Shown here piece after piece: positions 1 to 55,073 of a stretch of DNA of 55,073 bases (position 1 is the stretch's first letter; each line of letters starts with the position of its first letter). The translations under genes and the position numbers were made by a program. This DNA is from Candidatus Woesearchaeota archaeon (GTDB lineage: Archaea; Nanobdellota; Nanobdellia; Woesearchaeales; 21-14-0-10-32-9): contig JAIPET010000008.1 in NCBI GenBank assembly GCA_021736975.1, positions 1-55,073 on the forward strand. The letters are read 5' to 3'. Under the pieces are notes generated by a model. The model made no database searches. It was not told where the DNA came from and was given only the letters and a program-made list of their open reading frames with translations.

Positions 1-134
1 ATTATTCTTTGGAGTTTATTTGTATAAAAAGAAGTTCTTAAGGTTGTGTGATATAAGTTATTTGAAGTTAAATTTAGTTTTTCTAATTCTGTTTTAGAAG
101 GTATTAGTGCAATATATATTCTTTGTTCTTTCAT
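1..134 (-). CDS. Partial gene, possible 2H phosphoesterase (LigT/CPDase-like)
   Basis: Only the first 44 or so residues are inside the window; the gene runs off the left edge. The ATG overlaps the mre11 stop in an ATGA arrangement, so it is translated in the same operon. The visible part begins MKEQRIYIALIPS and has HTTL about 35 residues in, which fits the first H-x-T/S-x motif of 2H phosphoesterases (RNA ligase T family), where a short beta strand precedes it. That reading is inference from one motif. Rad50, the usual partner downstream of mre11, is not what is seen here. Confidence 0.45.
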   Translation of the reverse strand, partial: MKEQRIYIALIPSKTELEKLNLTSNNLYHTTLRTSFYTNKLQRI

Positions 135-1405
135 TTTTTTTCTTGATTTTTTATTGTTTGTTCTGTATTTTTTTGTATTCTTTCTTCGTAGTCTGTTTGT
201 TTTTCTCCTTCGTTTTTTTCTTCTGCTAATATTTTCATTAATTCTGTTATTATTTGTTGTTCGTTTTTGAAGTTGTGGGTTATTTGGTCTATATTTTCTT
301 TTATTATTTTTGTTTCTATTTCTTCGTTGTTTGCTCCTGTTGTTGTTATTTCTTCAAATTCTTTGCTTTGTATTTTTGTTGTGTTTTTCATTACGTAGTA
401 TGCGCCGTCTTTGTAGAGTTTATCTATTATTTCTTTTATTTTTATTTGGCTCGTTGTTCCTATGGTTAGTGTTCCTTCTATTCTTAGTAGGATTATTTTG
501 TTTTCTGGATTTATTTGTTTTAGTTCTTCTTTTATTATTTCTTCTGCTTCGTCAGGTGTTTTTTCTTTAAAGGTTATTTTTTTGTTTATTGTTTCTTTTA
601 TTTTTAGTGGTTTTCTTTCTAGTTTTCCTTCGTTATATATGTAAAATCCTCCAGTTCCGAGTTTTTCTAATTCTCCAAAGTTTGCGGGGAATGTTGGGCC
701 TGGATAAATAACATATTTGTATCCTTGTTTTGCAAGCTGTGAGAATTTTTCATATTCTGCGTTTTGAAGGCCGTCTACTGTTTTTTCGCCGGGTTCTGTT
801 ACAATATGTACGTGTCCGCCTGCGTAGTAATCAAAATTTTTGGGTAGGAATGTTATTGGGTTGCTTTCCATTTCTTTTAGTTCTTCTGGTTTTAATTCAT
901 CTATTGATGTGTGGAACATAAATATTTTGAAGCCTTCTTCTTGTTCTAGGCTTTTTGTATCTAGTTGTTCGTAGTATTGCTTTTCAAGCATTCCTCGTCT
1001 TCCGATTAGTCCTGTTATTTTTGCTCCTGTTTTTTTATCTGTTGTGAATTGTAATTGTAATTTTCCGTCTTCATCTATTTTTCCTTTTGTCACATTTATT
1101 CCCAGTCCTGCTTCTTCTATTATGTCTAGCATTGTTTTTCCAGATGGAGAGTAGTCGTGGCTTCCTGCAATGTAGTATACGGGGATATTATTATTTTTTA
1201 GTTGTTTTATTTTTTTTATCACTGTTTTTATTTGGTCTATTCCTGGTATTGCTGTGTTAAATAGATCTCCAGCGATTAATACAAAGTCTACTTTTTCTTG
1301 TATGGATAAATCTATTGATTTTATGAATGCTTCTTCTCCTAATACTTTCATTTTTGGATCTCTCCAAGATCCTATGTGTACATCTGCGATGTGTGAGAAT
1401 TTCAT
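131..1405 (-). CDS. mre11: DNA double-strand break repair nuclease Mre11
   Basis: Metal-dependent exo/endonuclease of DNA end processing, 424 aa, near the usual archaeal length. The phosphoesterase motifs are in order: D8 and H10 (ADVHIG), GDLFN at 46-50, GSHD at 81-84, H165 (FHTS) and GHVH at 197-200. The third motif is normally GNHD; here the metal-binding Asn is Ser82, a conservative change seen directly in the sequence. The C-terminal third is lysine/glutamate-rich and probably helical. It lies in a - strand operon behind a PD-(D/E)XK nuclease gene (24-base gap) and overlaps the next gene by four bases. No rad50 is visible in the window. Confidence 0.93.
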   Translation of the reverse strand: MKFSHIADVHIGSWRDPKMKVLGEEAFIKSIDLSIQEKVDFVLIAGDLFNTAIPGIDQIKTVIKKIKQLKNNNIPVYYIAGSHDYSPSGKTMLDIIEEAGLGINVTKGKIDEDGKLQLQFTTDKKTGAKITGLIGRRGMLEKQYYEQLDTKSLEQEEGFKIFMFHTSIDELKPEELKEMESNPITFLPKNFDYYAGGHVHIVTEPGEKTVDGLQNAEYEKFSQLAKQGYKYVIYPGPTFPANFGELEKLGTGGFYIYNEGKLERKPLKIKETINKKITFKEKTPDEAEEIIKEELKQINPENKIILLRIEGTLTIGTTSQIKIKEIIDKLYKDGAYYVMKNTTKIQSKEFEEITTTGANNEEIETKIIKENIDQITHNFKNEQQIITELMKILAEEKNEGEKQTDYEERIQKNTEQTIKNQEKK

Positions 1406-1429
1406 ATTGTGTGGATTATTGTGTTGTTT

Positions 1430-2116
1430 TTATATTTTCGCATATATTTCAAGAGCTTTGCTTATTATTTTTATTCCAGTGTTGTTATCGTAGTTGCTTA
1501 GTACTTTTGTTCCTAGAAGCGCGATGTCTTTTTGTATGTTTTTTTTGGTTCCTATTCTTTTTCCTTTATTTTTTGCGTAGTCTTCTAAATAGTATATTAT
1601 TTCCATCGCGGCTCTTATGCTATTTTTATCTTTTAGATTTAAACCTTTTTTTATCTTGTGTATTCTTTCTTCTTTTTTTAGAAGTTCGTCCATCCAAGGG
1701 ATTTGTCTTTCGTCTTTTAGTTGTCTTGGACTCATTTCTTTGAATAAAAATCCTTTTTGTGGTTTTATTTTGTATTCTATTAGTTTTAGTTTGTTTTGTT
1801 GATATGGTTTTTTTAGTTGTTCGTATATTTGTTTTTTTACTTTTGGCGCTAGGAAATATACTTGGTCTGCATAGTTTAGATATTTTGTTAGTTGCCCAAT
1901 GGCGTAGCTCGTACTGTAATTTTGCGCTTTTAATTCTATCGCGATTGTTTTTGTATTGAACCAATTTTTTTCTTCACATAAAATATCTATTCTTCCTCCA
2001 GGTATGTTGTGTTCTTCTTCTATGAAATTTAATTTTTTATTTAATTTTTTTAGTGTTTTTCCGTTATTTGCAATTAGGTATGATTGAACTACTTGTTCTA
2101 TTGGTATTCTTGACAT
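1430..2116 (-). CDS. PD-(D/E)XK superfamily nuclease (NucS/RecB-like fold)
   Basis: 228 aa. A compact nuclease core is visible: GGRIDIL with D44, then IAIELK with E61 and K63, then Q75-x3-Y79, which together make the D-x(n)-E-x-K and QxxxY pattern of RecB-like/NucS-like nucleases. The C-terminal 100 residues are basic and helical. It lies directly upstream of mre11 in the same direction, so a DNA-repair role is likely by context. The exact family and substrate cannot be read from the sequence; a mismatch nuclease like NucS or a restriction-type nuclease are both possible. Start is the only ATG before the conserved core. Confidence 0.75.
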   Translation of the reverse strand: MSRIPIEQVVQSYLIANNGKTLKKLNKKLNFIEEEHNIPGGRIDILCEEKNWFNTKTIAIELKAQNYSTSYAIGQLTKYLNYADQVYFLAPKVKKQIYEQLKKPYQQNKLKLIEYKIKPQKGFLFKEMSPRQLKDERQIPWMDELLKKEERIHKIKKGLNLKDKNSIRAAMEIIYYLEDYAKNKGKRIGTKKNIQKDIALLGTKVLSNYDNNTGIKIISKALEIYAKI

Positions 2117-2213
2117 GTTTTGTTGTTTTGTTGTTCTTATTTTTAATTTGTCAGAGAATTTTCGGAAAGTTTTTGTTTAATTAAAGAATTATTTCGATTT
2201 TTATATTCTTGTT

Positions 2214-3455
2214 TTATATAAAGTATAGTGGATTTAATTTTTTTTCTATATTTTCGGCAACTTTATCAAGGTTATATCTTAAAAGTTTTTCTTTTTTATC
2301 TGTGTCTCTTTGTCTTATATAGTATATGTGGTGTCCTGCAACTCCCGTATAGAATTCAAATAGTTTTTTTGTCAAAAATATTGATTCTGTTTTTTCTCCT
2401 GATGTTGTTGATATTATTTTTAAATAGTTTACAAGTGCTTTTTTTTCATCTGAATTTAAAACATTTTTATAGTTATTTAGTTGGGCGCCTATTTCTTTTT
2501 CTTTATAATATATTTCTGTATATTTTTTTAGTGCTTTTTTTGCTATTCTTTCAGCATTTATTTCTGCTTGCGTTATTATTTTATGTATTAATGTTTGTTT
2601 TTGTTCATTAGTTAGGTTTTTTTTATTGTATGGATCTATTAATTCTGGAAAGTAGTCAAAATCAATTATTCCATTTTTTCCTTTTTTTAATGCTTTATTT
2701 ATTTCTTTTAGAAAGTTTTTTTTAGGTATTGATTCTAAATATCCTATGTGGTCGTAAAAGTCATCATCTCTTAGTCCGAGAAGTATTTCTACTTGTTTTT
2801 CTAGTTCTCTTTTTGATTTTTTAACTCTTGAGGTTATTATATATATTGAATCTTTGAAAAATTCGTTCATTTCATTTATTCCGAAAGGATCTTTCCATGA
2901 ATTTTTTGATTTGATTTTTCTTTTTCTTTCAAATGTTATTATGTTTTTTGATTCTAAAAGTTCTATTTCGCTTTCATTAGAATTAAAAATGTATTTTTCG
3001 TTATTTAAGAATGTCGGGATGTATGTTTCAGGATATTTTATTACTTTTGATTCTAGTGTTTTTGCTTTTTGGTATGTTTGATCTAAATTTGGTATTATTT
3101 TGTTTTTAATTTCTCCTGTTATTGATGATTTGGCTATTATTTGGGTGCTATATTTTATTTCTAGTCCTTTTGTATTTTGTTTTATTTCTTCTATTCTTTC
3201 TTTTAAACTTTTTATTAGTATGTTTTCTCTATCTTCTTTTGCACTTGCATACCAGGTGCCTATGATTTCTGGAGTTAATTCTGTTGGTAGTTCTTCAAAT
3301 TTTTGATCTATGGTTTCATTTATTGCTTCTTGTCTTGTTTCTATTGGTTTATCTTGGTGTTTTTTTATGCTTTCTTGAATTATTTTTTTGTATGTAGTAA
3401 ATGCCTCTTCTATTTGAGGGTATTTAGATGATTTTATTCTTGTTTGCTGGGTCAT
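2214..3455 (-). CDS. Hypothetical protein, largely helical
   Basis: 413 aa, no recognised domain. It is rich in Lys, Glu and Ile, with long charged helical stretches (about 190-260 and 285-320) and no signal peptide or membrane segment, so it is probably cytoplasmic. A tract near the C-terminus, GVAGHHIYYIRQRDTD, is the only motif-like segment. Separated by 97 bases from the nuclease-mre11 operon downstream, it could be its first gene or a separate unit. The codon use matches neighbouring - strand genes. Function unknown. Confidence 0.7.
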   Translation of the reverse strand: MTQQTRIKSSKYPQIEEAFTTYKKIIQESIKKHQDKPIETRQEAINETIDQKFEELPTELTPEIIGTWYASAKEDRENILIKSLKERIEEIKQNTKGLEIKYSTQIIAKSSITGEIKNKIIPNLDQTYQKAKTLESKVIKYPETYIPTFLNNEKYIFNSNESEIELLESKNIITFERKRKIKSKNSWKDPFGINEMNEFFKDSIYIITSRVKKSKRELEKQVEILLGLRDDDFYDHIGYLESIPKKNFLKEINKALKKGKNGIIDFDYFPELIDPYNKKNLTNEQKQTLIHKIITQAEINAERIAKKALKKYTEIYYKEKEIGAQLNNYKNVLNSDEKKALVNYLKIISTTSGEKTESIFLTKKLFEFYTGVAGHHIYYIRQRDTDKKEKLLRYNLDKVAENIEKKLNPLYFI

Positions 3456-3529
3456 TAGTTTTGTGGTTTAATTAGTTATTTATATTAATTGTTATTTAGT
3501 TGTCACTTAAACATAGTAAAATACCAAAA

Positions 3530-3540
3530 ACTTTATAAAC
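3530..3540 (+). promoter_or_regulatory. TATA box of the 3562 gene
   Basis: CTTTATAAAC lies about 27 bases before the second in-frame ATG (3562), the spacing expected for a leaderless archaeal transcript. This argues for 3562 rather than the ATG at 3553. Confidence 0.5.
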
Positions 3541-3561
3541 AAATAATTCTTTATGTATTTT

Positions 3562-4833
3562 ATGGGTAAATTTTTTAAGTTGGATATTGAATCTATTTTA
3601 AGTTCTGATTTAGAATCTTCTTTAACAGAAACTACAAAAATTTTTTTTCCTACATTAAAATATGTTGTAGAAACAGGCGGTGAATCTCAAATAGAAAATT
3701 TTATTGAAACCGCTAATTCTTATGTTGATGATATCTCGGAAGTTAAAAGTGAAGATTTTATTATTCATACAAAAAAACAAGATTTAATTTATGTATTTTC
3801 TTCTAGAGGAAGTTTACCTTTTAATAAAGGAATACATAGTGCAATCACTAATCATTTTGATTCTAATTTGACGTATAAATTTATACCTCATATTTTTTCT
3901 ACAGAAAATTTATTGGATATTTTAGATGCGGGAGGTAAACTTAACAGAAAATCTTTGGGTGAAAATATATTTGAAATATTTTATGAAGATATAGCAAAAA
4001 AATTATCTGATAAATTAACTCATTTTATTCCAAAAAGTGGTCGTGCTAGAATTACTGATTGGGATGAAGTTATTACAGGGAATAATTTATCTCATCGTAT
4101 TAAAATTTATAATAAATTAAATTTTGATGAAAATGTTCCTTTTCATATAATTTCAGTTTTAAATAAATCTGGAAAGACTTTATTACAAAGAAAAAAAAAA
4201 GAGATAGGTAGAAATTTAAAAGAATCTAAAAATAATTTGTTTCATAGATATGTTAATTTCGATGGAGAAATTAGTTGGTCTGATAATGATGTTTTTTTTG
4301 ATGCTGTTGGCATGGAATATCCTGGTGCAATGGCTCCAGATAGTAATTTTGTCCAATCTTCTATTAAGAAAGAGTTAAGACCTGATTTCTATTTTAATTA
4401 TTTAAATACATATAATCGTATAATTTCTGGAATGATTGGTTTTGAAGGAAAAAGTTTAAAATATAAATTATTAAGGAAATCTAAATACGATTTGAAGGCT
4501 GATGAAGTTATGGTTTATACTGCTTCTTTACATGCATTAAATTTAACTGTTAATAAATTTAATATTTCAGATAATTTAAATATTGATACTATGAAGATTG
4601 ATTATGAAACAGAAAAAATATTTTGGAATAAAGGAAAAAAAACAGTTCCTGTTCTAAATAGATTTTATTATGATGGTAATAAAAAGGTTGAATTTTTGAA
4701 TCCTTTTGTTTTAATTTATGATAATAAAAAAAAAGAATCTTCTGAATTAAATCAAATCTTTGAAGAATACTTATCTAATATAAAAGAAAAGTACGATGAA
4801 TTTTTGATTTCAACCAATACGGTGTATGAGTGA
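3562..4833 (+). CDS. Hypothetical protein
   Basis: 423 aa from the ATG at 3562 (MGKFFKLD); an ATG nine bases upstream is in frame but sits too close to the TATA box. No signal peptide, membrane segment or catalytic motif is recognised. The protein is mixed alpha/beta by composition with aromatic-rich segments (DVFFDAVGMEYPG near 250, FYFNYLNTYNR near 282). It stands alone between two - strand genes and converges with the KaiC-like ATPase gene, ending nine bases from its stop. Function unknown. Confidence 0.72.
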   Translation: MGKFFKLDIESILSSDLESSLTETTKIFFPTLKYVVETGGESQIENFIETANSYVDDISEVKSEDFIIHTKKQDLIYVFSSRGSLPFNKGIHSAITNHFDSNLTYKFIPHIFSTENLLDILDAGGKLNRKSLGENIFEIFYEDIAKKLSDKLTHFIPKSGRARITDWDEVITGNNLSHRIKIYNKLNFDENVPFHIISVLNKSGKTLLQRKKKEIGRNLKESKNNLFHRYVNFDGEISWSDNDVFFDAVGMEYPGAMAPDSNFVQSSIKKELRPDFYFNYLNTYNRIISGMIGFEGKSLKYKLLRKSKYDLKADEVMVYTASLHALNLTVNKFNISDNLNIDTMKIDYETEKIFWNKGKKTVPVLNRFYYDGNKKVEFLNPFVLIYDNKKKESSELNQIFEEYLSNIKEKYDEFLISTNTVYE

Positions 4834-4841
4834 TTTCTTAT

Positions 4842-5654
4842 TTACAATAATGGATTTTGTCCGCCGTAAAGTGCATAAAATGCTCCATTTTTAAATTCTA
4901 AACTAAAGACATCGTTATTGCATTTGGTTGCTCTCATTTTATCAACTTTTATTTCTCTTACTATGTTTCTTCTAAATGGTGTTAGTCTTAAGTCTATTAT
5001 AGCATCTGATAAGAAGCCTTCATTATCAAACATTGAGTTGTTTCCATTACCCATTTCTTCTGATATCATATATCCTGTTATGCTTTGTGTTTTTAAAAAT
5101 TCAAAGAAATTGAATAATTCCATTCGTGGATTGTTAAATGTGCTTAATGTGTATAGTGCTTGTAGCGAGTCAAATGTGAATAGTTCTATATTTGCTTCTT
5201 TTTTGGTTCTTAATACTATGTTTTTCACTACGTTTAGCCAGCTTCTATTTTCACTTGTTTTTACGTCTTTTACTTGGCCTCTTATTGCGCCTATGTCAAC
5301 TAGTATGAAATTTCCGCCTATTTTTGAAACTTTTTTTAGTCCTGCTGAGAATTTTGATAGATCATTTATGTTTATCATATTTATTTTTGATAAATCAAAC
5401 CCCATATTTACCATGTTTTGAACTATGGATTCAAAACTTTGTTCTAATGATAGATATAGCGAATTTTTTTTATTTAGAATTGCTTCGTTATATAATATGC
5501 TAAAGCATAATGATGATTTCATAGTTCCTGCGCTGCCATGAACTAATGTTACGTGGCCTTTAGGTATGCCTCCTTGAATGTTCTCATCTAGTCCTTTTAC
5601 ATATGTTTTTATTCTCTCTATTTTAGAAGGATCAGTAATTAAATCATTTGACAT
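4842..5654 (-). CDS. KaiC/Rad55-like RecA-superfamily ATPase, single domain
   Basis: 270 aa. Opening GLDENIQGGIPKG is the typical GLD-x(4)-GGIP-x-G entry of KaiC/GvpD/RAD55-like ATPases. Walker A is GSAGTMKSS (40-48), LSLEQS holds the probable catalytic Glu71, and Walker B is LFTFDSL with Asp162. Walker A has Ser in place of the usual Thr after Lys-Ser, still compatible with ATP binding. One RecA domain only, with no HTH or second domain, so it resembles the archaeal signalling ATPases rather than cyanobacterial KaiC. A strong SD (GAGGTGGAG, 5660-5668) precedes the ATG. It follows the beta-propeller gene in the same direction. Confidence 0.85.
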   Translation of the reverse strand: MSNDLITDPSKIERIKTYVKGLDENIQGGIPKGHVTLVHGSAGTMKSSLCFSILYNEAILNKKNSLYLSLEQSFESIVQNMVNMGFDLSKINMININDLSKFSAGLKKVSKIGGNFILVDIGAIRGQVKDVKTSENRSWLNVVKNIVLRTKKEANIELFTFDSLQALYTLSTFNNPRMELFNFFEFLKTQSITGYMISEEMGNGNNSMFDNEGFLSDAIIDLRLTPFRRNIVREIKVDKMRATKCNNDVFSLEFKNGAFYALYGGQNPLL

Positions 5655-5736
5655 TATTCTCCACCTCTTAGATATATGTTTTATATTTGTTATTTATAAG
5701 TTTTTTGAATTTTATGTGTATTTTGAATTTTATTTT

Positions 5737-6960
5737 TTATTGTGGGGTATATCTTAATAATAGTATGTTTCCATTTTTTGTTGTTGCTATTATTTGTTTT
5801 CTTGTTCCTGTTATTCCGGTTATTATATCTTTGGTTTCTATTTGGTATAGATTTTGTCCTTCTGTTTTTCCAGGATCTCTGTTTGGTAAATCTGAAAAAT
5901 TGGATTCTTGCATTACTATTCCTGATATTCCTGGTACAAAATCAAAGTTGAATTCTCCGCTTCCTGATAGTACGTATATGTTTGTGTCGTATGATCCTGC
6001 GATTATTTCTTTTTTTCCGTCTAAATTTATATCTGTTGTTACTGCGGAAGGTACTACCCAAAAATTTGTTTCATATGCCCATTTTTTTATTCCATTTTCA
6101 GTTAATACGTGGATTTTATTGTCGCATGAGCCAATTATGATTTCTATAATTCCATCTTCGTCTAAATCTGAAATTATTGGTTCTGAATATATGGATCCTT
6201 CTGTTTTATATTTCCATAGTTGGTCGCCATCAAGGCTTATTGCGTGAAGGTTATTGTCTGTTGAACTTAATAAGATTATTTTTTCGCTGAGTTTTTTTAG
6301 AATTATTGGTTGGCTCGTTATTTTTCCTTTAGTTTTGTATGTCCATATTTCTTGTCCTTGTGTGTTAAAGCATTTTAGTTCCCCTTCGTCGTTTCCTATG
6401 AATATTTTTTCATTATCGTAGGTTGGTGTGCTTTCTGTTGGGTGTCCTATGAATATTTTTTGATCTATTTGGCCATTTGGAGTTATTATGTATATGTATT
6501 TGTCTTTGCTTCCAATCATTATTTTGCCATTTGCAAAACATGGTGAACTTCTTATAGAGCTATTTGTGTTTAGGGTCCATAGTATTTTTCCTTCAGAGTT
6601 TAGGGCGTATATTTTTCCATATTCGGTTCCGAATATGATTTCTTTTTTTCCGTCGCCATTTATGTCTTCTATTAGTGGTTGTGATGTTATTCCAAATCCT
6701 GTTTGTTGATCAATAAACATGCTTTCTTCTTCGGATATTATTTCTTTTGTATTGTGTTCCCAGAGTTTTTCTCCTTCTAGGTTGTAAACATATATGTTTC
6801 CTTCTGTTGTTGTTATTATTGTTTCTAGTTCTCCATCTAGGTTTATGTCTGTTATTTTTGGTTTTGCTAGTATGTGTTTTCCTGTTTCTATTTTTTTGTA
6901 TATTTTAAAGAATCCTTTGTTTTTTTCAAATAATTTATCTATAAATGATGTTATTCTCAA
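5737..6960 (-). CDS. PQQ-like/FG-GAP beta-propeller repeat protein
   Basis: 407 aa made of about nine blade repeats of the type 'D-x-(D/N)-x-DG-x-x-E-I-I-x-G-(S/T)-x-D-x-x-I-Y-x-L-x-x-x-G-x-x-x-W'. Calcium-binding-like DINLDGELE, DINGDGKKE, DLDEDGIIE and DINLDGKKE loops mark the VCBS/FG-GAP type. There is no signal peptide or anchor at the N-terminus, so it may be cytoplasmic or exported by another route. The start is TTG at 6960 with GAGGT at 6966-6970, five bases away; no ATG fits. The KaiC-like ATPase gene follows after 82 bases. Ligand unknown. Confidence 0.85.
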   Translation of the reverse strand: MRITSFIDKLFEKNKGFFKIYKKIETGKHILAKPKITDINLDGELETIITTTEGNIYVYNLEGEKLWEHNTKEIISEEESMFIDQQTGFGITSQPLIEDINGDGKKEIIFGTEYGKIYALNSEGKILWTLNTNSSIRSSPCFANGKIMIGSKDKYIYIITPNGQIDQKIFIGHPTESTPTYDNEKIFIGNDEGELKCFNTQGQEIWTYKTKGKITSQPIILKKLSEKIILLSSTDNNLHAISLDGDQLWKYKTEGSIYSEPIISDLDEDGIIEIIIGSCDNKIHVLTENGIKKWAYETNFWVVPSAVTTDINLDGKKEIIAGSYDTNIYVLSGSGEFNFDFVPGISGIVMQESNFSDLPNRDPGKTEGQNLYQIETKDIITGITGTRKQIIATTKNGNILLLRYTPQ

Positions 6961-7073
6961 TTTTGACCTCTTTCCCTATATTTCTTTATCTTTTTGCCAC
7001 TTTATATACTTTTTTGTATTTTCACTTTTGTTTGGTACGAAAAATTTAAAAAACAAAATTTGAATGTTATTGT

Positions 7074-8519
7074 ATGTCTAATGATATTGTCAAGAAAGTA
7101 GAAGAGGGTCTAAGAAGTAATCTTTCTTTAAATTCAATTAAAAATGGTTTATTAAAAGAGGGTTATTCTGAGGATGATATTGATGGTGTTGTTAAAAATT
7201 TATCTACTGAATTAGGTTCTTTAACGAATTTTAATACTAATGTGGCTTTATTTAAGAAAAAATTTTTTTTAGATAAGGTTGGGTTTGGTTTGGCGTCTAA
7301 TCAATTTATTAATATTTTATTTTCTTTTACGGGTGCTGGTATTTTTCTTTTAGGTTTAGTTAATGTTTTAAGATCTTTTTTTAATACTTTATTTTCTTCT
7401 TTTTTCAGAGAATATTTTGAAAAATTTTCTGTTAAAAAATCATTAATTAATTTTGCAGGTTTGGTTTTTGGGTTTAGTTTTTTGTTTATTGCTTTGGCTG
7501 TTTCTATTAATTCTAAGATTTTATTTGCAGTAAGTCTTATTATTGGTGCTATTGGCGTTGTTATTTATGGGGATTTATTTAATACTTATAAACATAAGTC
7601 TGCGGGTAATAATAAATCTGTTTTAATTTCTCCAGGTCTTGCGTGGCTTGGTTTGTTTGTTACTTTTATAGGTATGGTTGTATCTGGATTCTTGATGGAT
7701 GTGCTTCCAAGGGATGGAACTTTATTTTCTTTTTCTGTTTTTGGACATCTTATGGATTTTAGATTACATGGTTTTTTATTAGCTTTCGAGGCGACTACTA
7801 TTGTTTTTATTTTATCTTCTTATCTTTTGTCTAAAATTAAATTTCCTAAATTTGAACAAAAATATTCTTTTGATGAGTTTAAAATATTTCTTTCAGAATC
7901 TATTGTTAAAAAGGGTAAAATTTTTTTTAAGAATAAATATTTGGTTGTTTTAAGTTTAGCGGCGCTGTTTTTTGGTGTTTTTCAAACAATTTTTTATTCT
8001 ACTGTTGGTGTTTATATTTTTAATAATTATGGCGATTTTTGGTTTGGTGGATTTACAAATATTGCTATTATTTTTGGTGTTCCTGTAGTTATTTCTATAT
8101 TTGGTCCTTTGTCTGCTTCTAAGTTGAATAAGTATTTTGGTTTGTCTCCTTTACTAGTTTTTGCGTCTTTACTTTCTGCGTTATTTCCTTTTGCGATTAT
8201 TTATAATGGTTTTTTACCAGCTATTTTTGTTGCGGCAATTTTGGGTGTTTTTGGAGCGTCTATTGTTGGTTATGCTCAGTCTATGATTGCGTCAAAGCTT
8301 CTTAATGATTATGAACGAAGAATTTTTTATTCTTATTCTAGTTTGATTATGGTTGTTCCATATTTATTATTGTCTTTGTTAATTTTGGTTCTTTTCGGTT
8401 TTAGTGAGGATTATTTTTTATTATTTAAGGTGGTGATGTTTGGTATTGTTTTTATTTGTATGCCTTTATTTTTATTATTGGTATTTTGGTCAAGAAATCG
8501 TAAAATTTCTGATGCTTAA
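7074..8519 (+). CDS. Polytopic membrane protein, MFS-like permease
   Basis: 481 aa. The first 60 residues are soluble and helical (a UBA-like LKEGYSEDDIDGVVKNL segment), followed by about 12 hydrophobic helices split 6+6 by a charged loop near residues 262-290. Helix layout and length fit the major facilitator superfamily, but no substrate signature is seen. The start ATG at 7074 lies about 25-30 bases after AAAATTTAAA, so it is probably leaderless. Strongly T-rich codon use as in other + strand genes. Similar cytosolic N-terminal segments are an oddity for MFS. Confidence 0.7.
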   Translation: MSNDIVKKVEEGLRSNLSLNSIKNGLLKEGYSEDDIDGVVKNLSTELGSLTNFNTNVALFKKKFFLDKVGFGLASNQFINILFSFTGAGIFLLGLVNVLRSFFNTLFSSFFREYFEKFSVKKSLINFAGLVFGFSFLFIALAVSINSKILFAVSLIIGAIGVVIYGDLFNTYKHKSAGNNKSVLISPGLAWLGLFVTFIGMVVSGFLMDVLPRDGTLFSFSVFGHLMDFRLHGFLLAFEATTIVFILSSYLLSKIKFPKFEQKYSFDEFKIFLSESIVKKGKIFFKNKYLVVLSLAALFFGVFQTIFYSTVGVYIFNNYGDFWFGGFTNIAIIFGVPVVISIFGPLSASKLNKYFGLSPLLVFASLLSALFPFAIIYNGFLPAIFVAAILGVFGASIVGYAQSMIASKLLNDYERRIFYSYSSLIMVVPYLLLSLLILVLFGFSEDYFLLFKVVMFGIVFICMPLFLLLVFWSRNRKISDA

Positions 8520-8574
8520 TGGCTAAAATTAACTTTTATATTTTATTATATTTTATTTTGAAGAAACTTGAAAT

Positions 8575-8584
8575 ACTTATATAT
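8575..8584 (+). promoter_or_regulatory. Putative TATA box for the 8.6-kb RNA element
   Basis: GAAATACTTATATATTTT precedes the structured element by about 25 bases and is distinct from the TATA box (AATTTAAATA, about 8776) that serves the gene at 8807, so the element could be its own transcription unit. Confidence 0.4.
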
Positions 8585-8607
8585 TTTGGAGTTCATATTT
8601 GTTATGT

Positions 8608-8745
8608 TTAACGGTTAATATGAAACCTTCAGTATTGCCTTGAAATAAATTTGAAATATTTTCATTTTACATGGCAAAATAGGTGTAAATGTTGGTTTTT
8701 TGTTTTTGATTGAGATAAAAATAGTGTTTTGCAATACAAAAAAGA
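8608..8745 (+). ncRNA. Structured RNA element, family 1, copy A
   Basis: Closely similar to 52998-53130 along its whole length and more distantly to 47333-47446. A closing stem pairs GTATTGC (8632-8638) with GCAATAC (8731-8737). Inside are an arm AATATTTTCA/TGTAAATGTT (8655-8664/8684-8693; one mismatch, one G-U) with a smaller ATTTT/AAAAT stem, and a second arm at 8703-8721. No ORF with a start runs through it. It fits a self-standing small RNA or a leader; the gene at 8807 has its own promoter, so a small RNA is preferred. The family is not recognised. Confidence 0.55.
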
Positions 8746-8806
8746 ATTGGTTGTTTTAGTTGTGTTTAACCAAAAATTTAAATACTGTTTATTTTAATAT
8801 TATTAT

Positions 8807-9403
8807 ATGCCTGATTTAAAGTTTGATCCTGAAGATAAATTACATAATCTTTTGATTGCTGAATTTGAAATTGAGCATGAAGATACTTTTCATCTTAAGA
8901 ATCTTTATAAGTTGATTCATGAGTGGTTTCATATGAATAAATTTGTTTCTGTTGATAATGGTGATGATAAGATTGAGTCTTTATATTTTCATAAGGTTCT
9001 TGGTAATGGTAATGTTGAGCATCATATGTGGTGGAGAGCGCATAATATTCCTCAAGGAAATAAGTATTATAAGTATTTTTTAAAATTGGATTTTCAGACT
9101 TTGAATATGGGTAAAGATAAGGTTAAAAAAGATGGGCGTGATTATAGTACTAATAAGGGTGATTTGATTTTAAGGTGCAAAGCGTGGGTAATTCTTGATT
9201 ATAAACATGAGTGGAGAAATCATCCTATTTTGAAGTATTTTGATAAGTGGTATATTAAGAGAATTTATAAGAGTCAAGTTGATTTTTTAAAGGGTGATTT
9301 ATGGGTTAAAACTTATAAATTACAAGATGTTATTAAGCAGTATATGAAGTTGAAAACTCCGACTAAAATGCCTAAGCCGTTTCATGATGAGCTCGGGATT
9401 TAA
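8807..9403 (+). CDS. Conserved-looking hypothetical protein, aromatic and His rich
   Basis: 198 aa, soluble, rich in His, Trp, Tyr and Lys (HHMWWRAHNIPQGNKYYKY at about 77-95). No catalytic motif that I can name. AATTTAAATACTG about 25 bases before the ATG points to a leaderless transcript. It stands alone between a structured RNA element and the sugar kinase operon. Proteins of this composition are common among DPANN orphans; a membrane-associated or nucleic-acid role is possible but unsupported. Confidence 0.72.
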   Translation: MPDLKFDPEDKLHNLLIAEFEIEHEDTFHLKNLYKLIHEWFHMNKFVSVDNGDDKIESLYFHKVLGNGNVEHHMWWRAHNIPQGNKYYKYFLKLDFQTLNMGKDKVKKDGRDYSTNKGDLILRCKAWVILDYKHEWRNHPILKYFDKWYIKRIYKSQVDFLKGDLWVKTYKLQDVIKQYMKLKTPTKMPKPFHDELGI

Positions 9404-9533
9404 GTTTTTTTTATTTAGTTTTTTATTTAAGTTCATGATTTTTTTTATGATTTTTTTTTATTTATATTTTTATGAATTCTAATAATAAACTTTATAAATA
9501 CTGTTTGTTGTTTATTTATTAAGAGGTGAGGGG

Positions 9534-10529
9534 TTGTACGATATAATTACAGTTGGTAGTAATACGGTTGATATATTTGTTAAAACGAATACGCCTGTGT
9601 TGCATTTAAAAAAAAGAGGCAAATTAAAAGTTGATAAGAATTGTATTGCGTATCCTCTTGGAGATAAAATTTTAATTACTCATCTTGAACATCAAGTTGG
9701 TGGTGGTGGTACGAATACTGCTGTTGCTTTTTCTAGAGCTGGTTTAAGAACTGCTTATTTAGGTAAGATTGGTAAAGATGATTCTGGTTTATCGGTTTTT
9801 AGATTATTAAAACAAGAAAATGTTTCTTTTGTGGGTGTTCTTGGTAAAGAAACTGGTACTTCTGTTGTTTTAGATTCTATTAAAGATGATAGGACTATTT
9901 TAACATATAAGGGTTGTAATAATGATCTTAAATTTAGTGAACTTAATTTTAGAAAATTAAGAACTGATTGGTTTTATTTTAGTTCTATGATTGGTGAATC
10001 TTTTAAAACTATTTCAAAGCTTTCAGATTATGCACACAAAGCAAATATTAAGGTTGCTATGAATCCTTCTTCTTATCTTGTTTCAAAGGGTATGGCTTAT
10101 CTTTCGTCGGTTTTAAAAACATGTGATATTTTAGTTTTGAATAGGGAAGAAGCTCAAACTTTAAGTAAAAAGAATAATATTAAAGATATTGTTAGGGTTT
10201 TAAAGGAAAAAGTGCAGGATTTTGTTGTTGTTACTGATGCAAAGAATGGCGCATATTGTTATGATGGGGAGTTTTTGATGTTTGCTAAACCTAAAAGTGT
10301 AAAAATTGTTGAAACTACTGGTGCAGGTGATGCTTTTGCTTCTGGTTTTGTTGCGGGTATTGCTTTAGGTAAGGGTAAGGAGTTTGCGTTCAGAATGGGT
10401 TTTTTAGAATCTGAATCTGTTATTCAAGCATATGGTGCAAAAAATGATTTGTTGTTTAAAAGTAAATTGTTTTCGTTAGCAAAAAAAGATAATAGAAAAA
10501 TAGTAAATATGAAATTGACTATGAGGTGA
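9534..10529 (+). CDS. PfkB/ribokinase-family carbohydrate kinase
   Basis: 331 aa. Phosphoryl transfer from ATP to a sugar or nucleoside. Signature 1 region is HQVGGGGTNTAV (53-64) and signature 2 is ETTGAGDAFASGF (260-272) with the GAGD anion hole and catalytic Asp266. The start is TTG at 9534 with SD GAGGTGAGG ending four bases upstream and TATA at about 9488-9500; no ATG precedes the conserved DIITVGSNTVD strand. It is co-transcribed with the aldolase gene, whose SD contains this gene's stop codon, so it probably makes a phosphorylated hexose for that aldolase. Exact substrate not determined by the sequence. Confidence 0.9.
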   Translation: MYDIITVGSNTVDIFVKTNTPVLHLKKRGKLKVDKNCIAYPLGDKILITHLEHQVGGGGTNTAVAFSRAGLRTAYLGKIGKDDSGLSVFRLLKQENVSFVGVLGKETGTSVVLDSIKDDRTILTYKGCNNDLKFSELNFRKLRTDWFYFSSMIGESFKTISKLSDYAHKANIKVAMNPSSYLVSKGMAYLSSVLKTCDILVLNREEAQTLSKKNNIKDIVRVLKEKVQDFVVVTDAKNGAYCYDGEFLMFAKPKSVKIVETTGAGDAFASGFVAGIALGKGKEFAFRMGFLESESVIQAYGAKNDLLFKSKLFSLAKKDNRKIVNMKLTMR

Positions 10530-10536
10530 TGTGAAA

Positions 10537-11334
10537 ATGTTTTGGAATAAAAATAATATTTTTGAAAATGGTAGGACTATGATTTTGGCTTATGATCAGG
10601 GGTTTGAACATGGTCCTGCAGATTTTAATATGTCTAATGCAGATCCTGAAAAAATATTTAAAATTGCTTTAAATGGTGGATATTCTGCTTTTGCAGTTCA
10701 AGCAGGTATTGCAGAGAAATATTATAAGGGGAAATATAGGAAGGTTCCTTTGATTGTTAAGCTTAACGCGAAAGACAGATTTGATAATCATGATCCTGTT
10801 TCTTTACAGCATACAAGTGTTGCATACGCTAAAAAAATTGGTGCTGCAGGTGTTGGTTATACTATTTATTTAGGTAGTTCTCATGAACAAAGAATGTTTG
10901 TTGAGTTTGGTAGGATTTGCGAGGAAGCAAAAAAGTTAGGTCTTTTTACTATGTGTTGGATGTATCCTCGTGGAAATAAGATTACTAATGAGCTTTCTAC
11001 TGAAACTATTTGTTATGGTTCAAGAATCGCAATGGAGTTAGGTGCAGATATTGTTAAAATTAAATATAATGGTGATTCTGCGGGTATGAAATGGATTGTT
11101 GAGTGTGCAGGTAAAACAAAAGTTGTTGTTGCAGGGGGTTCAAAAGTTAATGAATTTGAATTTTTAAAAAATATTCATGAGGCTATAAATTCTGGCGCTG
11201 TGGGTTTGGCGGTTGGTAGAAATGTTTGGCAAGATTCTGATCCTTTAAAATTAAGTGCTAATTTAAGGAAAGTTATCTTTTTGAATAAGTCTCCTCAAGA
11301 ATTAAAAGATTCTGTTGTAGAAGGTGGAAAATAG
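10537..11334 (+). CDS. Class I fructose-bisphosphate aldolase, archaeal DhnA type
   Basis: 265 aa from the ATG at 10537. Interconverts fructose-1,6-bisphosphate and triose phosphates by a Schiff-base lysine. Family hallmarks are LAYDQGFEHGP (17-27), MYPRGN (142-147) and the active-site strand ADIVKIKY (170-177) carrying the lysine (probably Lys174). The ATG is chosen over a GTG six bases upstream because SD GAGGTGA (10523-10529) sits seven bases before it. Coupled to the PfkB kinase upstream, consistent with glycolysis/gluconeogenesis in one operon. Confidence 0.93.
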   Translation: MFWNKNNIFENGRTMILAYDQGFEHGPADFNMSNADPEKIFKIALNGGYSAFAVQAGIAEKYYKGKYRKVPLIVKLNAKDRFDNHDPVSLQHTSVAYAKKIGAAGVGYTIYLGSSHEQRMFVEFGRICEEAKKLGLFTMCWMYPRGNKITNELSTETICYGSRIAMELGADIVKIKYNGDSAGMKWIVECAGKTKVVVAGGSKVNEFEFLKNIHEAINSGAVGLAVGRNVWQDSDPLKLSANLRKVIFLNKSPQELKDSVVEGGK

Positions 11335-11395
11335 CACAACTTTTAAATACCTAATTTGTCATTAGGTTTATTATGGTTGATGAGGTGGTGATTTT

Positions 11396-13153
11396 TTGGA
11401 TTTTACTATGACTCTTAATAAAATAAATGAGTCTGATTTGAGTAAGGTAGGTATGAGGGCAGTTGATCTTGCTAAGTTGTATCAGAATAGGATTTTAGTT
11501 GCGCCATCTTTTGTAGTTCCTAATTTTTATTTTGATGAATTTTTATCTTCTGGCGGTCTTAATATGAAGATTAAGAAACTTATTGAGTCTTTAGATTTTT
11601 CTAATGGTGGTTCTTTAAATGCTGCTTTTGAAACAATTTCTATTTGGTTTAAGGAAGAGAAATTATCAACTTCTTTGAAAGAACAATTAAAAGAGGCTTA
11701 TGAATCTTTAGCATTAGGGTCTGAATTAGGTGGTGCGGAAGATTTTCTTGGTTCTAACGATCCTGTTGTTAATTTAGTTGTTAGTCCTGATTATGTTAAT
11801 GATGTTTCTTCAGTTAAAGGTATTTTTCTTAATGTTAGTGGGTTTGAAGATTTTATTGATGCTTTAAAATCTTGTTGGCTTTCTTTATTTTCTGTTAAAG
11901 AATTATCTCTTAGGTATTTGAGGGGTATAAAAAAGTTTAATTCAGGAGTTATTGTTCAGTTAATGAATAAATATTCTGTTTCAGCAGAAGTTTATACTAA
12001 GGGTGCTTTTGCAAATTATGATATTTTGGTGAATTCATATTTTGGATTATTTGATATTACTAAATCTGTTGTTAAAGATGAATTTTCTGTTACTTATGAT
12101 TCTATGAATATTACGACTGCTAATGTTGTTAGGCAAGAGTTTTCAGTTATTCCTTCTGATAAATCGACTATTTTGATTAAGAGAAGTCTTGGTTCTAGAG
12201 GGGAAAATCAAAAATTGAGTAATTTTTCTGTTCTTGAAGTTGCTCGTTTAGCTAAAAGAGCTAAGTTGTTATTGGGCTTTGATATTAAATTAATTTTTGG
12301 AGTTTCTGATAAGTTAGTTACTTGTTTGTTTATTTCTAGATTGGAGTCTGGTATTTCTGAGAAAAAATCAAGTTTTTTTCAGGTTGAAGATGTTCCTGAG
12401 AAGAAGATTGATGAAAATATGGATTCTTCTGAAGATTATGTTTCTGAAATTTCTGAAAATAATGATTATGTTGTTTCAGGAGATTTTGATGAAATTGAAT
12501 CAGAAGTTTTTGTTGAAAAAACTAAAAAATTTGAAAATGTTGAAAATTTTCAAGATGATATTGTTTCTGAATCTGTTTCTGAATCTGTTTCTGAATCTGA
12601 GTCTTTTGATAATCATTATGATGTTGTTGTTGATGATGAAGTAAGTACTAGTGAAGTAAGTAGTGCTGAAAATAGTCCAAAGGAAGAATATCAAAATAAA
12701 TCATTGGTTTCTGAAGGTTTTACTGATGTTTCTAATTTGATAGATGATGGTGCTGCTTCACAAGAAATAAATAGTTCTTTAGAAAATTCTGAAAATTCTA
12801 GTGTTTCTAATGATTCTGGTAATTCTGATGATTTTATTTTTAATGATATTGAAATTGATGATGGTGTAAAAACTAGTTCAACCAAAGGAGTTGATTATTA
12901 TTTGTCTGTAATTAAAAATGTGGAGTCTGTTGTAGATGATAAAATTTATATGGTTTATAGACAAAAGTATGGTGACGAGCCTTTGTCTTTTGATGATGCG
13001 GTAGCTAGATTATCAGAGAATTCTGATTTAGTTGGTTTGGATGCTGTTCATGCTTTGAAAAGTATTAAAGAGGATTTAATGAGAGGGAATGATGTGAATT
13101 TAGATAATTTTAATATAATTGTTGAGGAGGCCAAGTCTTTTCCTGGTAATTGA
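11396..13153 (+). CDS. Degenerate PEP-synthase-like (PPDK N-terminal) domain with acidic tail
   Basis: 585 aa, TTG start with SD GAGGTGG about seven bases upstream. Residues 15-325 follow the pyruvate-phosphate dikinase/PEP synthase ATP-binding domain: VGMRAVDLAKLYQNRILVAP, then VSGFEDFIDALKSCWLSLFS near 150, and a final strand before the linker. The Arg-Ser-Ser ATP-binding motif of active enzymes is missing and no phosphohistidine domain follows, so it is probably not an active PEP synthase. Residues 335-500 are acidic, Ser-rich and disordered, with perfect VSES repeats near 390. A helical C-terminal domain (500-585) ends it. It follows the aldolase gene by 61 bases but has its own TATA box near 11343. 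Confidence 0.72.
   Translation: MDFTMTLNKINESDLSKVGMRAVDLAKLYQNRILVAPSFVVPNFYFDEFLSSGGLNMKIKKLIESLDFSNGGSLNAAFETISIWFKEEKLSTSLKEQLKEAYESLALGSELGGAEDFLGSNDPVVNLVVSPDYVNDVSSVKGIFLNVSGFEDFIDALKSCWLSLFSVKELSLRYLRGIKKFNSGVIVQLMNKYSVSAEVYTKGAFANYDILVNSYFGLFDITKSVVKDEFSVTYDSMNITTANVVRQEFSVIPSDKSTILIKRSLGSRGENQKLSNFSVLEVARLAKRAKLLLGFDIKLIFGVSDKLVTCLFISRLESGISEKKSSFFQVEDVPEKKIDENMDSSEDYVSEISENNDYVVSGDFDEIESEVFVEKTKKFENVENFQDDIVSESVSESVSESESFDNHYDVVVDDEVSTSEVSSAENSPKEEYQNKSLVSEGFTDVSNLIDDGAASQEINSSLENSENSSVSNDSGNSDDFIFNDIEIDDGVKTSSTKGVDYYLSVIKNVESVVDDKIYMVYRQKYGDEPLSFDDAVARLSENSDLVGLDAVHALKSIKEDLMRGNDVNLDNFNIIVEEAKSFPGN
12565..12603 (+). repeat. In-frame tandem repeat, 12-base unit
   Basis: Three to four copies of a TTTCTGAATCTG unit encode the VSES repeats in the acidic tail of the surrounding gene. 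Such a repeat is prone to length change by slippage. Confidence 0.7.
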
Positions 13154-13155
13154 AG

Positions 13156-13668
13156 ATGGGTATTTTTTCATTTTTACAAAAAAAGGAGTCGAAGATTTTA
13201 CATATTGAGCATTCAGATATTGCTATTAATAAGCAAATTTTTGATTTAATTGCTAAACTTGAGTCTCAACTTACTAATGTTTCTAATGCTTTAAAGAAAT
13301 CTGATGTTTCTGAAGTTTCTGCTCGTTTGGCTGAACTTGAAAATGTATTTATACGAATAAAGACTAAAGTTGATTCTTTAATTGTTGATGTTGAAACAAT
13401 TATGGGTATTGAGTCACAAAACAGGGATTTTATTATGCTTAATGATGGTGATTATATTTCTGATAAGTTAGAGCGTCTTAAAACTATGAGTTCTGTTTTA
13501 GATGAGCTTGTTGAACTTATTAGTCATCATCCAGGAATGTCTGAACTTAAAAGTGATTTATTGTCTTATATGTATTCTAGACTTAATGTGCTTATTGATT
13601 CTATTAATTCTGTTGCTAGTGATGACAGTCATATGGAATTTGTATATGGTCATTTATCTTCTTTTTAG
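13156..13668 (+). CDS. Hypothetical coiled-coil protein
   Basis: 170 aa from ATG 13156, three bases after the stop of the upstream gene; a TTG two codons earlier is possible. Mostly helical with heptad-like leucine and valine spacing (IFDLIAKLESQLTNVSNALK at about 30-50 and LERLKTMSSVLDELVELISH at about 104-124). No signal peptide or membrane segment. The tight junction with the degenerate PEP-synthase-like gene suggests the two products act together. Function unknown. Confidence 0.7.
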   Translation: MGIFSFLQKKESKILHIEHSDIAINKQIFDLIAKLESQLTNVSNALKKSDVSEVSARLAELENVFIRIKTKVDSLIVDVETIMGIESQNRDFIMLNDGDYISDKLERLKTMSSVLDELVELISHHPGMSELKSDLLSYMYSRLNVLIDSINSVASDDSHMEFVYGHLSSF

Positions 13669-13738
13669 GTTTTTAGTTCTTATTAGTTTATATGTACACA
13701 TTTGTATTGTTTTTAAGCAAATTGAAAGAATTTGATAT

Positions 13739-14755
13739 TTACTGTTCTAATTTGGTTATTGTTCTTGTTAATGATTTATGTATGAATATGTTGTGTTGTT
13801 CTTTTATGGTCCATTTTGTTTGTTTTAGGAGTTTTTTTACATTTATTGTGCTTGGATGAGTTAAGATGATTGTTTTTGTTAATTTTTGATATTTTATTAA
13901 GAATTCTTCCACTAAATCTGATAGTTTTTGTTTCAAAATAGAACTTTTTCCATATGGGACGTCTGTTACTATTGCTTCTATTTTTTGATTATATGTTAAA
14001 GCATCCATTTTTTTAAGTTCTGTTGGTGAACCTTCCACATTTTTTAAGTTCATTTTTGCTCTTATTATCATTTCATGGTCGATATCTAGTCCTTTTGTTT
14101 TTAATCCAATCATTTTTGCTTCTATTAATATTCCTCCAGCTCCACAAAATGGATCTAGTATTTCTTTTTTTGCTCCTGACATGTTTACTATTGCTCTTGC
14201 TAATTTTGGGTTCATACTTGTTGGATGAGGTGCAGGTCTATTGTGAGATTTTCGTTTTTCAAAATTTTCTTTATTTTCCCAGATTGTTTGAGTTAAATAG
14301 TATTTTTTATTTAGTTTTAGAATATTTATTTCAATCTCTGGATTGTTCAGATTTACATCTGAGAATTTTTTGTATAATTTTAAATTTTTTACAAAATCTC
14401 CTATTTCTGCAAATTTTATATTTTTGTGATCCATATTTATTATGTTGATTTTGAATGTGTTTTTTTTGGTTCCTTGAAATTCTTTGATTTTTGTTGTTAT
14501 TATTTTTTTAGATAATTCTTGAGGTTCTTTTGATTCTAGGATTATTTTTGATATTTTTTTTGTGTAAGCTAGTCTTTCTAAATTTCTATTCGGAACCTTT
14601 ATTTCTTGTGGAGTTATTGAAATTATTGTATTTTCGATTTCTTTGGATTGTCCATCTAAGATTTTTTCAATAATTATTTTTGCTTCAGATTTTGATATTT
14701 TGATGTTTTCTTTACTTAATTCAAATAGGTATTTGTTTGGTGTTTTATCTTTCAT
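13739..14755 (-). CDS. tRNA (guanine-N2) methyltransferase, Trm-G10/Trm11-like
   Basis: 338 aa. S-adenosylmethionine-dependent methylation of guanine in tRNA, most likely m2G/m22G at position 10. An N-terminal THUMP-like region (1-150) is followed by a Rossmann methyltransferase: RPAPHPTSMNPKLARA (173-188), SAM loop DPFCGAGG (201-208), and catalytic TDVPYG (264-269), a variant of the family's TDPPYG with Val for the first Pro. The gene is divergent from the winged-helix regulator at 14871 and shares its operator-bearing intergenic region. Confidence 0.85.
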   Translation of the reverse strand: MKDKTPNKYLFELSKENIKISKSEAKIIIEKILDGQSKEIENTIISITPQEIKVPNRNLERLAYTKKISKIILESKEPQELSKKIITTKIKEFQGTKKNTFKINIINMDHKNIKFAEIGDFVKNLKLYKKFSDVNLNNPEIEINILKLNKKYYLTQTIWENKENFEKRKSHNRPAPHPTSMNPKLARAIVNMSGAKKEILDPFCGAGGILIEAKMIGLKTKGLDIDHEMIIRAKMNLKNVEGSPTELKKMDALTYNQKIEAIVTDVPYGKSSILKQKLSDLVEEFLIKYQKLTKTIILTHPSTINVKKLLKQTKWTIKEQHNIFIHKSLTRTITKLEQ

Positions 14756-14801
14756 TTCTTATTTGGATTTCTGTTGCTTAATTAAGTTTACGAAAAAACA
14801 C

Positions 14802-14839
14802 TGTTTCAAAAATGAAACACTGTTCCAAAAATGGAAACA
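14802..14839. promoter_or_regulatory. Tandem palindromic operators upstream of the 14871 regulator
   Basis: Two palindromes lie 19 bases apart: TGTTTCA-AAAA-TGAAACA (14802-14819, perfect arms) and TGTTCCA-AAAA-TGGAAACA (14821-14839, near perfect). The second abuts the TATA box, so bound protein would cover the BRE. The position suggests autoregulation by the winged-helix product and possible control of the divergent methyltransferase gene. Confidence 0.75.
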
Positions 14840-14848
14840 TTTATATAG
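14839..14848 (+). promoter_or_regulatory. TATA box of the 14871 regulator
   Basis: ATTTATATAG is centred about 27 bases before the ATG, so the transcript would start at or next to the start codon. Confidence 0.6.
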
Positions 14849-14870
14849 TTCTCGTCGATAAACAAAGTAT

Positions 14871-15407
14871 ATGGAGAAAAAAGAGATCCTTGAAAATTTG
14901 TTTGATAAGAAGATTATCAAGGTATTAAAGCTGTTTATCAACAATCCATCTGAAGATTATTATTTAAGGGAAATAGCTAAATTGACAAGGGTTGCTCCTG
15001 CTTCGGTTCATAGGATATTAAAGACTTTGATGTCTGCAGATATTATTAGAGAAGAAAAAAATAAGCATTTGAAAACTTATTGGTTTAATTCTAATAATTC
15101 TAAGTTTTTAATAGATTTGTTGGAAGATAAGACTTCTGCCATTCAAGAGTTCACACAATTCATTTCTAGCGTCTCAGGGGTTCAAATGGCTGTTATGCAT
15201 GGAAGGGAAGAAAAGGATAAGGCTAGTATTTTGATAATGGGTGATGAATTAGATAAGGATTCTATAAGGGAGAAGGTTGTTGATATTAAGCAAAGATATA
15301 AGTTCAATATTATTTATTTGGTTCTGTTGCCAGATCAATATGAGCAAATGGTTTCGATGGGTTTGTATCCTGGTCAGAAAAAAATATTATATAGAAAAAA
15401 CAACTAG
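14871..15407 (+). CDS. Winged-helix transcriptional regulator with C-terminal sensor-like domain
   Basis: 178 aa. Residues 15-75 form a winged helix: YYLREIAKLTRVAPASVHRI gives helix 2 and the recognition helix, and a basic wing follows (EEKNKHLKTYW). Residues 95-170 are alpha/beta (VQMAVMHGREEKDKASILIM, then IIYLVLL), resembling the nucleotidyltransferase-like regulatory domain seen in other archaeal MarR/ArsR-like regulators. The gene has two palindromic operators over its promoter. ftsZ follows 267 bases downstream with its own promoter. Regulated genes other than itself are unknown. Confidence 0.8.
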   Translation: MEKKEILENLFDKKIIKVLKLFINNPSEDYYLREIAKLTRVAPASVHRILKTLMSADIIREEKNKHLKTYWFNSNNSKFLIDLLEDKTSAIQEFTQFISSVSGVQMAVMHGREEKDKASILIMGDELDKDSIREKVVDIKQRYKFNIIYLVLLPDQYEQMVSMGLYPGQKKILYRKNN

Positions 15408-15443
15408 GAACTCTATTTTATAAGATATATTCTACAAGATAAT

Positions 15444-15458
15444 AATATTTATATATAA
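15444..15458 (+). promoter_or_regulatory. Promoter of ftsZ
   Basis: AATATTTATATATAA is the best TATA-like tract upstream of ftsZ. Initiation about 25 bases on (near 15478) gives a leader of about 197 bases, unusual beside the leaderless genes around it. Confidence 0.5.
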
Positions 15459-15477
15459 CTTAAGCAACTATTTAAGT

Positions 15478-15674
15478 AGAGTTTTGGAACTACCAAAATC
15501 AAGCAATAAAAATGGGGATTTCCGAGTCATCCCAACAATTGACAAGGAAAGATTATTGATTAATTATTGCACGGACAGAAAGTTCTCTAGTAGGTGAATT
15601 TATGCTAGTTTGCAATCTGAACATTGGTTGTAACAAATACAAAATAAAACGAAAAAACCACGGAGGGGGAAAAT
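15478..15674 (+). promoter_or_regulatory. Long structured 5' leader of ftsZ
   Basis: The leader holds a TTTTGG/CCAAAA hairpin (about 15482-15499), a GGGAT/ATCCC hairpin (about 15514-15532), a small ORF at 15602 with its own SD, and the ftsZ SD GGAGGGGG at 15662-15669. The SD is the strongest in the window. Confidence 0.5.
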
Positions 15675-15691
15675 ATGAGCGGAGAATTTGA
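15602..15691 (+). CDS. Possible leader peptide ORF overlapping the ftsZ start
   Basis: 29 codons from ATG to TGA, with AGGTGA four bases before the ATG. The predicted peptide opens MLVCNLNIGCNKYK and ends in a basic run. Its 3' end overlaps the first 17 bases of ftsZ in another frame and passes through the ftsZ SD. It could couple or gate ftsZ translation; coding is unproven. Confidence 0.35.
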   Translation: MLVCNLNIGCNKYKIKRKNHGGGKYERRI

Positions 15692-16712
15692 ACAATTGGA
15701 TGTTGGTCAAGCTAACATTAAAGTAGTAGGTGCAGGTGGCGCAGGATGTAATATGACGAACTGGTTATACATGAAAGGTATACAAGGTGCGGAAATAATT
15801 GCGTGCAATACAGATCAACAACATCTTAATGTAGTTGAAGCAGATAAAAAAATTCTAATAGGAAGAGACGTAACTAGAGGTCTTGGAGCAGGCGGATATC
15901 CTGAAAAAGGAGCAGAAGCAGCACAAGAAAGTATGTCAAATATAAAAGAATCACTAAAAGGATCAGATATGGTATTTATATGTGCAGGAATGGGAGGTGG
16001 AACAGGAACAGGTTCAGCCCCAGTAGTGGCACAAGTAGCAAGAGATATGGGTGCAATAGTAATAGGAACTGTAACAATGCCTTTCAAAATTGAAAGAGCA
16101 AGAGTAGACAAAGCAGAATTTGGACTACAATTACTAAGAAAACAATCAGATACAGTTATTGTGATTGATAACAACAGATTAGTTCAAATTGCAGGAAATC
16201 TACCAGTTCAACAAGCATTTGCAGTTGCAAATGAACTAATTGCAACAATGATAAAAGGAATAGTGGAAACAATTGCAGTTCCATCATTAGTAAACCTAGA
16301 TTATGCAGACGTAAAAGCAATTATGACAAATGGAGATGTAGCAGCTATAGGAGTTGGAGCATCAGATACAAATAATAGAGTAGAAGAAGCAGTAAAAGGC
16401 GCACTATCAAATCCATTGTTAGATATTAGCTATCAAGGTGCATCAGGAGCAATCATACAAATCCACGGTGGACACGATATGACTCTTGATGAAATCAACA
16501 AAATCGGAGAACTTGTAACAGAATCCATGGATGAAGACGCAAATGTCATCTGGGGAGCAAGAGTTACAGACGATATGAAAGGTAAACTAACTGTGATGAC
16601 AATAATTACAGGTGTAAAATCACCTTGGATACTAGGAAAACAATCAGCAAAACAAGCTGAAAGTGCAAGAGCAAAATTAAGCTCAGAACTAGGAATCGAA
16701 ATAGTTAGATAA
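15675..16712 (+). CDS. ftsZ: Cell division GTPase FtsZ
   Basis: 345 aa tubulin-family GTPase that forms the division ring. GTP-binding features: GAGGAG at 19-24, tubulin signature GGGTGTG at 107-113, and the catalytic T7 loop NLDYAD at 207-212. The short acidic or basic C-terminal tail typical of bacteria is absent, as in many archaeal FtsZ. Strong SD GGAGGGGG five bases before the ATG. Codon use is A-ending and A/C-rich, unlike neighbouring + strand genes: in the 60 bases from 16021 I count 23 A and 12 T, against 15 A and 28 T from 9781. A hairpin terminator follows directly. Confidence 0.97.
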
Positions 16713-16733
16713 GGCCTAAAGCCTTTTTTTTTT
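16711..16733 (+). terminator. Hairpin plus poly-T terminator of ftsZ
   Basis: AAGGC-CTAAA-GCCTT followed by ten T, beginning inside the stop codon. Much clearer than the plain T-runs elsewhere in the window. Confidence 0.8.
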
Positions 16734-16747
16734 AATTATTTTGCTCT

Positions 16748-16828
16748 GCAAAGAATTTATTTTCATGAATTTTTTCATGTTTATGAGTTAAACTCAAAAT
16801 CATGAGATGATTTTCATGTCTTCTTTGC
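16748..16828 (+). ncRNA. Multi-hairpin RNA-like region after ftsZ
   Basis: An outer stem GCAAAGAA (16748-16755)/TTCTTTGC (16821-16828) encloses three small hairpins: CATGAA/TTCATG, GAGT/ACTC and CATGA/TCATG, giving a four-way junction. No ORF. No classical promoter is clear directly upstream, so it may be read through from ftsZ. Confidence 0.4.
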
Positions 16829-16888
16829 CTTCACCTAAAACCTAACCCCCAACGTATCTTTTTTGTGAAGGCAATTTTTTTTTATTTT
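16825..16888 (+). terminator. Large hairpin with C-rich loop and poly-T tail
   Basis: TTGCCTTCAC (16825-16834) pairs perfectly with GTGAAGGCAA (16865-16874), then runs of T follow. The 30-base loop contains CCTAACCCCCAACG, notable on a C-poor strand. The 5' arm overlaps the 3' arm of the preceding junction stem, so the two folds exclude each other. Confidence 0.55.
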
Positions 16889-16989
16889 TTTTTTATTGGT
16901 TTGATCTTTTCATTCTATTCAAATTTAGTTAGTACTTTTGAGTGATTTTTTTAGAAAAATTTATATTTTCGATATTTGTTCTAGTTTAC

Positions 16990-17553
16990 ATGTCTATTGA
17001 ATCAGATTTACAAATTATCACTTTTAATTCTTCAATTAAGGGTGGTGTTTCAGAAGATCATACTAATGCCATGTCTGAATTGATGAATTCTTTAGGTTTT
17101 GATTCTATTGGACAAAAAAAGTATTTTTTTAGTGATGATTTATTTATTATTGGTTATGGTGTCGGGGAAAATAAGTATTCTTCTAAAATTGCTTTTAAAA
17201 AAAGAAAGGATAGATATGTTTATGAATTTCATTTTCCAAAATTTGATGAAGATCAAAAAATTGAAAAAACAAGTGTAATTAAAGGGGTAGATCTTGCTCT
17301 AAATACTTTAAGTGTTGGAACTCCTGTGGAATTAGGTTCTTGGAATGGTCAAAAATTTATTGGGTTTTGGGATTATAAATTTGGAGAAATAGATCTTAAA
17401 CAAGCAAAGTCTTTTGATGGTAAACAATTATATTCTATTAAAGAGCTTTATGATTGTTGTGCAAATCATCCTGCGGATTTACCTGATAAATATAAATCAA
17501 TAAAATATCCTGATAAATCTTTAATTTCTTCTGTAACTGTTTTATCAGAATGA
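16990..17553 (+). CDS. Hypothetical protein
   Basis: 187 aa from ATG 16990 (MSIESDLQIITFNSS), chosen because AATTTATATT (about 16958-16967) lies about 25 bases upstream; an in-frame GTG 48 bases earlier precedes that TATA box. Soluble alpha/beta protein with no recognised motif; segments GVDLALNTLSVGTPVELGSW and FIGFWDYKFGE look like conserved strands. Followed by another short orphan gene. Function unknown. Confidence 0.65.
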   Translation: MSIESDLQIITFNSSIKGGVSEDHTNAMSELMNSLGFDSIGQKKYFFSDDLFIIGYGVGENKYSSKIAFKKRKDRYVYEFHFPKFDEDQKIEKTSVIKGVDLALNTLSVGTPVELGSWNGQKFIGFWDYKFGEIDLKQAKSFDGKQLYSIKELYDCCANHPADLPDKYKSIKYPDKSLISSVTVLSE

Positions 17554-17606
17554 TTTTAGTTGTTTTTTTTAGAAAAGTTTTAATATTCTTACATTTTTAA
17601 TGGATT

Positions 17607-17906
17607 ATGGATAAAATTAAGTTAAAACTTTTATTTGAAAAATTAGGTACTTTGAAGCTTTTAGCTCGTTCAAGAAATTATTCTGGTGTTGTGGCATTTA
17701 ATAAAGGTTATTCTGGCGATGTTCATGATTTGTTTTCTTTTGGTCTTTATGATGAATATTCTGTGTTGTTTGATTCTATTAGGAATTCTATTCTTAATAG
17801 TTTTGATGTAAATCTTTCTGAAGATGCAAAGAATGATGAGCTAGCTAAAGCAGATGAGCTTTATAATGGACTTAAAAGAAAATTAAAGGATGATTGTGTT
17901 ATTTAA
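17607..17906 (+). CDS. Small hypothetical protein
   Basis: 99 aa, soluble, N-terminal basic helix (MDKIKLKLLFEKLGTLKLLA) and a charged helical C-terminus (KNDELAKADELYNGLKRKLK). TTTTAATATT upstream could be a TATA box. Its end overlaps the end of the convergent gene by four bases. Function unknown. Confidence 0.55.
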   Translation: MDKIKLKLLFEKLGTLKLLARSRNYSGVVAFNKGYSGDVHDLFSFGLYDEYSVLFDSIRNSILNSFDVNLSEDAKNDELAKADELYNGLKRKLKDDCVI

Positions 17907-18313
17907 TCTGAAATGTTGTAGCTTATTCCTGTGAGTATTATTCCTGTTCTTTGTGTTGCTTTATTCCATATTTTTTTATTTGGCAAAGTGATTATTTTTT
18001 CTGTATGTATGCTTAGTGCGGTGTTGTATTCTAGGGATTTTTCTGATGCGCAGCTTATGTGGTGTGTTATTTCATTTGATTCGTAAATTATTTTTGTTAA
18101 GTCTTCTATTGTTGGGTTTTTATGATGTGTATTGTCCCATTTTGATCGACTTTTGTATTTTTTAAAGAATTCGTCTTGATTTAAGTTAAAAGGTACTTGT
18201 TTTAGTCCTGTTATTTTATCTGTATCTATTTTTATATGGGTTGTTCTTACTGGTGCTCCTTTTTCTTCTAATAGTTTCCAGATATATTTTATTTCTTCAT
18301 TTGTATATGTCAT
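17903..18313 (-). CDS. Hypothetical protein
   Basis: 136 aa, soluble. The N-terminus (NEEIKYIWKLLEEKGAPVRT) is helical. A His-rich centre (THHKNPTIEDL, NEITHHISC) and the final strand GIILTGISYNISD are visible. No family recognised. It lies next to the palindrome-rich 18.3-kb region, so it could belong to an accessory insertion. Confidence 0.6.
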   Translation of the reverse strand: MTYTNEEIKYIWKLLEEKGAPVRTTHIKIDTDKITGLKQVPFNLNQDEFFKKYKSRSKWDNTHHKNPTIEDLTKIIYESNEITHHISCASEKSLEYNTALSIHTEKIITLPNKKIWNKATQRTGIILTGISYNISD

Positions 18314-18319
18314 TTTGTT

Positions 18320-18433
18320 ATTGCGCGTTAGCGCTTGGGGTTTAATGCCCCGACCTTTAGGTCGATATATCGCAATTTGAAAACGTGAATGTTAAATACC
18401 TCGTCCTTCAGGTCGGGGATTAATTCACGTTTT
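18320..18433. mobile_element. Palindrome cluster resembling IS200/IS605 ends
   Basis: First block: ATTGCG (18320-18325) pairs with CGCAAT (18371-18376) around GGGG/CCCC and CGACC-TTTA-GGTCG hairpins. Second block: AAAACGTGAAT (18380-18390) pairs perfectly with ATTCACGTTTT (18423-18433) around CCTCGTCC-TTCA-GGTCGGGG. CCTCGTCCTTCAGGTCGGGG-type hairpins are typical of IS200/IS605 element ends (known of the family). No transposase or TnpB gene is present, so this is a remnant or a passively moved element. Confidence 0.45.
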
Positions 18434-18443
18434 CTTTATTTTT

Positions 18444-19177
18444 TTAATAGGTTCCTTTCCTAAAGTATTCTTCAGGGTTTATATTTTGAGATAGATAGGG
18501 GTTTAATTCTTTTGTTTTTTTTATTGTGTTTTCTTTTATTTCGTTTGCTGCTACTTCAAAATTATTGTTGTTATCTGATTTGTATATGAATGCTTCTATT
18601 GCGCTTAATAAAATAGGTGTAATTAGTGCTCCTGTGTATATTTCAGTCATATTTCCTTGCGCTACGCCTTTTATGATAAATGCTCCGCTTACCGCTAAAG
18701 AACCTAGTAATATTTTTTGCGCTTTTTTGTTAAATATGGTTTTAGAAGCATAATATTGAGCTTTTGTGAAATTGCTATATACTATGCTTTTTCCTATTAG
18801 TTTATATCTGTGGGGTGATATTGCGTCTACTTTTTTTAGTAAGTGTATATTTTCTAAGTCTGTTTTTGTGATTATTTTGCTTTTATTTGCATTATGTATG
18901 TGAAATCCTTTTTGTTCTTTGTAATGTTTATCTAGTTGTAAGATGTTGAAATATGTTTCCGCTGTTTCTTCTAAAAAGTGTTCTACTTGGCTATTTGTAA
19001 TTTTTATGCTGTCTTTAGATTTTTCTATTTTTTTTTTGTGTTTTGAAGTTTTTTTGATATTTCTTGAGTGTTCTTCTCTAAGTCTTCAAGTCCTGTTTCG
19101 AGTATATTTAAGCTGTTTAATTCATAAAGACTTCTAAATATGTCTATTTTAGTTCCTGAATAATTTTCTTCAACCAT
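18444..19177 (-). pseudogene. Hypothetical gene split by a frameshift at a run of ten A
   Basis: The first part begins at ATG 19177 (MVEENYSGTKIDIFRSLYEL) and stops just after 19028-19037, where the coding strand has ten A. One more A would join it to an open frame that continues without any stop or start codon to 18444, giving 244 aa. The second part is helical with one or two C-terminal membrane segments (ILLGSLAVSGAFIIKG, TGALITPILLSAIEAFI). A TATA box lies near 19198-19207. Alternatives are a genuine broken gene, transcriptional slippage at the A run, or a sequencing error. Function unknown. Confidence 0.7.
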
Positions 19178-19213
19178 ATTGGTAGAAGGTCATAATGTAT
19201 TTATATATTTTTA

Positions 19214-19723
19214 CTATTTTTGAGTGGTTTTTTCTTCTTTGCAAGCTAATACATATATTAAATCTGAGAGTCTGTTTATGTATTTGTATAGTTCTGGTCG
19301 TATTTTTTGTTCTCTAAACATTTGTGTCATTGCTATTTCTAGTTCTCTAGTTCTTATTCTTGCTTCGTTTAATCTTGCAGAGGTTTCTTTTGTGAATCTG
19401 ATGAAGAAATCTATTTTTTGATTATACTTATCGATTTGTTCTTCGAGTTTTGTTATGTCTTCTTCATTAACCGGGTTTTTTATTTTTTCTATGCCTTCTC
19501 CGCTGATTTCTCCTGCGCTTTGCCAGAGTTTTTCTTGAATGTTTTGAATTAATAATGTGATTTCCGTGTCTGATAAGACTAGTTTTGCGTAGTCTAGGCT
19601 TGCTTGTAGTGAGTCTATTTTGCCTCCTATAACTATGATTTGGTCGTTTTTTGGTATTTCTTTTCCTGTGTAGGTTCTAGTTGTTCCTTTGTCTCCTATT
19701 TTTGTGTAGACTTTCATAGTCAT
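19214..19723 (-). CDS. PduO-type ATP:cob(I)alamin adenosyltransferase-like protein
   Basis: 169 aa. The family converts cob(I)alamin to adenosylcobalamin. Visible are the N-terminal YTKIGDKGTTRTYTG (6-20), GGKIDSLQASLDYAKL (34-49), and the C-terminal RLNEARIRTRELEIA and YINRLSDLIYVLA, matching the LNEAR...RRAE and LNRLSDLLF motifs that form the ATP site. Length is slightly short but complete. No adenosylcobalamin-dependent enzyme is in the window; a B12-type radical SAM gene lies at 40120. Stands alone with the split gene downstream. Confidence 0.85.
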   Translation of the reverse strand: MTMKVYTKIGDKGTTRTYTGKEIPKNDQIIVIGGKIDSLQASLDYAKLVLSDTEITLLIQNIQEKLWQSAGEISGEGIEKIKNPVNEEDITKLEEQIDKYNQKIDFFIRFTKETSARLNEARIRTRELEIAMTQMFREQKIRPELYKYINRLSDLIYVLACKEEKTTQK

Positions 19724-19873
19724 TGGTTTATTTTGTTTATTTATTAATTGTTTGGATTATGAGATTAAAACTCACAAAATTATATTTACTACTAAAAAAT
19801 GACAATAAAATCGAAATATTTATGTATTTGTTAATTAATGTGTATTTATTTAATAAAAAAAGGTGATGTTTAA

Positions 19874-20794
19874 ATGTCAAAACTCGATAAATTTGGAAAA
19901 AAAGTAGTATCAACAGCATTATTTTTAGCTCCTAGTTTTGTTCTTGGGGGTATGTTTAGGGGGTTAAAGGAAGATTTTTCAGATATGGATTCTAAAGAAT
20001 ATAATCCTCTGGAAAAAAATATTGACAGAAAAACTATTGTTAAAGTTGATGCATCAAATGTGAATGTGGAAAGTCCGCACTTTCATCTTGAAAATTATGA
20101 AAATGAATTGGTAAGTCTTTTAGGTCATATGGATTACCAATCATTACCAGGAAATTCATTTTCTATATATAAATCTCAAGAATTATCTCCTGAACAACTT
20201 AATGAAATTTCTTTTAACTTCACTTCAAGTAGTCAAGTCAAATTTTTATATGCTGCTCAAGCAGTTATGGATGAAGTAATAAGAGTAACAAGTTCTCCAC
20301 GATATGATAAGCATTTAGTAGGTATGTCTAATGACATTATTAATGCAAGTAAAGATTCATTTAGCAGAGAAGTTAAGTTTAAAGATACTACAATAAATCA
20401 TATTGTGGGTTTTGAAGAAAGACACAAAGAGCTTATACAAGACATGAAACAACATATATATTTGGATAATAAAAAACCAAAACAAAAAAAGCTTGAAAGT
20501 TATTTAGGTGGTAAAATTAATGATAAAATTACTGAAGAAAAAGGTGTTTTCATAGAAAGAAGTTCCAGATTTGTAGATGGGTTAGATTTCACACCTTATA
20601 CAAAAAACAAGAATAGGTCTCTGGCCAATGATGTTGGAGCTGTTGTAGAAGCATTAGGAACACAATATGACGGTCTTAGTTTGATTGGAAAAAGTATTGT
20701 GGATAGAACAAAGGGTTTAGCAAAAGAATATGATGATTTAGTTGTTGGAAATAAAGTTAAAATGAGTTACGGACTTAAGAATTCAAAAATTTAA
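19874..20794 (+). CDS. Hypothetical protein with N-terminal hydrophobic segment
   Basis: 306 aa with SD AGGTGAT eight bases before the ATG. Residues 12-28 (VVSTALFLAPSFVLGGM) could be a signal or anchor; the rest is soluble and charged. No recognised domain. Codon use is more A-rich than for typical + strand neighbours, hinting at recent arrival or inversion. It is followed after 19 bases by a frameshifted lipoprotein-like gene, and the two share the motif SKEYN-P, so they may be a pair. Confidence 0.65.
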   Translation: MSKLDKFGKKVVSTALFLAPSFVLGGMFRGLKEDFSDMDSKEYNPLEKNIDRKTIVKVDASNVNVESPHFHLENYENELVSLLGHMDYQSLPGNSFSIYKSQELSPEQLNEISFNFTSSSQVKFLYAAQAVMDEVIRVTSSPRYDKHLVGMSNDIINASKDSFSREVKFKDTTINHIVGFEERHKELIQDMKQHIYLDNKKPKQKKLESYLGGKINDKITEEKGVFIERSSRFVDGLDFTPYTKNKNRSLANDVGAVVEALGTQYDGLSLIGKSIVDRTKGLAKEYDDLVVGNKVKMSYGLKNSKI

Positions 20795-20813
20795 TTCGTG
20801 AGGTATTAAAAAA

Positions 20814-21240
20814 ATGTTAAAAGAAATTGTTGATAAAACTTGGAATTTTACAAAGAGACATTACAAAAAGGCAGTTTTGCCTTTGGTTTTTGTTGCATGC
20901 AGTAAATCAAGAGGGCCTGTTTATATGGCTAAAGAGGATCCTGTAACTGTAAATTCAAAGGAATATAATAACCCTTTACAAATATGGGATATAGATTGAT
21001 GGTGCTAAAGATATTGTTTCATATAATGCTAAAGGAACTGGTTCTTTTAGAGGGAAACAATATGTTATTAATTATGATTCTTCACAAATAGGAAATAATA
21101 CTTTGAATTGGGTAGGTGCTAATTTTGAACTTGTTGGCGGCGTAAAGCAGATTGATGAAAAGAAACAACAATTTCTTATTAGGGCTGCTCAAGCTCAGAA
21201 AAATGTAGAATATAATATGAGTAAATTTTTTGAAGAATAA
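20814..21240 (+). pseudogene. Frameshifted lipoprotein-like gene
   Basis: Begins MLKEIVDKTWNF; residues 18-28 (KAVLPLVFVAC) resemble a short signal with a lipobox Cys. The frame stops at 20999, but reading on after a +1 shift near 20997 gives DGAKDIVSYNAKGTGSFRGK and on to a TAA at 21240, for 141 aa overall. There is no homopolymer at the break. The reading frame, codon use and neighbour spacing indicate one gene recently broken, or a base error in the sequence. Confidence 0.65.
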
Positions 21241-21421
21241 TTTTTTATTGAATTTTTTTTCTTTTAAATTGTTGTTATTTATGGTTTTGCAATGTTTGTT
21301 TTAGGTATTTATATGCTAACCATTTTAAGTTTTCTTCAATTTCTTGTTTTTTTAAGTTCCTTCTTAAGCTTAGTTTTTAGAAAAAATAATTTGTAATAAG
21401 AAAAAATAAATTTTAGAAAAG

Positions 21422-21625
21422 TTATTTCTTTTCCATGTATCCGCATTTACCGCAGCTTGCTCTGTCTTTATGTGCTGCTAGGAATATTCCTGGTCCGCAT
21501 TTTGGGCACGATAGGTTTTTTGCTTTTCCATTTTCATATAATGTGTGGATTGGTTTTCCTGATTTTTTCTTTTTTGGTGCTGCACCGCCTTTTGGTGCTG
21601 GTTTACCGCCTTTTTTTGCTGCCAT
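21422..21625 (-). CDS. rps27ae: Ribosomal protein eS31 (S27ae)
   Basis: 67 aa small-subunit protein. C4 zinc ribbon CPKC at 40-43 and CGKC at 58-61, preceded by a lysine/glycine-rich N-terminal tail longer than in many archaea. SD GGTGA precedes the ATG, which overlaps the eS24 stop by one base. It is the last gene of the transcription/translation operon 23201-21422. Confidence 0.93.
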
Positions 21626-21999
21626 TATTGTTCACCTTCCATTTTATCTGTATTTGTTTCGGATTGTTGTTTAGTTTCGTCGGATTTGCTTTCTTCTTCT
21701 GTTGGTTCTTCAGTTTTCTCTACTTTTTTTAGTGTATTTTTTTCTAATACTTTTGGAAATTCTATTGCTTTTAGTGCATCTTCATTATCGTAAATATATG
21801 CTGTTACTTCCGCTGTTTTTTCTCCGTAATTAGGATTTATTTTTTTTACAACTACTAATTCTGATTTTGCTTTTTGTTTTGTTGATATGCTTTGGATTAG
21901 TTGTTGTCTGCTTGGTGTTGTTACATCGTATGCAAGTGTGCATATAATTTCTTTTCTTGGTAATGCTGATTTTGTTTCATTTATTATTTTTAATTCCAT
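21625..21999 (-). CDS. rps24e: Ribosomal protein eS24
   Basis: 124 aa from the ATG at 21999 ([11 protein letters not shown]); a GTG three codons earlier overlaps the upstream stop. The family core is complete: N-terminal strand, [20 protein letters not shown], then [17 protein letters not shown]. The last 30 residues are an acidic Glu/Thr/Ser-rich extension ([16 protein letters not shown]) that is not part of the fold. Sits between Spt4 and eS31 genes, the usual archaeal order. Confidence 0.93.
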
Positions 22000-22007
22000 T
22001 TTTATCA

Positions 22008-22202
22008 CTATCTTACTTTTATTGCGTATTCTCCTTTTTCTTCAAGTCCCATAATTTGTGCTATGTCGCTTTTATCAGGATCAACTACATATATTCTTCC
22101 TTGCCAATTTGTTGTTGTGCCTGATGGCGCTTTATGGTTTTTGAAATTTTGATCGTCCATGAACTTTTTGGTTTTTTTACATACTTCTCTTTTTACTGCC
22201 AT
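22008..22202 (-). CDS. spt4: Transcription elongation factor Spt4 (RpoE2) lacking its zinc ribbon
   Basis: 64 aa. The C-terminal half is clear Spt4: NWQGRIYVVDPDKSDIAQIM, then KGEYAIKVR. Archaeal Spt4 normally has four zinc-binding Cys in the N-terminal half; here only Cys8 remains and the region is KTKKFMDDQNFKNHKAPSG. It partners Spt5 at RNA polymerase in the family. SD GGTGA precedes the ATG. Position directly after Rpo7 supports the call. Confidence 0.88.
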   Translation of the reverse strand: MAVKREVCKKTKKFMDDQNFKNHKAPSGTTTNWQGRIYVVDPDKSDIAQIMGLEEKGEYAIKVR

Positions 22203-22222
22203 TTTTTCACCTTATGATTGTT

Positions 22223-22780
22223 TTATTTTTTTTTACTTTTTGGCTTTTCTAAATCGTCTTGTATCCATTCTTCTTTTCCTAGACCTTCTTGTCTCATTGT
22301 TAGTCCTATTTTTGGATTTGATAAGTCTTTGTATGATATGGATATTATTCTTGCTCTGCAGTTATCATTTACTTTTAGAGTTTTCTTTGATTCTTTTCCT
22401 AATAGTGCTTTGTCTTTACTAAATGAAACGTAGTCGTTCATTGTTTGACTTATATGTATCATTCCTTCGCTTGGTCCCATTGTTAAGAATGCTCCAAAGT
22501 CTGCTATGTCTCTTATAGTTCCTGGTACTACTTCTTGCATTTCTGGAATGAAGCTTATTATTTCAAATTCTGTTTCGTAGTAAGTTGCTCCGTCTCCGGG
22601 GATAATTACTCCATCTTTTATTTCTCCTATTGTTGATACGTCTATTACGCTGCCTAAATCTTGAGATATGTGTCCTTCGTATTTGTCTTTTATTTGTTGT
22701 ATCATTGCGGTTTCTAATTCTTCATCGAATTTATCAGGTGGTATTCTGATATAGTCTTTAACTTTTAGTTTGTAAAACAT
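22223..22780 (-). CDS. rpo7: RNA polymerase subunit Rpo7 (RpoE1)
   Basis: 185 aa, homologue of eukaryotic Rpb7, forming the stalk with Rpo4. N-terminal RNP-like half (MFYKLKVKDYIRIPP) and C-terminal S1/OB domain from about 80 (PGTIRDIADFGAFLTMGPSEGMIHISQ). The Lys-rich tail is short. SD GAGGTGA five bases upstream. Four bases separate it from the PIN gene upstream, so it is co-transcribed. Confidence 0.95.
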   Translation of the reverse strand: MFYKLKVKDYIRIPPDKFDEELETAMIQQIKDKYEGHISQDLGSVIDVSTIGEIKDGVIIPGDGATYYETEFEIISFIPEMQEVVPGTIRDIADFGAFLTMGPSEGMIHISQTMNDYVSFSKDKALLGKESKKTLKVNDNCRARIISISYKDLSNPKIGLTMRQEGLGKEEWIQDDLEKPKSKKK

Positions 22781-22784
22781 TTCT

Positions 22785-23201
22785 TCACCTCATCTCCAGG
22801 TATTTTTTTTGACGTAAGATTATTACTCTTGCAGATTTTCTTATGATTCTATCTTGCAATTCTTTGTCTTGAGTCGCTATTATTGTCTTTTCTGGTTGTT
22901 TTTTAGCTATTTCAACGAGTATCTCGTCTACATATTTATCTTTGGAACCAGAGAGTGTTTTTAAGTTTTTTTGTTTTGCAAGTAGGAATCCTAGTTTTGC
23001 GTTAAATCCTTCTTTTCTTTGTCCGTGTTTGTTTATTATTGTTTCAAGTTCTTTTATTGATTCTTTTAAGACGCATATTTCATATGGTTCTATCATTAAT
23101 CTATCTATTTCGCTAAATATGTCTATTCCTAGTTCGCCTGGGATTATTAGGAAATTTGTATCAAGTATTACTTGTGTTTTTTTTCTAATTAAATTTAACA
23201 T
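22785..23201 (-). CDS. PIN-domain ribonuclease, Fcf1/Utp24-like
   Basis: 138 aa. A PIN nuclease fold with acidic residues VILDTNFL (Asp14), Glu51 in KESIKELE, Asp in KDKYVDEIL and TQDKEL near 107. The location next to rpo7/spt4/eS24/eS31 is conserved in archaea and associates it with rRNA maturation (known of the cluster). TATA CTTTAAAAA lies about 25 bases before the ATG, so it is a leaderless operon head. Confidence 0.85.
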   Translation of the reverse strand: MLNLIRKKTQVILDTNFLIIPGELGIDIFSEIDRLMIEPYEICVLKESIKELETIINKHGQRKEGFNAKLGFLLAKQKNLKTLSGSKDKYVDEILVEIAKKQPEKTIIATQDKELQDRIIRKSARVIILRQKKYLEMR

Positions 23202-23318
23202 GTTTATAAGTAACTAACAACGATTTTTAAAGGTGTTTATTATTTATGTTCTATATTGTAAATAATTATTATTTTTAAAAAGTAATGTTTTTATTATTTT
23301 TTATAATTCTATTTCATT

Positions 23319-23705
23319 GTGTATGTAAAAAAGAAAAAAATAGATAAAGATTTTATTCAGCCAGTTTTTTTTAGTTATGAAAGGACAGGTATTGAAATTT
23401 TTACGTTTTTGAATTATTTTTCAAAAATCCATACGGAACATAAAATGTCAAGTGTCAAAAAATTTTATTCTTTGCCTAGTTTATATAAAATTGGTTTAAG
23501 GGGTAGAAAAGAAAAGAATTTTATTATTACTTCTGGAATTGATTTAACTAATGAATTTATTGATTTTAATGAAGATTCTAAATACAAGGTTGTAGGTTTG
23601 AAATATTGTGATTGGCAATATAGTTTTAAGCCGTTAAATTTAGATAAAATAAAGCTATATGATGATATTACTTTAATCAAATCTGTTCTTGAAGAAAAGT
23701 TATGA
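23319..23705 (+). CDS. Small hypothetical protein ending in a duplicated 3' segment
   Basis: 128 aa from a GTG start (no ATG fits), basic N-terminus and a mixed strand/helix body (KFYSLPSLYKIGLRGRKEKN). Its last codons and downstream DNA are part of a 75-base block repeated at 24620-24694. No family recognised. Start is uncertain. Confidence 0.5.
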   Translation: MYVKKKKIDKDFIQPVFFSYERTGIEIFTFLNYFSKIHTEHKMSSVKKFYSLPSLYKIGLRGRKEKNFIITSGIDLTNEFIDFNEDSKYKVVGLKYCDWQYSFKPLNLDKIKLYDDITLIKSVLEEKL

Positions 23706-23718
23706 TTTGTTTATTTTA
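23644..23718 (+). repeat. 75-base direct repeat, copy 1
   Basis: Covers the last 20 codons of the upstream gene and 13 bases beyond. Matches 24620-24694 at 74 of 75 positions by eye (G/A difference in the CTGTTC/CTATTC stretch). Confidence 0.9.
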
Positions 23719-23799
23719 AAATTATTAATCTGACTGACAACTATCTTTTAATCACTGTAAAATGACAAAATATTTAAATAATGTGAGTTTTTTTATTTT

Positions 23800-24588
23800 A
23801 TGAAGTATGGTAAATTAGTGGATGTTTTATTGCTGGTGTCATTAACGGCGGGTTCTATGGGTATAGTTGGCTGTATGTCTAAAGAAGAAATGTTGGCTAG
23901 AGAAAAAGAAAGAAAAGAAAAAATAGAGAGGATTATTCAGAATATTTATGATTCGAGTGAGGGTGTTGCAAAATATTCTCAACCTGTTATTCAATTAAAA
24001 GCTAAAAAATCAAGATTATCATTAGATATTTTTGAACATATAGGTGATGAAGCGAAAGCTGAAAAATTTTATATTCCTGTTTCAGAAGAATTTTATAAAA
24101 AAACAGAGATTGGGGATGTTTTTGACACTAAAGATAATATTGCGGGATTTCTTTTTGAAGGAGAGATATCTAAATATACGATTTCTGTATCTGATAAAAA
24201 ATTAAATGATCTTTATATTTCAATTACAGGTGAAAATTCTTGGGAAGAAATATCAGAATCGCAATTCGATGAAATTCTTAAAAAAGATAATTTTGCTAAA
24301 AAATTTAAGAAACAAGGAAATCTTTATGTTGCTGATGAGACTCTTAAAGATTTTTTTTCAGGTACTTGTAATATTGAAATAGAATCTTATAAATCGAATT
24401 TAACTTTTGATATATTTAAGCATCTAGCAAATGCTTCAAATCATATGGATTATGTGGTTGAAGTGCCTTCTTTTATATGTGATAAATTAAATGTAGGGGA
24501 TACTATAGACAAATCTTTTGTTGGTGGAAGTTTATTCTTTTCAAAGAGTTTATCTGTTGTTTATTTAAAAGTAAAAAATAAATTTTAA
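23800..24588 (+). CDS. Predicted lipoprotein, unknown function
   Basis: 262 aa. Signal peptide of about 24 residues ending in lipobox GIVGC (Cys25), then a charged helix (EEMLAREKERKEKIERIIQ) and two similar halves: RLSLDIFEHIGDEAKAEKFYIPV near 68 and NLTFDIFKHLANASNHMDYVVEV near 203. The halves look like an internal duplication. TATA ATATTTAAATAAT precedes the ATG by about 25 bases. The gene is bracketed by the two copies of a 75-base direct repeat, so it may have been inserted or duplicated as a unit. Confidence 0.7.
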   Translation: MKYGKLVDVLLLVSLTAGSMGIVGCMSKEEMLAREKERKEKIERIIQNIYDSSEGVAKYSQPVIQLKAKKSRLSLDIFEHIGDEAKAEKFYIPVSEEFYKKTEIGDVFDTKDNIAGFLFEGEISKYTISVSDKKLNDLYISITGENSWEEISESQFDEILKKDNFAKKFKKQGNLYVADETLKDFFSGTCNIEIESYKSNLTFDIFKHLANASNHMDYVVEVPSFICDKLNVGDTIDKSFVGGSLFFSKSLSVVYLKVKNKF

Positions 24589-24619
24589 ATACTTTTTTTA
24601 TTAAATGTATTTTTGAGAT

Positions 24620-24694
24620 ATAAAATAAAGCTATATGATGATATTACTTTAATCAAATCTATTCTTGAAGAAAAGTTATGATTTGTTTATTTTA
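24620..24694 (+). repeat. 75-base direct repeat, copy 2 (gene 3' remnant)
   Basis: Near-identical to 23644-23718, but without the upstream coding part, so it is the tail of a lost paralogue of the gene at 23319. It runs into the 3' end of the convergent gene 24687-25220. Confidence 0.9.
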
Positions 24695-25220
24695 TTTGTT
24701 TTGCATCTAAAAAGTTATTTATCTTAAAAATTCCTAAATAGTCATTTTCTGAAATTTTTAAAGCATAATCTGTATCTTCTTTTAATTTTGAAAGATTTAT
24801 GTTTCCCCAAAATTTACCTTCAAAAAGCTGTGGTTGATCGTAAACAGTTATTTTTTGACCATTTTCTGTTGTGAAATTTCCTGTGTATACGTCTCCAACT
24901 CTTCCGGTTTTATAATTTTTAATTTCAGTTAATTTTGCGTTTATTGTTTTGATATTTCTATTTTGTAATAATTCTAATCCTGTTTGTATGGGTATGCTTA
25001 TTGCGGTTGCGGCAATTGTAAGGGCAGCATATCCTGTTAATAGTGCCCCTGTAAAAAAGACTGATGGTTTAAAGATAAAATCTATGGTTGTGTCTTCTAT
25101 TCTTTCTCCTATTTGTTTAGTTGTATTTAATATTTTATTTGCTTTTTGCGCTCCTTCTTTTGGATCATATGCTTCGTAATAATCTACGAAATATTGTTTT
25201 AATTCGTTTTTTAGCTTCAT
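24687..25220 (-). CDS. Hypothetical membrane-associated protein
   Basis: 177 aa. Amphipathic N-terminus, then one long hydrophobic segment (VFFTGALLTGYAALTIAATAI, about 54-74) and a soluble C-terminal domain with strand-rich RVGDVYTGNFTTENG and YALKISENDYLGIFKI. The stop lies inside the second copy of the 75-base repeat, so the C-terminus may have been altered by that insertion. Divergent from the nucleotidyltransferase-like pair. Function unknown. Confidence 0.62.
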   Translation of the reverse strand: MKLKNELKQYFVDYYEAYDPKEGAQKANKILNTTKQIGERIEDTTIDFIFKPSVFFTGALLTGYAALTIAATAISIPIQTGLELLQNRNIKTINAKLTEIKNYKTGRVGDVYTGNFTTENGQKITVYDQPQLFEGKFWGNINLSKLKEDTDYALKISENDYLGIFKINNFLDAKQIK

Positions 25221-25265
25221 TTTAATGTAGATTGCACATTCATATTTAAATATTTTTACTCAATA

Positions 25266-25278
25266 ACTATTTAATAGT
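25266..25278. promoter_or_regulatory. Palindrome between divergent genes
   Basis: ACTATT-T-AATAGT, perfect six-base arms, lies midway between the gene ending its promoter at 25220 and the TATA-like AAAATTTATAT (about 25282) before 25316. Could be an operator or simply a symmetric TATA region. Confidence 0.35.
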
Positions 25279-25315
25279 AGTAAAATTTATATGTTGGTTT
25301 GTTTTTTTATATTTT

Positions 25316-26008
25316 ATGAGTAAAATAAAATTGGGAGAACAATTCCTTGAAATTTTTAATGATTTTTTTCAAAAAGAAGCAGATAAATCAAAATATGGCG
25401 CTGTATTTAAATTTGGCAGTCTTGATTATAAACGAGACATCATTGCTGATGTGGATGTTTATTTTAGTCCGAATAAAAAAGTTCATCCAGTTGATTTTTA
25501 TAAAGAACATCACAGATTTATGTCTGAATTAAAGCAAAATCTTGTGAATGATTATGGTTCTGATTTAATCCCGTTTCCAACAGTTGTTTATAAGCCTGAA
25601 GTTGTAACTCTTAGCAATAGGGTTTTAGATGATGTTTTATTTCATAACTTGGTATTTATGAATGTTTCAGATATTTTTAATAAATCAAAAGTTATAACAA
25701 ATAAAGTTTTGCAAAGTGAACAAATAAATATTCTTAATGGGGATATAAATGATGTTTCTAATTTTACTAATCTTGATTTTTTATTTAATTTTTATCAATT
25801 TGTTGCAAAAGATACGACTCTTTCTAATTACGATAAAGAATTGAATTCTTTAAAAGTTATTGATCAAGTTAATTATGTTAAAAAAAATCTTGCAAATGAA
25901 AAATCAATAAGTATTCAAATGTTATCAAATGAAGATGCAACTAAATTGATGTTTGAAGGATTAGATATAATTAAAGATTATTATTCGTTTGATAAATTAG
26001 TTGCGTGA
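25316..26008 (+). CDS. Nucleotidyltransferase-fold protein, paralogue 1
   Basis: 230 aa. FKFGSLDYKRDIIADVDVYF (32-51) matches the pol-beta-type nucleotidyltransferase motif G-S-x9-D-x-D (Gly34-Ser35, Asp45, Asp47). The rest is helical with conserved patches shared with the next gene: DLIPFPTVVYKPEV, LFHNLVFMNVSDIF and DTTLSNYDKE. Its end overlaps the GTG of the next gene, but the ATG at 26014 is more likely the start there. Family and substrate unknown; MNT-like antitoxins and tRNA-modifying enzymes share this motif. Confidence 0.72.
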   Translation: MSKIKLGEQFLEIFNDFFQKEADKSKYGAVFKFGSLDYKRDIIADVDVYFSPNKKVHPVDFYKEHHRFMSELKQNLVNDYGSDLIPFPTVVYKPEVVTLSNRVLDDVLFHNLVFMNVSDIFNKSKVITNKVLQSEQINILNGDINDVSNFTNLDFLFNFYQFVAKDTTLSNYDKELNSLKVIDQVNYVKKNLANEKSISIQMLSNEDATKLMFEGLDIIKDYYSFDKLVA

Positions 26009-26013
26009 ATAAA

Positions 26014-26691
26014 ATGGTAGGAAAATTAACTGGTGGGAAAGTCACTGAATTGTTACAGAAGGTTATACTTGATAATAATTTAGAAAATATTTATGGGTAT
26101 GTAATTAAGTTTGGTTCAGAGAATTTTTCAAGTCATAAATTTGCGGATCTTGATTTAAGTTTTAGTCCTAAATCAAAAGAAACTATTGTGAAAGATTATT
26201 TATCGCATATGACTGTTTTAGAAGAATTAAAAAATATTTTGATTAAAGATTATAGTTCTGATCTTGTTCCATTTCCCAAAGAATGTTATAAGTATGAGGT
26301 TGCTGTTTTAAGTGATAGAAAATCTTCTGAAGTTTTTCTTCATAATATTTATTGTCTTGATTTTGAGGATGTGTTTAAATCAACTCCTTTAACAAGTAGA
26401 GTTTTCGAAAGTGATAATTTTGGAATTTTAACTGGAGATATAAAAAATGATGTAAAATTAGATTCTCTTTTAAAACATTATTTTTTTATGGCTGTGTCTC
26501 AGGATATAACTTTATCAAATTATTCTAAAGAAAATTTATCTCAAAAAGTTATTTTGCTTGATAATTTTATGAATAAGCATTTATTTGGAGTTAAACAAGA
26601 ACCACTTAAAATTATGAGTTTTGAAGAGTCTAAATTTGTTTTTGAAAATGTTCTTTACAAAATAGCGGATTATTTCAATTTAGAATATTAA
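26014..26691 (+). CDS. Nucleotidyltransferase-fold protein, paralogue 2
   Basis: 225 aa from ATG 26014. IKFGSENFSSHKFADLDLSF gives the G-S-x9-D-x-D motif at exactly the residue numbers of the upstream paralogue (34-35, 45, 47), which supports this start. Shared blocks: SDLVPFPKECYKYEV, FLHNIYCLDFEDVF, DITLSNYSKEN. Spacing of five bases from the upstream stop shows an operon. The pair arose by tandem duplication, now well diverged. No HEPN partner is seen nearby. Confidence 0.72.
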   Translation: MVGKLTGGKVTELLQKVILDNNLENIYGYVIKFGSENFSSHKFADLDLSFSPKSKETIVKDYLSHMTVLEELKNILIKDYSSDLVPFPKECYKYEVAVLSDRKSSEVFLHNIYCLDFEDVFKSTPLTSRVFESDNFGILTGDIKNDVKLDSLLKHYFFMAVSQDITLSNYSKENLSQKVILLDNFMNKHLFGVKQEPLKIMSFEESKFVFENVLYKIADYFNLEY

Positions 26692-26732
26692 ATCAATAAC
26701 CTTTTTTAATGAGAACTTAATTCTTGTTTGTT

Positions 26733-27959
26733 ATGACAGATTCAATGATGTCTTCTTCGGACATAAAGCGCATGGAAAAACAAGCTTATCGTATGGTTGG
26801 TACGCATAGCGCTGTTAAAACTTGTGGCTGGACTAAAAAGATGCTTAAAGGTGAAGGTGGTTGTTATAAATTAAAATTTTATGGCATAATGAGTCATCAG
26901 TGTATGCAGATGACTACGAGTATGAGTTGTGCTAATCGTTGTAGTTTTTGTTGGCGTGATTATAAGGCTCCTGTTAGTAAGGAGTGGAAGTGGGAAGTTA
27001 ATGAGCCTGCGTTTATTTTGGCTGAAAGTTTAAAGGCTCATGATAAATTGTTGCAAGGTTTTAAGGGTAATGATAAAACTTCAAGGGCAGTTTATGATCA
27101 ATCAAAAATTCCAAAGCATGTTGCTTTGTCTTTAACTGGCGAGCCTATTATTTATCCCAAGATTAATGGTTTGTTAAAATTATTTAATGAAAAAGGAATT
27201 TCAACATTTCTGGTTACTAATGCGCAGTATTGGGAACAAATCAGGGATTTAGAACCTGTTACTCAACTTTATCTTTCAATTGATGCGCCTAATAAAGAAA
27301 TCTTAAAAGAAGTTGATGTTCCTTTATTTTCTGATTATTGGGAGCGAATGAATAATTCGCTTGATGAATTAAAAAAGAAAACTGATAGAACTTGTATAAG
27401 GCTGACGATTGTAAAAGGAGTAAATGACAAAGAACCAGAAAATTATGCGAAGCTAATTAAAAAAGGAGATCCTGATTTTATTGAAGTTAAGGGTTATATG
27501 TTTGTTGGCGCTAGTATGGATAGGTTAAAAAAAGAAAATATGCCTTGGCATGAAGAAGTTGTTTCTTTTTCAAAAGAAATTAATAATTTTCTTGATAATT
27601 ATGAAATTGTTTCTGAACATGTTCCTTCAAGAGTTGTTTTTTTAGCTAAGAAAAAATTTAAGATTGATAATGAGTGGAGAACGTGGATTGATTTTAAGAA
27701 GTGGGATGAATTAATAAATTCTAAAAATGATTTTTCTACTATGGATTATATTAAAAAGACTCCTCAAATTGGTCTTAGTGGTCGAAATACTAAAAGTGAA
27801 GTTGAAGCTAAAAAGTTAAAAGAATTAAAGACTAAAGAAAATGAATTGCTTGCAAAAGAAAAAGGTATTTTTGTGAATGAAGACGAAGATGAACTTGATT
27901 TTTGGAAAGAAAATGTTGATGATGAATCAAAGGATTCTGATCGAGGGGATGGTTGTTAA
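26733..27959 (+). CDS. taw1: S-adenosyl-L-methionine-dependent tRNA 4-demethylwyosine synthase TYW1
   Basis: 408 aa radical SAM enzyme that builds the tricyclic base at G37 of tRNA-Phe. Radical SAM cluster ligands are Cys66, Cys70 and Cys73 (SCANRCSFC). Cys31, Cys44 and Cys57 are spaced 13 and 13 apart, as for the second cluster of archaeal TYW1 (known of the family). SLTGEPIIYPKI is the conserved GEP region. An acidic C-terminal tail (DEDELDFWKENVDDE) extends it. Start ATG 26733 lies about 25 bases after TTTTTTAAT. Confidence 0.95.
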   Translation: MTDSMMSSSDIKRMEKQAYRMVGTHSAVKTCGWTKKMLKGEGGCYKLKFYGIMSHQCMQMTTSMSCANRCSFCWRDYKAPVSKEWKWEVNEPAFILAESLKAHDKLLQGFKGNDKTSRAVYDQSKIPKHVALSLTGEPIIYPKINGLLKLFNEKGISTFLVTNAQYWEQIRDLEPVTQLYLSIDAPNKEILKEVDVPLFSDYWERMNNSLDELKKKTDRTCIRLTIVKGVNDKEPENYAKLIKKGDPDFIEVKGYMFVGASMDRLKKENMPWHEEVVSFSKEINNFLDNYEIVSEHVPSRVVFLAKKKFKIDNEWRTWIDFKKWDELINSKNDFSTMDYIKKTPQIGLSGRNTKSEVEAKKLKELKTKENELLAKEKGIFVNEDEDELDFWKENVDDESKDSDRGDGC

Positions 27960-27960
27960 G

Positions 27961-28506
27961 TTAATATTTTTCTTTTGAGTTTAACTTTTCATAATTTATA
28001 TATCCATTATGTTTTTTTATATATTCGCGTATATTGTTTAATTGTTTTGTGGTGCAGTTTGGATAAATTATGAAACTATGTTCATAAATTATTAATTTTG
28101 GTGGCAGATTAAATAGTTCTTGAATAATTTTTGGTAAACAAAGAAAATTGTCTATTTGTGATATTAGATATTTTTCTTTATTGTATTTGTTTAATAGATT
28201 TTTAAATGGAGTTAAGCTCAAATTTAATTCTTTTTCGTCTTGTAATGATTCATCGTTTAATTTATGTTCTATTGTTGTTTTATCTATGATTTTTTGTGGC
28301 AAAAGTACCTTCATTGTTTGTTTAAATTGGTTGTTAATAATTTTGTTTAAAAGTTCATTATTTTTTTTAATTTGAGAGGTATATTTTTGTATTAAGTTTA
28401 GCGCATTCATTGAATGATTTTCAATTATTTCTGTGTATATTGCGATAGAGTTATTTTCTTCATTTTTTGCACTTTGATATATTCCAAGTTTTGCATCTTC
28501 TTTCAT
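27961..28506 (-). CDS. Hypothetical protein, helical
   Basis: 181 aa from ATG 28506 (MKEDAKLGIYQS), preferred because ATTAATATTA sits about 20 bases upstream; a longer frame exists to 28554. Helical and charged, with LPPKLIIYEHSFIIYPNCTT near 150. No recognised domain. It converges with TYW1 (one base apart) and diverges from the TrmB-type regulator, which may control it. Confidence 0.6.
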   Translation of the reverse strand: MKEDAKLGIYQSAKNEENNSIAIYTEIIENHSMNALNLIQKYTSQIKKNNELLNKIINNQFKQTMKVLLPQKIIDKTTIEHKLNDESLQDEKELNLSLTPFKNLLNKYNKEKYLISQIDNFLCLPKIIQELFNLPPKLIIYEHSFIIYPNCTTKQLNNIREYIKKHNGYINYEKLNSKEKY

Positions 28507-28608
28507 TTTATAATGTTTAGTAATATTAATTATTATTTTAATTTTTATAACCACTTTTGTGATAACAATAGCAAAATTTTTATATATTTATTATTTTTCT
28601 ATGTTAAA

Positions 28609-29355
28609 ATGGATTTAGAGGCATTAGAAGATTTAGGTTTGACAAAAGCGGAAATTAAAGTGTTCATAACTTTACTTGATTTGGGATCTTCTAAAGCAGG
28701 GTCAATAGTTGAACGTTCAGGTCTTCAAAATGCGGTAGTTCATAGAACATTTCATTCTTTAGTTGAAAAAGGTCTATTAACTTATGTTTATGATGGGAAA
28801 TCAAAAATTTATCAGGTTATAGAACCTAAAGAGTTATTGAATTTTTTAGAAGACAAAAAAGATAGATTAAATAAATTGTTACCTGAATTAGAGGCTAGAA
28901 AATTAAAAAAATTAGATGAACCTAAAGTTGCTATGTATAGAGGATCAAAAGGTGTTAAAGAATTGCTTTTAAAATTGATTTCTAAAAAAAATGTTTTTTA
29001 TTATTCTTATGGTGGTCCGTTTCAAGCGCATGATTTATTTGGAGATTTTTTTTGGAAGAATTTTCATAGAAGACGAATTGAAAATCATATTGTTGCAAAA
29101 ATAATTTTTAACAATTCTTTAAAATGGTGGGCGGATGAACTTAATAAGCAAAAATTTACTAAAGTTAATGTTTTTGATAGCAATTATGAAGAATGTTCTG
29201 AAACAATTATTTCTGGAGAATATGTAGCTATAATAATATATTTGGATAAACCATTCGGGTTTTTAATCTCGTCTAAAGATGTTTCAAATTCTTATAAGAA
29301 TTTTTTTAATTATTTGTGGCTTGCATCAGCAGATATGGATCGTTCAAAAAAATAA
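28609..29355 (+). CDS. TrmB-family transcriptional regulator
   Basis: 248 aa. N-terminal winged helix typical of TrmB: LEDLGLTKAEIKVFITLLDL (5-24), SIVERSGLQNAVVHRTFHSL (33-52), then wing EKGLLTYVYDGKSKIYQVIEP. A helical linker (LEDKKDRLNKLLPELEARKL) joins a C-terminal effector domain resembling the TrmB phospholipase-D-like fold. ATG 28609 is about 25 bases after TTTTTATATATTT, so leaderless. Sugar-responsive control is known of the family; the ligand here is unknown. Confidence 0.88.
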   Translation: MDLEALEDLGLTKAEIKVFITLLDLGSSKAGSIVERSGLQNAVVHRTFHSLVEKGLLTYVYDGKSKIYQVIEPKELLNFLEDKKDRLNKLLPELEARKLKKLDEPKVAMYRGSKGVKELLLKLISKKNVFYYSYGGPFQAHDLFGDFFWKNFHRRRIENHIVAKIIFNNSLKWWADELNKQKFTKVNVFDSNYEECSETIISGEYVAIIIYLDKPFGFLISSKDVSNSYKNFFNYLWLASADMDRSKK

Positions 29356-29406
29356 TTAATGCAAACACAGTATATTTATTTTATATTGTGTTTTCTTTAG
29401 TTAAAA

Positions 29407-30564
29407 TTATGTATGTTTTGTTTTTTCATTTAGATATATTCCTTGGTGTTCCCATTCGTTTATGAATAAATTAGGATTGATATCTTTTTCTGATTTTAAT
29501 ACGCCATAATTTTTTATTTTATTTTCTGCTAGCATTTTAGCGACTATTCCTAGTGAATATCCTGTTGTTCTTTGCATTGCTGTATGGTTTGTTTTTTCAT
29601 TTTGAAAATCTATCGTGGTTAATATGTGTTTTTTATTTTTTATTTTTGTTTCTATTTGTAATATTAACATATCAGGTCCTTTGAATGTTATTTGTTTTTC
29701 TAATTCTTTTTCATATGTTTTTCTTGGCGTAGTTTTTTCCCCGTTATGCGTAATTTGTTTTTCTGAAAAAAATCCTTTTTCTTTGTGTTCTAATATTTGT
29801 TTAAAATGTCCTGGGTGTCTTAGAGTTTTATATTCTAAATTTTCGATTTGTCCGTCATACGTTTGTGTTAGGGTCGATGAGCCTCCAGAGGTATATGCTG
29901 CTTCTAATTCTAAACTGCCATTTGGAAGTCTGTCGTCTTTTATTATTAATGTTTCAAGTCCTGTTAATGAGTCAACTAGTTGTGTTTGTTTATTTTTTAA
30001 TATTTCAGTTGGTTCTTTATATTCATTTATTAGTCCGTGAACTCCAAAAACTAGTTCATATTCTAATTTGTTTTTTGGAATTTTTGGTAATCCTCCAACT
30101 AATATTTTTAGTTTTTCTGGCAAGCCATATTTATCTATTAAGTATTTTGATAAAACGCTTACAGCGCCAGGAGCTACTCCGAAATCAGGTAAGATTTTTA
30201 CTTTCGCATTTTTTGCAAATTGATCTAACAAGAATTGTTTTTTTACTACGTTATTATTTCCTCCTGCATCTATCATGTGTGTTTCTGAACTTATTGCCGC
30301 TTCTGTTATGTTTTCATTTAATTCATAATTTGCAGTGCTTATTACTACGTCTTTGTCTTTTAAAATATTATATGTGTCTATAAAATTTGATGCATCTAAT
30401 TGTTTGATTTTTATTCTTTCATCTTGCAATCTTAGTTTTGTTGATATTAATGCTTCTTCGTTTATATCTATAAGGGTTATTTGTTTGGTGTTATGTTTGT
30501 TTAATAGGTAGTGTGCTACTGCTTCTCCCATCATGCCTGATCCTATGATTGTGTAATTATGCAT
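29407..30564 (-). CDS. Saccharopine dehydrogenase-like oxidoreductase
   Basis: 385 aa. Rossmann NAD(P)-binding start YTIIGSGMMGEAVAHYL with GSGMMG (8-13). The family's DAGGNN (109-114), DFGVAPGAVSVLS and a C-terminal closing AMQRTTGYSLGIVAKML are visible, resembling archaeal lysine 6-dehydrogenase/carboxynorspermidine synthase-type enzymes. Exact substrate is not fixed by the sequence. Overlaps the upstream gene by eight bases, so the two form an operon. Confidence 0.85.
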   Translation of the reverse strand: MHNYTIIGSGMMGEAVAHYLLNKHNTKQITLIDINEEALISTKLRLQDERIKIKQLDASNFIDTYNILKDKDVVISTANYELNENITEAAISSETHMIDAGGNNNVVKKQFLLDQFAKNAKVKILPDFGVAPGAVSVLSKYLIDKYGLPEKLKILVGGLPKIPKNKLEYELVFGVHGLINEYKEPTEILKNKQTQLVDSLTGLETLIIKDDRLPNGSLELEAAYTSGGSSTLTQTYDGQIENLEYKTLRHPGHFKQILEHKEKGFFSEKQITHNGEKTTPRKTYEKELEKQITFKGPDMLILQIETKIKNKKHILTTIDFQNEKTNHTAMQRTTGYSLGIVAKMLAENKIKNYGVLKSEKDINPNLFINEWEHQGIYLNEKTKHT

Positions 30565-31159
30565 TTAGGATTCCTCTTGCACATTCATTTTTGTATTCGC
30601 ATTTGAAACCTATTTTTCCATCGTAACAAGTTTTGTTTTTTATGTCTAGTTTTATTATTTCATTTATGCATTTTTCTAAAATGTTTTCTTTGTTGTTTAA
30701 TTCGTCTAATATTTTATTTGTTCTTTCTTCGTCAAATATTAAATTCCTTATATTGTTTTTATATCCTAGATCTGTTAATAAGATTGAATCTTTAAAATTC
30801 ACTATTTTTGTTAAACCAATCGTGTGTGTGAATTTATATTTGTTTATTTCATTAATACCAAAAGAGCCTTGTTCTATGAATCCTACTACTGATTTTTTAT
30901 GATATACTTCAAATTCAGGTCTTTGACAGGTTGTTACTAGAAAAAGATATTTTTCATCATTTTCTTTCATTAAGTTTATATTTGGTTGAAAACAAGGATT
31001 TAGAAAATTTTCTGCACTAATTTCTATGTGTGGTTCTGTTTTGAATCCTTCGCCTTGTTCATTAAGAACATCTCTTATTGGTAATTTTGATGAAGGACTA
31101 TGATAAAAGTATTGCATTCTTCCAATGTGTTTTTTGTTCATTTGTATGTGGAAATTCAT
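30557..31159 (-). CDS. Hypothetical protein with C-terminal Cys cluster
   Basis: 200 aa. An N-terminal strand-rich region with LFLVTTCQRPEFEVYHKKSV and VVGFIEQGSFGI, and a helical C-terminus ending in TCYDGKIGFKCEYKNECARG, where Cys residues 182, 192 and 198 could bind metal or an Fe-S cluster. No family assigned. Translationally coupled to the saccharopine dehydrogenase-like gene. Confidence 0.6.
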   Translation of the reverse strand: MNFHIQMNKKHIGRMQYFYHSPSSKLPIRDVLNEQGEGFKTEPHIEISAENFLNPCFQPNINLMKENDEKYLFLVTTCQRPEFEVYHKKSVVGFIEQGSFGINEINKYKFTHTIGLTKIVNFKDSILLTDLGYKNNIRNLIFDEERTNKILDELNNKENILEKCINEIIKLDIKNKTCYDGKIGFKCEYKNECARGILNA

Positions 31160-31217
31160 ATTTACTAATAAATCTTACTTTCACAAAATAGATAAAGGGT
31201 TATTTTTTTAATTATAT

Positions 31218-32309
31218 ATGAAATTTCATTACATTTTATTGTTATTAGTGCTTTTCATTTCTGCGTGCACATCTGGAGGTGTTAATTTGGCAAATAATTC
31301 TTTAAATGATTCTTTAAATGGGTCTGATGTTAATTCAAATTTTAAATCAAAAATAGTTTCTTCTAAAGATTTAACAAAAACTTCGTCTGGTTCTTTAGTA
31401 GACGGTTCAAATCCTTCTTGGGCTGATGATTTAAGTGATGAGCAAAAAGATGTCTTGCTTAGTTGTGGTACGGAAAAACCTTTTTCTTCAGATTTATTGC
31501 ATGAAAAAAGAGAAGGCACATATGTTGCTGCAGGTTCTAAGACTCCATTATTCAGATCAGAAACAAAGTTTGATTCTGGTAGTGGTTGGCCTAGTTTTAC
31601 AAAGCCAATTAATAATGATAACATAATTTATAGAGAAGATACTAGTTTAGGTATGAAGAGAATTGAAGTTCTTTCAAAAGAAGGAGAACATTTAGGTCAT
31701 GTTTTTGATGACGGTCCTGGGCCTACGGGTGATAGATTTTGTATTAATGGAGTTGCTTTAGAATTTATTCCTGATGATGCAAATCCTGATGTTAAAGAAG
31801 CAATTTTTGCGGGCGGTTGTTTCTGGTGTATGGAAGCTGCTTTTGAAGATATGAATGGAGTTATTAGTGTTGAATCAGGTTATATTGGCGGAACTAAGCA
31901 AACGGCTAATTATAAAACTGTTAGTTCAGGAACTAGTGGTCATTACGAAGCTATAAAAATAAAATATTATGAAAGTTTAGTTTCTTATAAAGAATTAGCT
32001 GATTTTTTCTTACAGCAGATTGATCCTACTGATGATGGTGGTCAATTTGTTGATAGAGGTTCTCAGTATAGAACCGCAATTTTTTATGCTAGTGATGAAC
32101 AAAAAAGTGTTGCAGAGGAATCTTTGAAAGAGTTAGAAGAAAGTCAAAAATTTAGTGAACCTATTGTAACAAAAATCATTCCTGCATCAAACTTTTATTT
32201 GGCTGAAGATTATCATCAGGATTATTATAAGAAAAGTTCTGCTAGTTATCAAGCGTATGCTGATAATACGGGTAGAAAAGAATTCTTGAAAGATACTTGG
32301 GATGATTAA
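31218..32309 (+). CDS. Secreted lipoprotein peptide methionine sulfoxide reductase MsrB-MsrA fusion
   Basis: 363 aa. Repairs both stereoisomers of methionine sulfoxide. Signal peptide with lipobox ISAC (Cys17), a Ser/Asn-rich linker, then MsrB (about 66-185; KFDSGSGWPSF, catalytic Cys175 in GDRFCING) and MsrA (about 193-355; GCFWC at 200-204, with Cys201 catalytic). The CxxC zinc site of common MsrB is replaced (YVAAGSKTPLF). Order B-A is the reverse of many bacterial fusions. Faces the outside, suggesting oxidative stress at the cell surface; likely acquired from bacteria (inference). Confidence 0.93.
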   Translation: MKFHYILLLLVLFISACTSGGVNLANNSLNDSLNGSDVNSNFKSKIVSSKDLTKTSSGSLVDGSNPSWADDLSDEQKDVLLSCGTEKPFSSDLLHEKREGTYVAAGSKTPLFRSETKFDSGSGWPSFTKPINNDNIIYREDTSLGMKRIEVLSKEGEHLGHVFDDGPGPTGDRFCINGVALEFIPDDANPDVKEAIFAGGCFWCMEAAFEDMNGVISVESGYIGGTKQTANYKTVSSGTSGHYEAIKIKYYESLVSYKELADFFLQQIDPTDDGGQFVDRGSQYRTAIFYASDEQKSVAEESLKELEESQKFSEPIVTKIIPASNFYLAEDYHQDYYKKSSASYQAYADNTGRKEFLKDTWDD

Positions 32310-32575
32310 GTCTTATATGCTTCGTCGTGATGTGTGAAAGAAACAAATTCTATTGATTTATTTTCTTCTAAGATTTTATAAATAAGAACAAAGCTTTTCA
32401 TAATGTGTACTCTTCTTAATCCTGATAATTCATTTTTTAACGGTTTGAACTGTTCAGGATTTTGAAGAATTTGTTTTATCTTTTTTGATATTGCTTCTTT
32501 TAATTGTTTATTCTTTGCAGTTTTCTTTTTTATTGCTTTTTTGCATGATTCTTTTATTCTCAATTCATATTTCAT
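32306..32575 (-). CDS. RelE/ParE-family toxin
   Basis: 89 aa basic protein with the RelE fold order: KKAIKKKTAKNKQLKEAISK helix, PEQFKPLKNELSGLRRVHI loop and strand, SFVLIYKILEENKSIEFVSF, and HHDEAYKT at the C-terminus. RelE toxins cut mRNA at the ribosome (known of the family). ATG overlaps the antitoxin stop by four bases. Ends four bases into the convergent msrBA end. Confidence 0.85.
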   Translation of the reverse strand: MKYELRIKESCKKAIKKKTAKNKQLKEAISKKIKQILQNPEQFKPLKNELSGLRRVHIMKSFVLIYKILEENKSIEFVSFTHHDEAYKT

Positions 32576-32859
32576 TTGAATATGTCTGAGACAGAATTAA
32601 TCTTTAAACTCTTTTCTTGTTTGGTTCCGGACAGCTTCCGGAGAAATTCTTTTTTTAATGGCAGTTCATCAACAGGGTGCCAGTCTGTTTCTTCACAGTA
32701 TTGAATGTCTTTTTTGGTTATTTTACCTGTACGTATAAATTTTTCAAATATTATTTTCTTTTTTGTTTCCTGCCGTGCTATTTCTGACCAGTTTATCCAT
32801 GATTTTTTCTTAATTTTATTCCAGGTTTCATCTTCTAGCGGTATTGTTATTGAGACCAT
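32572..32859 (-). CDS. Antitoxin of the RelE-type module
   Basis: 95 aa. N-terminal VSITIPLEDETWNKIKKKSW then NWSEIARQETKKK is a ribbon-helix-helix DNA-binding pattern; the C-terminus (DWHPVDELPLKKEFLRKLSG) would wrap the toxin. Operon order antitoxin-toxin with ATGA overlap is typical. An extra short RHH gene lies eight bases upstream. Confidence 0.8.
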   Translation of the reverse strand: MVSITIPLEDETWNKIKKKSWINWSEIARQETKKKIIFEKFIRTGKITKKDIQYCEETDWHPVDELPLKKEFLRKLSGTKQEKSLKINSVSDIFK

Positions 32860-32866
32860 TTTTAAT

Positions 32867-32989
32867 TCATTTAATTTGTTTAAGTTTTTCTTTAAATTTC
32901 ATTTTTAGGTATTGTGATATGTTTATGTCAGGAAATTTATCTAATTCTTTTTTCATATCTTTTGGTATTGATACAGTTATTGATTTCAT
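32867..32989 (-). CDS. Small ribbon-helix-helix protein upstream of the toxin-antitoxin pair
   Basis: 40 aa: MKSITVSIPKDMKKELDKFP then DINISQYLKMKFKEKLKQIK. A beta strand and two helices match a complete CopG/Arc-type RHH without any toxin-neutralising tail. It shares the opening pattern of the following antitoxin, so it may be a repressor for the operon or a truncated duplicate. Confidence 0.6.
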   Translation of the reverse strand: MKSITVSIPKDMKKELDKFPDINISQYLKMKFKEKLKQIK

Positions 32990-32994
32990 TTTAC

Positions 32995-33006
32995 ACGAAT
33001 ATTCGT
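32995..33006. promoter_or_regulatory. Palindromic operator of the toxin-antitoxin operon
   Basis: ACGAATATTCGT, a perfect 12-base palindrome just before the small RHH gene and about 20-30 bases after TTTAAATATT (33024-33033), at the expected transcription start. Suits RHH-protein autorepression. Confidence 0.6.
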
Positions 33007-33040
33007 ATGTTTATGAGAATTAGTTTAAATATTTTTTGGG

Positions 33041-34012
33041 TTATTCTTCGAAAATTAATTTCTTGCTTGGAAATACGTGATCTTCATACATAATTGCTGT
33101 TTCTACTTTATTTATTATGTCTGAGAATTCTTCTGTTAGATTTGATATTATTTTGTTGTATTCTAGATAGTTATCACACATTATTTCAAGTTCTACATCC
33201 CAAGGACTTATTTGTCTGACAAAGTGTATTATTTTGGGCTGTCTGAGTGTGTATTCTATTAATTTTGTTTCATCTTTTTTACTTAAATTTTTGAAGTAGA
33301 GAAATGTCTTAAAGAATTCTTTTCCGAGTTTATGATGGTCAGTTACTACTTTGTATCTTAATATTATTTTTTCTTGCTCCATTTTTTTTATTCTATTTCT
33401 TATTATATCTGTTGTTACATTGTACTTTCGGGCTATTTCTGTGATATTTACTCTTGCATTTTTCATAAGTTCTTTCAAAATTTTTGTTTCTATTTTATCC
33501 AATTTAATGAATTGTTGAGTTTCAAACATTGTGTTCCATCCAAGATCTGTTTCATAGAGGTCTTTTCGATCGCAGTAGTTTATGCTTACTATTGATGCTG
33601 TTTTGCTTTCCAAAATAAGCTCTTTGTATTTTGAGAATAGTTTATTTTTTAGTTCAAAGAATTCGTTGTTGTTTTTTACAAAATAGGTTAAACCAAAATC
33701 CCACGCTCCGTCTGCTGTTCCAAGCCAGAATAATCTTTTTTCATTTTTTAATTCTTGTATCATTTGCTTTTTTTGTTCTGGTTTATTCGATATTTTTAGG
33801 TATAATTTGGCGGAAGAGTATCCGAGTCTTGGCAAATCTATCCATATTGTGAATCCTTTTATTATTTCTTCTTCTTGTAGTTTTTTTATTCTGTATCTTA
33901 CTGACTCTTTGCTTCTTCCGACTATCTTGGCGAGTTTGGTGTCTGGTATTCTTGCATTTTTATCAAGTTCATAAATTATTCGTTTATCAATTTTATCCAT
34001 TGTAATCATCAT
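33041..34012 (-). CDS. Tandem Lrp/AsnC-type transcriptional regulator
   Basis: 323 aa with two winged-helix-plus-ligand units. First HTH: IDKRIIYELDKNARIPDTKL then AKIVGRSKESVRYRIKKLQ (8-45). Second: KIETKILKELMKNARVNITE then IARKYNVTTDIIRNRIKKME (about 172-210). Each is followed by an RAM-like alpha/beta stretch. Starts about 25 bases after ATTATATAAATAA, so leaderless; a palindrome lies at its transcription start. Divergent from an AlaE-like exporter gene, which suggests amino-acid-responsive control of that gene. Confidence 0.85.
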   Translation of the reverse strand: MMITMDKIDKRIIYELDKNARIPDTKLAKIVGRSKESVRYRIKKLQEEEIIKGFTIWIDLPRLGYSSAKLYLKISNKPEQKKQMIQELKNEKRLFWLGTADGAWDFGLTYFVKNNNEFFELKNKLFSKYKELILESKTASIVSINYCDRKDLYETDLGWNTMFETQQFIKLDKIETKILKELMKNARVNITEIARKYNVTTDIIRNRIKKMEQEKIILRYKVVTDHHKLGKEFFKTFLYFKNLSKKDETKLIEYTLRQPKIIHFVRQISPWDVELEIMCDNYLEYNKIISNLTEEFSDIINKVETAIMYEDHVFPSKKLIFEE

Positions 34013-34019
34013 ATTTTAG

Positions 34020-34035
34020 TAAATATGCGTATTTA
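34020..34035. promoter_or_regulatory. Palindromic site at the Lrp-type gene promoter
   Basis: TAAATA-TGCG-TATTTA, with perfect six-base arms, lies between the TATA box and the start of the tandem Lrp gene and within the shared region with the 34115 gene. Lrp proteins bind such AT-rich palindromes and autoregulate. Confidence 0.5.
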
Positions 34036-34114
34036 TTTATATAATTTTACAATTTTTTATTAAAAATAGAGCAATAATTTAATATACTATTTTTACTTCT
34101 AATAAGTAATAAAG

Positions 34115-34681
34115 ATGAATTTGACAAAAAAACATGTTGTTGACACAGGTAGTAGGGTGACTTACTCTGTATTTGTAGGAGCTCTTATAGACTATTTTTT
34201 GGGAGGATTAAGTGGGTGGGGAATTGTAAGTGCTAGATTTACCGCTACAGGAATAAATTCTGTGACCTCCGGTCCTTATGGTTGGTGGCAAGACAAATGG
34301 TATTCTCTTATGAAAGTAACTCCTGAAAAAAGAAAGCTGAAAGATATTTTTGATAAAAAAGACATTTCAGATTATTTAACTAAGCAAAATACTAAAGAAA
34401 TTTTGTTATATTCTGGAAGAAAATTATATCGTTGGTCTGCAGACATGCTTGCATTCAACACTTTTGAACCTTTTGTGTATGGGATTGCAAATTCAGTTGG
34501 ACAACTAATAGATGCGGGCGATGTTGATTTCAACCAAGTGTATGAAGGGATGAAAGGTGTTATGTATATTTCTCCGCTTGTAGCACCTACTATGCGTCTG
34601 GCGATAAGTGGAGGGAGAAAACTTTTTGGATTAAAAACTTCTGCTGAACTTGCAGAAAAAAATCTGGATGATATTATTTAA
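34115..34681 (+). CDS. AlaE-like alanine exporter family membrane protein
   Basis: 188 aa with about four hydrophobic stretches. Matches the pattern of AlaE: an N-terminal VVDTGSRVTYSVFVGALIDYF, the loop GPYGWWQDKWY (AlaE has WPYGMYRD) and WSADMLAFNTFEPFVYGIA (AlaE has LADILAYVTFQSPVYVAI). A 30-residue charged insert (KRKLKDIFDKKDISDYL) separates the halves. Export of L-alanine is known for the bacterial family; here it is inferred. Divergent from a tandem Lrp regulator, which fits amino-acid control. Codon use is less T-rich than usual for the strand. Confidence 0.75.
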   Translation: MNLTKKHVVDTGSRVTYSVFVGALIDYFLGGLSGWGIVSARFTATGINSVTSGPYGWWQDKWYSLMKVTPEKRKLKDIFDKKDISDYLTKQNTKEILLYSGRKLYRWSADMLAFNTFEPFVYGIANSVGQLIDAGDVDFNQVYEGMKGVMYISPLVAPTMRLAISGGRKLFGLKTSAELAEKNLDDII

Positions 34682-34686
34682 GAAGA

Positions 34687-35280
34687 TTAAATATTTATTA
34701 TCATTCCTTTTGGTCCTGGATTAATTAGTTTTGTTTTTCCTATTTTGTCTTCTATTCCGAATGTGTCGTGTATGTGTCCACTTATGCTTAGGGTTGGTTG
34801 ATTTTTTTCTATGAATTCTCTGTATGTTTTTGAACCTACGTGTCCTACTCCTGGTACTAAATCTAGTTTTGTGTTTATTGGCGGTGCATGCGTTAGTAAA
34901 ATTGTTTTTTCAGAGGTTTTCATTGCATCTGAAAATTCTTTTTTTAAATTTTCAAAGCTTGGGTATATGCTTGTAAATCCGCCACCTCCATGTCCTATGA
35001 ATAATATTCCTTGGTAGCGTAAATATTTTTTATGCATGAATTCTATGTTTAATCTTTTTTCGCATTCTTCTCTTGTTTCTTTGCTTGGTTCATGGTTTCC
35101 ATGTATTACTAAGCAAGGTTTGTTTAGAGATTCTAAGAAGTCAAAGAATTCTTTTGTTCCATTGTCAAATAATGTGTGATCTCCCAGACTTATAACTAAA
35201 TCTGCATCTTTTGACTTTTTTGTTAATTCTTCTATGTACTCGTATTGTGCGTGTAAGTCTGTGAATATTAGTATTTTCAT
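34687..35280 (-). CDS. Metallophosphoesterase, YfcE/MJ0936-like
   Basis: 197 aa. Calcineurin-like fold with all motifs: FTDLHAQ (Asp8, His10), SLGDHTL (Asp34), HGNHEP (Asn82-His83), LTHAPP (His130) and SGHIHD (His166, His168). This subfamily hydrolyses phosphodiesters; its in vivo substrate is not evident. Converges with the AlaE-like gene and follows the M49 peptidase gene by 30 bases in the same direction. Confidence 0.9.
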   Translation of the reverse strand: MKILIFTDLHAQYEYIEELTKKSKDADLVISLGDHTLFDNGTKEFFDFLESLNKPCLVIHGNHEPSKETREECEKRLNIEFMHKKYLRYQGILFIGHGGGGFTSIYPSFENLKKEFSDAMKTSEKTILLTHAPPINTKLDLVPGVGHVGSKTYREFIEKNQPTLSISGHIHDTFGIEDKIGKTKLINPGPKGMIINI

Positions 35281-35310
35281 TTTTTTTTAAGTGTATGCTT
35301 TTTTTATTTG

Positions 35311-36870
35311 TTAAAGTTCATCTAGTTCATATGTAATATTTATATCTACTGGTATATGTTCCATTTTTTTAAGCATATCTTTTATTTCTTGGTTTACTGT
35401 TTTATATTTTTCTATGAATTTTTTTGCGCCTTCATAATCTCCGTTTGCTTGTATTGTAAGGACTTTTGTTGCTAATGATTTTACTGTTTCTCTGATATTT
35501 TCAAAGTTTACTGTGTAATTGTTTTCTTTTTCATCATATATCAGATTGTTTTTTTCTTTAAAGTAATTTAGTATGATTATGTTTGATCCTGCGTGTGCTT
35601 CGTTTAATCCAAATCTTAGCGGTCTGTATGTCATTGCTAAGAAGCATGCTAGCATTTTGTTTATTTCTTCTTTTGTCAGGATATTTTTTTCTTCTAATAA
35701 GAATGATGTGTATATTCCGCATATGTCTGCTTTTAATTCTTCTATTGTTGAGTATGTTTCTTTTAAGGTTTTATTGACAGTTGTTTCTTTTCCTTCTAAT
35801 ATTATTTTGCCTGGTCCTATGCCGTGGCTTATTTCATGAAGTACGACGTGCATAAAATATCCTTCGAAACTTATTAGGTTGTGTTGTTCTTTTTTTAGCA
35901 CTTCTTTAAATATTGGTTCTGAGCATGATTCGAATTTTGCGTTCATTATGTTTTTGAACATTACTTTTTTTGATCCTTTTTCTTCTCTTACTTTTTCATC
36001 ATTTGGAAGATTATGTGCTACAAAGTGAATTCCTGATCTACAATCACCTCCTGAATGTATTGCGTTCACTACTATTGTTGGTGAATGTTTTCCTTTTCTT
36101 GGAATCGGTGTTTTTATTGGTAAATATGAATCGAATTCTTGCATTAGTTCTTCTAAGTGTTTTAGTTTTTCTGTTTCTTTTTTATCTAATATAGAAATAA
36201 CTGATTCAAAACTTGCTTTATATCCAAATAGTTCATCTTCATATACTTCGTATGGGCCTATTAGTGGTTCTAGTTTTGAATTTAAGTCCATCCATGCGCA
36301 GTCTGATTCAAAGTAATTATCTTTAAGAATTGTTTCGCTTAATTTTGATAAATAATTTTTTAATGTTTTATCCTGAGAAATTTCTGCTGCTTCTTTCAAA
36401 ACTTTTGATATTTCTTGTGTTTCTTCTTTGTATGATTTTGAATAGGGAATTGCAATTAATTCTTTTTTTTCATTTCTTCTTATTAGTGTGTATTCTGATG
36501 TGAATTCTTCTTTTTTATCTGGGTTTTCTGAGATATAGTGTTCAAATTCTTCTTTAGTCATGTCTTCTGGATAAAAGTTTGCTCCTGGTTTTTGTGTGTG
36601 TCCTTCTAGAAATGTTTCGTTATGTTTTAGTCTGTTAAATGGTCCTTTCATGAATTCAAAGAATTTTAGTTTATCTATGTCTCCTTCTTCAACAATTTGA
36701 ATGTATGCTTCTTTGTTTTTTGAGTATGTTTGGTCAAAGAATATTTGGTCAGTAATCTTGGATACTTGTACTAGTTTTTTTACAACTTCTTTTTCCCAAT
36801 CACTTAATTCTGAGAATCTGCTTTGAATTGTGACTGGTTTAAATTTGCTTAGTTCTTTTTTTAGGTCCAT
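35311..36870 (-). CDS. Zinc metallopeptidase, dipeptidyl-peptidase III (M49) family
   Basis: 519 aa. HEISH (345-349) within VVLHEISHGIGPGK and, 28 residues later, STIEELKADICGIY supply the HExxH and E-E-x-x-A-D zinc ligands of M49-like peptidases of the Nudix-associated DPP III branch. The canonical DPP III motif HELLGH is a six-residue HExxxH; here it is five. The N-terminal half is helical. No signal peptide, so cytoplasmic oligopeptide breakdown is likely. Probably co-transcribed with the phosphoesterase gene. Confidence 0.82.
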   Translation of the reverse strand: MDLKKELSKFKPVTIQSRFSELSDWEKEVVKKLVQVSKITDQIFFDQTYSKNKEAYIQIVEEGDIDKLKFFEFMKGPFNRLKHNETFLEGHTQKPGANFYPEDMTKEEFEHYISENPDKKEEFTSEYTLIRRNEKKELIAIPYSKSYKEETQEISKVLKEAAEISQDKTLKNYLSKLSETILKDNYFESDCAWMDLNSKLEPLIGPYEVYEDELFGYKASFESVISILDKKETEKLKHLEELMQEFDSYLPIKTPIPRKGKHSPTIVVNAIHSGGDCRSGIHFVAHNLPNDEKVREEKGSKKVMFKNIMNAKFESCSEPIFKEVLKKEQHNLISFEGYFMHVVLHEISHGIGPGKIILEGKETTVNKTLKETYSTIEELKADICGIYTSFLLEEKNILTKEEINKMLACFLAMTYRPLRFGLNEAHAGSNIIILNYFKEKNNLIYDEKENNYTVNFENIRETVKSLATKVLTIQANGDYEGAKKFIEKYKTVNQEIKDMLKKMEHIPVDINITYELDEL

Positions 36871-37139
36871 GAATTCAAAACAAATTTATATTATATAAAG
36901 GTTTTTTAAAATTATTAAATAGGTTGATTTGAGCTTATTTTTTGAAAATATGTTGATTAATAATGCCGGTTTAAGTTTTTTGATACGATTAATGTGTTTA
37001 TTCGATTTTAGAAATGTTTAAATAGTTATTATTTAAACTTAAAGTTGTAAAAATTGATGTTGTTTTGGTGATTGTGGTGTTTTTTTACTTTTTTTTAAAC
37101 AATTACCTTCTAAAAAAGATGGTGAGTTGTGAGGTATTT

Positions 37140-38348
37140 ATGGATAAAAAAAAGCTAACAATTGTTAATGTTTTGTATGCAAGACCGCACTTGGGTGGTA
37201 GTGGTAAGGTAGGGTTGGAGATAGGGAAAGAAATGGCTAGAAGAGGTCATGATGTTCATATAATTAGTTATTCTGATACTTATTTGAGTGGTGATGAAAA
37301 AAATTTACTGAAATTACATCCTGTTCACGAAGTAGGTTATGATTCTTTTAAAGTTCCTCCTTCAGGTTTGGTTTTCCCAAGTGAGATAAGAAACTTAGCT
37401 GAAGAAATAAAAATTGATATTTTGCATGCGCATTATGCTATACAACATGGTGAGGCGGTAATTGATGGGAGGGAATGCATTCGAATGGATATGCATGAGT
37501 TAAATTATGAAAAAGTTCCCAAAGCAGTCACTACATTACATGGTACTGATATTAGTGTCAATGGTTATAAGAGGGCGATAGGGCACGGTATTAGATTAAG
37601 ATTGTCTCAAATGGATTTCTTAACATTCGTATCTCAAGATTTGCAAAATCAGGCTAAAAATTTATTCAAATTAGATAATTATGGTGTTGTTATTCAGAAC
37701 TTTATTGATGAAACAAAGTTCAATATTGCTGATGCTGAAAAAGTAAGAATGGGTGTAAGGAATGAATTAAATATTCCTTTGGATGCTGTTGTTTTTTATC
37801 ACACTTCTAATTTCAGACCTGTAAAAAATACGTCTGCAATTGTTGATGCATTTCATTTAGCTAAGTTAAATGAAAATAATTTTCCAAAAAATGCTTTTTT
37901 GCTGTTTTTTGGAAATGGACCTGAAAAATCTCATGTTGAATCGAAAGTTAAACAATATGGTCTTGAAAATAGAGTTATATTTACAGACACTATTCAATAT
38001 GAAGATATGCCGAGATACATACATGCAGGAGATGTTCATGTTTTGCCTTCTTTGAAAGAGGCTTGTCCTCTGGTGAATCTTGAAGCGATGGCTGTGAAGA
38101 AACCAATTATTGCATCTAATGTTGGGGGTATTCCTGAACAAATAATTGATGGTGAGACTGGATTTCTTATTGAACCTCAAGATACGGTTGCTTTATCTAA
38201 GTATGTTGGATTACTTTCTTTAGATGAAGATTTAAGAAGAAGCATGGGCGAGAAAGGATATAAATTGCTCAATAAAAAATTTTCAAGAAAAGAAATCGGG
38301 GATGCTTACGAAAATATGTATTATGATTTGTTAAACACTACTAAATAG
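37140..38348 (+). CDS. GT4 glycosyltransferase, BshA-like
   Basis: 402 aa from ATG 37140, with SD GAGGT four bases upstream; TATA tracts near 37018-37036 give a leader of about 80-100 bases. GT-B fold: nucleotide-side glycine loop HLGGSGKVGLEIGKEMARRG (about 15-34), TLHGTDIS, VVIQNFIDETKF, SNFRPVKNTSAIVDAF and the UDP-site EACPLVNLEAMAVKKPIIAS. The GGSGKV and SNFRPVK segments resemble BshA, which makes GlcNAc-malate in bacillithiol synthesis. No bshB or bshC is seen, so the function may be other glycan or lipid glycosylation. Confidence 0.85.
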   Translation: MDKKKLTIVNVLYARPHLGGSGKVGLEIGKEMARRGHDVHIISYSDTYLSGDEKNLLKLHPVHEVGYDSFKVPPSGLVFPSEIRNLAEEIKIDILHAHYAIQHGEAVIDGRECIRMDMHELNYEKVPKAVTTLHGTDISVNGYKRAIGHGIRLRLSQMDFLTFVSQDLQNQAKNLFKLDNYGVVIQNFIDETKFNIADAEKVRMGVRNELNIPLDAVVFYHTSNFRPVKNTSAIVDAFHLAKLNENNFPKNAFLLFFGNGPEKSHVESKVKQYGLENRVIFTDTIQYEDMPRYIHAGDVHVLPSLKEACPLVNLEAMAVKKPIIASNVGGIPEQIIDGETGFLIEPQDTVALSKYVGLLSLDEDLRRSMGEKGYKLLNKKFSRKEIGDAYENMYYDLLNTTK

Positions 38349-38383
38349 TAAATAATATAAATTTGGAGTTATTTCTTAGTGTT

Positions 38384-39430
38384 ATGAATATTATTTTAGA
38401 TAGTTATGCTGATGTGAGGGTTCACAAAGATAATGCATCTGGTCTTGAGCAAATGATGATTATTTTTGATAAGGAATTAAATAAAAGAAATATTAAAACG
38501 TTTATTGCGGGTGTAGTTGGATCTGAAGTTGTTGGAAATCTTATTGAACCTATTTTGCCTGATAGAGAAGTGGATCAAGACAAATTTACATTTTTATTTA
38601 AGAATGTTTTGAATATAAATAATATTATTTCAAAAGTTGATGAGGAAAACATAGATTTGATTCACAATATTAATGGTCCTGTTGTTGCTTTATCTAATTA
38701 TTTTGGTAAAAAAAAGGTTCCTATACTTACTAATTTTCATTCTCCTCCAAATTTTGATTTTAAAAAATATTGTGTTTTTTTTGCAGATAATTTGTTCTTT
38801 TCTTATGTTAGTAATTTTCAAAAGAATTTGTTTATGGAAAAATTTGGGGATTTTGTTGAAGGTCCTGTTATTCACAACGGGATTTATTGTGAGGATTTCT
38901 TTTTGAGTAATAAAGAGGATTATTTGTTGTCAATGTCCAGAATATCTCCAAGAAAGTCGGTTCATCATTCAATCGAATTGGCTAAATCAACTAATTCCAA
39001 ATTGAAATTGGCTGGAAGGCTATATACGGAAGAAGAAGTTGATTATCATAGAAAAAAAATAAAACCTTTTCTTAATGAAAATATAACTTATGTGGGTGAA
39101 GCATCTTATATTAAAAAGAGAACTCTTTATTCTAAAGCTCTTGCTACGGTGGCTTTGATAGATGATTTTGAATCATTTCCTTTAATTGCTTTAGAATCTT
39201 TAGCCTCTGGAACTCCTTTGATTGCGTATAAAAATGGTCCTTTTAGTGAATCGGTGATTGATGGAGAAACTGGTTTATTGGTTGAATCTGTAGATGAAGC
39301 AATAGAAAGATTAGATGAAATAAATTCTATGGATTCAGTTTTTTGCAGGGATAGTGTTATCAAAAAATTTTCTGTTGATACTATGATGGACAAATATGTT
39401 GAATTATATCATAAAATTCTTAATTATTGA
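38384..39430 (+). CDS. GT4-like glycosyltransferase
   Basis: 348 aa from ATG 38384; an in-frame TTG 21 bases earlier is possible. Has the GT-B C-terminal domain: YLLSMSRISPRKSVHHSIEL (acceptor-side start), KLAGRLYTEEE, and FESFPLIALESLASGTPLIA with the E-x7-E pattern, then GETGLLVES. The N-terminal domain is weakly conserved and the HNGIYCEDFF hinge is present. Only 35 bases from the BshA-like gene, so one operon. Substrates unknown. Confidence 0.85.
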   Translation: MNIILDSYADVRVHKDNASGLEQMMIIFDKELNKRNIKTFIAGVVGSEVVGNLIEPILPDREVDQDKFTFLFKNVLNINNIISKVDEENIDLIHNINGPVVALSNYFGKKKVPILTNFHSPPNFDFKKYCVFFADNLFFSYVSNFQKNLFMEKFGDFVEGPVIHNGIYCEDFFLSNKEDYLLSMSRISPRKSVHHSIELAKSTNSKLKLAGRLYTEEEVDYHRKKIKPFLNENITYVGEASYIKKRTLYSKALATVALIDDFESFPLIALESLASGTPLIAYKNGPFSESVIDGETGLLVESVDEAIERLDEINSMDSVFCRDSVIKKFSVDTMMDKYVELYHKILNY

Positions 39431-39435
39431 TTTTT

Positions 39436-39462
39436 GTGTAGTTATTTTCTTGAATTCTACAC
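39436..39462. promoter_or_regulatory. Inverted repeat after the glycosyltransferase operon
   Basis: GTGTAG (39436-39441) and CTACAC (39457-39462) with a 15-base spacer, five bases after the stop codon. The TGTAGT word recurs twice between the TATA box (about 39513-39520) and the next start codon, so this may be an operator for the regulator at 39544 rather than a terminator. Confidence 0.4.
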
Positions 39463-39543
39463 TATTTCACCATAACCCATATCAGTATACAAAATACCCT
39501 ACCAATCGAAACATTTATATACTTGTAGTGTTTATGTAGTGTT

Positions 39544-39972
39544 ATGGTGATATTATTTGATCAGTTCAACATGCCAGACAGCATATTTGAAGTTATATTT
39601 AGTACAAAACAACAAGTCGTAGTAGCTCAGATGCTTATTGAAGAGATGAAAGTTAAAGATGGAGAAATAGGCAAAACTGAGATGTCCTTATTCGCTACAG
39701 CACTTCACGATGGAACTATAGTTGCTCCAGAGGAGTCTGATCCTAGAAATCCAATAAAGAAAAAACCAGTACCTATATCGTATAATAAAAGGCAATTTTA
39801 TGATAGGATCCTAACACCTATGAAAACAATGGGTATTATTGATTATGACTTATACAAGAAAACTTACAAGATAAGTGAGAGTTTTAACAAGAATATGATG
39901 AAGATTGGCTTGTTATGGCTTCAGGAGATTAGAAGACCTCCTAGATCATTTTCATTCAAGAAAAAAGAATGA
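39544..39972 (+). CDS. Small helix-turn-helix-like DNA-binding protein
   Basis: 142 aa, ATG 25 bases after ACATTTATATAC, so leaderless. The middle (YNKRQFYDRILTPMKTMGII then DYDLYKKTYKISESF) resembles the last helix and wing of a winged helix, and the N-terminal TKQQVVVAQMLIEEMKVKDG a first helix. The codon use is A-rich, unlike most + genes. Followed by an elaborate hairpin. No specific family. Confidence 0.62.
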   Translation: MVILFDQFNMPDSIFEVIFSTKQQVVVAQMLIEEMKVKDGEIGKTEMSLFATALHDGTIVAPEESDPRNPIKKKPVPISYNKRQFYDRILTPMKTMGIIDYDLYKKTYKISESFNKNMMKIGLLWLQEIRRPPRSFSFKKKE

Positions 39973-39976
39973 TATT

Positions 39977-40035
39977 GCTTCCCACGGACTTTTTTCTGTA
40001 AACCACCCTCCCCCCTACACGAAAGTCCGGGAAGC
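39977..40035 (+). terminator. Long hairpin with C-rich loop after the 39544 gene
   Basis: GCTTCC and CGGACTTT (39977-39992, two-base bulge) pair with AAAGTCCG and GGAAGC (40022-40035): 14 base pairs. The 29-base loop includes CCACCCTCCCCCCTACACG. A pyrimidine-rich T tract follows. It can act as a terminator, but the loop is far more C-rich than anything else on this strand, and it parallels the hairpin at 16825-16874. Confidence 0.6.
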
Positions 40036-40119
40036 TTCTTTCTTTTTCTTTTTACTTTATTCTTTATGTTTGATTTTTTTCTTAATAAGTTTAATAAATG
40101 ATCTTGTAATCTTTTAATT

Positions 40120-41523
40120 ATGAAAAAGGTATTATTGATTCATTCACCATTTTGTACGCCTGCAAGTCCTCCGTATGCGCTTACAGGTATATTTGATTTT
40201 CTTAAAAATAATGTTTCTTCAGATTCTGTTGAATTAGATATTTTGGATTTGAATATTGAATTTCATAAGTTAAAATTTCAGAAATTTCAGAAACTTTTTC
40301 AAAATAAAATTTCAGATAAACATAATAATGAAGAAAAGGGTATATCTAAAAATATTTTTGATTTAAATGATTATGATGTTTTTTCAAAAGAGTATGATTT
40401 ATTAACTTCAAAGACTTATTCGGATAATAATAAAATGGTTCTTCGTGGTGAAAAACCTGAGTTTTTTGATGATTTGTTAAATTTAATTAAAGAAAAAAAA
40501 CCTGATATTGTTGCTTTTAGTATAGTTTATTCTAGTCAAGTTTTTTATACGACTGCTTTACTTGAGGAATTAAAAGATTTTGAAACAATTTTAGGAGGTC
40601 CTAGTGTTAATGATAAGTTATCAAATCTTGCTTCTTTTACTTTGAAAAATGAAGTTGAATTATTAGAACATATTAATCAAGAAAAAGTTGTTTATAAAAA
40701 TTTAAATTTTGAGACTATTCCTGATTTTTCAATTTATAATTTAAATGATTATTTTTCTCCTTTTCCTTCAATTCCTATTAAGACGTCTAATACTTGTTTT
40801 TATAAGCAATGTGTGTTTTGTTCTCATTTTACGCCTGATAAATATTTTGAATTTTCTTTGGATATTATTAAAAAAACTATTGAGAAAAGTAATCAAAAAT
40901 ATTTTTTTTTAATTGATGATATGATTCCTAAAAATAGGTTGCTTGCTTTAGCAGAAATTTTTAAACCTTTAAACATTAAGTGGGGTTGTCAGTTAAAACC
41001 TACTGGTGATTTAACTTATGATGTTTTAAAGACTTTAAATGAGTCGGGATTAACTTTTGTTCTTTGGGGTGTTGAATCAGGTAATCAAAGGGTTTTGGAT
41101 TTGATGAGAAAAGGCTCTAAGGTTGATGATTTAATTAATGTTTTAAAGAATAGTCATGCTGTAGGTATTAAAAATATTACTTATATGTTATTTGGTTTTC
41201 CAACAGAGACTAAAGATGAGTGTATTTCATCTTTTGAATTTTTAAAAAATAATTCTGAATTTATTGATTTGGTTTCACCAGCTATTTTTGGTTTACAAAA
41301 AGGAACTTATATTTATAATAATCCTGAGAAATTTGGAATTAGAAAAATTATTGAAGAAAAAAGAACTTTACTTGAGCCAAGAATCACTTATGAAGTTAGT
41401 TCTGGATTGACTCATGAAGATGTTGTTAAACTTAAGAAGAATTATAAAAAAACGTTAGATAAAATAAATAAGTATCCTAAATCAATGAATTTTTTTAGGG
41501 AGCACATGTTTTTTGTTGATTAA
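40120..41523 (+). CDS. B12-binding-type radical SAM protein
   Basis: 467 aa. N-terminal cobalamin-binding-like domain (MKKVLLIHSPFCTPASPPYA, ILGGPSVN near 157) followed by a radical SAM domain whose Cys are 226, 231 and 234 in TCFYKQCVFC, that is C-x4-C-x2-C instead of the usual C-x3-C-x2-C. WGVESGNQRVLDLMRKG and MLFGFPTETKDE are the expected later motifs. Could modify a peptide, lipid or tRNA; the substrate is unknown. It follows the C-rich hairpin and converges with the nitrilase gene. Confidence 0.85.
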   Translation: MKKVLLIHSPFCTPASPPYALTGIFDFLKNNVSSDSVELDILDLNIEFHKLKFQKFQKLFQNKISDKHNNEEKGISKNIFDLNDYDVFSKEYDLLTSKTYSDNNKMVLRGEKPEFFDDLLNLIKEKKPDIVAFSIVYSSQVFYTTALLEELKDFETILGGPSVNDKLSNLASFTLKNEVELLEHINQEKVVYKNLNFETIPDFSIYNLNDYFSPFPSIPIKTSNTCFYKQCVFCSHFTPDKYFEFSLDIIKKTIEKSNQKYFFLIDDMIPKNRLLALAEIFKPLNIKWGCQLKPTGDLTYDVLKTLNESGLTFVLWGVESGNQRVLDLMRKGSKVDDLINVLKNSHAVGIKNITYMLFGFPTETKDECISSFEFLKNNSEFIDLVSPAIFGLQKGTYIYNNPEKFGIRKIIEEKRTLLEPRITYEVSSGLTHEDVVKLKKNYKKTLDKINKYPKSMNFFREHMFFVD

Positions 41524-41537
41524 GTTTAGTTTTAGTT

Positions 41538-42293
41538 TTAAAAAATATTACAAGTCTCATCAATTTTTTCTAAACTTCTTTTAGTTCTAAAATTTTTAAA
41601 TTCTTTTCTAAGATTTGTTATTTCCTCGATGTTTAAATTTGCTTGTATCATTCCTTCTTTATCTTTTATTGCTTTTAATTGTTTTAGTGGGTGACAAATT
41701 TTACTTTTCTTGAATGTTTCTTCAGTTACTGCATCTACCATTATAAAATAAGACATATAATCAAAAGCTCTGACTTGAGGTATTTTTTTAAGAACATTTT
41801 TTGTTTTTGGAAAACTCATTAAATATGCTGGGCAAAATATGACTTTGGCTCCTTGTTCTGCTAAATTTCGTCCGAATTCTGGGAATGCATAGTCCCAACA
41901 ATTTATGACCGCGCATTTTATTCCATCTAATTCAAAAGGTTTATTGTTTCTTCCTTTGCTTAAATATTTTTCTTCAGATGAATATGGGTGTTTTTTATTA
42001 TATTGGTATATTAATTTTCCTTTTTTATTTATTACAAAAAGTCTATTTTTTATTTTGTAATTAATTTTTATGTATGCGCCAAAAATAACATTGATATTGT
42101 GTTCTTTTGCACTTTCACATATTTTTTTTATATCTTTGTTTATAGATAAAACATTTTCTTGATTACATTGCAAACTTAATTCAGGAAAGCATATGACATC
42201 AGAAGATTTTGCTTTTTTTATATATTCTAAAATTTTTTTTAGATTTTCGTTTTTTGAATCAGTAATTTTTATTTGTGCTGCTACTACTTTCAT
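41538..42293 (-). CDS. Carbon-nitrogen hydrolase (nitrilase superfamily)
   Basis: 251 aa. Catalytic triad Glu38 (CFPELS), Lys100 or 101 (NKKHPY) and Cys132 (VINCWDYAFPE) in family order. Cleaves a non-peptide carbon-nitrogen bond; amidase or N-carbamoyl substrates are possible. A TATA-like TTTAAATAAA lies about 25 bases before the ATG, so it is not part of the pilus operon upstream. Confidence 0.88.
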   Translation of the reverse strand: MKVVAAQIKITDSKNENLKKILEYIKKAKSSDVICFPELSLQCNQENVLSINKDIKKICESAKEHNINVIFGAYIKINYKIKNRLFVINKKGKLIYQYNKKHPYSSEEKYLSKGRNNKPFELDGIKCAVINCWDYAFPEFGRNLAEQGAKVIFCPAYLMSFPKTKNVLKKIPQVRAFDYMSYFIMVDAVTEETFKKSKICHPLKQLKAIKDKEGMIQANLNIEEITNLRKEFKNFRTKRSLEKIDETCNIF

Positions 42294-42355
42294 GGTATCA
42301 ATATTTTTGTTTTATTTAAAAAGTTTATTAGCAAATTTAGATTTGCTAGTTTAGT

Positions 42356-43396
42356 TTATATTGTGAAAAATCCGCCAAGAGAAATTGAAAAAATGAAATA
42401 GAATATTATTGCTGTTGCAAGAAAAAATGGTATGTATTTTATTCCTGCTCTTATTTCTCCTTTTTGAATTATGCTTAGTATCATTGATGCAAATATAGAT
42501 ATTACGGATAATGCTCCGATTGAAAAGTTTCTAAAAGTGGTAATAGACATGGTTATTTCTTTTATTTTAAATCCTGATGATGCTCCTTTTGCAGAGCTCA
42601 TTGCTGGTGCTACTTGTTTTGATACATCTATAAGTATTCCTAGTAATACTTTTGCTAATGCAAAAAGCATAGGGCTTATTACTGCAACTATTGCAGCAAT
42701 AAATATTGTGAATAATAGTGTATTTGCACTCATTTCGTCTTTGATTATTTTTGTTTTTCTTAAGTTTTCTATTATTTGATCTAATACGTGTGCTACTTGA
42801 CCTCCGGTTTCTATTTCTCCTAGTATTATGTCCATTGTTCTTTTTAGTGTTGGTGAGTCGTATTTTTGTGCGAGTGCTGTTAATGCATCTGTTATTTCTT
42901 CTCCTGTCATTACTTTTTTGCTTACTATACTCATTTCTTCTCCTAGTATTTTAAAGTCTGGTTTTATTGCGCCCCATAATGATTTTTCAAAGCTTAATCC
43001 TCCTTTAAGATTTGTAGATACTAATGTTAGGTATTCTGGTAGTTGTGCTTCGATTTCTTTGACTCTGTTATATATACTCATATTTGTTGTGAAATAGAAT
43101 CCTGCCATGATTATTGACACGATTAGTGATGAGATAATTATCCAAAATAAGAATACGTAGAGTCCTTGAAGTATTATTGGTTGTTGTATTATTATTTTTG
43201 CAAATCCTGATGCAAAGAAGATTATTGCAGTTATTATTATGCCTATGAAGAATAATATTCCAAAAAAACTATATGGTACTTGAGGATATCCTGCTTTTGC
43301 TAAGTATTCTCTTAGGTCAGGTCTTAATTTTTTTGGTACTAGGGATTTACCAAATTCATCAAGGTATTTTTTTTGCATTTCGATTTTTTTTGTCAT
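42356..43396 (-). CDS. TadC/ArlJ-like type II secretion F-domain membrane protein 1
   Basis: 346 aa. Platform protein of a type IV filament system. Membrane helices lie near 40-65 and 80-105, then a T2SSF domain (EIEAQLPEYLTLVSTNLKGG through GGQVAHVLDQIIENLR), then helices near 225-255 and two at the C-terminus. The family's G-x-x-P-E/L-Y-L entry and the T-G-E-E-I-T-D-A-L turn are visible. Last gene of the pilus operon; its leader contains a 28-base duplicated segment. Confidence 0.88.
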   Translation of the reverse strand: MTKKIEMQKKYLDEFGKSLVPKKLRPDLREYLAKAGYPQVPYSFFGILFFIGIIITAIIFFASGFAKIIIQQPIILQGLYVFLFWIIISSLIVSIIMAGFYFTTNMSIYNRVKEIEAQLPEYLTLVSTNLKGGLSFEKSLWGAIKPDFKILGEEMSIVSKKVMTGEEITDALTALAQKYDSPTLKRTMDIILGEIETGGQVAHVLDQIIENLRKTKIIKDEMSANTLLFTIFIAAIVAVISPMLFALAKVLLGILIDVSKQVAPAMSSAKGASSGFKIKEITMSITTFRNFSIGALSVISIFASMILSIIQKGEIRAGIKYIPFFLATAIIFYFIFSISLGGFFTI

Positions 43397-43423
43397 TTTG
43401 TTTTATATGTTTATGTTTGGTCT
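43396..43423. repeat. 28-base direct repeat, copy 1
   Basis: Identical over 28 bases to 43479-43506. It copies the 3' end and stop codon region of the upstream TadC-like gene and abuts the start codon of the downstream one. Confidence 0.9.
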
Positions 43424-43478
43424 AACCGGTTTCGCTCGGTTAACGCGCATATTAAGTACCGTGCAAGACGGTACGAAT
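43424..43478. mobile_element. 55-base hairpin insert between perfect 28-base direct repeats
   Basis: Holds AACCG/CGGTT (43424-43441) and GTACCGT/ACGGTAC (43456-43474) hairpins and the word GCGCGTTA (- strand), also found at 18323-18330. Flanked by identical 28-base repeats. Looks like the footprint of a small element with target duplication or a recombination product; no transposase. Confidence 0.55.
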
Positions 43479-43506
43479 TTTTGTTTTATATGTTTATGTT
43501 TGGTCT
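43479..43506. repeat. 28-base direct repeat, copy 2
   Basis: Includes the last codons (RPNINI, stop) of the upstream TadC-like gene on the - strand; identical to 43396-43423. Confidence 0.9.
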
Positions 43507-44298
43507 GATTGATTTGTATACTGATAAAAAAATTACTTGAATTACGACTATTAAAAATAGTAGGCTTACAAAAAAGTTTGTATCTATGTTGCTTCCTGAC
43601 ATGCTTAGTACTATGACTATTATTGTCAAGCCTAGTGATGGCATTACTATTGCAAAGAGCATATAAAATAATGTTAGTGAGTTTAGTTTTTTACCGTATC
43701 TATTTATTTCAATTAATTGTTCTTGTGCTATTTCATTTAATGTTGCTTCTAAAAATTCTGTGACGTCTATTCCTATTTTTAGTGCGTTACTTATTTGAAA
43801 TAATATTTTTTTGAATTTGTGTGATGGGCTGTTGTTTGATTCATCTTCTAGTGCATTTTCAAGTGGTTTTCCTAGTTCTATTTCTTTTACTATTTCTTTA
43901 AAATATTTGTTTGCAACTCCGTAGCTTTTTGATGCGTCTACTAATGCATTTATTAGTGGTTGTCCTGAATTTAATTTTACTAGTAGATATCTTCCTGCGA
44001 ACAATACGTCTCTGTCTATTTCTTTTCTTCTTTTTAATATTCTGGCTTTTATTTTTAACATATTAAATTTGTACATACCTATAAACATCACAGGAACTAT
44101 TATGAGTAGAATGTATAGTATGCTTGGGTTTTCTTTCATTAAGAATAATAAGATTAGAAAACAGAATCCGAATGTTGTGTATGATGCAAATAGCAGGCTT
44201 TGTTTTATTACTTCTTGTGGCGTTTTATCTATTTTTGCCATTATAAGTTCCTTTTTTAGAAAAGGATTTTTTGCTGCTATTGCTGTTGATAAACTCAT
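43486..44298 (-). CDS. TadC/ArlJ-like type II secretion F-domain membrane protein 2
   Basis: 270 aa, shorter than its neighbour. Membrane helices near 35-75, the T2SSF domain (RDVLFAGRYLLVKLNSGQPL, GKPLENALEDESNN, GIDVTEFLEATLNEIAQEQL) and two C-terminal helices (TLFYMLFAIVMPSLGLTIIV). Starts three bases after the ATPase stop, so one operon. Two platform subunits side by side, as in Tad/archaellum-like systems. Confidence 0.88.
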   Translation of the reverse strand: MSLSTAIAAKNPFLKKELIMAKIDKTPQEVIKQSLLFASYTTFGFCFLILLFLMKENPSILYILLIIVPVMFIGMYKFNMLKIKARILKRRKEIDRDVLFAGRYLLVKLNSGQPLINALVDASKSYGVANKYFKEIVKEIELGKPLENALEDESNNSPSHKFKKILFQISNALKIGIDVTEFLEATLNEIAQEQLIEINRYGKKLNSLTLFYMLFAIVMPSLGLTIIVIVLSMSGSNIDTNFFVSLLFLIVVIQVIFLSVYKSIRPNINI

Positions 44299-44301
44299 TA
44301 T

Positions 44302-45771
44302 TTAACCTTTTTTTTGAGTATATGTTAATTTACCCATGTAGTATTTTGCCATTATTTTTCCTATTTGATTTATGTCTTCTATGTTGTTATTTACCATCCA
44401 TTTTAGTATTTCTTGTTTTCTTTTTAGGTCCATTAATATTTGTTGTTTTGTTAGTCCTGTGTATAAAGAGAGTGTTTTGTATAATATTTCTGGTTCTTCT
44501 ATTTTTTCAAGATTGTCTTTTGCAACATTTAGTTGTAGTATTATTCTTGCATCTCCGTTTGGTTTTACTTCTGCTATTTGTAGGGTTCTTCTTTTTCCTG
44601 TTCGTCTATTTCTGTTTTGAACTAATATCATGGATAATGAAGATATCATTGGTTTAGGAATATCTATTGGTGGATTTGTTAGTCTTGTTACTGTTTCTTC
44701 TGCATTATTTGCGTGTATTGTTGCGTATACTGAGTGTCCTGTATGCATTGCTTCCATTAGTACTTGTGCTTCTTGTTTTCTTCTTATTTCTCCTACCACT
44801 ATTCTATCAGGTCTCATCCTTAAACTGTTTACTAGAAGATCTATCATTGCTACGCCTCCTTTTCCTTCTGGGTTAGGTAGTCTTGTTTCCATAGGTACCC
44901 AGTGTAGGTTTTTTGGAAGTTGTAGTTCTCTTGTATCTTCTATGCTTAGTATTCTTTGATTTGGAGGGAAAAAGTTTGCTACTACGTTTAACATACTTGT
45001 TTTTCCTGATCCTGTTCCTCCTGCTATTAGCATGCTCATTTCGTTTTGTATTCCGAGCCAGATTATTGCTGCTGCTTCTAGGTTTATTGTTCCCATTTTT
45101 ATGAATCTTGTTATGGTCCAGGGATCTTCTGAGAATTTTCTTATTGTGATTGTGTTTCCTTTTGAGGATATTGGTGTTAGGGTTGCATTTACCCTATCTC
45201 CGCTCATTAAGTGTGCGTCCATTAAGGGGTTTAGTGTTGTTATTTCTTTATTTACATCTCTACCTATTATTGTTGCGTAATGTCTTATTCTTGCTTCTGT
45301 CATTATTTTTATATTTGTTTCAAGCCATCCAAATTTTTTGTGGTATACCCATACTGGTTCTGTGTGGTTATTTATTACTATTTCTTCTAAATATTTGTCT
45401 TTTAGTAATATGTCTATTTTTCCCAGTCCTAGGTTTTCTTCAAGAAGATAGTTTACTAACATTTCTTTTGTTTTATTGTCTGTATCTGGGAAGTATTTGT
45501 TGATTAGTTTTGTGATGCTTTTTGTAAATTTTTGTCTTAGATCGTCTGATTCTGCAGTTTTTGAATCTTCTAGTTCTTGAAGGTCTAGTTTTGATATGAA
45601 TTCTTCTCTTATTTTTTCTAGTACTAGTTTTGTTGTGTCTGATATATTTGTTATGGATACGAAGTATGTTGGTACTGGATTTTCTTCTTGTGAGATTATT
45701 TCTATTTGGATGTTTATATTATTGACTGTGATTGTGTATTTATCTAATAGTCTTTTTGTTGTATTTTCCAT
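44302..45771 (-). CDS. VirB11/CpaF-like type IV pilus/secretion ATPase
   Basis: 489 aa cytoplasmic motor. N-terminal domain with YLEEIVINNHTEPVWVYHKK (127-146), then Walker A GGTGSGKT (251-258), Asp box ILSIEDTREL, Walker B RIVVGEIR with Glu328 and His box MHTGHSVYATIHANN (about 339-353). All motifs intact, so likely active. SD GAGGAT precedes the ATG. Directly upstream of two TadC-like genes, which is the classical ATPase-platform order. Confidence 0.94.
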   Translation of the reverse strand: MENTTKRLLDKYTITVNNINIQIEIISQEENPVPTYFVSITNISDTTKLVLEKIREEFISKLDLQELEDSKTAESDDLRQKFTKSITKLINKYFPDTDNKTKEMLVNYLLEENLGLGKIDILLKDKYLEEIVINNHTEPVWVYHKKFGWLETNIKIMTEARIRHYATIIGRDVNKEITTLNPLMDAHLMSGDRVNATLTPISSKGNTITIRKFSEDPWTITRFIKMGTINLEAAAIIWLGIQNEMSMLIAGGTGSGKTSMLNVVANFFPPNQRILSIEDTRELQLPKNLHWVPMETRLPNPEGKGGVAMIDLLVNSLRMRPDRIVVGEIRRKQEAQVLMEAMHTGHSVYATIHANNAEETVTRLTNPPIDIPKPMISSLSMILVQNRNRRTGKRRTLQIAEVKPNGDARIILQLNVAKDNLEKIEEPEILYKTLSLYTGLTKQQILMDLKRKQEILKWMVNNNIEDINQIGKIMAKYYMGKLTYTQKKG

Positions 45772-45788
45772 TGTAAAAATCCTCTTTT

Positions 45789-46769
45789 TTAATTTTGTAC
45801 TTTTGTTGATTCATTATTTGGTTCTAATAAATTTTTATTTTTTTGCATATTGAATCTTTTTATGAATTCTATTCTTTGATTTATTAGGTCAATTTTTGTT
45901 TCAAGTCTTTGTTTTATAATTTTGTGTTTATCTGGTATTTGGCTTGCTATATGTTTTAATTCAATTATTTTATTTTTTGCTTTTTCAAATTCTTTTTCTT
46001 TTGAATCTTGTTTTATTGAATTTATTATTTCTTGAATGTTTTCTAGGTGTAGTTGTTGATAATTTTCTTTTATTTCTAAATCTTTTATTATTTTGTCTTT
46101 TTTATCGTCTTCTTTATTTTGTGTTAATTGTTTCATTGTTTTTTTTATTTGCATGTAGTATGATATCATGTCGTTGTATAGTTCTTTCTTTTCATCAATA
46201 TATATGCTTGGGTATCTTGTAAATATTTGTTTTAATAATTTGTATTTTTTCATCGCTGTTTGTACGTCTTTTTTTAATAGTGCGATGGATAGGTCTTTTT
46301 TTATTTCGCTTAGATGGGCTATTAATGTTTTTTTGATTTGATAATATTTTTCTTCTTTTTCTCTTGTTTTTTGTTCTTTTTCTTTTTCTAGTTTTGTAAA
46401 TGTATCTAAGTTTGTTATTTCGTTTTCATTTAGTTCTAGTTCTTCTAGGAGTGTTTCGGTTACGTGTTTTATTCTTGTGGCTTCTGGATTTTTTTGGCAA
46501 AATATTTTTAGAAGTTCACTTATTTCAAGTATGTGTTTTAGTCTTATTTGTTTATATGGATCTGTTGAATTTGTTACATTAAATTCTTGTATTGCTTTTG
46601 ATAATATTTTTATTGCTGTCACTGTATCTTTTATTTCTAAATTTTGTTTAATTTCTTTTATATATTCTTCTGATTTGTTGTCTCCTATTTGGATTGATTT
46701 TGAAATATTATCTAAATATTCTATTATGTCTCTTTCTATGTATTTTTCTAAGACTTCTGTACTGTTCAA
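45789..46769 (-). CDS. Coiled-coil protein of the pilus cluster
   Basis: 326 aa, TTG start with SD AGAGGT five bases upstream. Almost wholly helical and charged, without a signal or membrane segment; long heptad stretches around 110-150 and 225-300 (LEKEKEQKTREKEEKYYQIK). It sits between the winged-helix gene and the ATPase with 17-base spacing, so it probably is an assembly or regulatory partner of the motor. No family recognised. Confidence 0.68.
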   Translation of the reverse strand: MNSTEVLEKYIERDIIEYLDNISKSIQIGDNKSEEYIKEIKQNLEIKDTVTAIKILSKAIQEFNVTNSTDPYKQIRLKHILEISELLKIFCQKNPEATRIKHVTETLLEELELNENEITNLDTFTKLEKEKEQKTREKEEKYYQIKKTLIAHLSEIKKDLSIALLKKDVQTAMKKYKLLKQIFTRYPSIYIDEKKELYNDMISYYMQIKKTMKQLTQNKEDDKKDKIIKDLEIKENYQQLHLENIQEIINSIKQDSKEKEFEKAKNKIIELKHIASQIPDKHKIIKQRLETKIDLINQRIEFIKRFNMQKNKNLLEPNNESTKVQN

Positions 46770-46810
46770 TTTTTACCTCTGATTTTAATTTTTTGCTTTT
46801 TTTGTTTTTA

Positions 46811-47248
46811 TTATTGAATTGCTTTTTCTTTGTATATGTTCCATATTTTTTCTACGTCGTTTATTCCTCTTTTATTTGCTTCTTTAAAGAAGAATTGTTT
46901 TTTGTTTTCTAGTACTTTTGATATTTGATTTTGCCATAGGAATTCTGTTTTTGTTTCGTTTAGTTTGTTTTCTTTGGCTTTTCTTGCGAATGCATTTTTT
47001 ATGTCGTTCATAGTTTTTTTTTGTTGAATTTGTTCATCTTCTAAAATGTATATGAATGGTGTTGTGAATTTGTATTCTACACTAATTATTTTTTCTTCTA
47101 CTAAAAAATCTACCCATCTTTGAAGAGTTTCTGTTGAGACTCCTAAGTTTTTAGCTACTTCTTTTACTTCGATTTGTCCTTTCCCTTTTAGAAAGTCCAC
47201 TAATTTATCTACTCCTGTAGTTATTACTTGGTTTTCAGATGATTCCAT
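46811..47248 (-). CDS. Winged-helix DNA-binding protein heading the pilus operon
   Basis: 145 aa with SD GGGGAG close to the ATG. HTH: KLVDFLKGKGQIEVKEVAKN then LGVSTETLQRWVDFLVEEKI (15-54), followed by a wing (ISVEYKFTTPFIYILED). The helical C-terminus (MNDIKNAFARKAKENKLNET) may dimerise. First gene of the 47.2-42.4 kb operon; likely controls it. TATTTAAA (47285-47292) upstream is symmetric and may also serve the RNA element at 47307. Confidence 0.78.
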   Translation of the reverse strand: MESSENQVITTGVDKLVDFLKGKGQIEVKEVAKNLGVSTETLQRWVDFLVEEKIISVEYKFTTPFIYILEDEQIQQKKTMNDIKNAFARKAKENKLNETKTEFLWQNQISKVLENKKQFFFKEANKRGINDVEKIWNIYKEKAIQ

Positions 47249-47306
47249 TTCTCCCCTCTTTTATATGAATTTGAGGTTATTTACTATTTAAAGGTTTCTA
47301 ATTGAT

Positions 47307-47471
47307 GGCTCTGTTTGGAATAACAGATTTTAGTATTATGCCTTGAAGAATTTTGAGATGAGTTTATTGACAAAGTCAATGAAATTACGTGCTCATCGGT
47401 TATTTCTTTTTAGCGGAGATAAAAAATAAATTTTCGCAGTATACAAATTTATTCTTTTCTTGCTAGAGCTT
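47307..47471 (+). ncRNA. Structured RNA element, hybrid copy C
   Basis: Outer stems GGCTCT/AGAGCT (47307-47312/47465-47470) and GAATAA/TTATTC resemble family 2, while the inside follows family 1: GTAT...ATAC closing, arm GATGAG/CTCATC (47357-47362/47392-47397) with ATTGAC-AAA-GTCAAT on top, and arm TTTTTA/TAAAAA (47407-47425). The arms differ in sequence from copies A and B but keep the pairing. A TATA-like TATTTAAA lies about 22 bases upstream. No coding frame. Confidence 0.55.
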
Positions 47472-47648
47472 AATTGATGTTCTTGTCAGAATCTCTGATA
47501 TTCGTATATTGTGTTGAATAATTGTGTTGAAGAAAAATTGATTTGACTTTTTGAGTTTTAATTCAAATATTGGTTGTTTTTTTTGGTTTTTTTGAAATAT
47601 TTTAAATGATTTTTTTTATAAATAATTATTGCGTATTGTATTGTGTGA
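47472..47648. other. AT-rich intergenic stretch
   Basis: Between element C and the pilin-like gene end. T-rich, no ORF with a credible start, no clear hairpin beyond short AT palindromes. May hold the 3' end or processing site of the element. Confidence 0.4.
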
Positions 47649-48827
47649 TTAACACATTCCACAATCAGCAACGCAAATTCCGCAAGTTTCTACGTATTGT
47701 TGACATATTCCATCGCCGCAGTTAGCTTCTGAGTCAATTGTATAGTCTGTTGGTGGATTGCTTGGATCTGTCATATTTACATCTTTCCACAGATTTGTTG
47801 GGAATATTGAGTTATTTAGATTTGCTCCTGTGCTATTATTTATTCCGTGTATTGCTCGTATTTCTGGCAGTAAGTAATTTGTTGTGTCGTCTTGGTTCCA
47901 GAAATTATATTTTTCTAAATTCCAAGGTCCTAAGTTTCCTGCTCCGTATTGTTTAAAGAATAAATAGTCCATGTTTCCATAATTTTCTTTATAATCTTTT
48001 GCGAACTCTACTGATTCTTCTAGTATTGAGTTGTTTATGAATGAGGCTATTCCGCAGCAACTTGAACTTTGTTTTGCATTTCTTAATCTATCTAAGTAAC
48101 TCACACCTACTGCTGTTGGGAAATACATTGTTGTATTTATGTAGTCATTAAAGCCTCTGTTGTTTCTCCATTCATTTACTTCTCTTGTAAATATTCTTCT
48201 ACTTGAATTTTTATATTCTGAAATGATATCTTTTGAATTTACGTTGTCATTTTCTATGAAATATGTCGGATCTTTAAGTCCAACTATTGATAAGGTTGAT
48301 GTTATTGTGTAGTTACTTATGTTCCATTTTGCATATCCGTCATCTGCATTTATTGTTAGATTTACTTCTGTTTTTATGTCCCATGGGTTGTCTTGATATA
48401 CTCTTATTTGTGTTCCTTCTTTTATTTTTGCATCTAAATGTTTGAAGCCTATATTTTTCATGCCGTATTTTGAGAAATTATCAAGCGCACTTTGAATAGA
48501 AATTCCGCAATGTGGTTCTTCTTGTTCTCCTGTTAAACATTCTTTTAGGTTTGTATTAAATTCTTCTGGTGTAAAGAATCCTTTTGTTTCCATTTCCTCA
48601 ATTAGTTTAGTTATTGTGCCTTTTGTTGATTGTCTTGCTGTTTCTTCTGAAAAATAGGTTAATTGATCTAAGTAAAAATTTGATTGTTTGATTCTTGTTC
48701 TTGTTGATTTTGTTTTTTCATTTAGTGGTGTTTCTAGGAGTGTAAAGTATGTTGATAGTATTAATGTTGCAATTACTACTGCGGCTATTGTGAATACTGC
48801 TGCTTTTTTATTTGATTGTTTTTTCAT
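47649..48827 (-). CDS. Secreted, membrane-anchored pilin-like protein with Cys-rich tail
   Basis: 392 aa from ATG 48827, in an ATGA overlap with the upstream gene. Basic KKQSNKKAAVFTIAAVVIAT then a hydrophobic helix resembles an archaeal pilin N-terminus, and the rest is extracellular with many N-x-S/T sites. The C-terminal 25 residues contain six Cys (ANCGDGICQQYVETCGICVA), a knot-like or calcium-binding-type tail; CCG near 265 adds two more. Exported surface role in the pilus system likely; exact class unknown. Confidence 0.72.
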   Translation of the reverse strand: MKKQSNKKAAVFTIAAVVIATLILSTYFTLLETPLNEKTKSTRTRIKQSNFYLDQLTYFSEETARQSTKGTITKLIEEMETKGFFTPEEFNTNLKECLTGEQEEPHCGISIQSALDNFSKYGMKNIGFKHLDAKIKEGTQIRVYQDNPWDIKTEVNLTINADDGYAKWNISNYTITSTLSIVGLKDPTYFIENDNVNSKDIISEYKNSSRRIFTREVNEWRNNRGFNDYINTTMYFPTAVGVSYLDRLRNAKQSSSCCGIASFINNSILEESVEFAKDYKENYGNMDYLFFKQYGAGNLGPWNLEKYNFWNQDDTTNYLLPEIRAIHGINNSTGANLNNSIFPTNLWKDVNMTDPSNPPTDYTIDSEANCGDGICQQYVETCGICVADCGMC

Positions 48828-49336
48828 TTTGACCATATTTCTATTCTTGTGGTTTCTGGACCTATAAAATTTTCACTATCATCGATATAAAATGTTGCTA
48901 AGTTCATTGATATGTTTATTATTGGGTTTTGTATGTTTGTGCTGTAATTATATATTATTTCGTTTTTGTATTTATATCTAAATCCAAATTGTTTCGGAAT
49001 CATTACATCTGTAAAGTTTTTTAGAAAGTTTCTTGATTTATTTCTATTCTCTTCTGTTCCTGTGTCCCATAAATATGCTATTTTTTGATGAACTGAGTAG
49101 TCTGGGTGTGGTTCGTTTTCATCATAATATATCATAGTATTTTTTTGTGTAAAAAATTTCATTTTTGTTGTTGATATATAATCTACATAATTATTTAGAA
49201 CTGTTTGCACATCTTCTATTTCAGGTTTTGATATGTATGAGGAAAATAGTGCTGTAACTGCTGCAACTATGATTAGCCCCGCAATCATTGCGTCTATTGT
49301 GAAGAATGAGGCGCCTCTTTTTTTTATTTGTTTCAT
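48824..49336 (-). CDS. Pseudopilin-like protein
   Basis: 170 aa. The N-terminus KKRGASFFTIDAMIAGLIIV is a class-III-type (prepilin peptidase) signal: a basic stretch ending in Gly-Ala and a hydrophobic helix to residue 33. The soluble part is beta-rich. Pilin subunit or minor pilin of the cluster; no prepilin peptidase gene is in the window. Fourteen bases after the Cys-rich protein gene and overlapping the next gene. Confidence 0.75.
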   Translation of the reverse strand: MKQIKKRGASFFTIDAMIAGLIIVAAVTALFSSYISKPEIEDVQTVLNNYVDYISTTKMKFFTQKNTMIYYDENEPHPDYSVHQKIAYLWDTGTEENRNKSRNFLKNFTDVMIPKQFGFRYKYKNEIIYNYSTNIQNPIINISMNLATFYIDDSENFIGPETTRIEIWSK

Positions 49337-49349
49337 TGGGTCTCATTTA

Positions 49350-50525
49350 TTATTTTTCGTAAACTAATATTTTTACTTGTACTGGTTCTCCTTTAATTTT
49401 TTTATTGTATGTTTTTGTGATTAGATTTTTTATGTTGTCGCTAGATTCTAGCTTTACAGAGCCTAATTTTTCTGTTCCGAATTGTCCGCTGCAACAATCT
49501 AAATATAGTACTGTTGTGTGTTGTTCGTCTTGCCATTCAAGGTTTATTCTTGCTCCAGGTTCTAAGTCTTCACATATTTTTGCAGCATCATAGTTTTTTC
49601 CGCTTGTTGGTGATGTTGTGCTTTGAAATGAACATCCGTTTATTCCTTGACATCTTGCTCTACATAATTCTGTTCCGTAGTCATTTGGTACTGTGCATTC
49701 TGGTGTACAATATGCTTCTGTCATTCCGCAATCTAATACATTTATTCCTGGTTGTATGAATGTGTCTTTTACTATAGGTCTATAATCTTTTTTTGTGCAC
49801 GTAATTTTTACATTTCCCCAGGGTACTCCTGACATGCTGAAGAGTCCTTGATTATCTGGGTTTGTTGGTACGTCTATTATATAATTATAGTTTGAGGTTA
49901 CTGTGACTCTTGCATCTGGTATTGTTTGGTTTGTTGATTTTGACCATGTTAGTCCTGTTAAATTTGCTGTGCAGTCGGGATCATTACACCATTGGCATCC
50001 TGCTGTTCTTTTTACGCTATTACATTCTACTAAAAAATATGATGTGTCATTTAATCCAGTTTCTATGTTTGTATTGCATTCATCAGAATTTGTTTGAATC
50101 CATTCATCTTCCCAGTTTTCTTTTGTGTATACTTTGTTGCATGTTGCATCTGGGTGTAGGTTTGTGCATGCCGTATTGGGTGTATTTTCTATTTTGTTAT
50201 ATATGTTGGGTGCATTTTCTCTTAATTTTTCTGGTCTTTGGTTTTTTGGTATTTTTATTAAGATGCTTGTTTTATTTGTATCTGTTTCATTTTCTCCATC
50301 AGTATATTTTTCTGGGCATATTCCGTCTTGTTTTCCACATACTGCGCATTCACCGCATATTTCAACTGCTCCAAATCCTGTTTCTGTTAAATCATGATTG
50401 TAACATATAGGTAATGTTGGGCTACATATTTCTGGTTCTTGCGCTATTATTGTGTTACTTAGAAGTATAGTTGTTATGATTATTGTTAGTATTGTTATAA
50501 GTAGGATTTTTTTTATTCTGCTCAC
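49350..50525 (-). CDS. Secreted Cys-rich protein with carboxypeptidase-regulatory-like domain
   Basis: 391 aa, GTG start. Sec signal peptide to about residue 29 (LLITILTIIITTILLSNTII-AQ). Cys-rich segments CGECAVCGKQDGIC near 57-70 and CRARCQGINGC near 286. Residues 200-245 (IPDARVTVTSNYNYIIDVPT, GLFSMSGVPWGNVKITCTKK) form a CarboxypepD_reg/PEGA-like beta sandwich. At least 25 Cys, presumably disulphide-bonded outside. First gene of the pilin-like trio, so it is probably a tip or surface component. Confidence 0.75.
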   Translation of the reverse strand: MSRIKKILLITILTIIITTILLSNTIIAQEPEICSPTLPICYNHDLTETGFGAVEICGECAVCGKQDGICPEKYTDGENETDTNKTSILIKIPKNQRPEKLRENAPNIYNKIENTPNTACTNLHPDATCNKVYTKENWEDEWIQTNSDECNTNIETGLNDTSYFLVECNSVKRTAGCQWCNDPDCTANLTGLTWSKSTNQTIPDARVTVTSNYNYIIDVPTNPDNQGLFSMSGVPWGNVKITCTKKDYRPIVKDTFIQPGINVLDCGMTEAYCTPECTVPNDYGTELCRARCQGINGCSFQSTTSPTSGKNYDAAKICEDLEPGARINLEWQDEQHTTVLYLDCCSGQFGTEKLGSVKLESSDNIKNLITKTYNKKIKGEPVQVKILVYEK

Positions 50526-50545
50526 CCCTATTTGTTATTTTTTAT

Positions 50546-51604
50546 TTAGTATTTAAGTATTTTTCCATCTATTTTTATTGTTGGATTTTTTATTACTTGA
50601 TCTAGGTGGATTATGCTTTTTATGTTTCCGCCAAACCATGAATTGCTTCCTAGAGCAAAATGGCAAGTTCCGTATGTTTTTTCATCTATTATTGTTGCGC
50701 CTATTATCTTTGCTTTTTTATTAAGTCCTATTCCGAATTCGCCTATTTTCCATACATTTTCTGGATGTAGTGATTTGTTGTGCGCCCATTTTAGTGTTTC
50801 TAGAAGTTTTTTTGCTTCAAATGTGTTGTTTGTGATTGTTGCTATGCCGTTTTTTATTTCTAATTTTATTGGGTTTTTTATTAGGATTGTTTCGTCTTTT
50901 AGTCTTGCACTTCCATCTATTATTATTATTCCATTTATTTTATTTTCATTTGGTGCTATGTATGCTTCGGTTCCTGGTAAGTTTCCTCCTTCTCCTGGTT
51001 GTTTGTATATTCCTGTCGCTTTTTTTCCTTCTATTCCGGATACGTCGATTTTTATGTTTGTGCCTATTTTTGTTGTTACTTCTATTGTTTTTGCTTTTGT
51101 TAATATTTTTCTTATTTTTTCTGTTTCTATTTCTGCTTCTTTGTAGTTTATGTCTATGCTATCAAGTATTAATTGTAGGTTTTCATTTTTTATGGTTCCA
51201 AGACTGCTACTTGATATGAATTTATGTTCGTTTTTTGCTGCGAATTTTCTAAAACTTAAACTTAGGCCTTCTAGGCGTCCTATTCTATTTGACATGTTTA
51301 GAATTATCACGCTTTTTTTTGGAAGCTCTTTTATTTTTTTTATTGCTATTAGGTCTGCATCATCTCCTCTGCCTTTAAAATTTTGATATATTGTTTCGTA
51401 GTTTAATTTTAGTTCTTCTGCAGCTAGAGAATATGCGTTTGTTAGTATAGGGGATATTAGGCTGTCTTTGTATCCTTTATCTCCTATGATTAGTACTTTT
51501 TCGTTTGTAATATTTAGATTTTCTTTTAGTATTTTTTTGAATAGTTCTAATTTAATTTTTTTTTTGAATCTTTCTTCATTTATTATTTCTTTAATTTTTT
51601 TCAT
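50546..51604 (-). CDS. M29-like leucyl aminopeptidase family protein
   Basis: 352 aa. C-terminal catalytic region with GGNLPGTEAYIAPNE, IIIIDGSARL, WKIGEFGIGLNKKAKIIGAT, DEKTYGTCHFALGSNSWFGG and IIHLDQVIKNPTI, in the order seen in M29 metallo-aminopeptidases, where Glu, His and Asp bind two metals. The N-terminal domain is alpha/beta. No signal peptide, so cytoplasmic peptide trimming. Monocistronic, divergent from RNA element P. Confidence 0.85.
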   Translation of the reverse strand: MKKIKEIINEERFKKKIKLELFKKILKENLNITNEKVLIIGDKGYKDSLISPILTNAYSLAAEELKLNYETIYQNFKGRGDDADLIAIKKIKELPKKSVIILNMSNRIGRLEGLSLSFRKFAAKNEHKFISSSSLGTIKNENLQLILDSIDINYKEAEIETEKIRKILTKAKTIEVTTKIGTNIKIDVSGIEGKKATGIYKQPGEGGNLPGTEAYIAPNENKINGIIIIDGSARLKDETILIKNPIKLEIKNGIATITNNTFEAKKLLETLKWAHNKSLHPENVWKIGEFGIGLNKKAKIIGATIIDEKTYGTCHFALGSNSWFGGNIKSIIHLDQVIKNPTIKIDGKILKY

Positions 51605-51660
51605 TTTCTTTGTTATTATTGTATTTTCTTTGTTTTTTAAATTTTGTTTATTATTGACTT

Positions 51661-51777
51661 TATCCGGAATAACACATTTGTGTATATTGGTGCCCGTTGA
51701 GGCACATGCAGTCTAAAAGAGAATGCTTAGGCTGTGCCGTGCTTCTGTATGTATATTTATTCTATTCCGGTTGGAGC
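51661..51777 (+). ncRNA. Structured RNA element, family 2, copy P
   Basis: CCGGAATA (51664-51671) pairs perfectly with TATTCCGG (51763-51770). Inside: ACAC/GTGT hairpin, GGCACA/TGTGCC stem. Blocks shared with copy Q: GGYGCCC, CACATGCA, AAAAGAG, TGTGCCGTGCT, GTAT, TCTATTCC. A T-rich tract follows. TTTTTTAAATTT about 25 bases upstream could be its promoter. Confidence 0.5.
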
Positions 51778-51847
51778 TTTATTATTTTTTTCTTTTTTTT
51801 GTTTCTGAGTTATATTTATATATTGTTTGTTGTTTCATTATAATGTT

Positions 51848-52942
51848 ATGGGTAAAGATGATGCGAAAATTAAGGAGCTTGAAGATTTGATTGCTAGTTC
51901 TCAGTATAATAAAAGAACTCAAAAGGCTATTGGTCAATATAAAGCTCAATTAGCTAAGTTAAAGGTTAAAGATGAGGCTAGAAAAAGTGGTGGTAAGGGA
52001 GGTGAAGGTTATTCTGTTCGTAAAACTGGGGATGGTACTGTTGTTTTATTAGGTTTTCCTAGTGTTGGTAAAAGTACTTTGTTAAATAGTATTACTGATG
52101 CGGATTCTGAGGTTGGTTCTTATGCATTTACAACTCTTACTTGTATTCCTGGTATTTTGGATTATGAACATGCAAAGATTCAGATTTTAGATGTTCCTGG
52201 TATTGTTAGTGGTGCTGCGTCTGGAAGGGGTAGAGGTACGGAAGTATTTTCTGTTCTTAGAAGTGCGGATCTTATTATTTTGTTAATTGATGTTAATTAT
52301 CCTGAGCATTATAGTGTTTTGTTAAATGAAGTTTATGAGTCTGGTATTAGGATTAATGCTAAAAGGCCTGATGTTAAAATTAAAAAGACTGCTAAGGATG
52401 GTGTTAAAATTGGTAAAACTGTTAAGTTATCTTATCTTGATAATGAAACTATTACTGCAGTTTTAAAGGAGTTTAAAATTGCTAATGCTGATGTTGTTAT
52501 TAGATCTGATATTACTGTTGATCAGTTTATTGATTGTATTGAGGATAATAAATTTTATACTCCCGCGATTACTATTTTAAATAAGGTGGATATGGTTTCT
52601 CCTGAAAAGGCTGCTGAAGTTGCTAAAAAGATTAATGCAGACTTACTTATTTGTGGTAAGGATAAGGAACATTTAGAAGGGCTTAAAAAATTGATTTTTA
52701 AAAAATTAAAATTGATTAGAATATATTTAAAGGAGCCTTCTAATCCTCCTGATATGGATGTTCCTTTAATTGTGTTTAAGGATTTTTCTATTAAAGATAT
52801 TTGTAAAAAACTTCATAAGGATTTTGTTAAGAATTTTAAATTTTGTAGGGTTTGGGGATCGTCTGCTAAGTTTGCTGGTCAGAAATTAACTATGAAGCAT
52901 GTTGTTAAAGATGGGGATGTTGTTGAAATTCATCTTAGGTGA
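51848..52942 (+). CDS. DRG-type GTPase (Obg-HflX superfamily, with TGS domain)
   Basis: 364 aa from ATG 51848, about 25-30 bases after TTATATTTATATATTG; an in-frame TTG 21 bases earlier is unlikely. Motifs: helical N-terminus, G1 GFPSVGKSTLLN (69-80), G2 TTLTC, G3 DVPG (115-118), G4 NKVD and C-terminal TGS domain (PLIVFKDFSIKDICKKLHKD). DRG proteins act in translation with a partner (known of the family). Flanked by structured RNA elements on both sides. Confidence 0.95.
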   Translation: MGKDDAKIKELEDLIASSQYNKRTQKAIGQYKAQLAKLKVKDEARKSGGKGGEGYSVRKTGDGTVVLLGFPSVGKSTLLNSITDADSEVGSYAFTTLTCIPGILDYEHAKIQILDVPGIVSGAASGRGRGTEVFSVLRSADLIILLIDVNYPEHYSVLLNEVYESGIRINAKRPDVKIKKTAKDGVKIGKTVKLSYLDNETITAVLKEFKIANADVVIRSDITVDQFIDCIEDNKFYTPAITILNKVDMVSPEKAAEVAKKINADLLICGKDKEHLEGLKKLIFKKLKLIRIYLKEPSNPPDMDVPLIVFKDFSIKDICKKLHKDFVKNFKFCRVWGSSAKFAGQKLTMKHVVKDGDVVEIHLR

Positions 52943-52997
52943 ATTTTTATTTATCTAACTCTTTGTTTTATTTGTTTTATTTTTGTTGTTTTTTTAA

Positions 52998-53130
52998 GCT
53001 AATATGAAATCCTTAGTATTGCCTTGAAGTTAATTTGAAATATTTGCATTTTGTATAGCAAAATAGGTGCAAATATTGGTTTTTTGTTTTTGACGGAGTT
53101 AAAAATAGTGCTTCGCAATACAAAAAAAGA
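52998..53130 (+). ncRNA. Structured RNA element, family 1, copy B
   Basis: Closing stem GTATTGC (53016-53022)/GCAATAC (53115-53121); arm AATATTTGCA/TGCAAATATT (53039-53048/53068-53077, ten perfect pairs) topped by TTTTG/CAAAA; second arm TTTTTGAC-GGA-GTTAAAAA (53087-53105). Nearly identical to copy A at 8608-8745. Sits after the DRG gene and just before copy Q of family 2. Confidence 0.55.
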
Positions 53131-53152
53131 TGTTCATATTTGTCATTTTTTT

Positions 53153-53281
53153 AGGCTCTGTCTCAAATAATACTATTTCGTATACCGGCGCCCATATAGA
53201 CACATGCACGAACGAAAAGAGTGGATATGTTGTGCCGTGCTCTAGTATACTAATCTATTCCTTTCGGGACAGAGCCCTTTT
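53153..53281 (+). ncRNA. Structured RNA element, family 2, copy Q
   Basis: GGCTCTGTCTC (53154-53164) pairs with GGGACAGAGCC (53266-53276), followed by nine T, a good terminator on this strand. Inside are GTATAC/GTATAC (53180-53185/53245-53250) and an alternative ATAC/GTAT hairpin. Core blocks match copy P. The gene at 53332 has its own TATA (about 53290-53302) and SD, so this is likely a separate RNA. Confidence 0.55.
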
Positions 53282-53331
53282 TTTTAAAAAGATTTATATA
53301 TTTCTTTTTTAGTATTTTTGTTAGGTGACAT

Positions 53332-53469
53332 ATGTTAAGATGTGATTCGTGTGGTTCTGAAATGCGAGTTGGTAAAAAATACCTTTCGGGTAATAGCAGA
53401 TTTGCAGAATTTTTTTGTACGAATTGTTTTAACAGAAAGACTGTTTGTGAGTTGGTTGCTGTTAAATAG
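53332..53469 (+). CDS. Zinc-ribbon microprotein
   Basis: 45 aa: C-x2-C near the N-terminus (RCDSCGSEM) and CTNC near residue 29-32, a four-Cys zinc ribbon. SD AGGTGA three bases before the ATG. The stop codon overlaps the SD of the next small gene. Such ribbons often bind nucleic acid or ribosome parts; function unknown. Confidence 0.7.
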   Translation: MLRCDSCGSEMRVGKKYLSGNSRFAEFFCTNCFNRKTVCELVAVK

Positions 53470-53477
53470 GTGATTTT

Positions 53478-53624
53478 ATGGCGGGAAGTGTAAATATTGA
53501 TTTTAGTGAATTGTTTGACAAATTGAAGGAATTTTTAGAATCTATGAATCAAACGCAGATTATTGGTTCTGTTCTTGTTGGTTTAGGCTTAATATTGTTA
53601 ATTATTGGTGCTATTCTCTGGTAA
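53478..53624 (+). CDS. Small single-pass membrane protein
   Basis: 48 aa: a short charged amphipathic half (FSELFDKLKEFLESM) and one transmembrane helix (IIGSVLVGLGLILLIIGAIL). SD AGGTGA overlaps the stop of the zinc-ribbon gene, so the two are co-translated. Function unknown. Confidence 0.7.
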   Translation: MAGSVNIDFSELFDKLKEFLESMNQTQIIGSVLVGLGLILLIIGAILW

Positions 53625-53665
53625 TAACCAAAAGCTTATATAGTATTTATTGTAAAGTATAATTT

Positions 53666-53860
53666 ATGGGTCAGCAAGAAGTATATGATTTCCTTTGTAA
53701 GAATAAAGGAAAATGGTTTACGTCAAGGGATATAAGTGATGCGCTTGGTGTCAGTATTGGTTCTGTGACAATGTCTTTGAAGAAATTAAGAAAAACTAAT
53801 ATTATTAAATATAAGAATACTGGCAAACGAAATACTTATCGTTATAAGGTAGAAGCTTAG
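53666..53860 (+). CDS. Small winged-helix DNA-binding protein
   Basis: 64 aa, a complete minimal winged helix: QEVYDFLCKNKGKWFTSRDI, recognition helix SDALGVSIGSVTMSLKKLRK and wing YKNTGKRNTYRYKVEA. TATA AGCTTATATAG about 25 bases upstream, leaderless. Could be a transcription regulator or a chromatin-like protein. Confidence 0.8.
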   Translation: MGQQEVYDFLCKNKGKWFTSRDISDALGVSIGSVTMSLKKLRKTNIIKYKNTGKRNTYRYKVEA

Positions 53861-53861
53861 A

Positions 53862-54386
53862 TTAGTTTTTGTGTTTTTTTCTCAATATTATTACTAATAG
53901 TGTTATGAGTATTATTGATATTGTTAGGCTTGTATATTGCCAGGTTTGTGTTTTTTCTATGTTTTTTAAATTTATTACGTTTCCTGTTATTTTTTGTAGT
54001 GTTGTTGTTTTTGTTTTTTCTGTATCTAAATTAAGTTTTGTGTTTTCTTGAAAAATATATGTTTCACTTGTTTTTTGTATTGTATTGTCTTTGGTTTTTA
54101 TTGTTGTGGTGCATGAATATTTTTTATTTTTTTCAGGAAGTATTGTTTCGTTTGTTATATTTGTTTTTTGATTGTTTATGTTCCAATTAATTAATATTTC
54201 AGAATTTTTTGCTTTGTAGTTTGTTTGATATTTACATGTTATTGAATTTTGATTTTCTTCTATGTTTACTGATGTTATTATTAATGGATTGTCTATTTTT
54301 AATGTTACATATCCTGTTTGAGCTATAACTATGTTGCTAAATAGAATTGTGATCAGGATTAAAATTAGGGGTAGATTATTTTTCAT
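53862..54386 (-). CDS. Secreted/surface protein with N-terminal signal and C-terminal anchor
   Basis: 174 aa. Signal peptide (LPLILILITILFSNIVIAQ), beta-rich extracellular part with two Cys (about 51 and 90), then LQKITGNVINLKN and a C-terminal membrane helix (SLTISIILITLLVIIL) with basic end. Ig-like fold is plausible. Converges with the winged-helix gene. Confidence 0.65.
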   Translation of the reverse strand: MKNNLPLILILITILFSNIVIAQTGYVTLKIDNPLIITSVNIEENQNSITCKYQTNYKAKNSEILINWNINNQKTNITNETILPEKNKKYSCTTTIKTKDNTIQKTSETYIFQENTKLNLDTEKTKTTTLQKITGNVINLKNIEKTQTWQYTSLTISIILITLLVIILRKKHKN

Positions 54387-54439
54387 AATTTTAGAAATTT
54401 AGTATTATTTTAGAATGTTTTGAATAAAAAAAGTTAGGT

Positions 54440-54643
54440 TTATCTTTTTTTTCTGCCTTTTGGTTCTTCAAATGCAGATTCGTATGCTTCGTCGCCTTCT
54501 AGTTTTTTATCTACTTTTTCTTTTCTTTGTTCGTAGCCAGCCATAAAACCTTCTTCTTCTGGTGAAATTTCGTCATTTTCAACTAGGTCTTCTCTTGCTT
54601 CATCATCATATACTTCTTCTATGTTTTGGTCATCATCATCCAT
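54440..54643 (-). CDS. Small acidic protein
   Basis: 67 aa, strongly acidic N-terminus (MDDDDQNIEEVYDDEAREDL) and basic C-terminal GRKKR. The centre EEGFMAGYEQRKEK looks conserved. No domain known to me. Upstream TATA-like AAAAATATATAAAAT supports transcription. Function unknown. Confidence 0.65.
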   Translation of the reverse strand: MDDDDQNIEEVYDDEAREDLVENDEISPEEEGFMAGYEQRKEKVDKKLEGDEAYESAFEEPKGRKKR

Positions 54644-54736
54644 AATCGATTTCTTTTGTCAGTATTTTATATATTTTTCGTTATTCAAATATATGTGTTG
54701 AAAAATTATTTAAATGATTGATTTGATTTTTATATT

Positions 54737-55073
54737 ATGAAAAAAAGATGGGTGTTGTTTGTGTGTTTTTTATGTTTGTCTCAGTTTGTTTTTGCTCAGG
54801 ATATTCCGCAGGGTGTTGTTGATAGTTCTTTGGAGGTTTTTGGTCTTGGTGATATGCCTATGAGTTGTTATGTTGGTTTTTGTAATGTTTCTCCTGAGAA
54901 TTTGAGTTTTGATTATGTTGGTGATGTTATGTTGGTTGGGCATGTTAATCAGAGTTTGGATTCGGGTAGTATGCTTTGTTGTGGTAAGGGTTTTTCGTAT
55001 GCTGAAAAGTATCATGAGTATGATTATGGGACTAATTTTTTTGTTACTAGTAATGGTCATTTTTGGAATGAGA
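54737..55073 (+). CDS. Partial secreted protein, C-terminus beyond the window
   Basis: At least 112 codons. Signal peptide WVLFVCFLCLSQFVFAQ, then an extracellular part with Cys pairs (MSCYVGFCNV near 50, MLCCGKG near 84). ATG about 25 bases after AATTATTTAAATG, leaderless. T/G-rich codons as in typical + strand genes. Function unknown. Confidence 0.75.
   Translation, partial: MKKRWVLFVCFLCLSQFVFAQDIPQGVVDSSLEVFGLGDMPMSCYVGFCNVSPENLSFDYVGDVMLVGHVNQSLDSGSMLCCGKGFSYAEKYHEYDYGTNFFVTSNGHFWNE

Follow-up and report, generated by a model that had tools for sequence, protein, structure and literature searches.

Miniature transposable elements with a conserved structured core lie at a fixed distance upstream of promoters in a Woesearchaeales archaeon

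Some eukaryotic retrotransposons, Ty3 among them, are known to be targeted via general transcription factors, and the archaeal promoter machinery is a simpler homologue of the eukaryotic one. Relatively little is known about MITEs (i.e., non-autonomous transposons) in archaea (PMC10969869). The prokaryotic MITEs reviewed there (Correia, QMITE, BOX, and the Sulfolobus and haloarchaeal elements) are short, non-coding, and multicopy, carry terminal inverted repeats (TIRs) and target-site duplications, occupy AT-rich intergenic sites, and form hairpins. The family described here is alike in all of these features, but it is placed base-precisely upstream of the BRE and TATA box and has a conserved, covarying core common to elements with different TIRs. 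Its autonomous partners resemble the IS5 family in their DDE domain, R-E-K signature, single transposase gene, length (~0.9 to 1.0 kb), TIRs beginning with GGCTCTGT, and duplications of 8 to 9 bp, whereas they score below the curated cut-off of that family and have as their target an archaeal promoter at a fixed distance. The closest mechanism is that of the Ty3 retrotransposon, which is targeted through TFIIIB (TBP and Brf1) (PMC8632968); a TBP/TFIIB-type complex defines the narrow window of insertion, which is a safe place within a compact genome. The present elements likewise keep a constant distance from the core promoter, on one side only. Ty3, however, inserts at yeast polymerase III genes with a retroviral-type integrase, whereas the present elements are cut-and-paste-type DNA transposons that would dock at ordinary archaeal promoters; they are not members of the Ty3 group. 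With the structured RNAs of Rfam, the core shares covarying helices and invariant loop bases, but it is embedded in transposons and its RNA form is putative. We found no report of archaeal transposons at a fixed TATA-box distance in the open-access literature searched.

The window (i.e., the whole 55,073-nt stretch of DNA analysed) belongs to a 1.31-Mb Woesearchaeales genome. The original prediction placed in it two copies of a structured RNA, P and Q, on either side of a gene for a DRG-type GTPase. The sequence blocks said to be shared by P and Q (GGYGCCC, CACATGCA, AAAAGAG, and TGTGCCGTGCT) were all found at the positions claimed, and TGTGCCGTGCT occurs twice with zero mismatches within the window alone. 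A search of the same genome with P as the query recovered 18 to 19 more copies (80 to 87% identity; E = 5e-19 to 3e-32), one weaker copy (E = 3e-6), and Q (E = 0.02); matches across the genome exclude chance as the source of the shared blocks. About 21 complete 123-bp copies are dispersed in this genome. The length is 123 bp in 20 of the 22 copies compared (122 and 125 bp in the remaining two), the ends are the inverted repeats GGCTCTAGCCGGAA and TTCCGGCCAGAGCC or variants thereof (7 to 12 of 12 bases match), and an exact 8-bp target-site duplication brackets 19 of the 22; one copy (L021) has a perfect 9-bp duplication. On the basis of the TIRs, the duplications, and the constant length, we classify the P/Q family as MITEs. 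The copies are also short, non-coding, and multicopy, with an empty orthologous site and an autonomous relative elsewhere in the order (see below). The perfect outer stems noticed earlier (CCGGAATA/TATTCCGG in P and GGCTCTGTCTC/GGGACAGAGCC in Q) are present, but they are TIRs; similarly, the T run ascribed to the end of Q exists but lies beyond the element and represents its target duplication, CTTTTTTTT. A small local hairpin (ACAC/GTGT against ATAC/GTAT) is not constant across the family and was dropped. The true bounds of P and Q are a little wider than first given (Table 1). Unpaired TIR matches at C12, C29, and C32 lie within coding or unrelated sequence and were rejected, and C15:16297, considered as an autonomous element, was rejected as a truncated 3' half. 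In two genomes (G174 and G175; five loci), several contigs stop inside or at core copies; since repeats break assemblies, the copy numbers are lower bounds.

Table 1. Features of the locus carrying P and Q (positions within the window)
Feature	Position	Strand	Detail
M29-type metallopeptidase gene, promoter adjoined by P	50546..51604	-	PF02073, E 4.5e-10
BRE position ACAAAA and TATA box TTTAAAAA of peptidase gene	51634..51647	-	
P left target-site duplication TTATTATT	51648..51655	.	
Element P, 123-bp MITE	51656..51778	+	worn TIR GACTTTATCCGG...CCGGTTGGAGCT
P structured core, 71 nt	51682..51752	+	72.8 bits with covariance model R1
P right target-site duplication TTATTATT	51779..51786	.	
DRG-type GTPase gene	51848..52942	+	PF01926, PF16897, TGS
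Different MITE stacked directly upstream of Q at one promoter	52997..53144	+	TIR AGCTAATATGAAATCC
Q left duplication ATTTTTTTA, worn, common to Q and the upstream MITE	53145..53153	.	
Element Q, 123-bp MITE	53154..53276	+	TIR GGCTCTGTCTC...GGGACAGAGCC
Q structured core, 71 nt	53180..53250	+	69.8 bits with covariance model R1
Q right duplication CTTTTTTTT, worn (T run of the original prediction)	53277..53285	.	
BRE-like AAAAAG and TATA box TTTATATA (53293-53300), downstream of Q	53286..53300	+	
45-codon Cys-rich, zinc-ribbon-like gene, promoter adjoined by Q	53332..53469	+	syntenic in L297

The TATA box of the peptidase gene (TTTAAAAA) is 14 bp (8 + 6) from the end of P. A separate TATA box, TTTATATA at positions 51815 to 51822, read directly off the sequence, belongs to the DRG gene, and the 45-codon gene downstream of Q had zero Pfam matches. 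A sister species (G001) carries genes for the M29-type peptidase, the DRG protein, the small Cys-rich protein, a small membrane protein, and an HTH protein in the same order, with neither P nor Q. The absence of both elements from this syntenic locus makes the link with DRG coincidental; the copies are, moreover, dispersed genome-wide. As far as synteny can tell, the DRG gene is not functionally tied to P or Q. Nor is adjacency to translation genes general. Genes for ribosomal protein L3, aIF5A, and a RIO kinase adjoin some copies, and others adjoin genes for a proteasome subunit, an oxidoreductase, a DEAD helicase, and a peptidase.

We compared the insertion sites of 52 elements from many genomes, whose ends were defined by the TIR and duplication only. 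Outward from the duplication, TTTAWA occurs at +6 in 27 elements and at +8 in 11, with two or fewer at each other offset (Poisson estimate for 27 elements at one offset, 2e-42), and the site logo reads RNAA at the BRE position, then TTTATAAA. The TATA signal lies on one side in 45 elements, on both sides in 2, and on neither in 5; about 10% of the elements have no recognisable TATA box. The target sites are promoters: a start codon is located 24 to 36 nt downstream in 25 of 45 of them, compared with 21% of the intergenic TTTAWA sequences used as controls (n = 548; Fisher p = 1.2e-6). The fixed, one-sided spacing of TTTAWA and RNAA indicates that the upstream edge of a BRE/TATA promoter is the target of insertion, and insertion just upstream of the BRE keeps that promoter whole. 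The elements face the promoter both ways (27 versus 19) and sit outside the transcript of the adjoining promoter. Comparison of the sequences establishes both the mobility and the targeting of these elements.

Several promoters have been hit more than once. At one locus (L032), two elements of different length are interleaved with three copies of one duplication (TACAAATA, element, TACAAATA, element, TACAAATA), followed by GCAAGT and TTTAAATA. At another (L033), the TATA-proximal copy has identical duplications (GGATTTTT and GGATTTTT), and the farther copy has a worn duplication (GAATTTTT). In the window, Q and the different MITE upstream of it are placed in one run of T. These stacks show that new insertions reuse one site beside the TATA box. 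They also weigh against random insertion with survival of the promoter-sparing copies only. Insertions into genes or promoters would be harmful and the copies are indeed intergenic, but such selection is expected to yield a minimum distance with a broad tail, rather than a spike at +6/+8 with two or fewer elements elsewhere, and it does not predict one site being hit repeatedly; we regard it as highly improbable. The MITE upstream of Q has a core (TGCCTTGAAG ... GACGGAG ... CTTCGCA) unlike that of P and Q, which was noted together with loci L028 to L033 and, by eye, also in 163- to 164-bp elements of the same genome with GGCTCT ends; this MITE is perhaps what had earlier been called the first family.

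A TIR pattern search in other genomes of the order revealed autonomous elements whose ends match those of the MITEs. One of them (L137; 934 bp) has the perfect TIR GGCTCTGTCCAGAA, the duplication TAATCTAT, and TTTATAAA at +6, with an interrupted transposase frame; another (L138) encodes an intact 298-aa transposase and is without a clear duplication. The transposase matches PF01609 (DDE_Tnp_1; E = 1.7e-13), and D116, D186, R235, E239, and K246 are invariant, with the R-E-K signature present. Because its score against NCBIfam NF033579 (IS5), 106.5 bits, is under the curated cut-off of 140, we name it IS5-like only. Transposases of the ISL3 (PF01610) and IS1595 (PF12762) types, which the TIR and the 8-bp duplication had brought to mind, were found neither in the genome carrying P and Q nor in nine genomes. 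When a phylum sample of 279 genomes was searched with a profile built from six of the IS5-like transposases, 77 contained relatives, the genome carrying P and Q not being among them; zero transposases of this partner type were found in that genome (98% complete), so mobility at the present day is putative. Across the class, 21 of 23 elements with automatically set ends had convincing TIRs (L190 and L208, without one, were set aside), and most of the 21 have a TATA-like sequence at about +6. Elements with the TIRs GGCTCTGTAGAAA, GGCTCTGTTCAAAA, and GGCTAATATGAAACCC, whose transposases are ~25% identical, share this target. A common target despite differing TIRs and such low identity suggests that targeting is a property of the whole group.

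These data bear on how the promoter is recognised. The transposase itself might read the BRE/TATA sequence, with transcription factors playing no part. What marks the sites is a sequence motif, strong sequence preferences are known in some transposases, and direct reading would also enrich BRE-like bases. However, the signal is one-sided (45 versus 2), whereas a transposase dimer reading its target should leave a two-fold symmetric one, true promoters are commoner among the sites than among other intergenic TTTAWA sequences, and the target is kept by transposases as divergent as those above, with their different TIRs. We therefore consider direct reading somewhat unlikely. We consider it very likely that P and Q are trans-mobilised MITEs targeted to promoters, and we favor a model in which their transposase would dock beside TBP-TFB. 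An autonomous relative, which was not detected in the present genome, would provide an IS5-like DDE transposase in trans. Insertion would occur at an 8-bp staggered cut (9-bp in some relatives) that directly adjoins the upstream side of the BRE and leaves 6 bp to the TATA box. The fixed distance is most likely explained by docking of the transposition complex on promoter-bound TBP-TFB or next to it. Since the BRE, TATA box, and start site would be left intact, an insertion would be nearly harmless and the same promoter could be hit again, giving rise to stacks with the newest copy beside the TATA box. The model is supported by comparison of mobility signatures, target spacing, autonomous partners with a common target, and conserved structure, while the worn duplication of Q speaks against it.

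Two further observations concern the autonomous elements. In three of them, an inner repeat, GTATACTG...CAGTATAC or a variant, forms a hairpin that brackets the transposase start codon (L137, positions ~2370 to 2425; L138, 488 to 545; L149, ~1915 to 1972); its right arm encodes (Q/M)YT, and the hairpin may control translation. A genome of the same class (G353) has at least eight copies of an insertion sequence with the TIR GGCTCTGTAGAAATCC, with 9-bp duplications in the five copies whose ends were set and a clear TATA box at +6 in only part of them.

The 71-nt core of P and Q folds as one long hairpin. A covariance search among related archaea, as proposed in the original prediction, showed that, of 353 genomes in the order, 20 carry the core (this one and 19 others; best E ~1e-18), and in a phylum-wide sample it was confined to this order. 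In an alignment of 76 distinct cores, pairing holds in 95.1% of cells, and both partners vary in 21 of 23 pairs. Its covariation score of 0.654 compares with 0.197 after shuffling; this alignment was fitted to the model and is hence biased toward structure. A plain MAFFT alignment of 11 sequences agrees, with double changes at 7 pairs, a level reached by 1 of 500 shuffles. The internal loop (CGCC...GAGG / CCGUGC) is non-palindromic and nearly invariant across many genomes, and in some genomes an extra covarying hairpin lies inside it (CCUG-GAC..GUC-CGAGG). Thus, P and Q do belong to one family with a conserved fold, as predicted, but not to a fixed RNA gene, given the TIRs, duplications, and dispersal. 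Strong covariation, invariant loop bases, the optional hairpin, and translational genes downstream of some copies would all suit a family of structured RNA genes or leader elements that serves the DRG or translation locus. Against this stand the same marks of mobility, the empty syntenic locus of the sister species, the position of the copies, always outside the adjoining transcription unit and in either orientation, and the proteasome, oxidoreductase, helicase, and peptidase neighbours. Furthermore, a search of 4227 Rfam families gave no match in the window and elsewhere only a chance hit (E = 0.71). This explanation is very unlikely.

The outer arms of core-bearing elements are unrelated among lineages (GTATACTGG, GGTGAGCAG, GAGCACTAC, AAACACTGA, and others), and a 163- to 164-bp element in the genome carrying P and Q has the same ends as the 123-bp family with a different core. 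A core shared by unrelated ends, together with the same ends joined to another core, suggests that cores are modules rather than transposase binding sites. Alternatively, the core may be functionless, its perfect arms arising from palindrome correction in replication or transposition. Wobble is indeed low (39 G.T among ~1,700 cells), and nested and fold-back forms exist, but palindrome correction does not account for the near-invariant, non-palindromic loop bases in many genomes with unrelated ends, or for one fold in elements with different TIRs. We consider it unlikely. Because the loop bases are invariant, a structured RNA or single-stranded DNA (ssDNA) is the likelier explanation, and it is probably in this single-stranded, folded form that the core serves the element. 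In the stems, G.T cells outnumber A.C cells (39 versus 20; p = 0.018, relatedness ignored), which weakly favours a functional single strand.

More broadly, and tentatively, a large group of archaeal IS5-like transposons and their MITEs may integrate by docking on TBP-TFB as a prokaryotic counterpart of Ty3. Many of them would carry an interchangeable, selfish structured core (RNA or ssDNA) that belongs to a new class and has been exchanged among lineages with different ends. If true, a bacterial-type DDE transposase placing its elements base-precisely and one-sidedly upstream of the BRE/TATA would be the Ty3 strategy in archaea, and three proteins would suffice to reconstitute such a factor-guided system in vitro. 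In uncultivated DPANN genomes, the insertions also serve as markers of promoters, and a core common to unrelated ends raises the question of what a transposon gains from a structured strand.

A scan of IMG/VR with a first core pattern yielded none; the 85 loci matching a second pattern were rejected as chance, since the covariance model found no core in the 80 examined. We considered whether the internal loop, with GA opposite GU, resembles a kink-turn, and make no such claim. At six loci, a core is nested in the apical loop of another core in the opposite orientation, producing double hairpins. Finally, one genome (G233; eight loci) contains core copies with variable short arms and without an obvious outer TIR or duplication, which are possibly a stand-alone form of the core.
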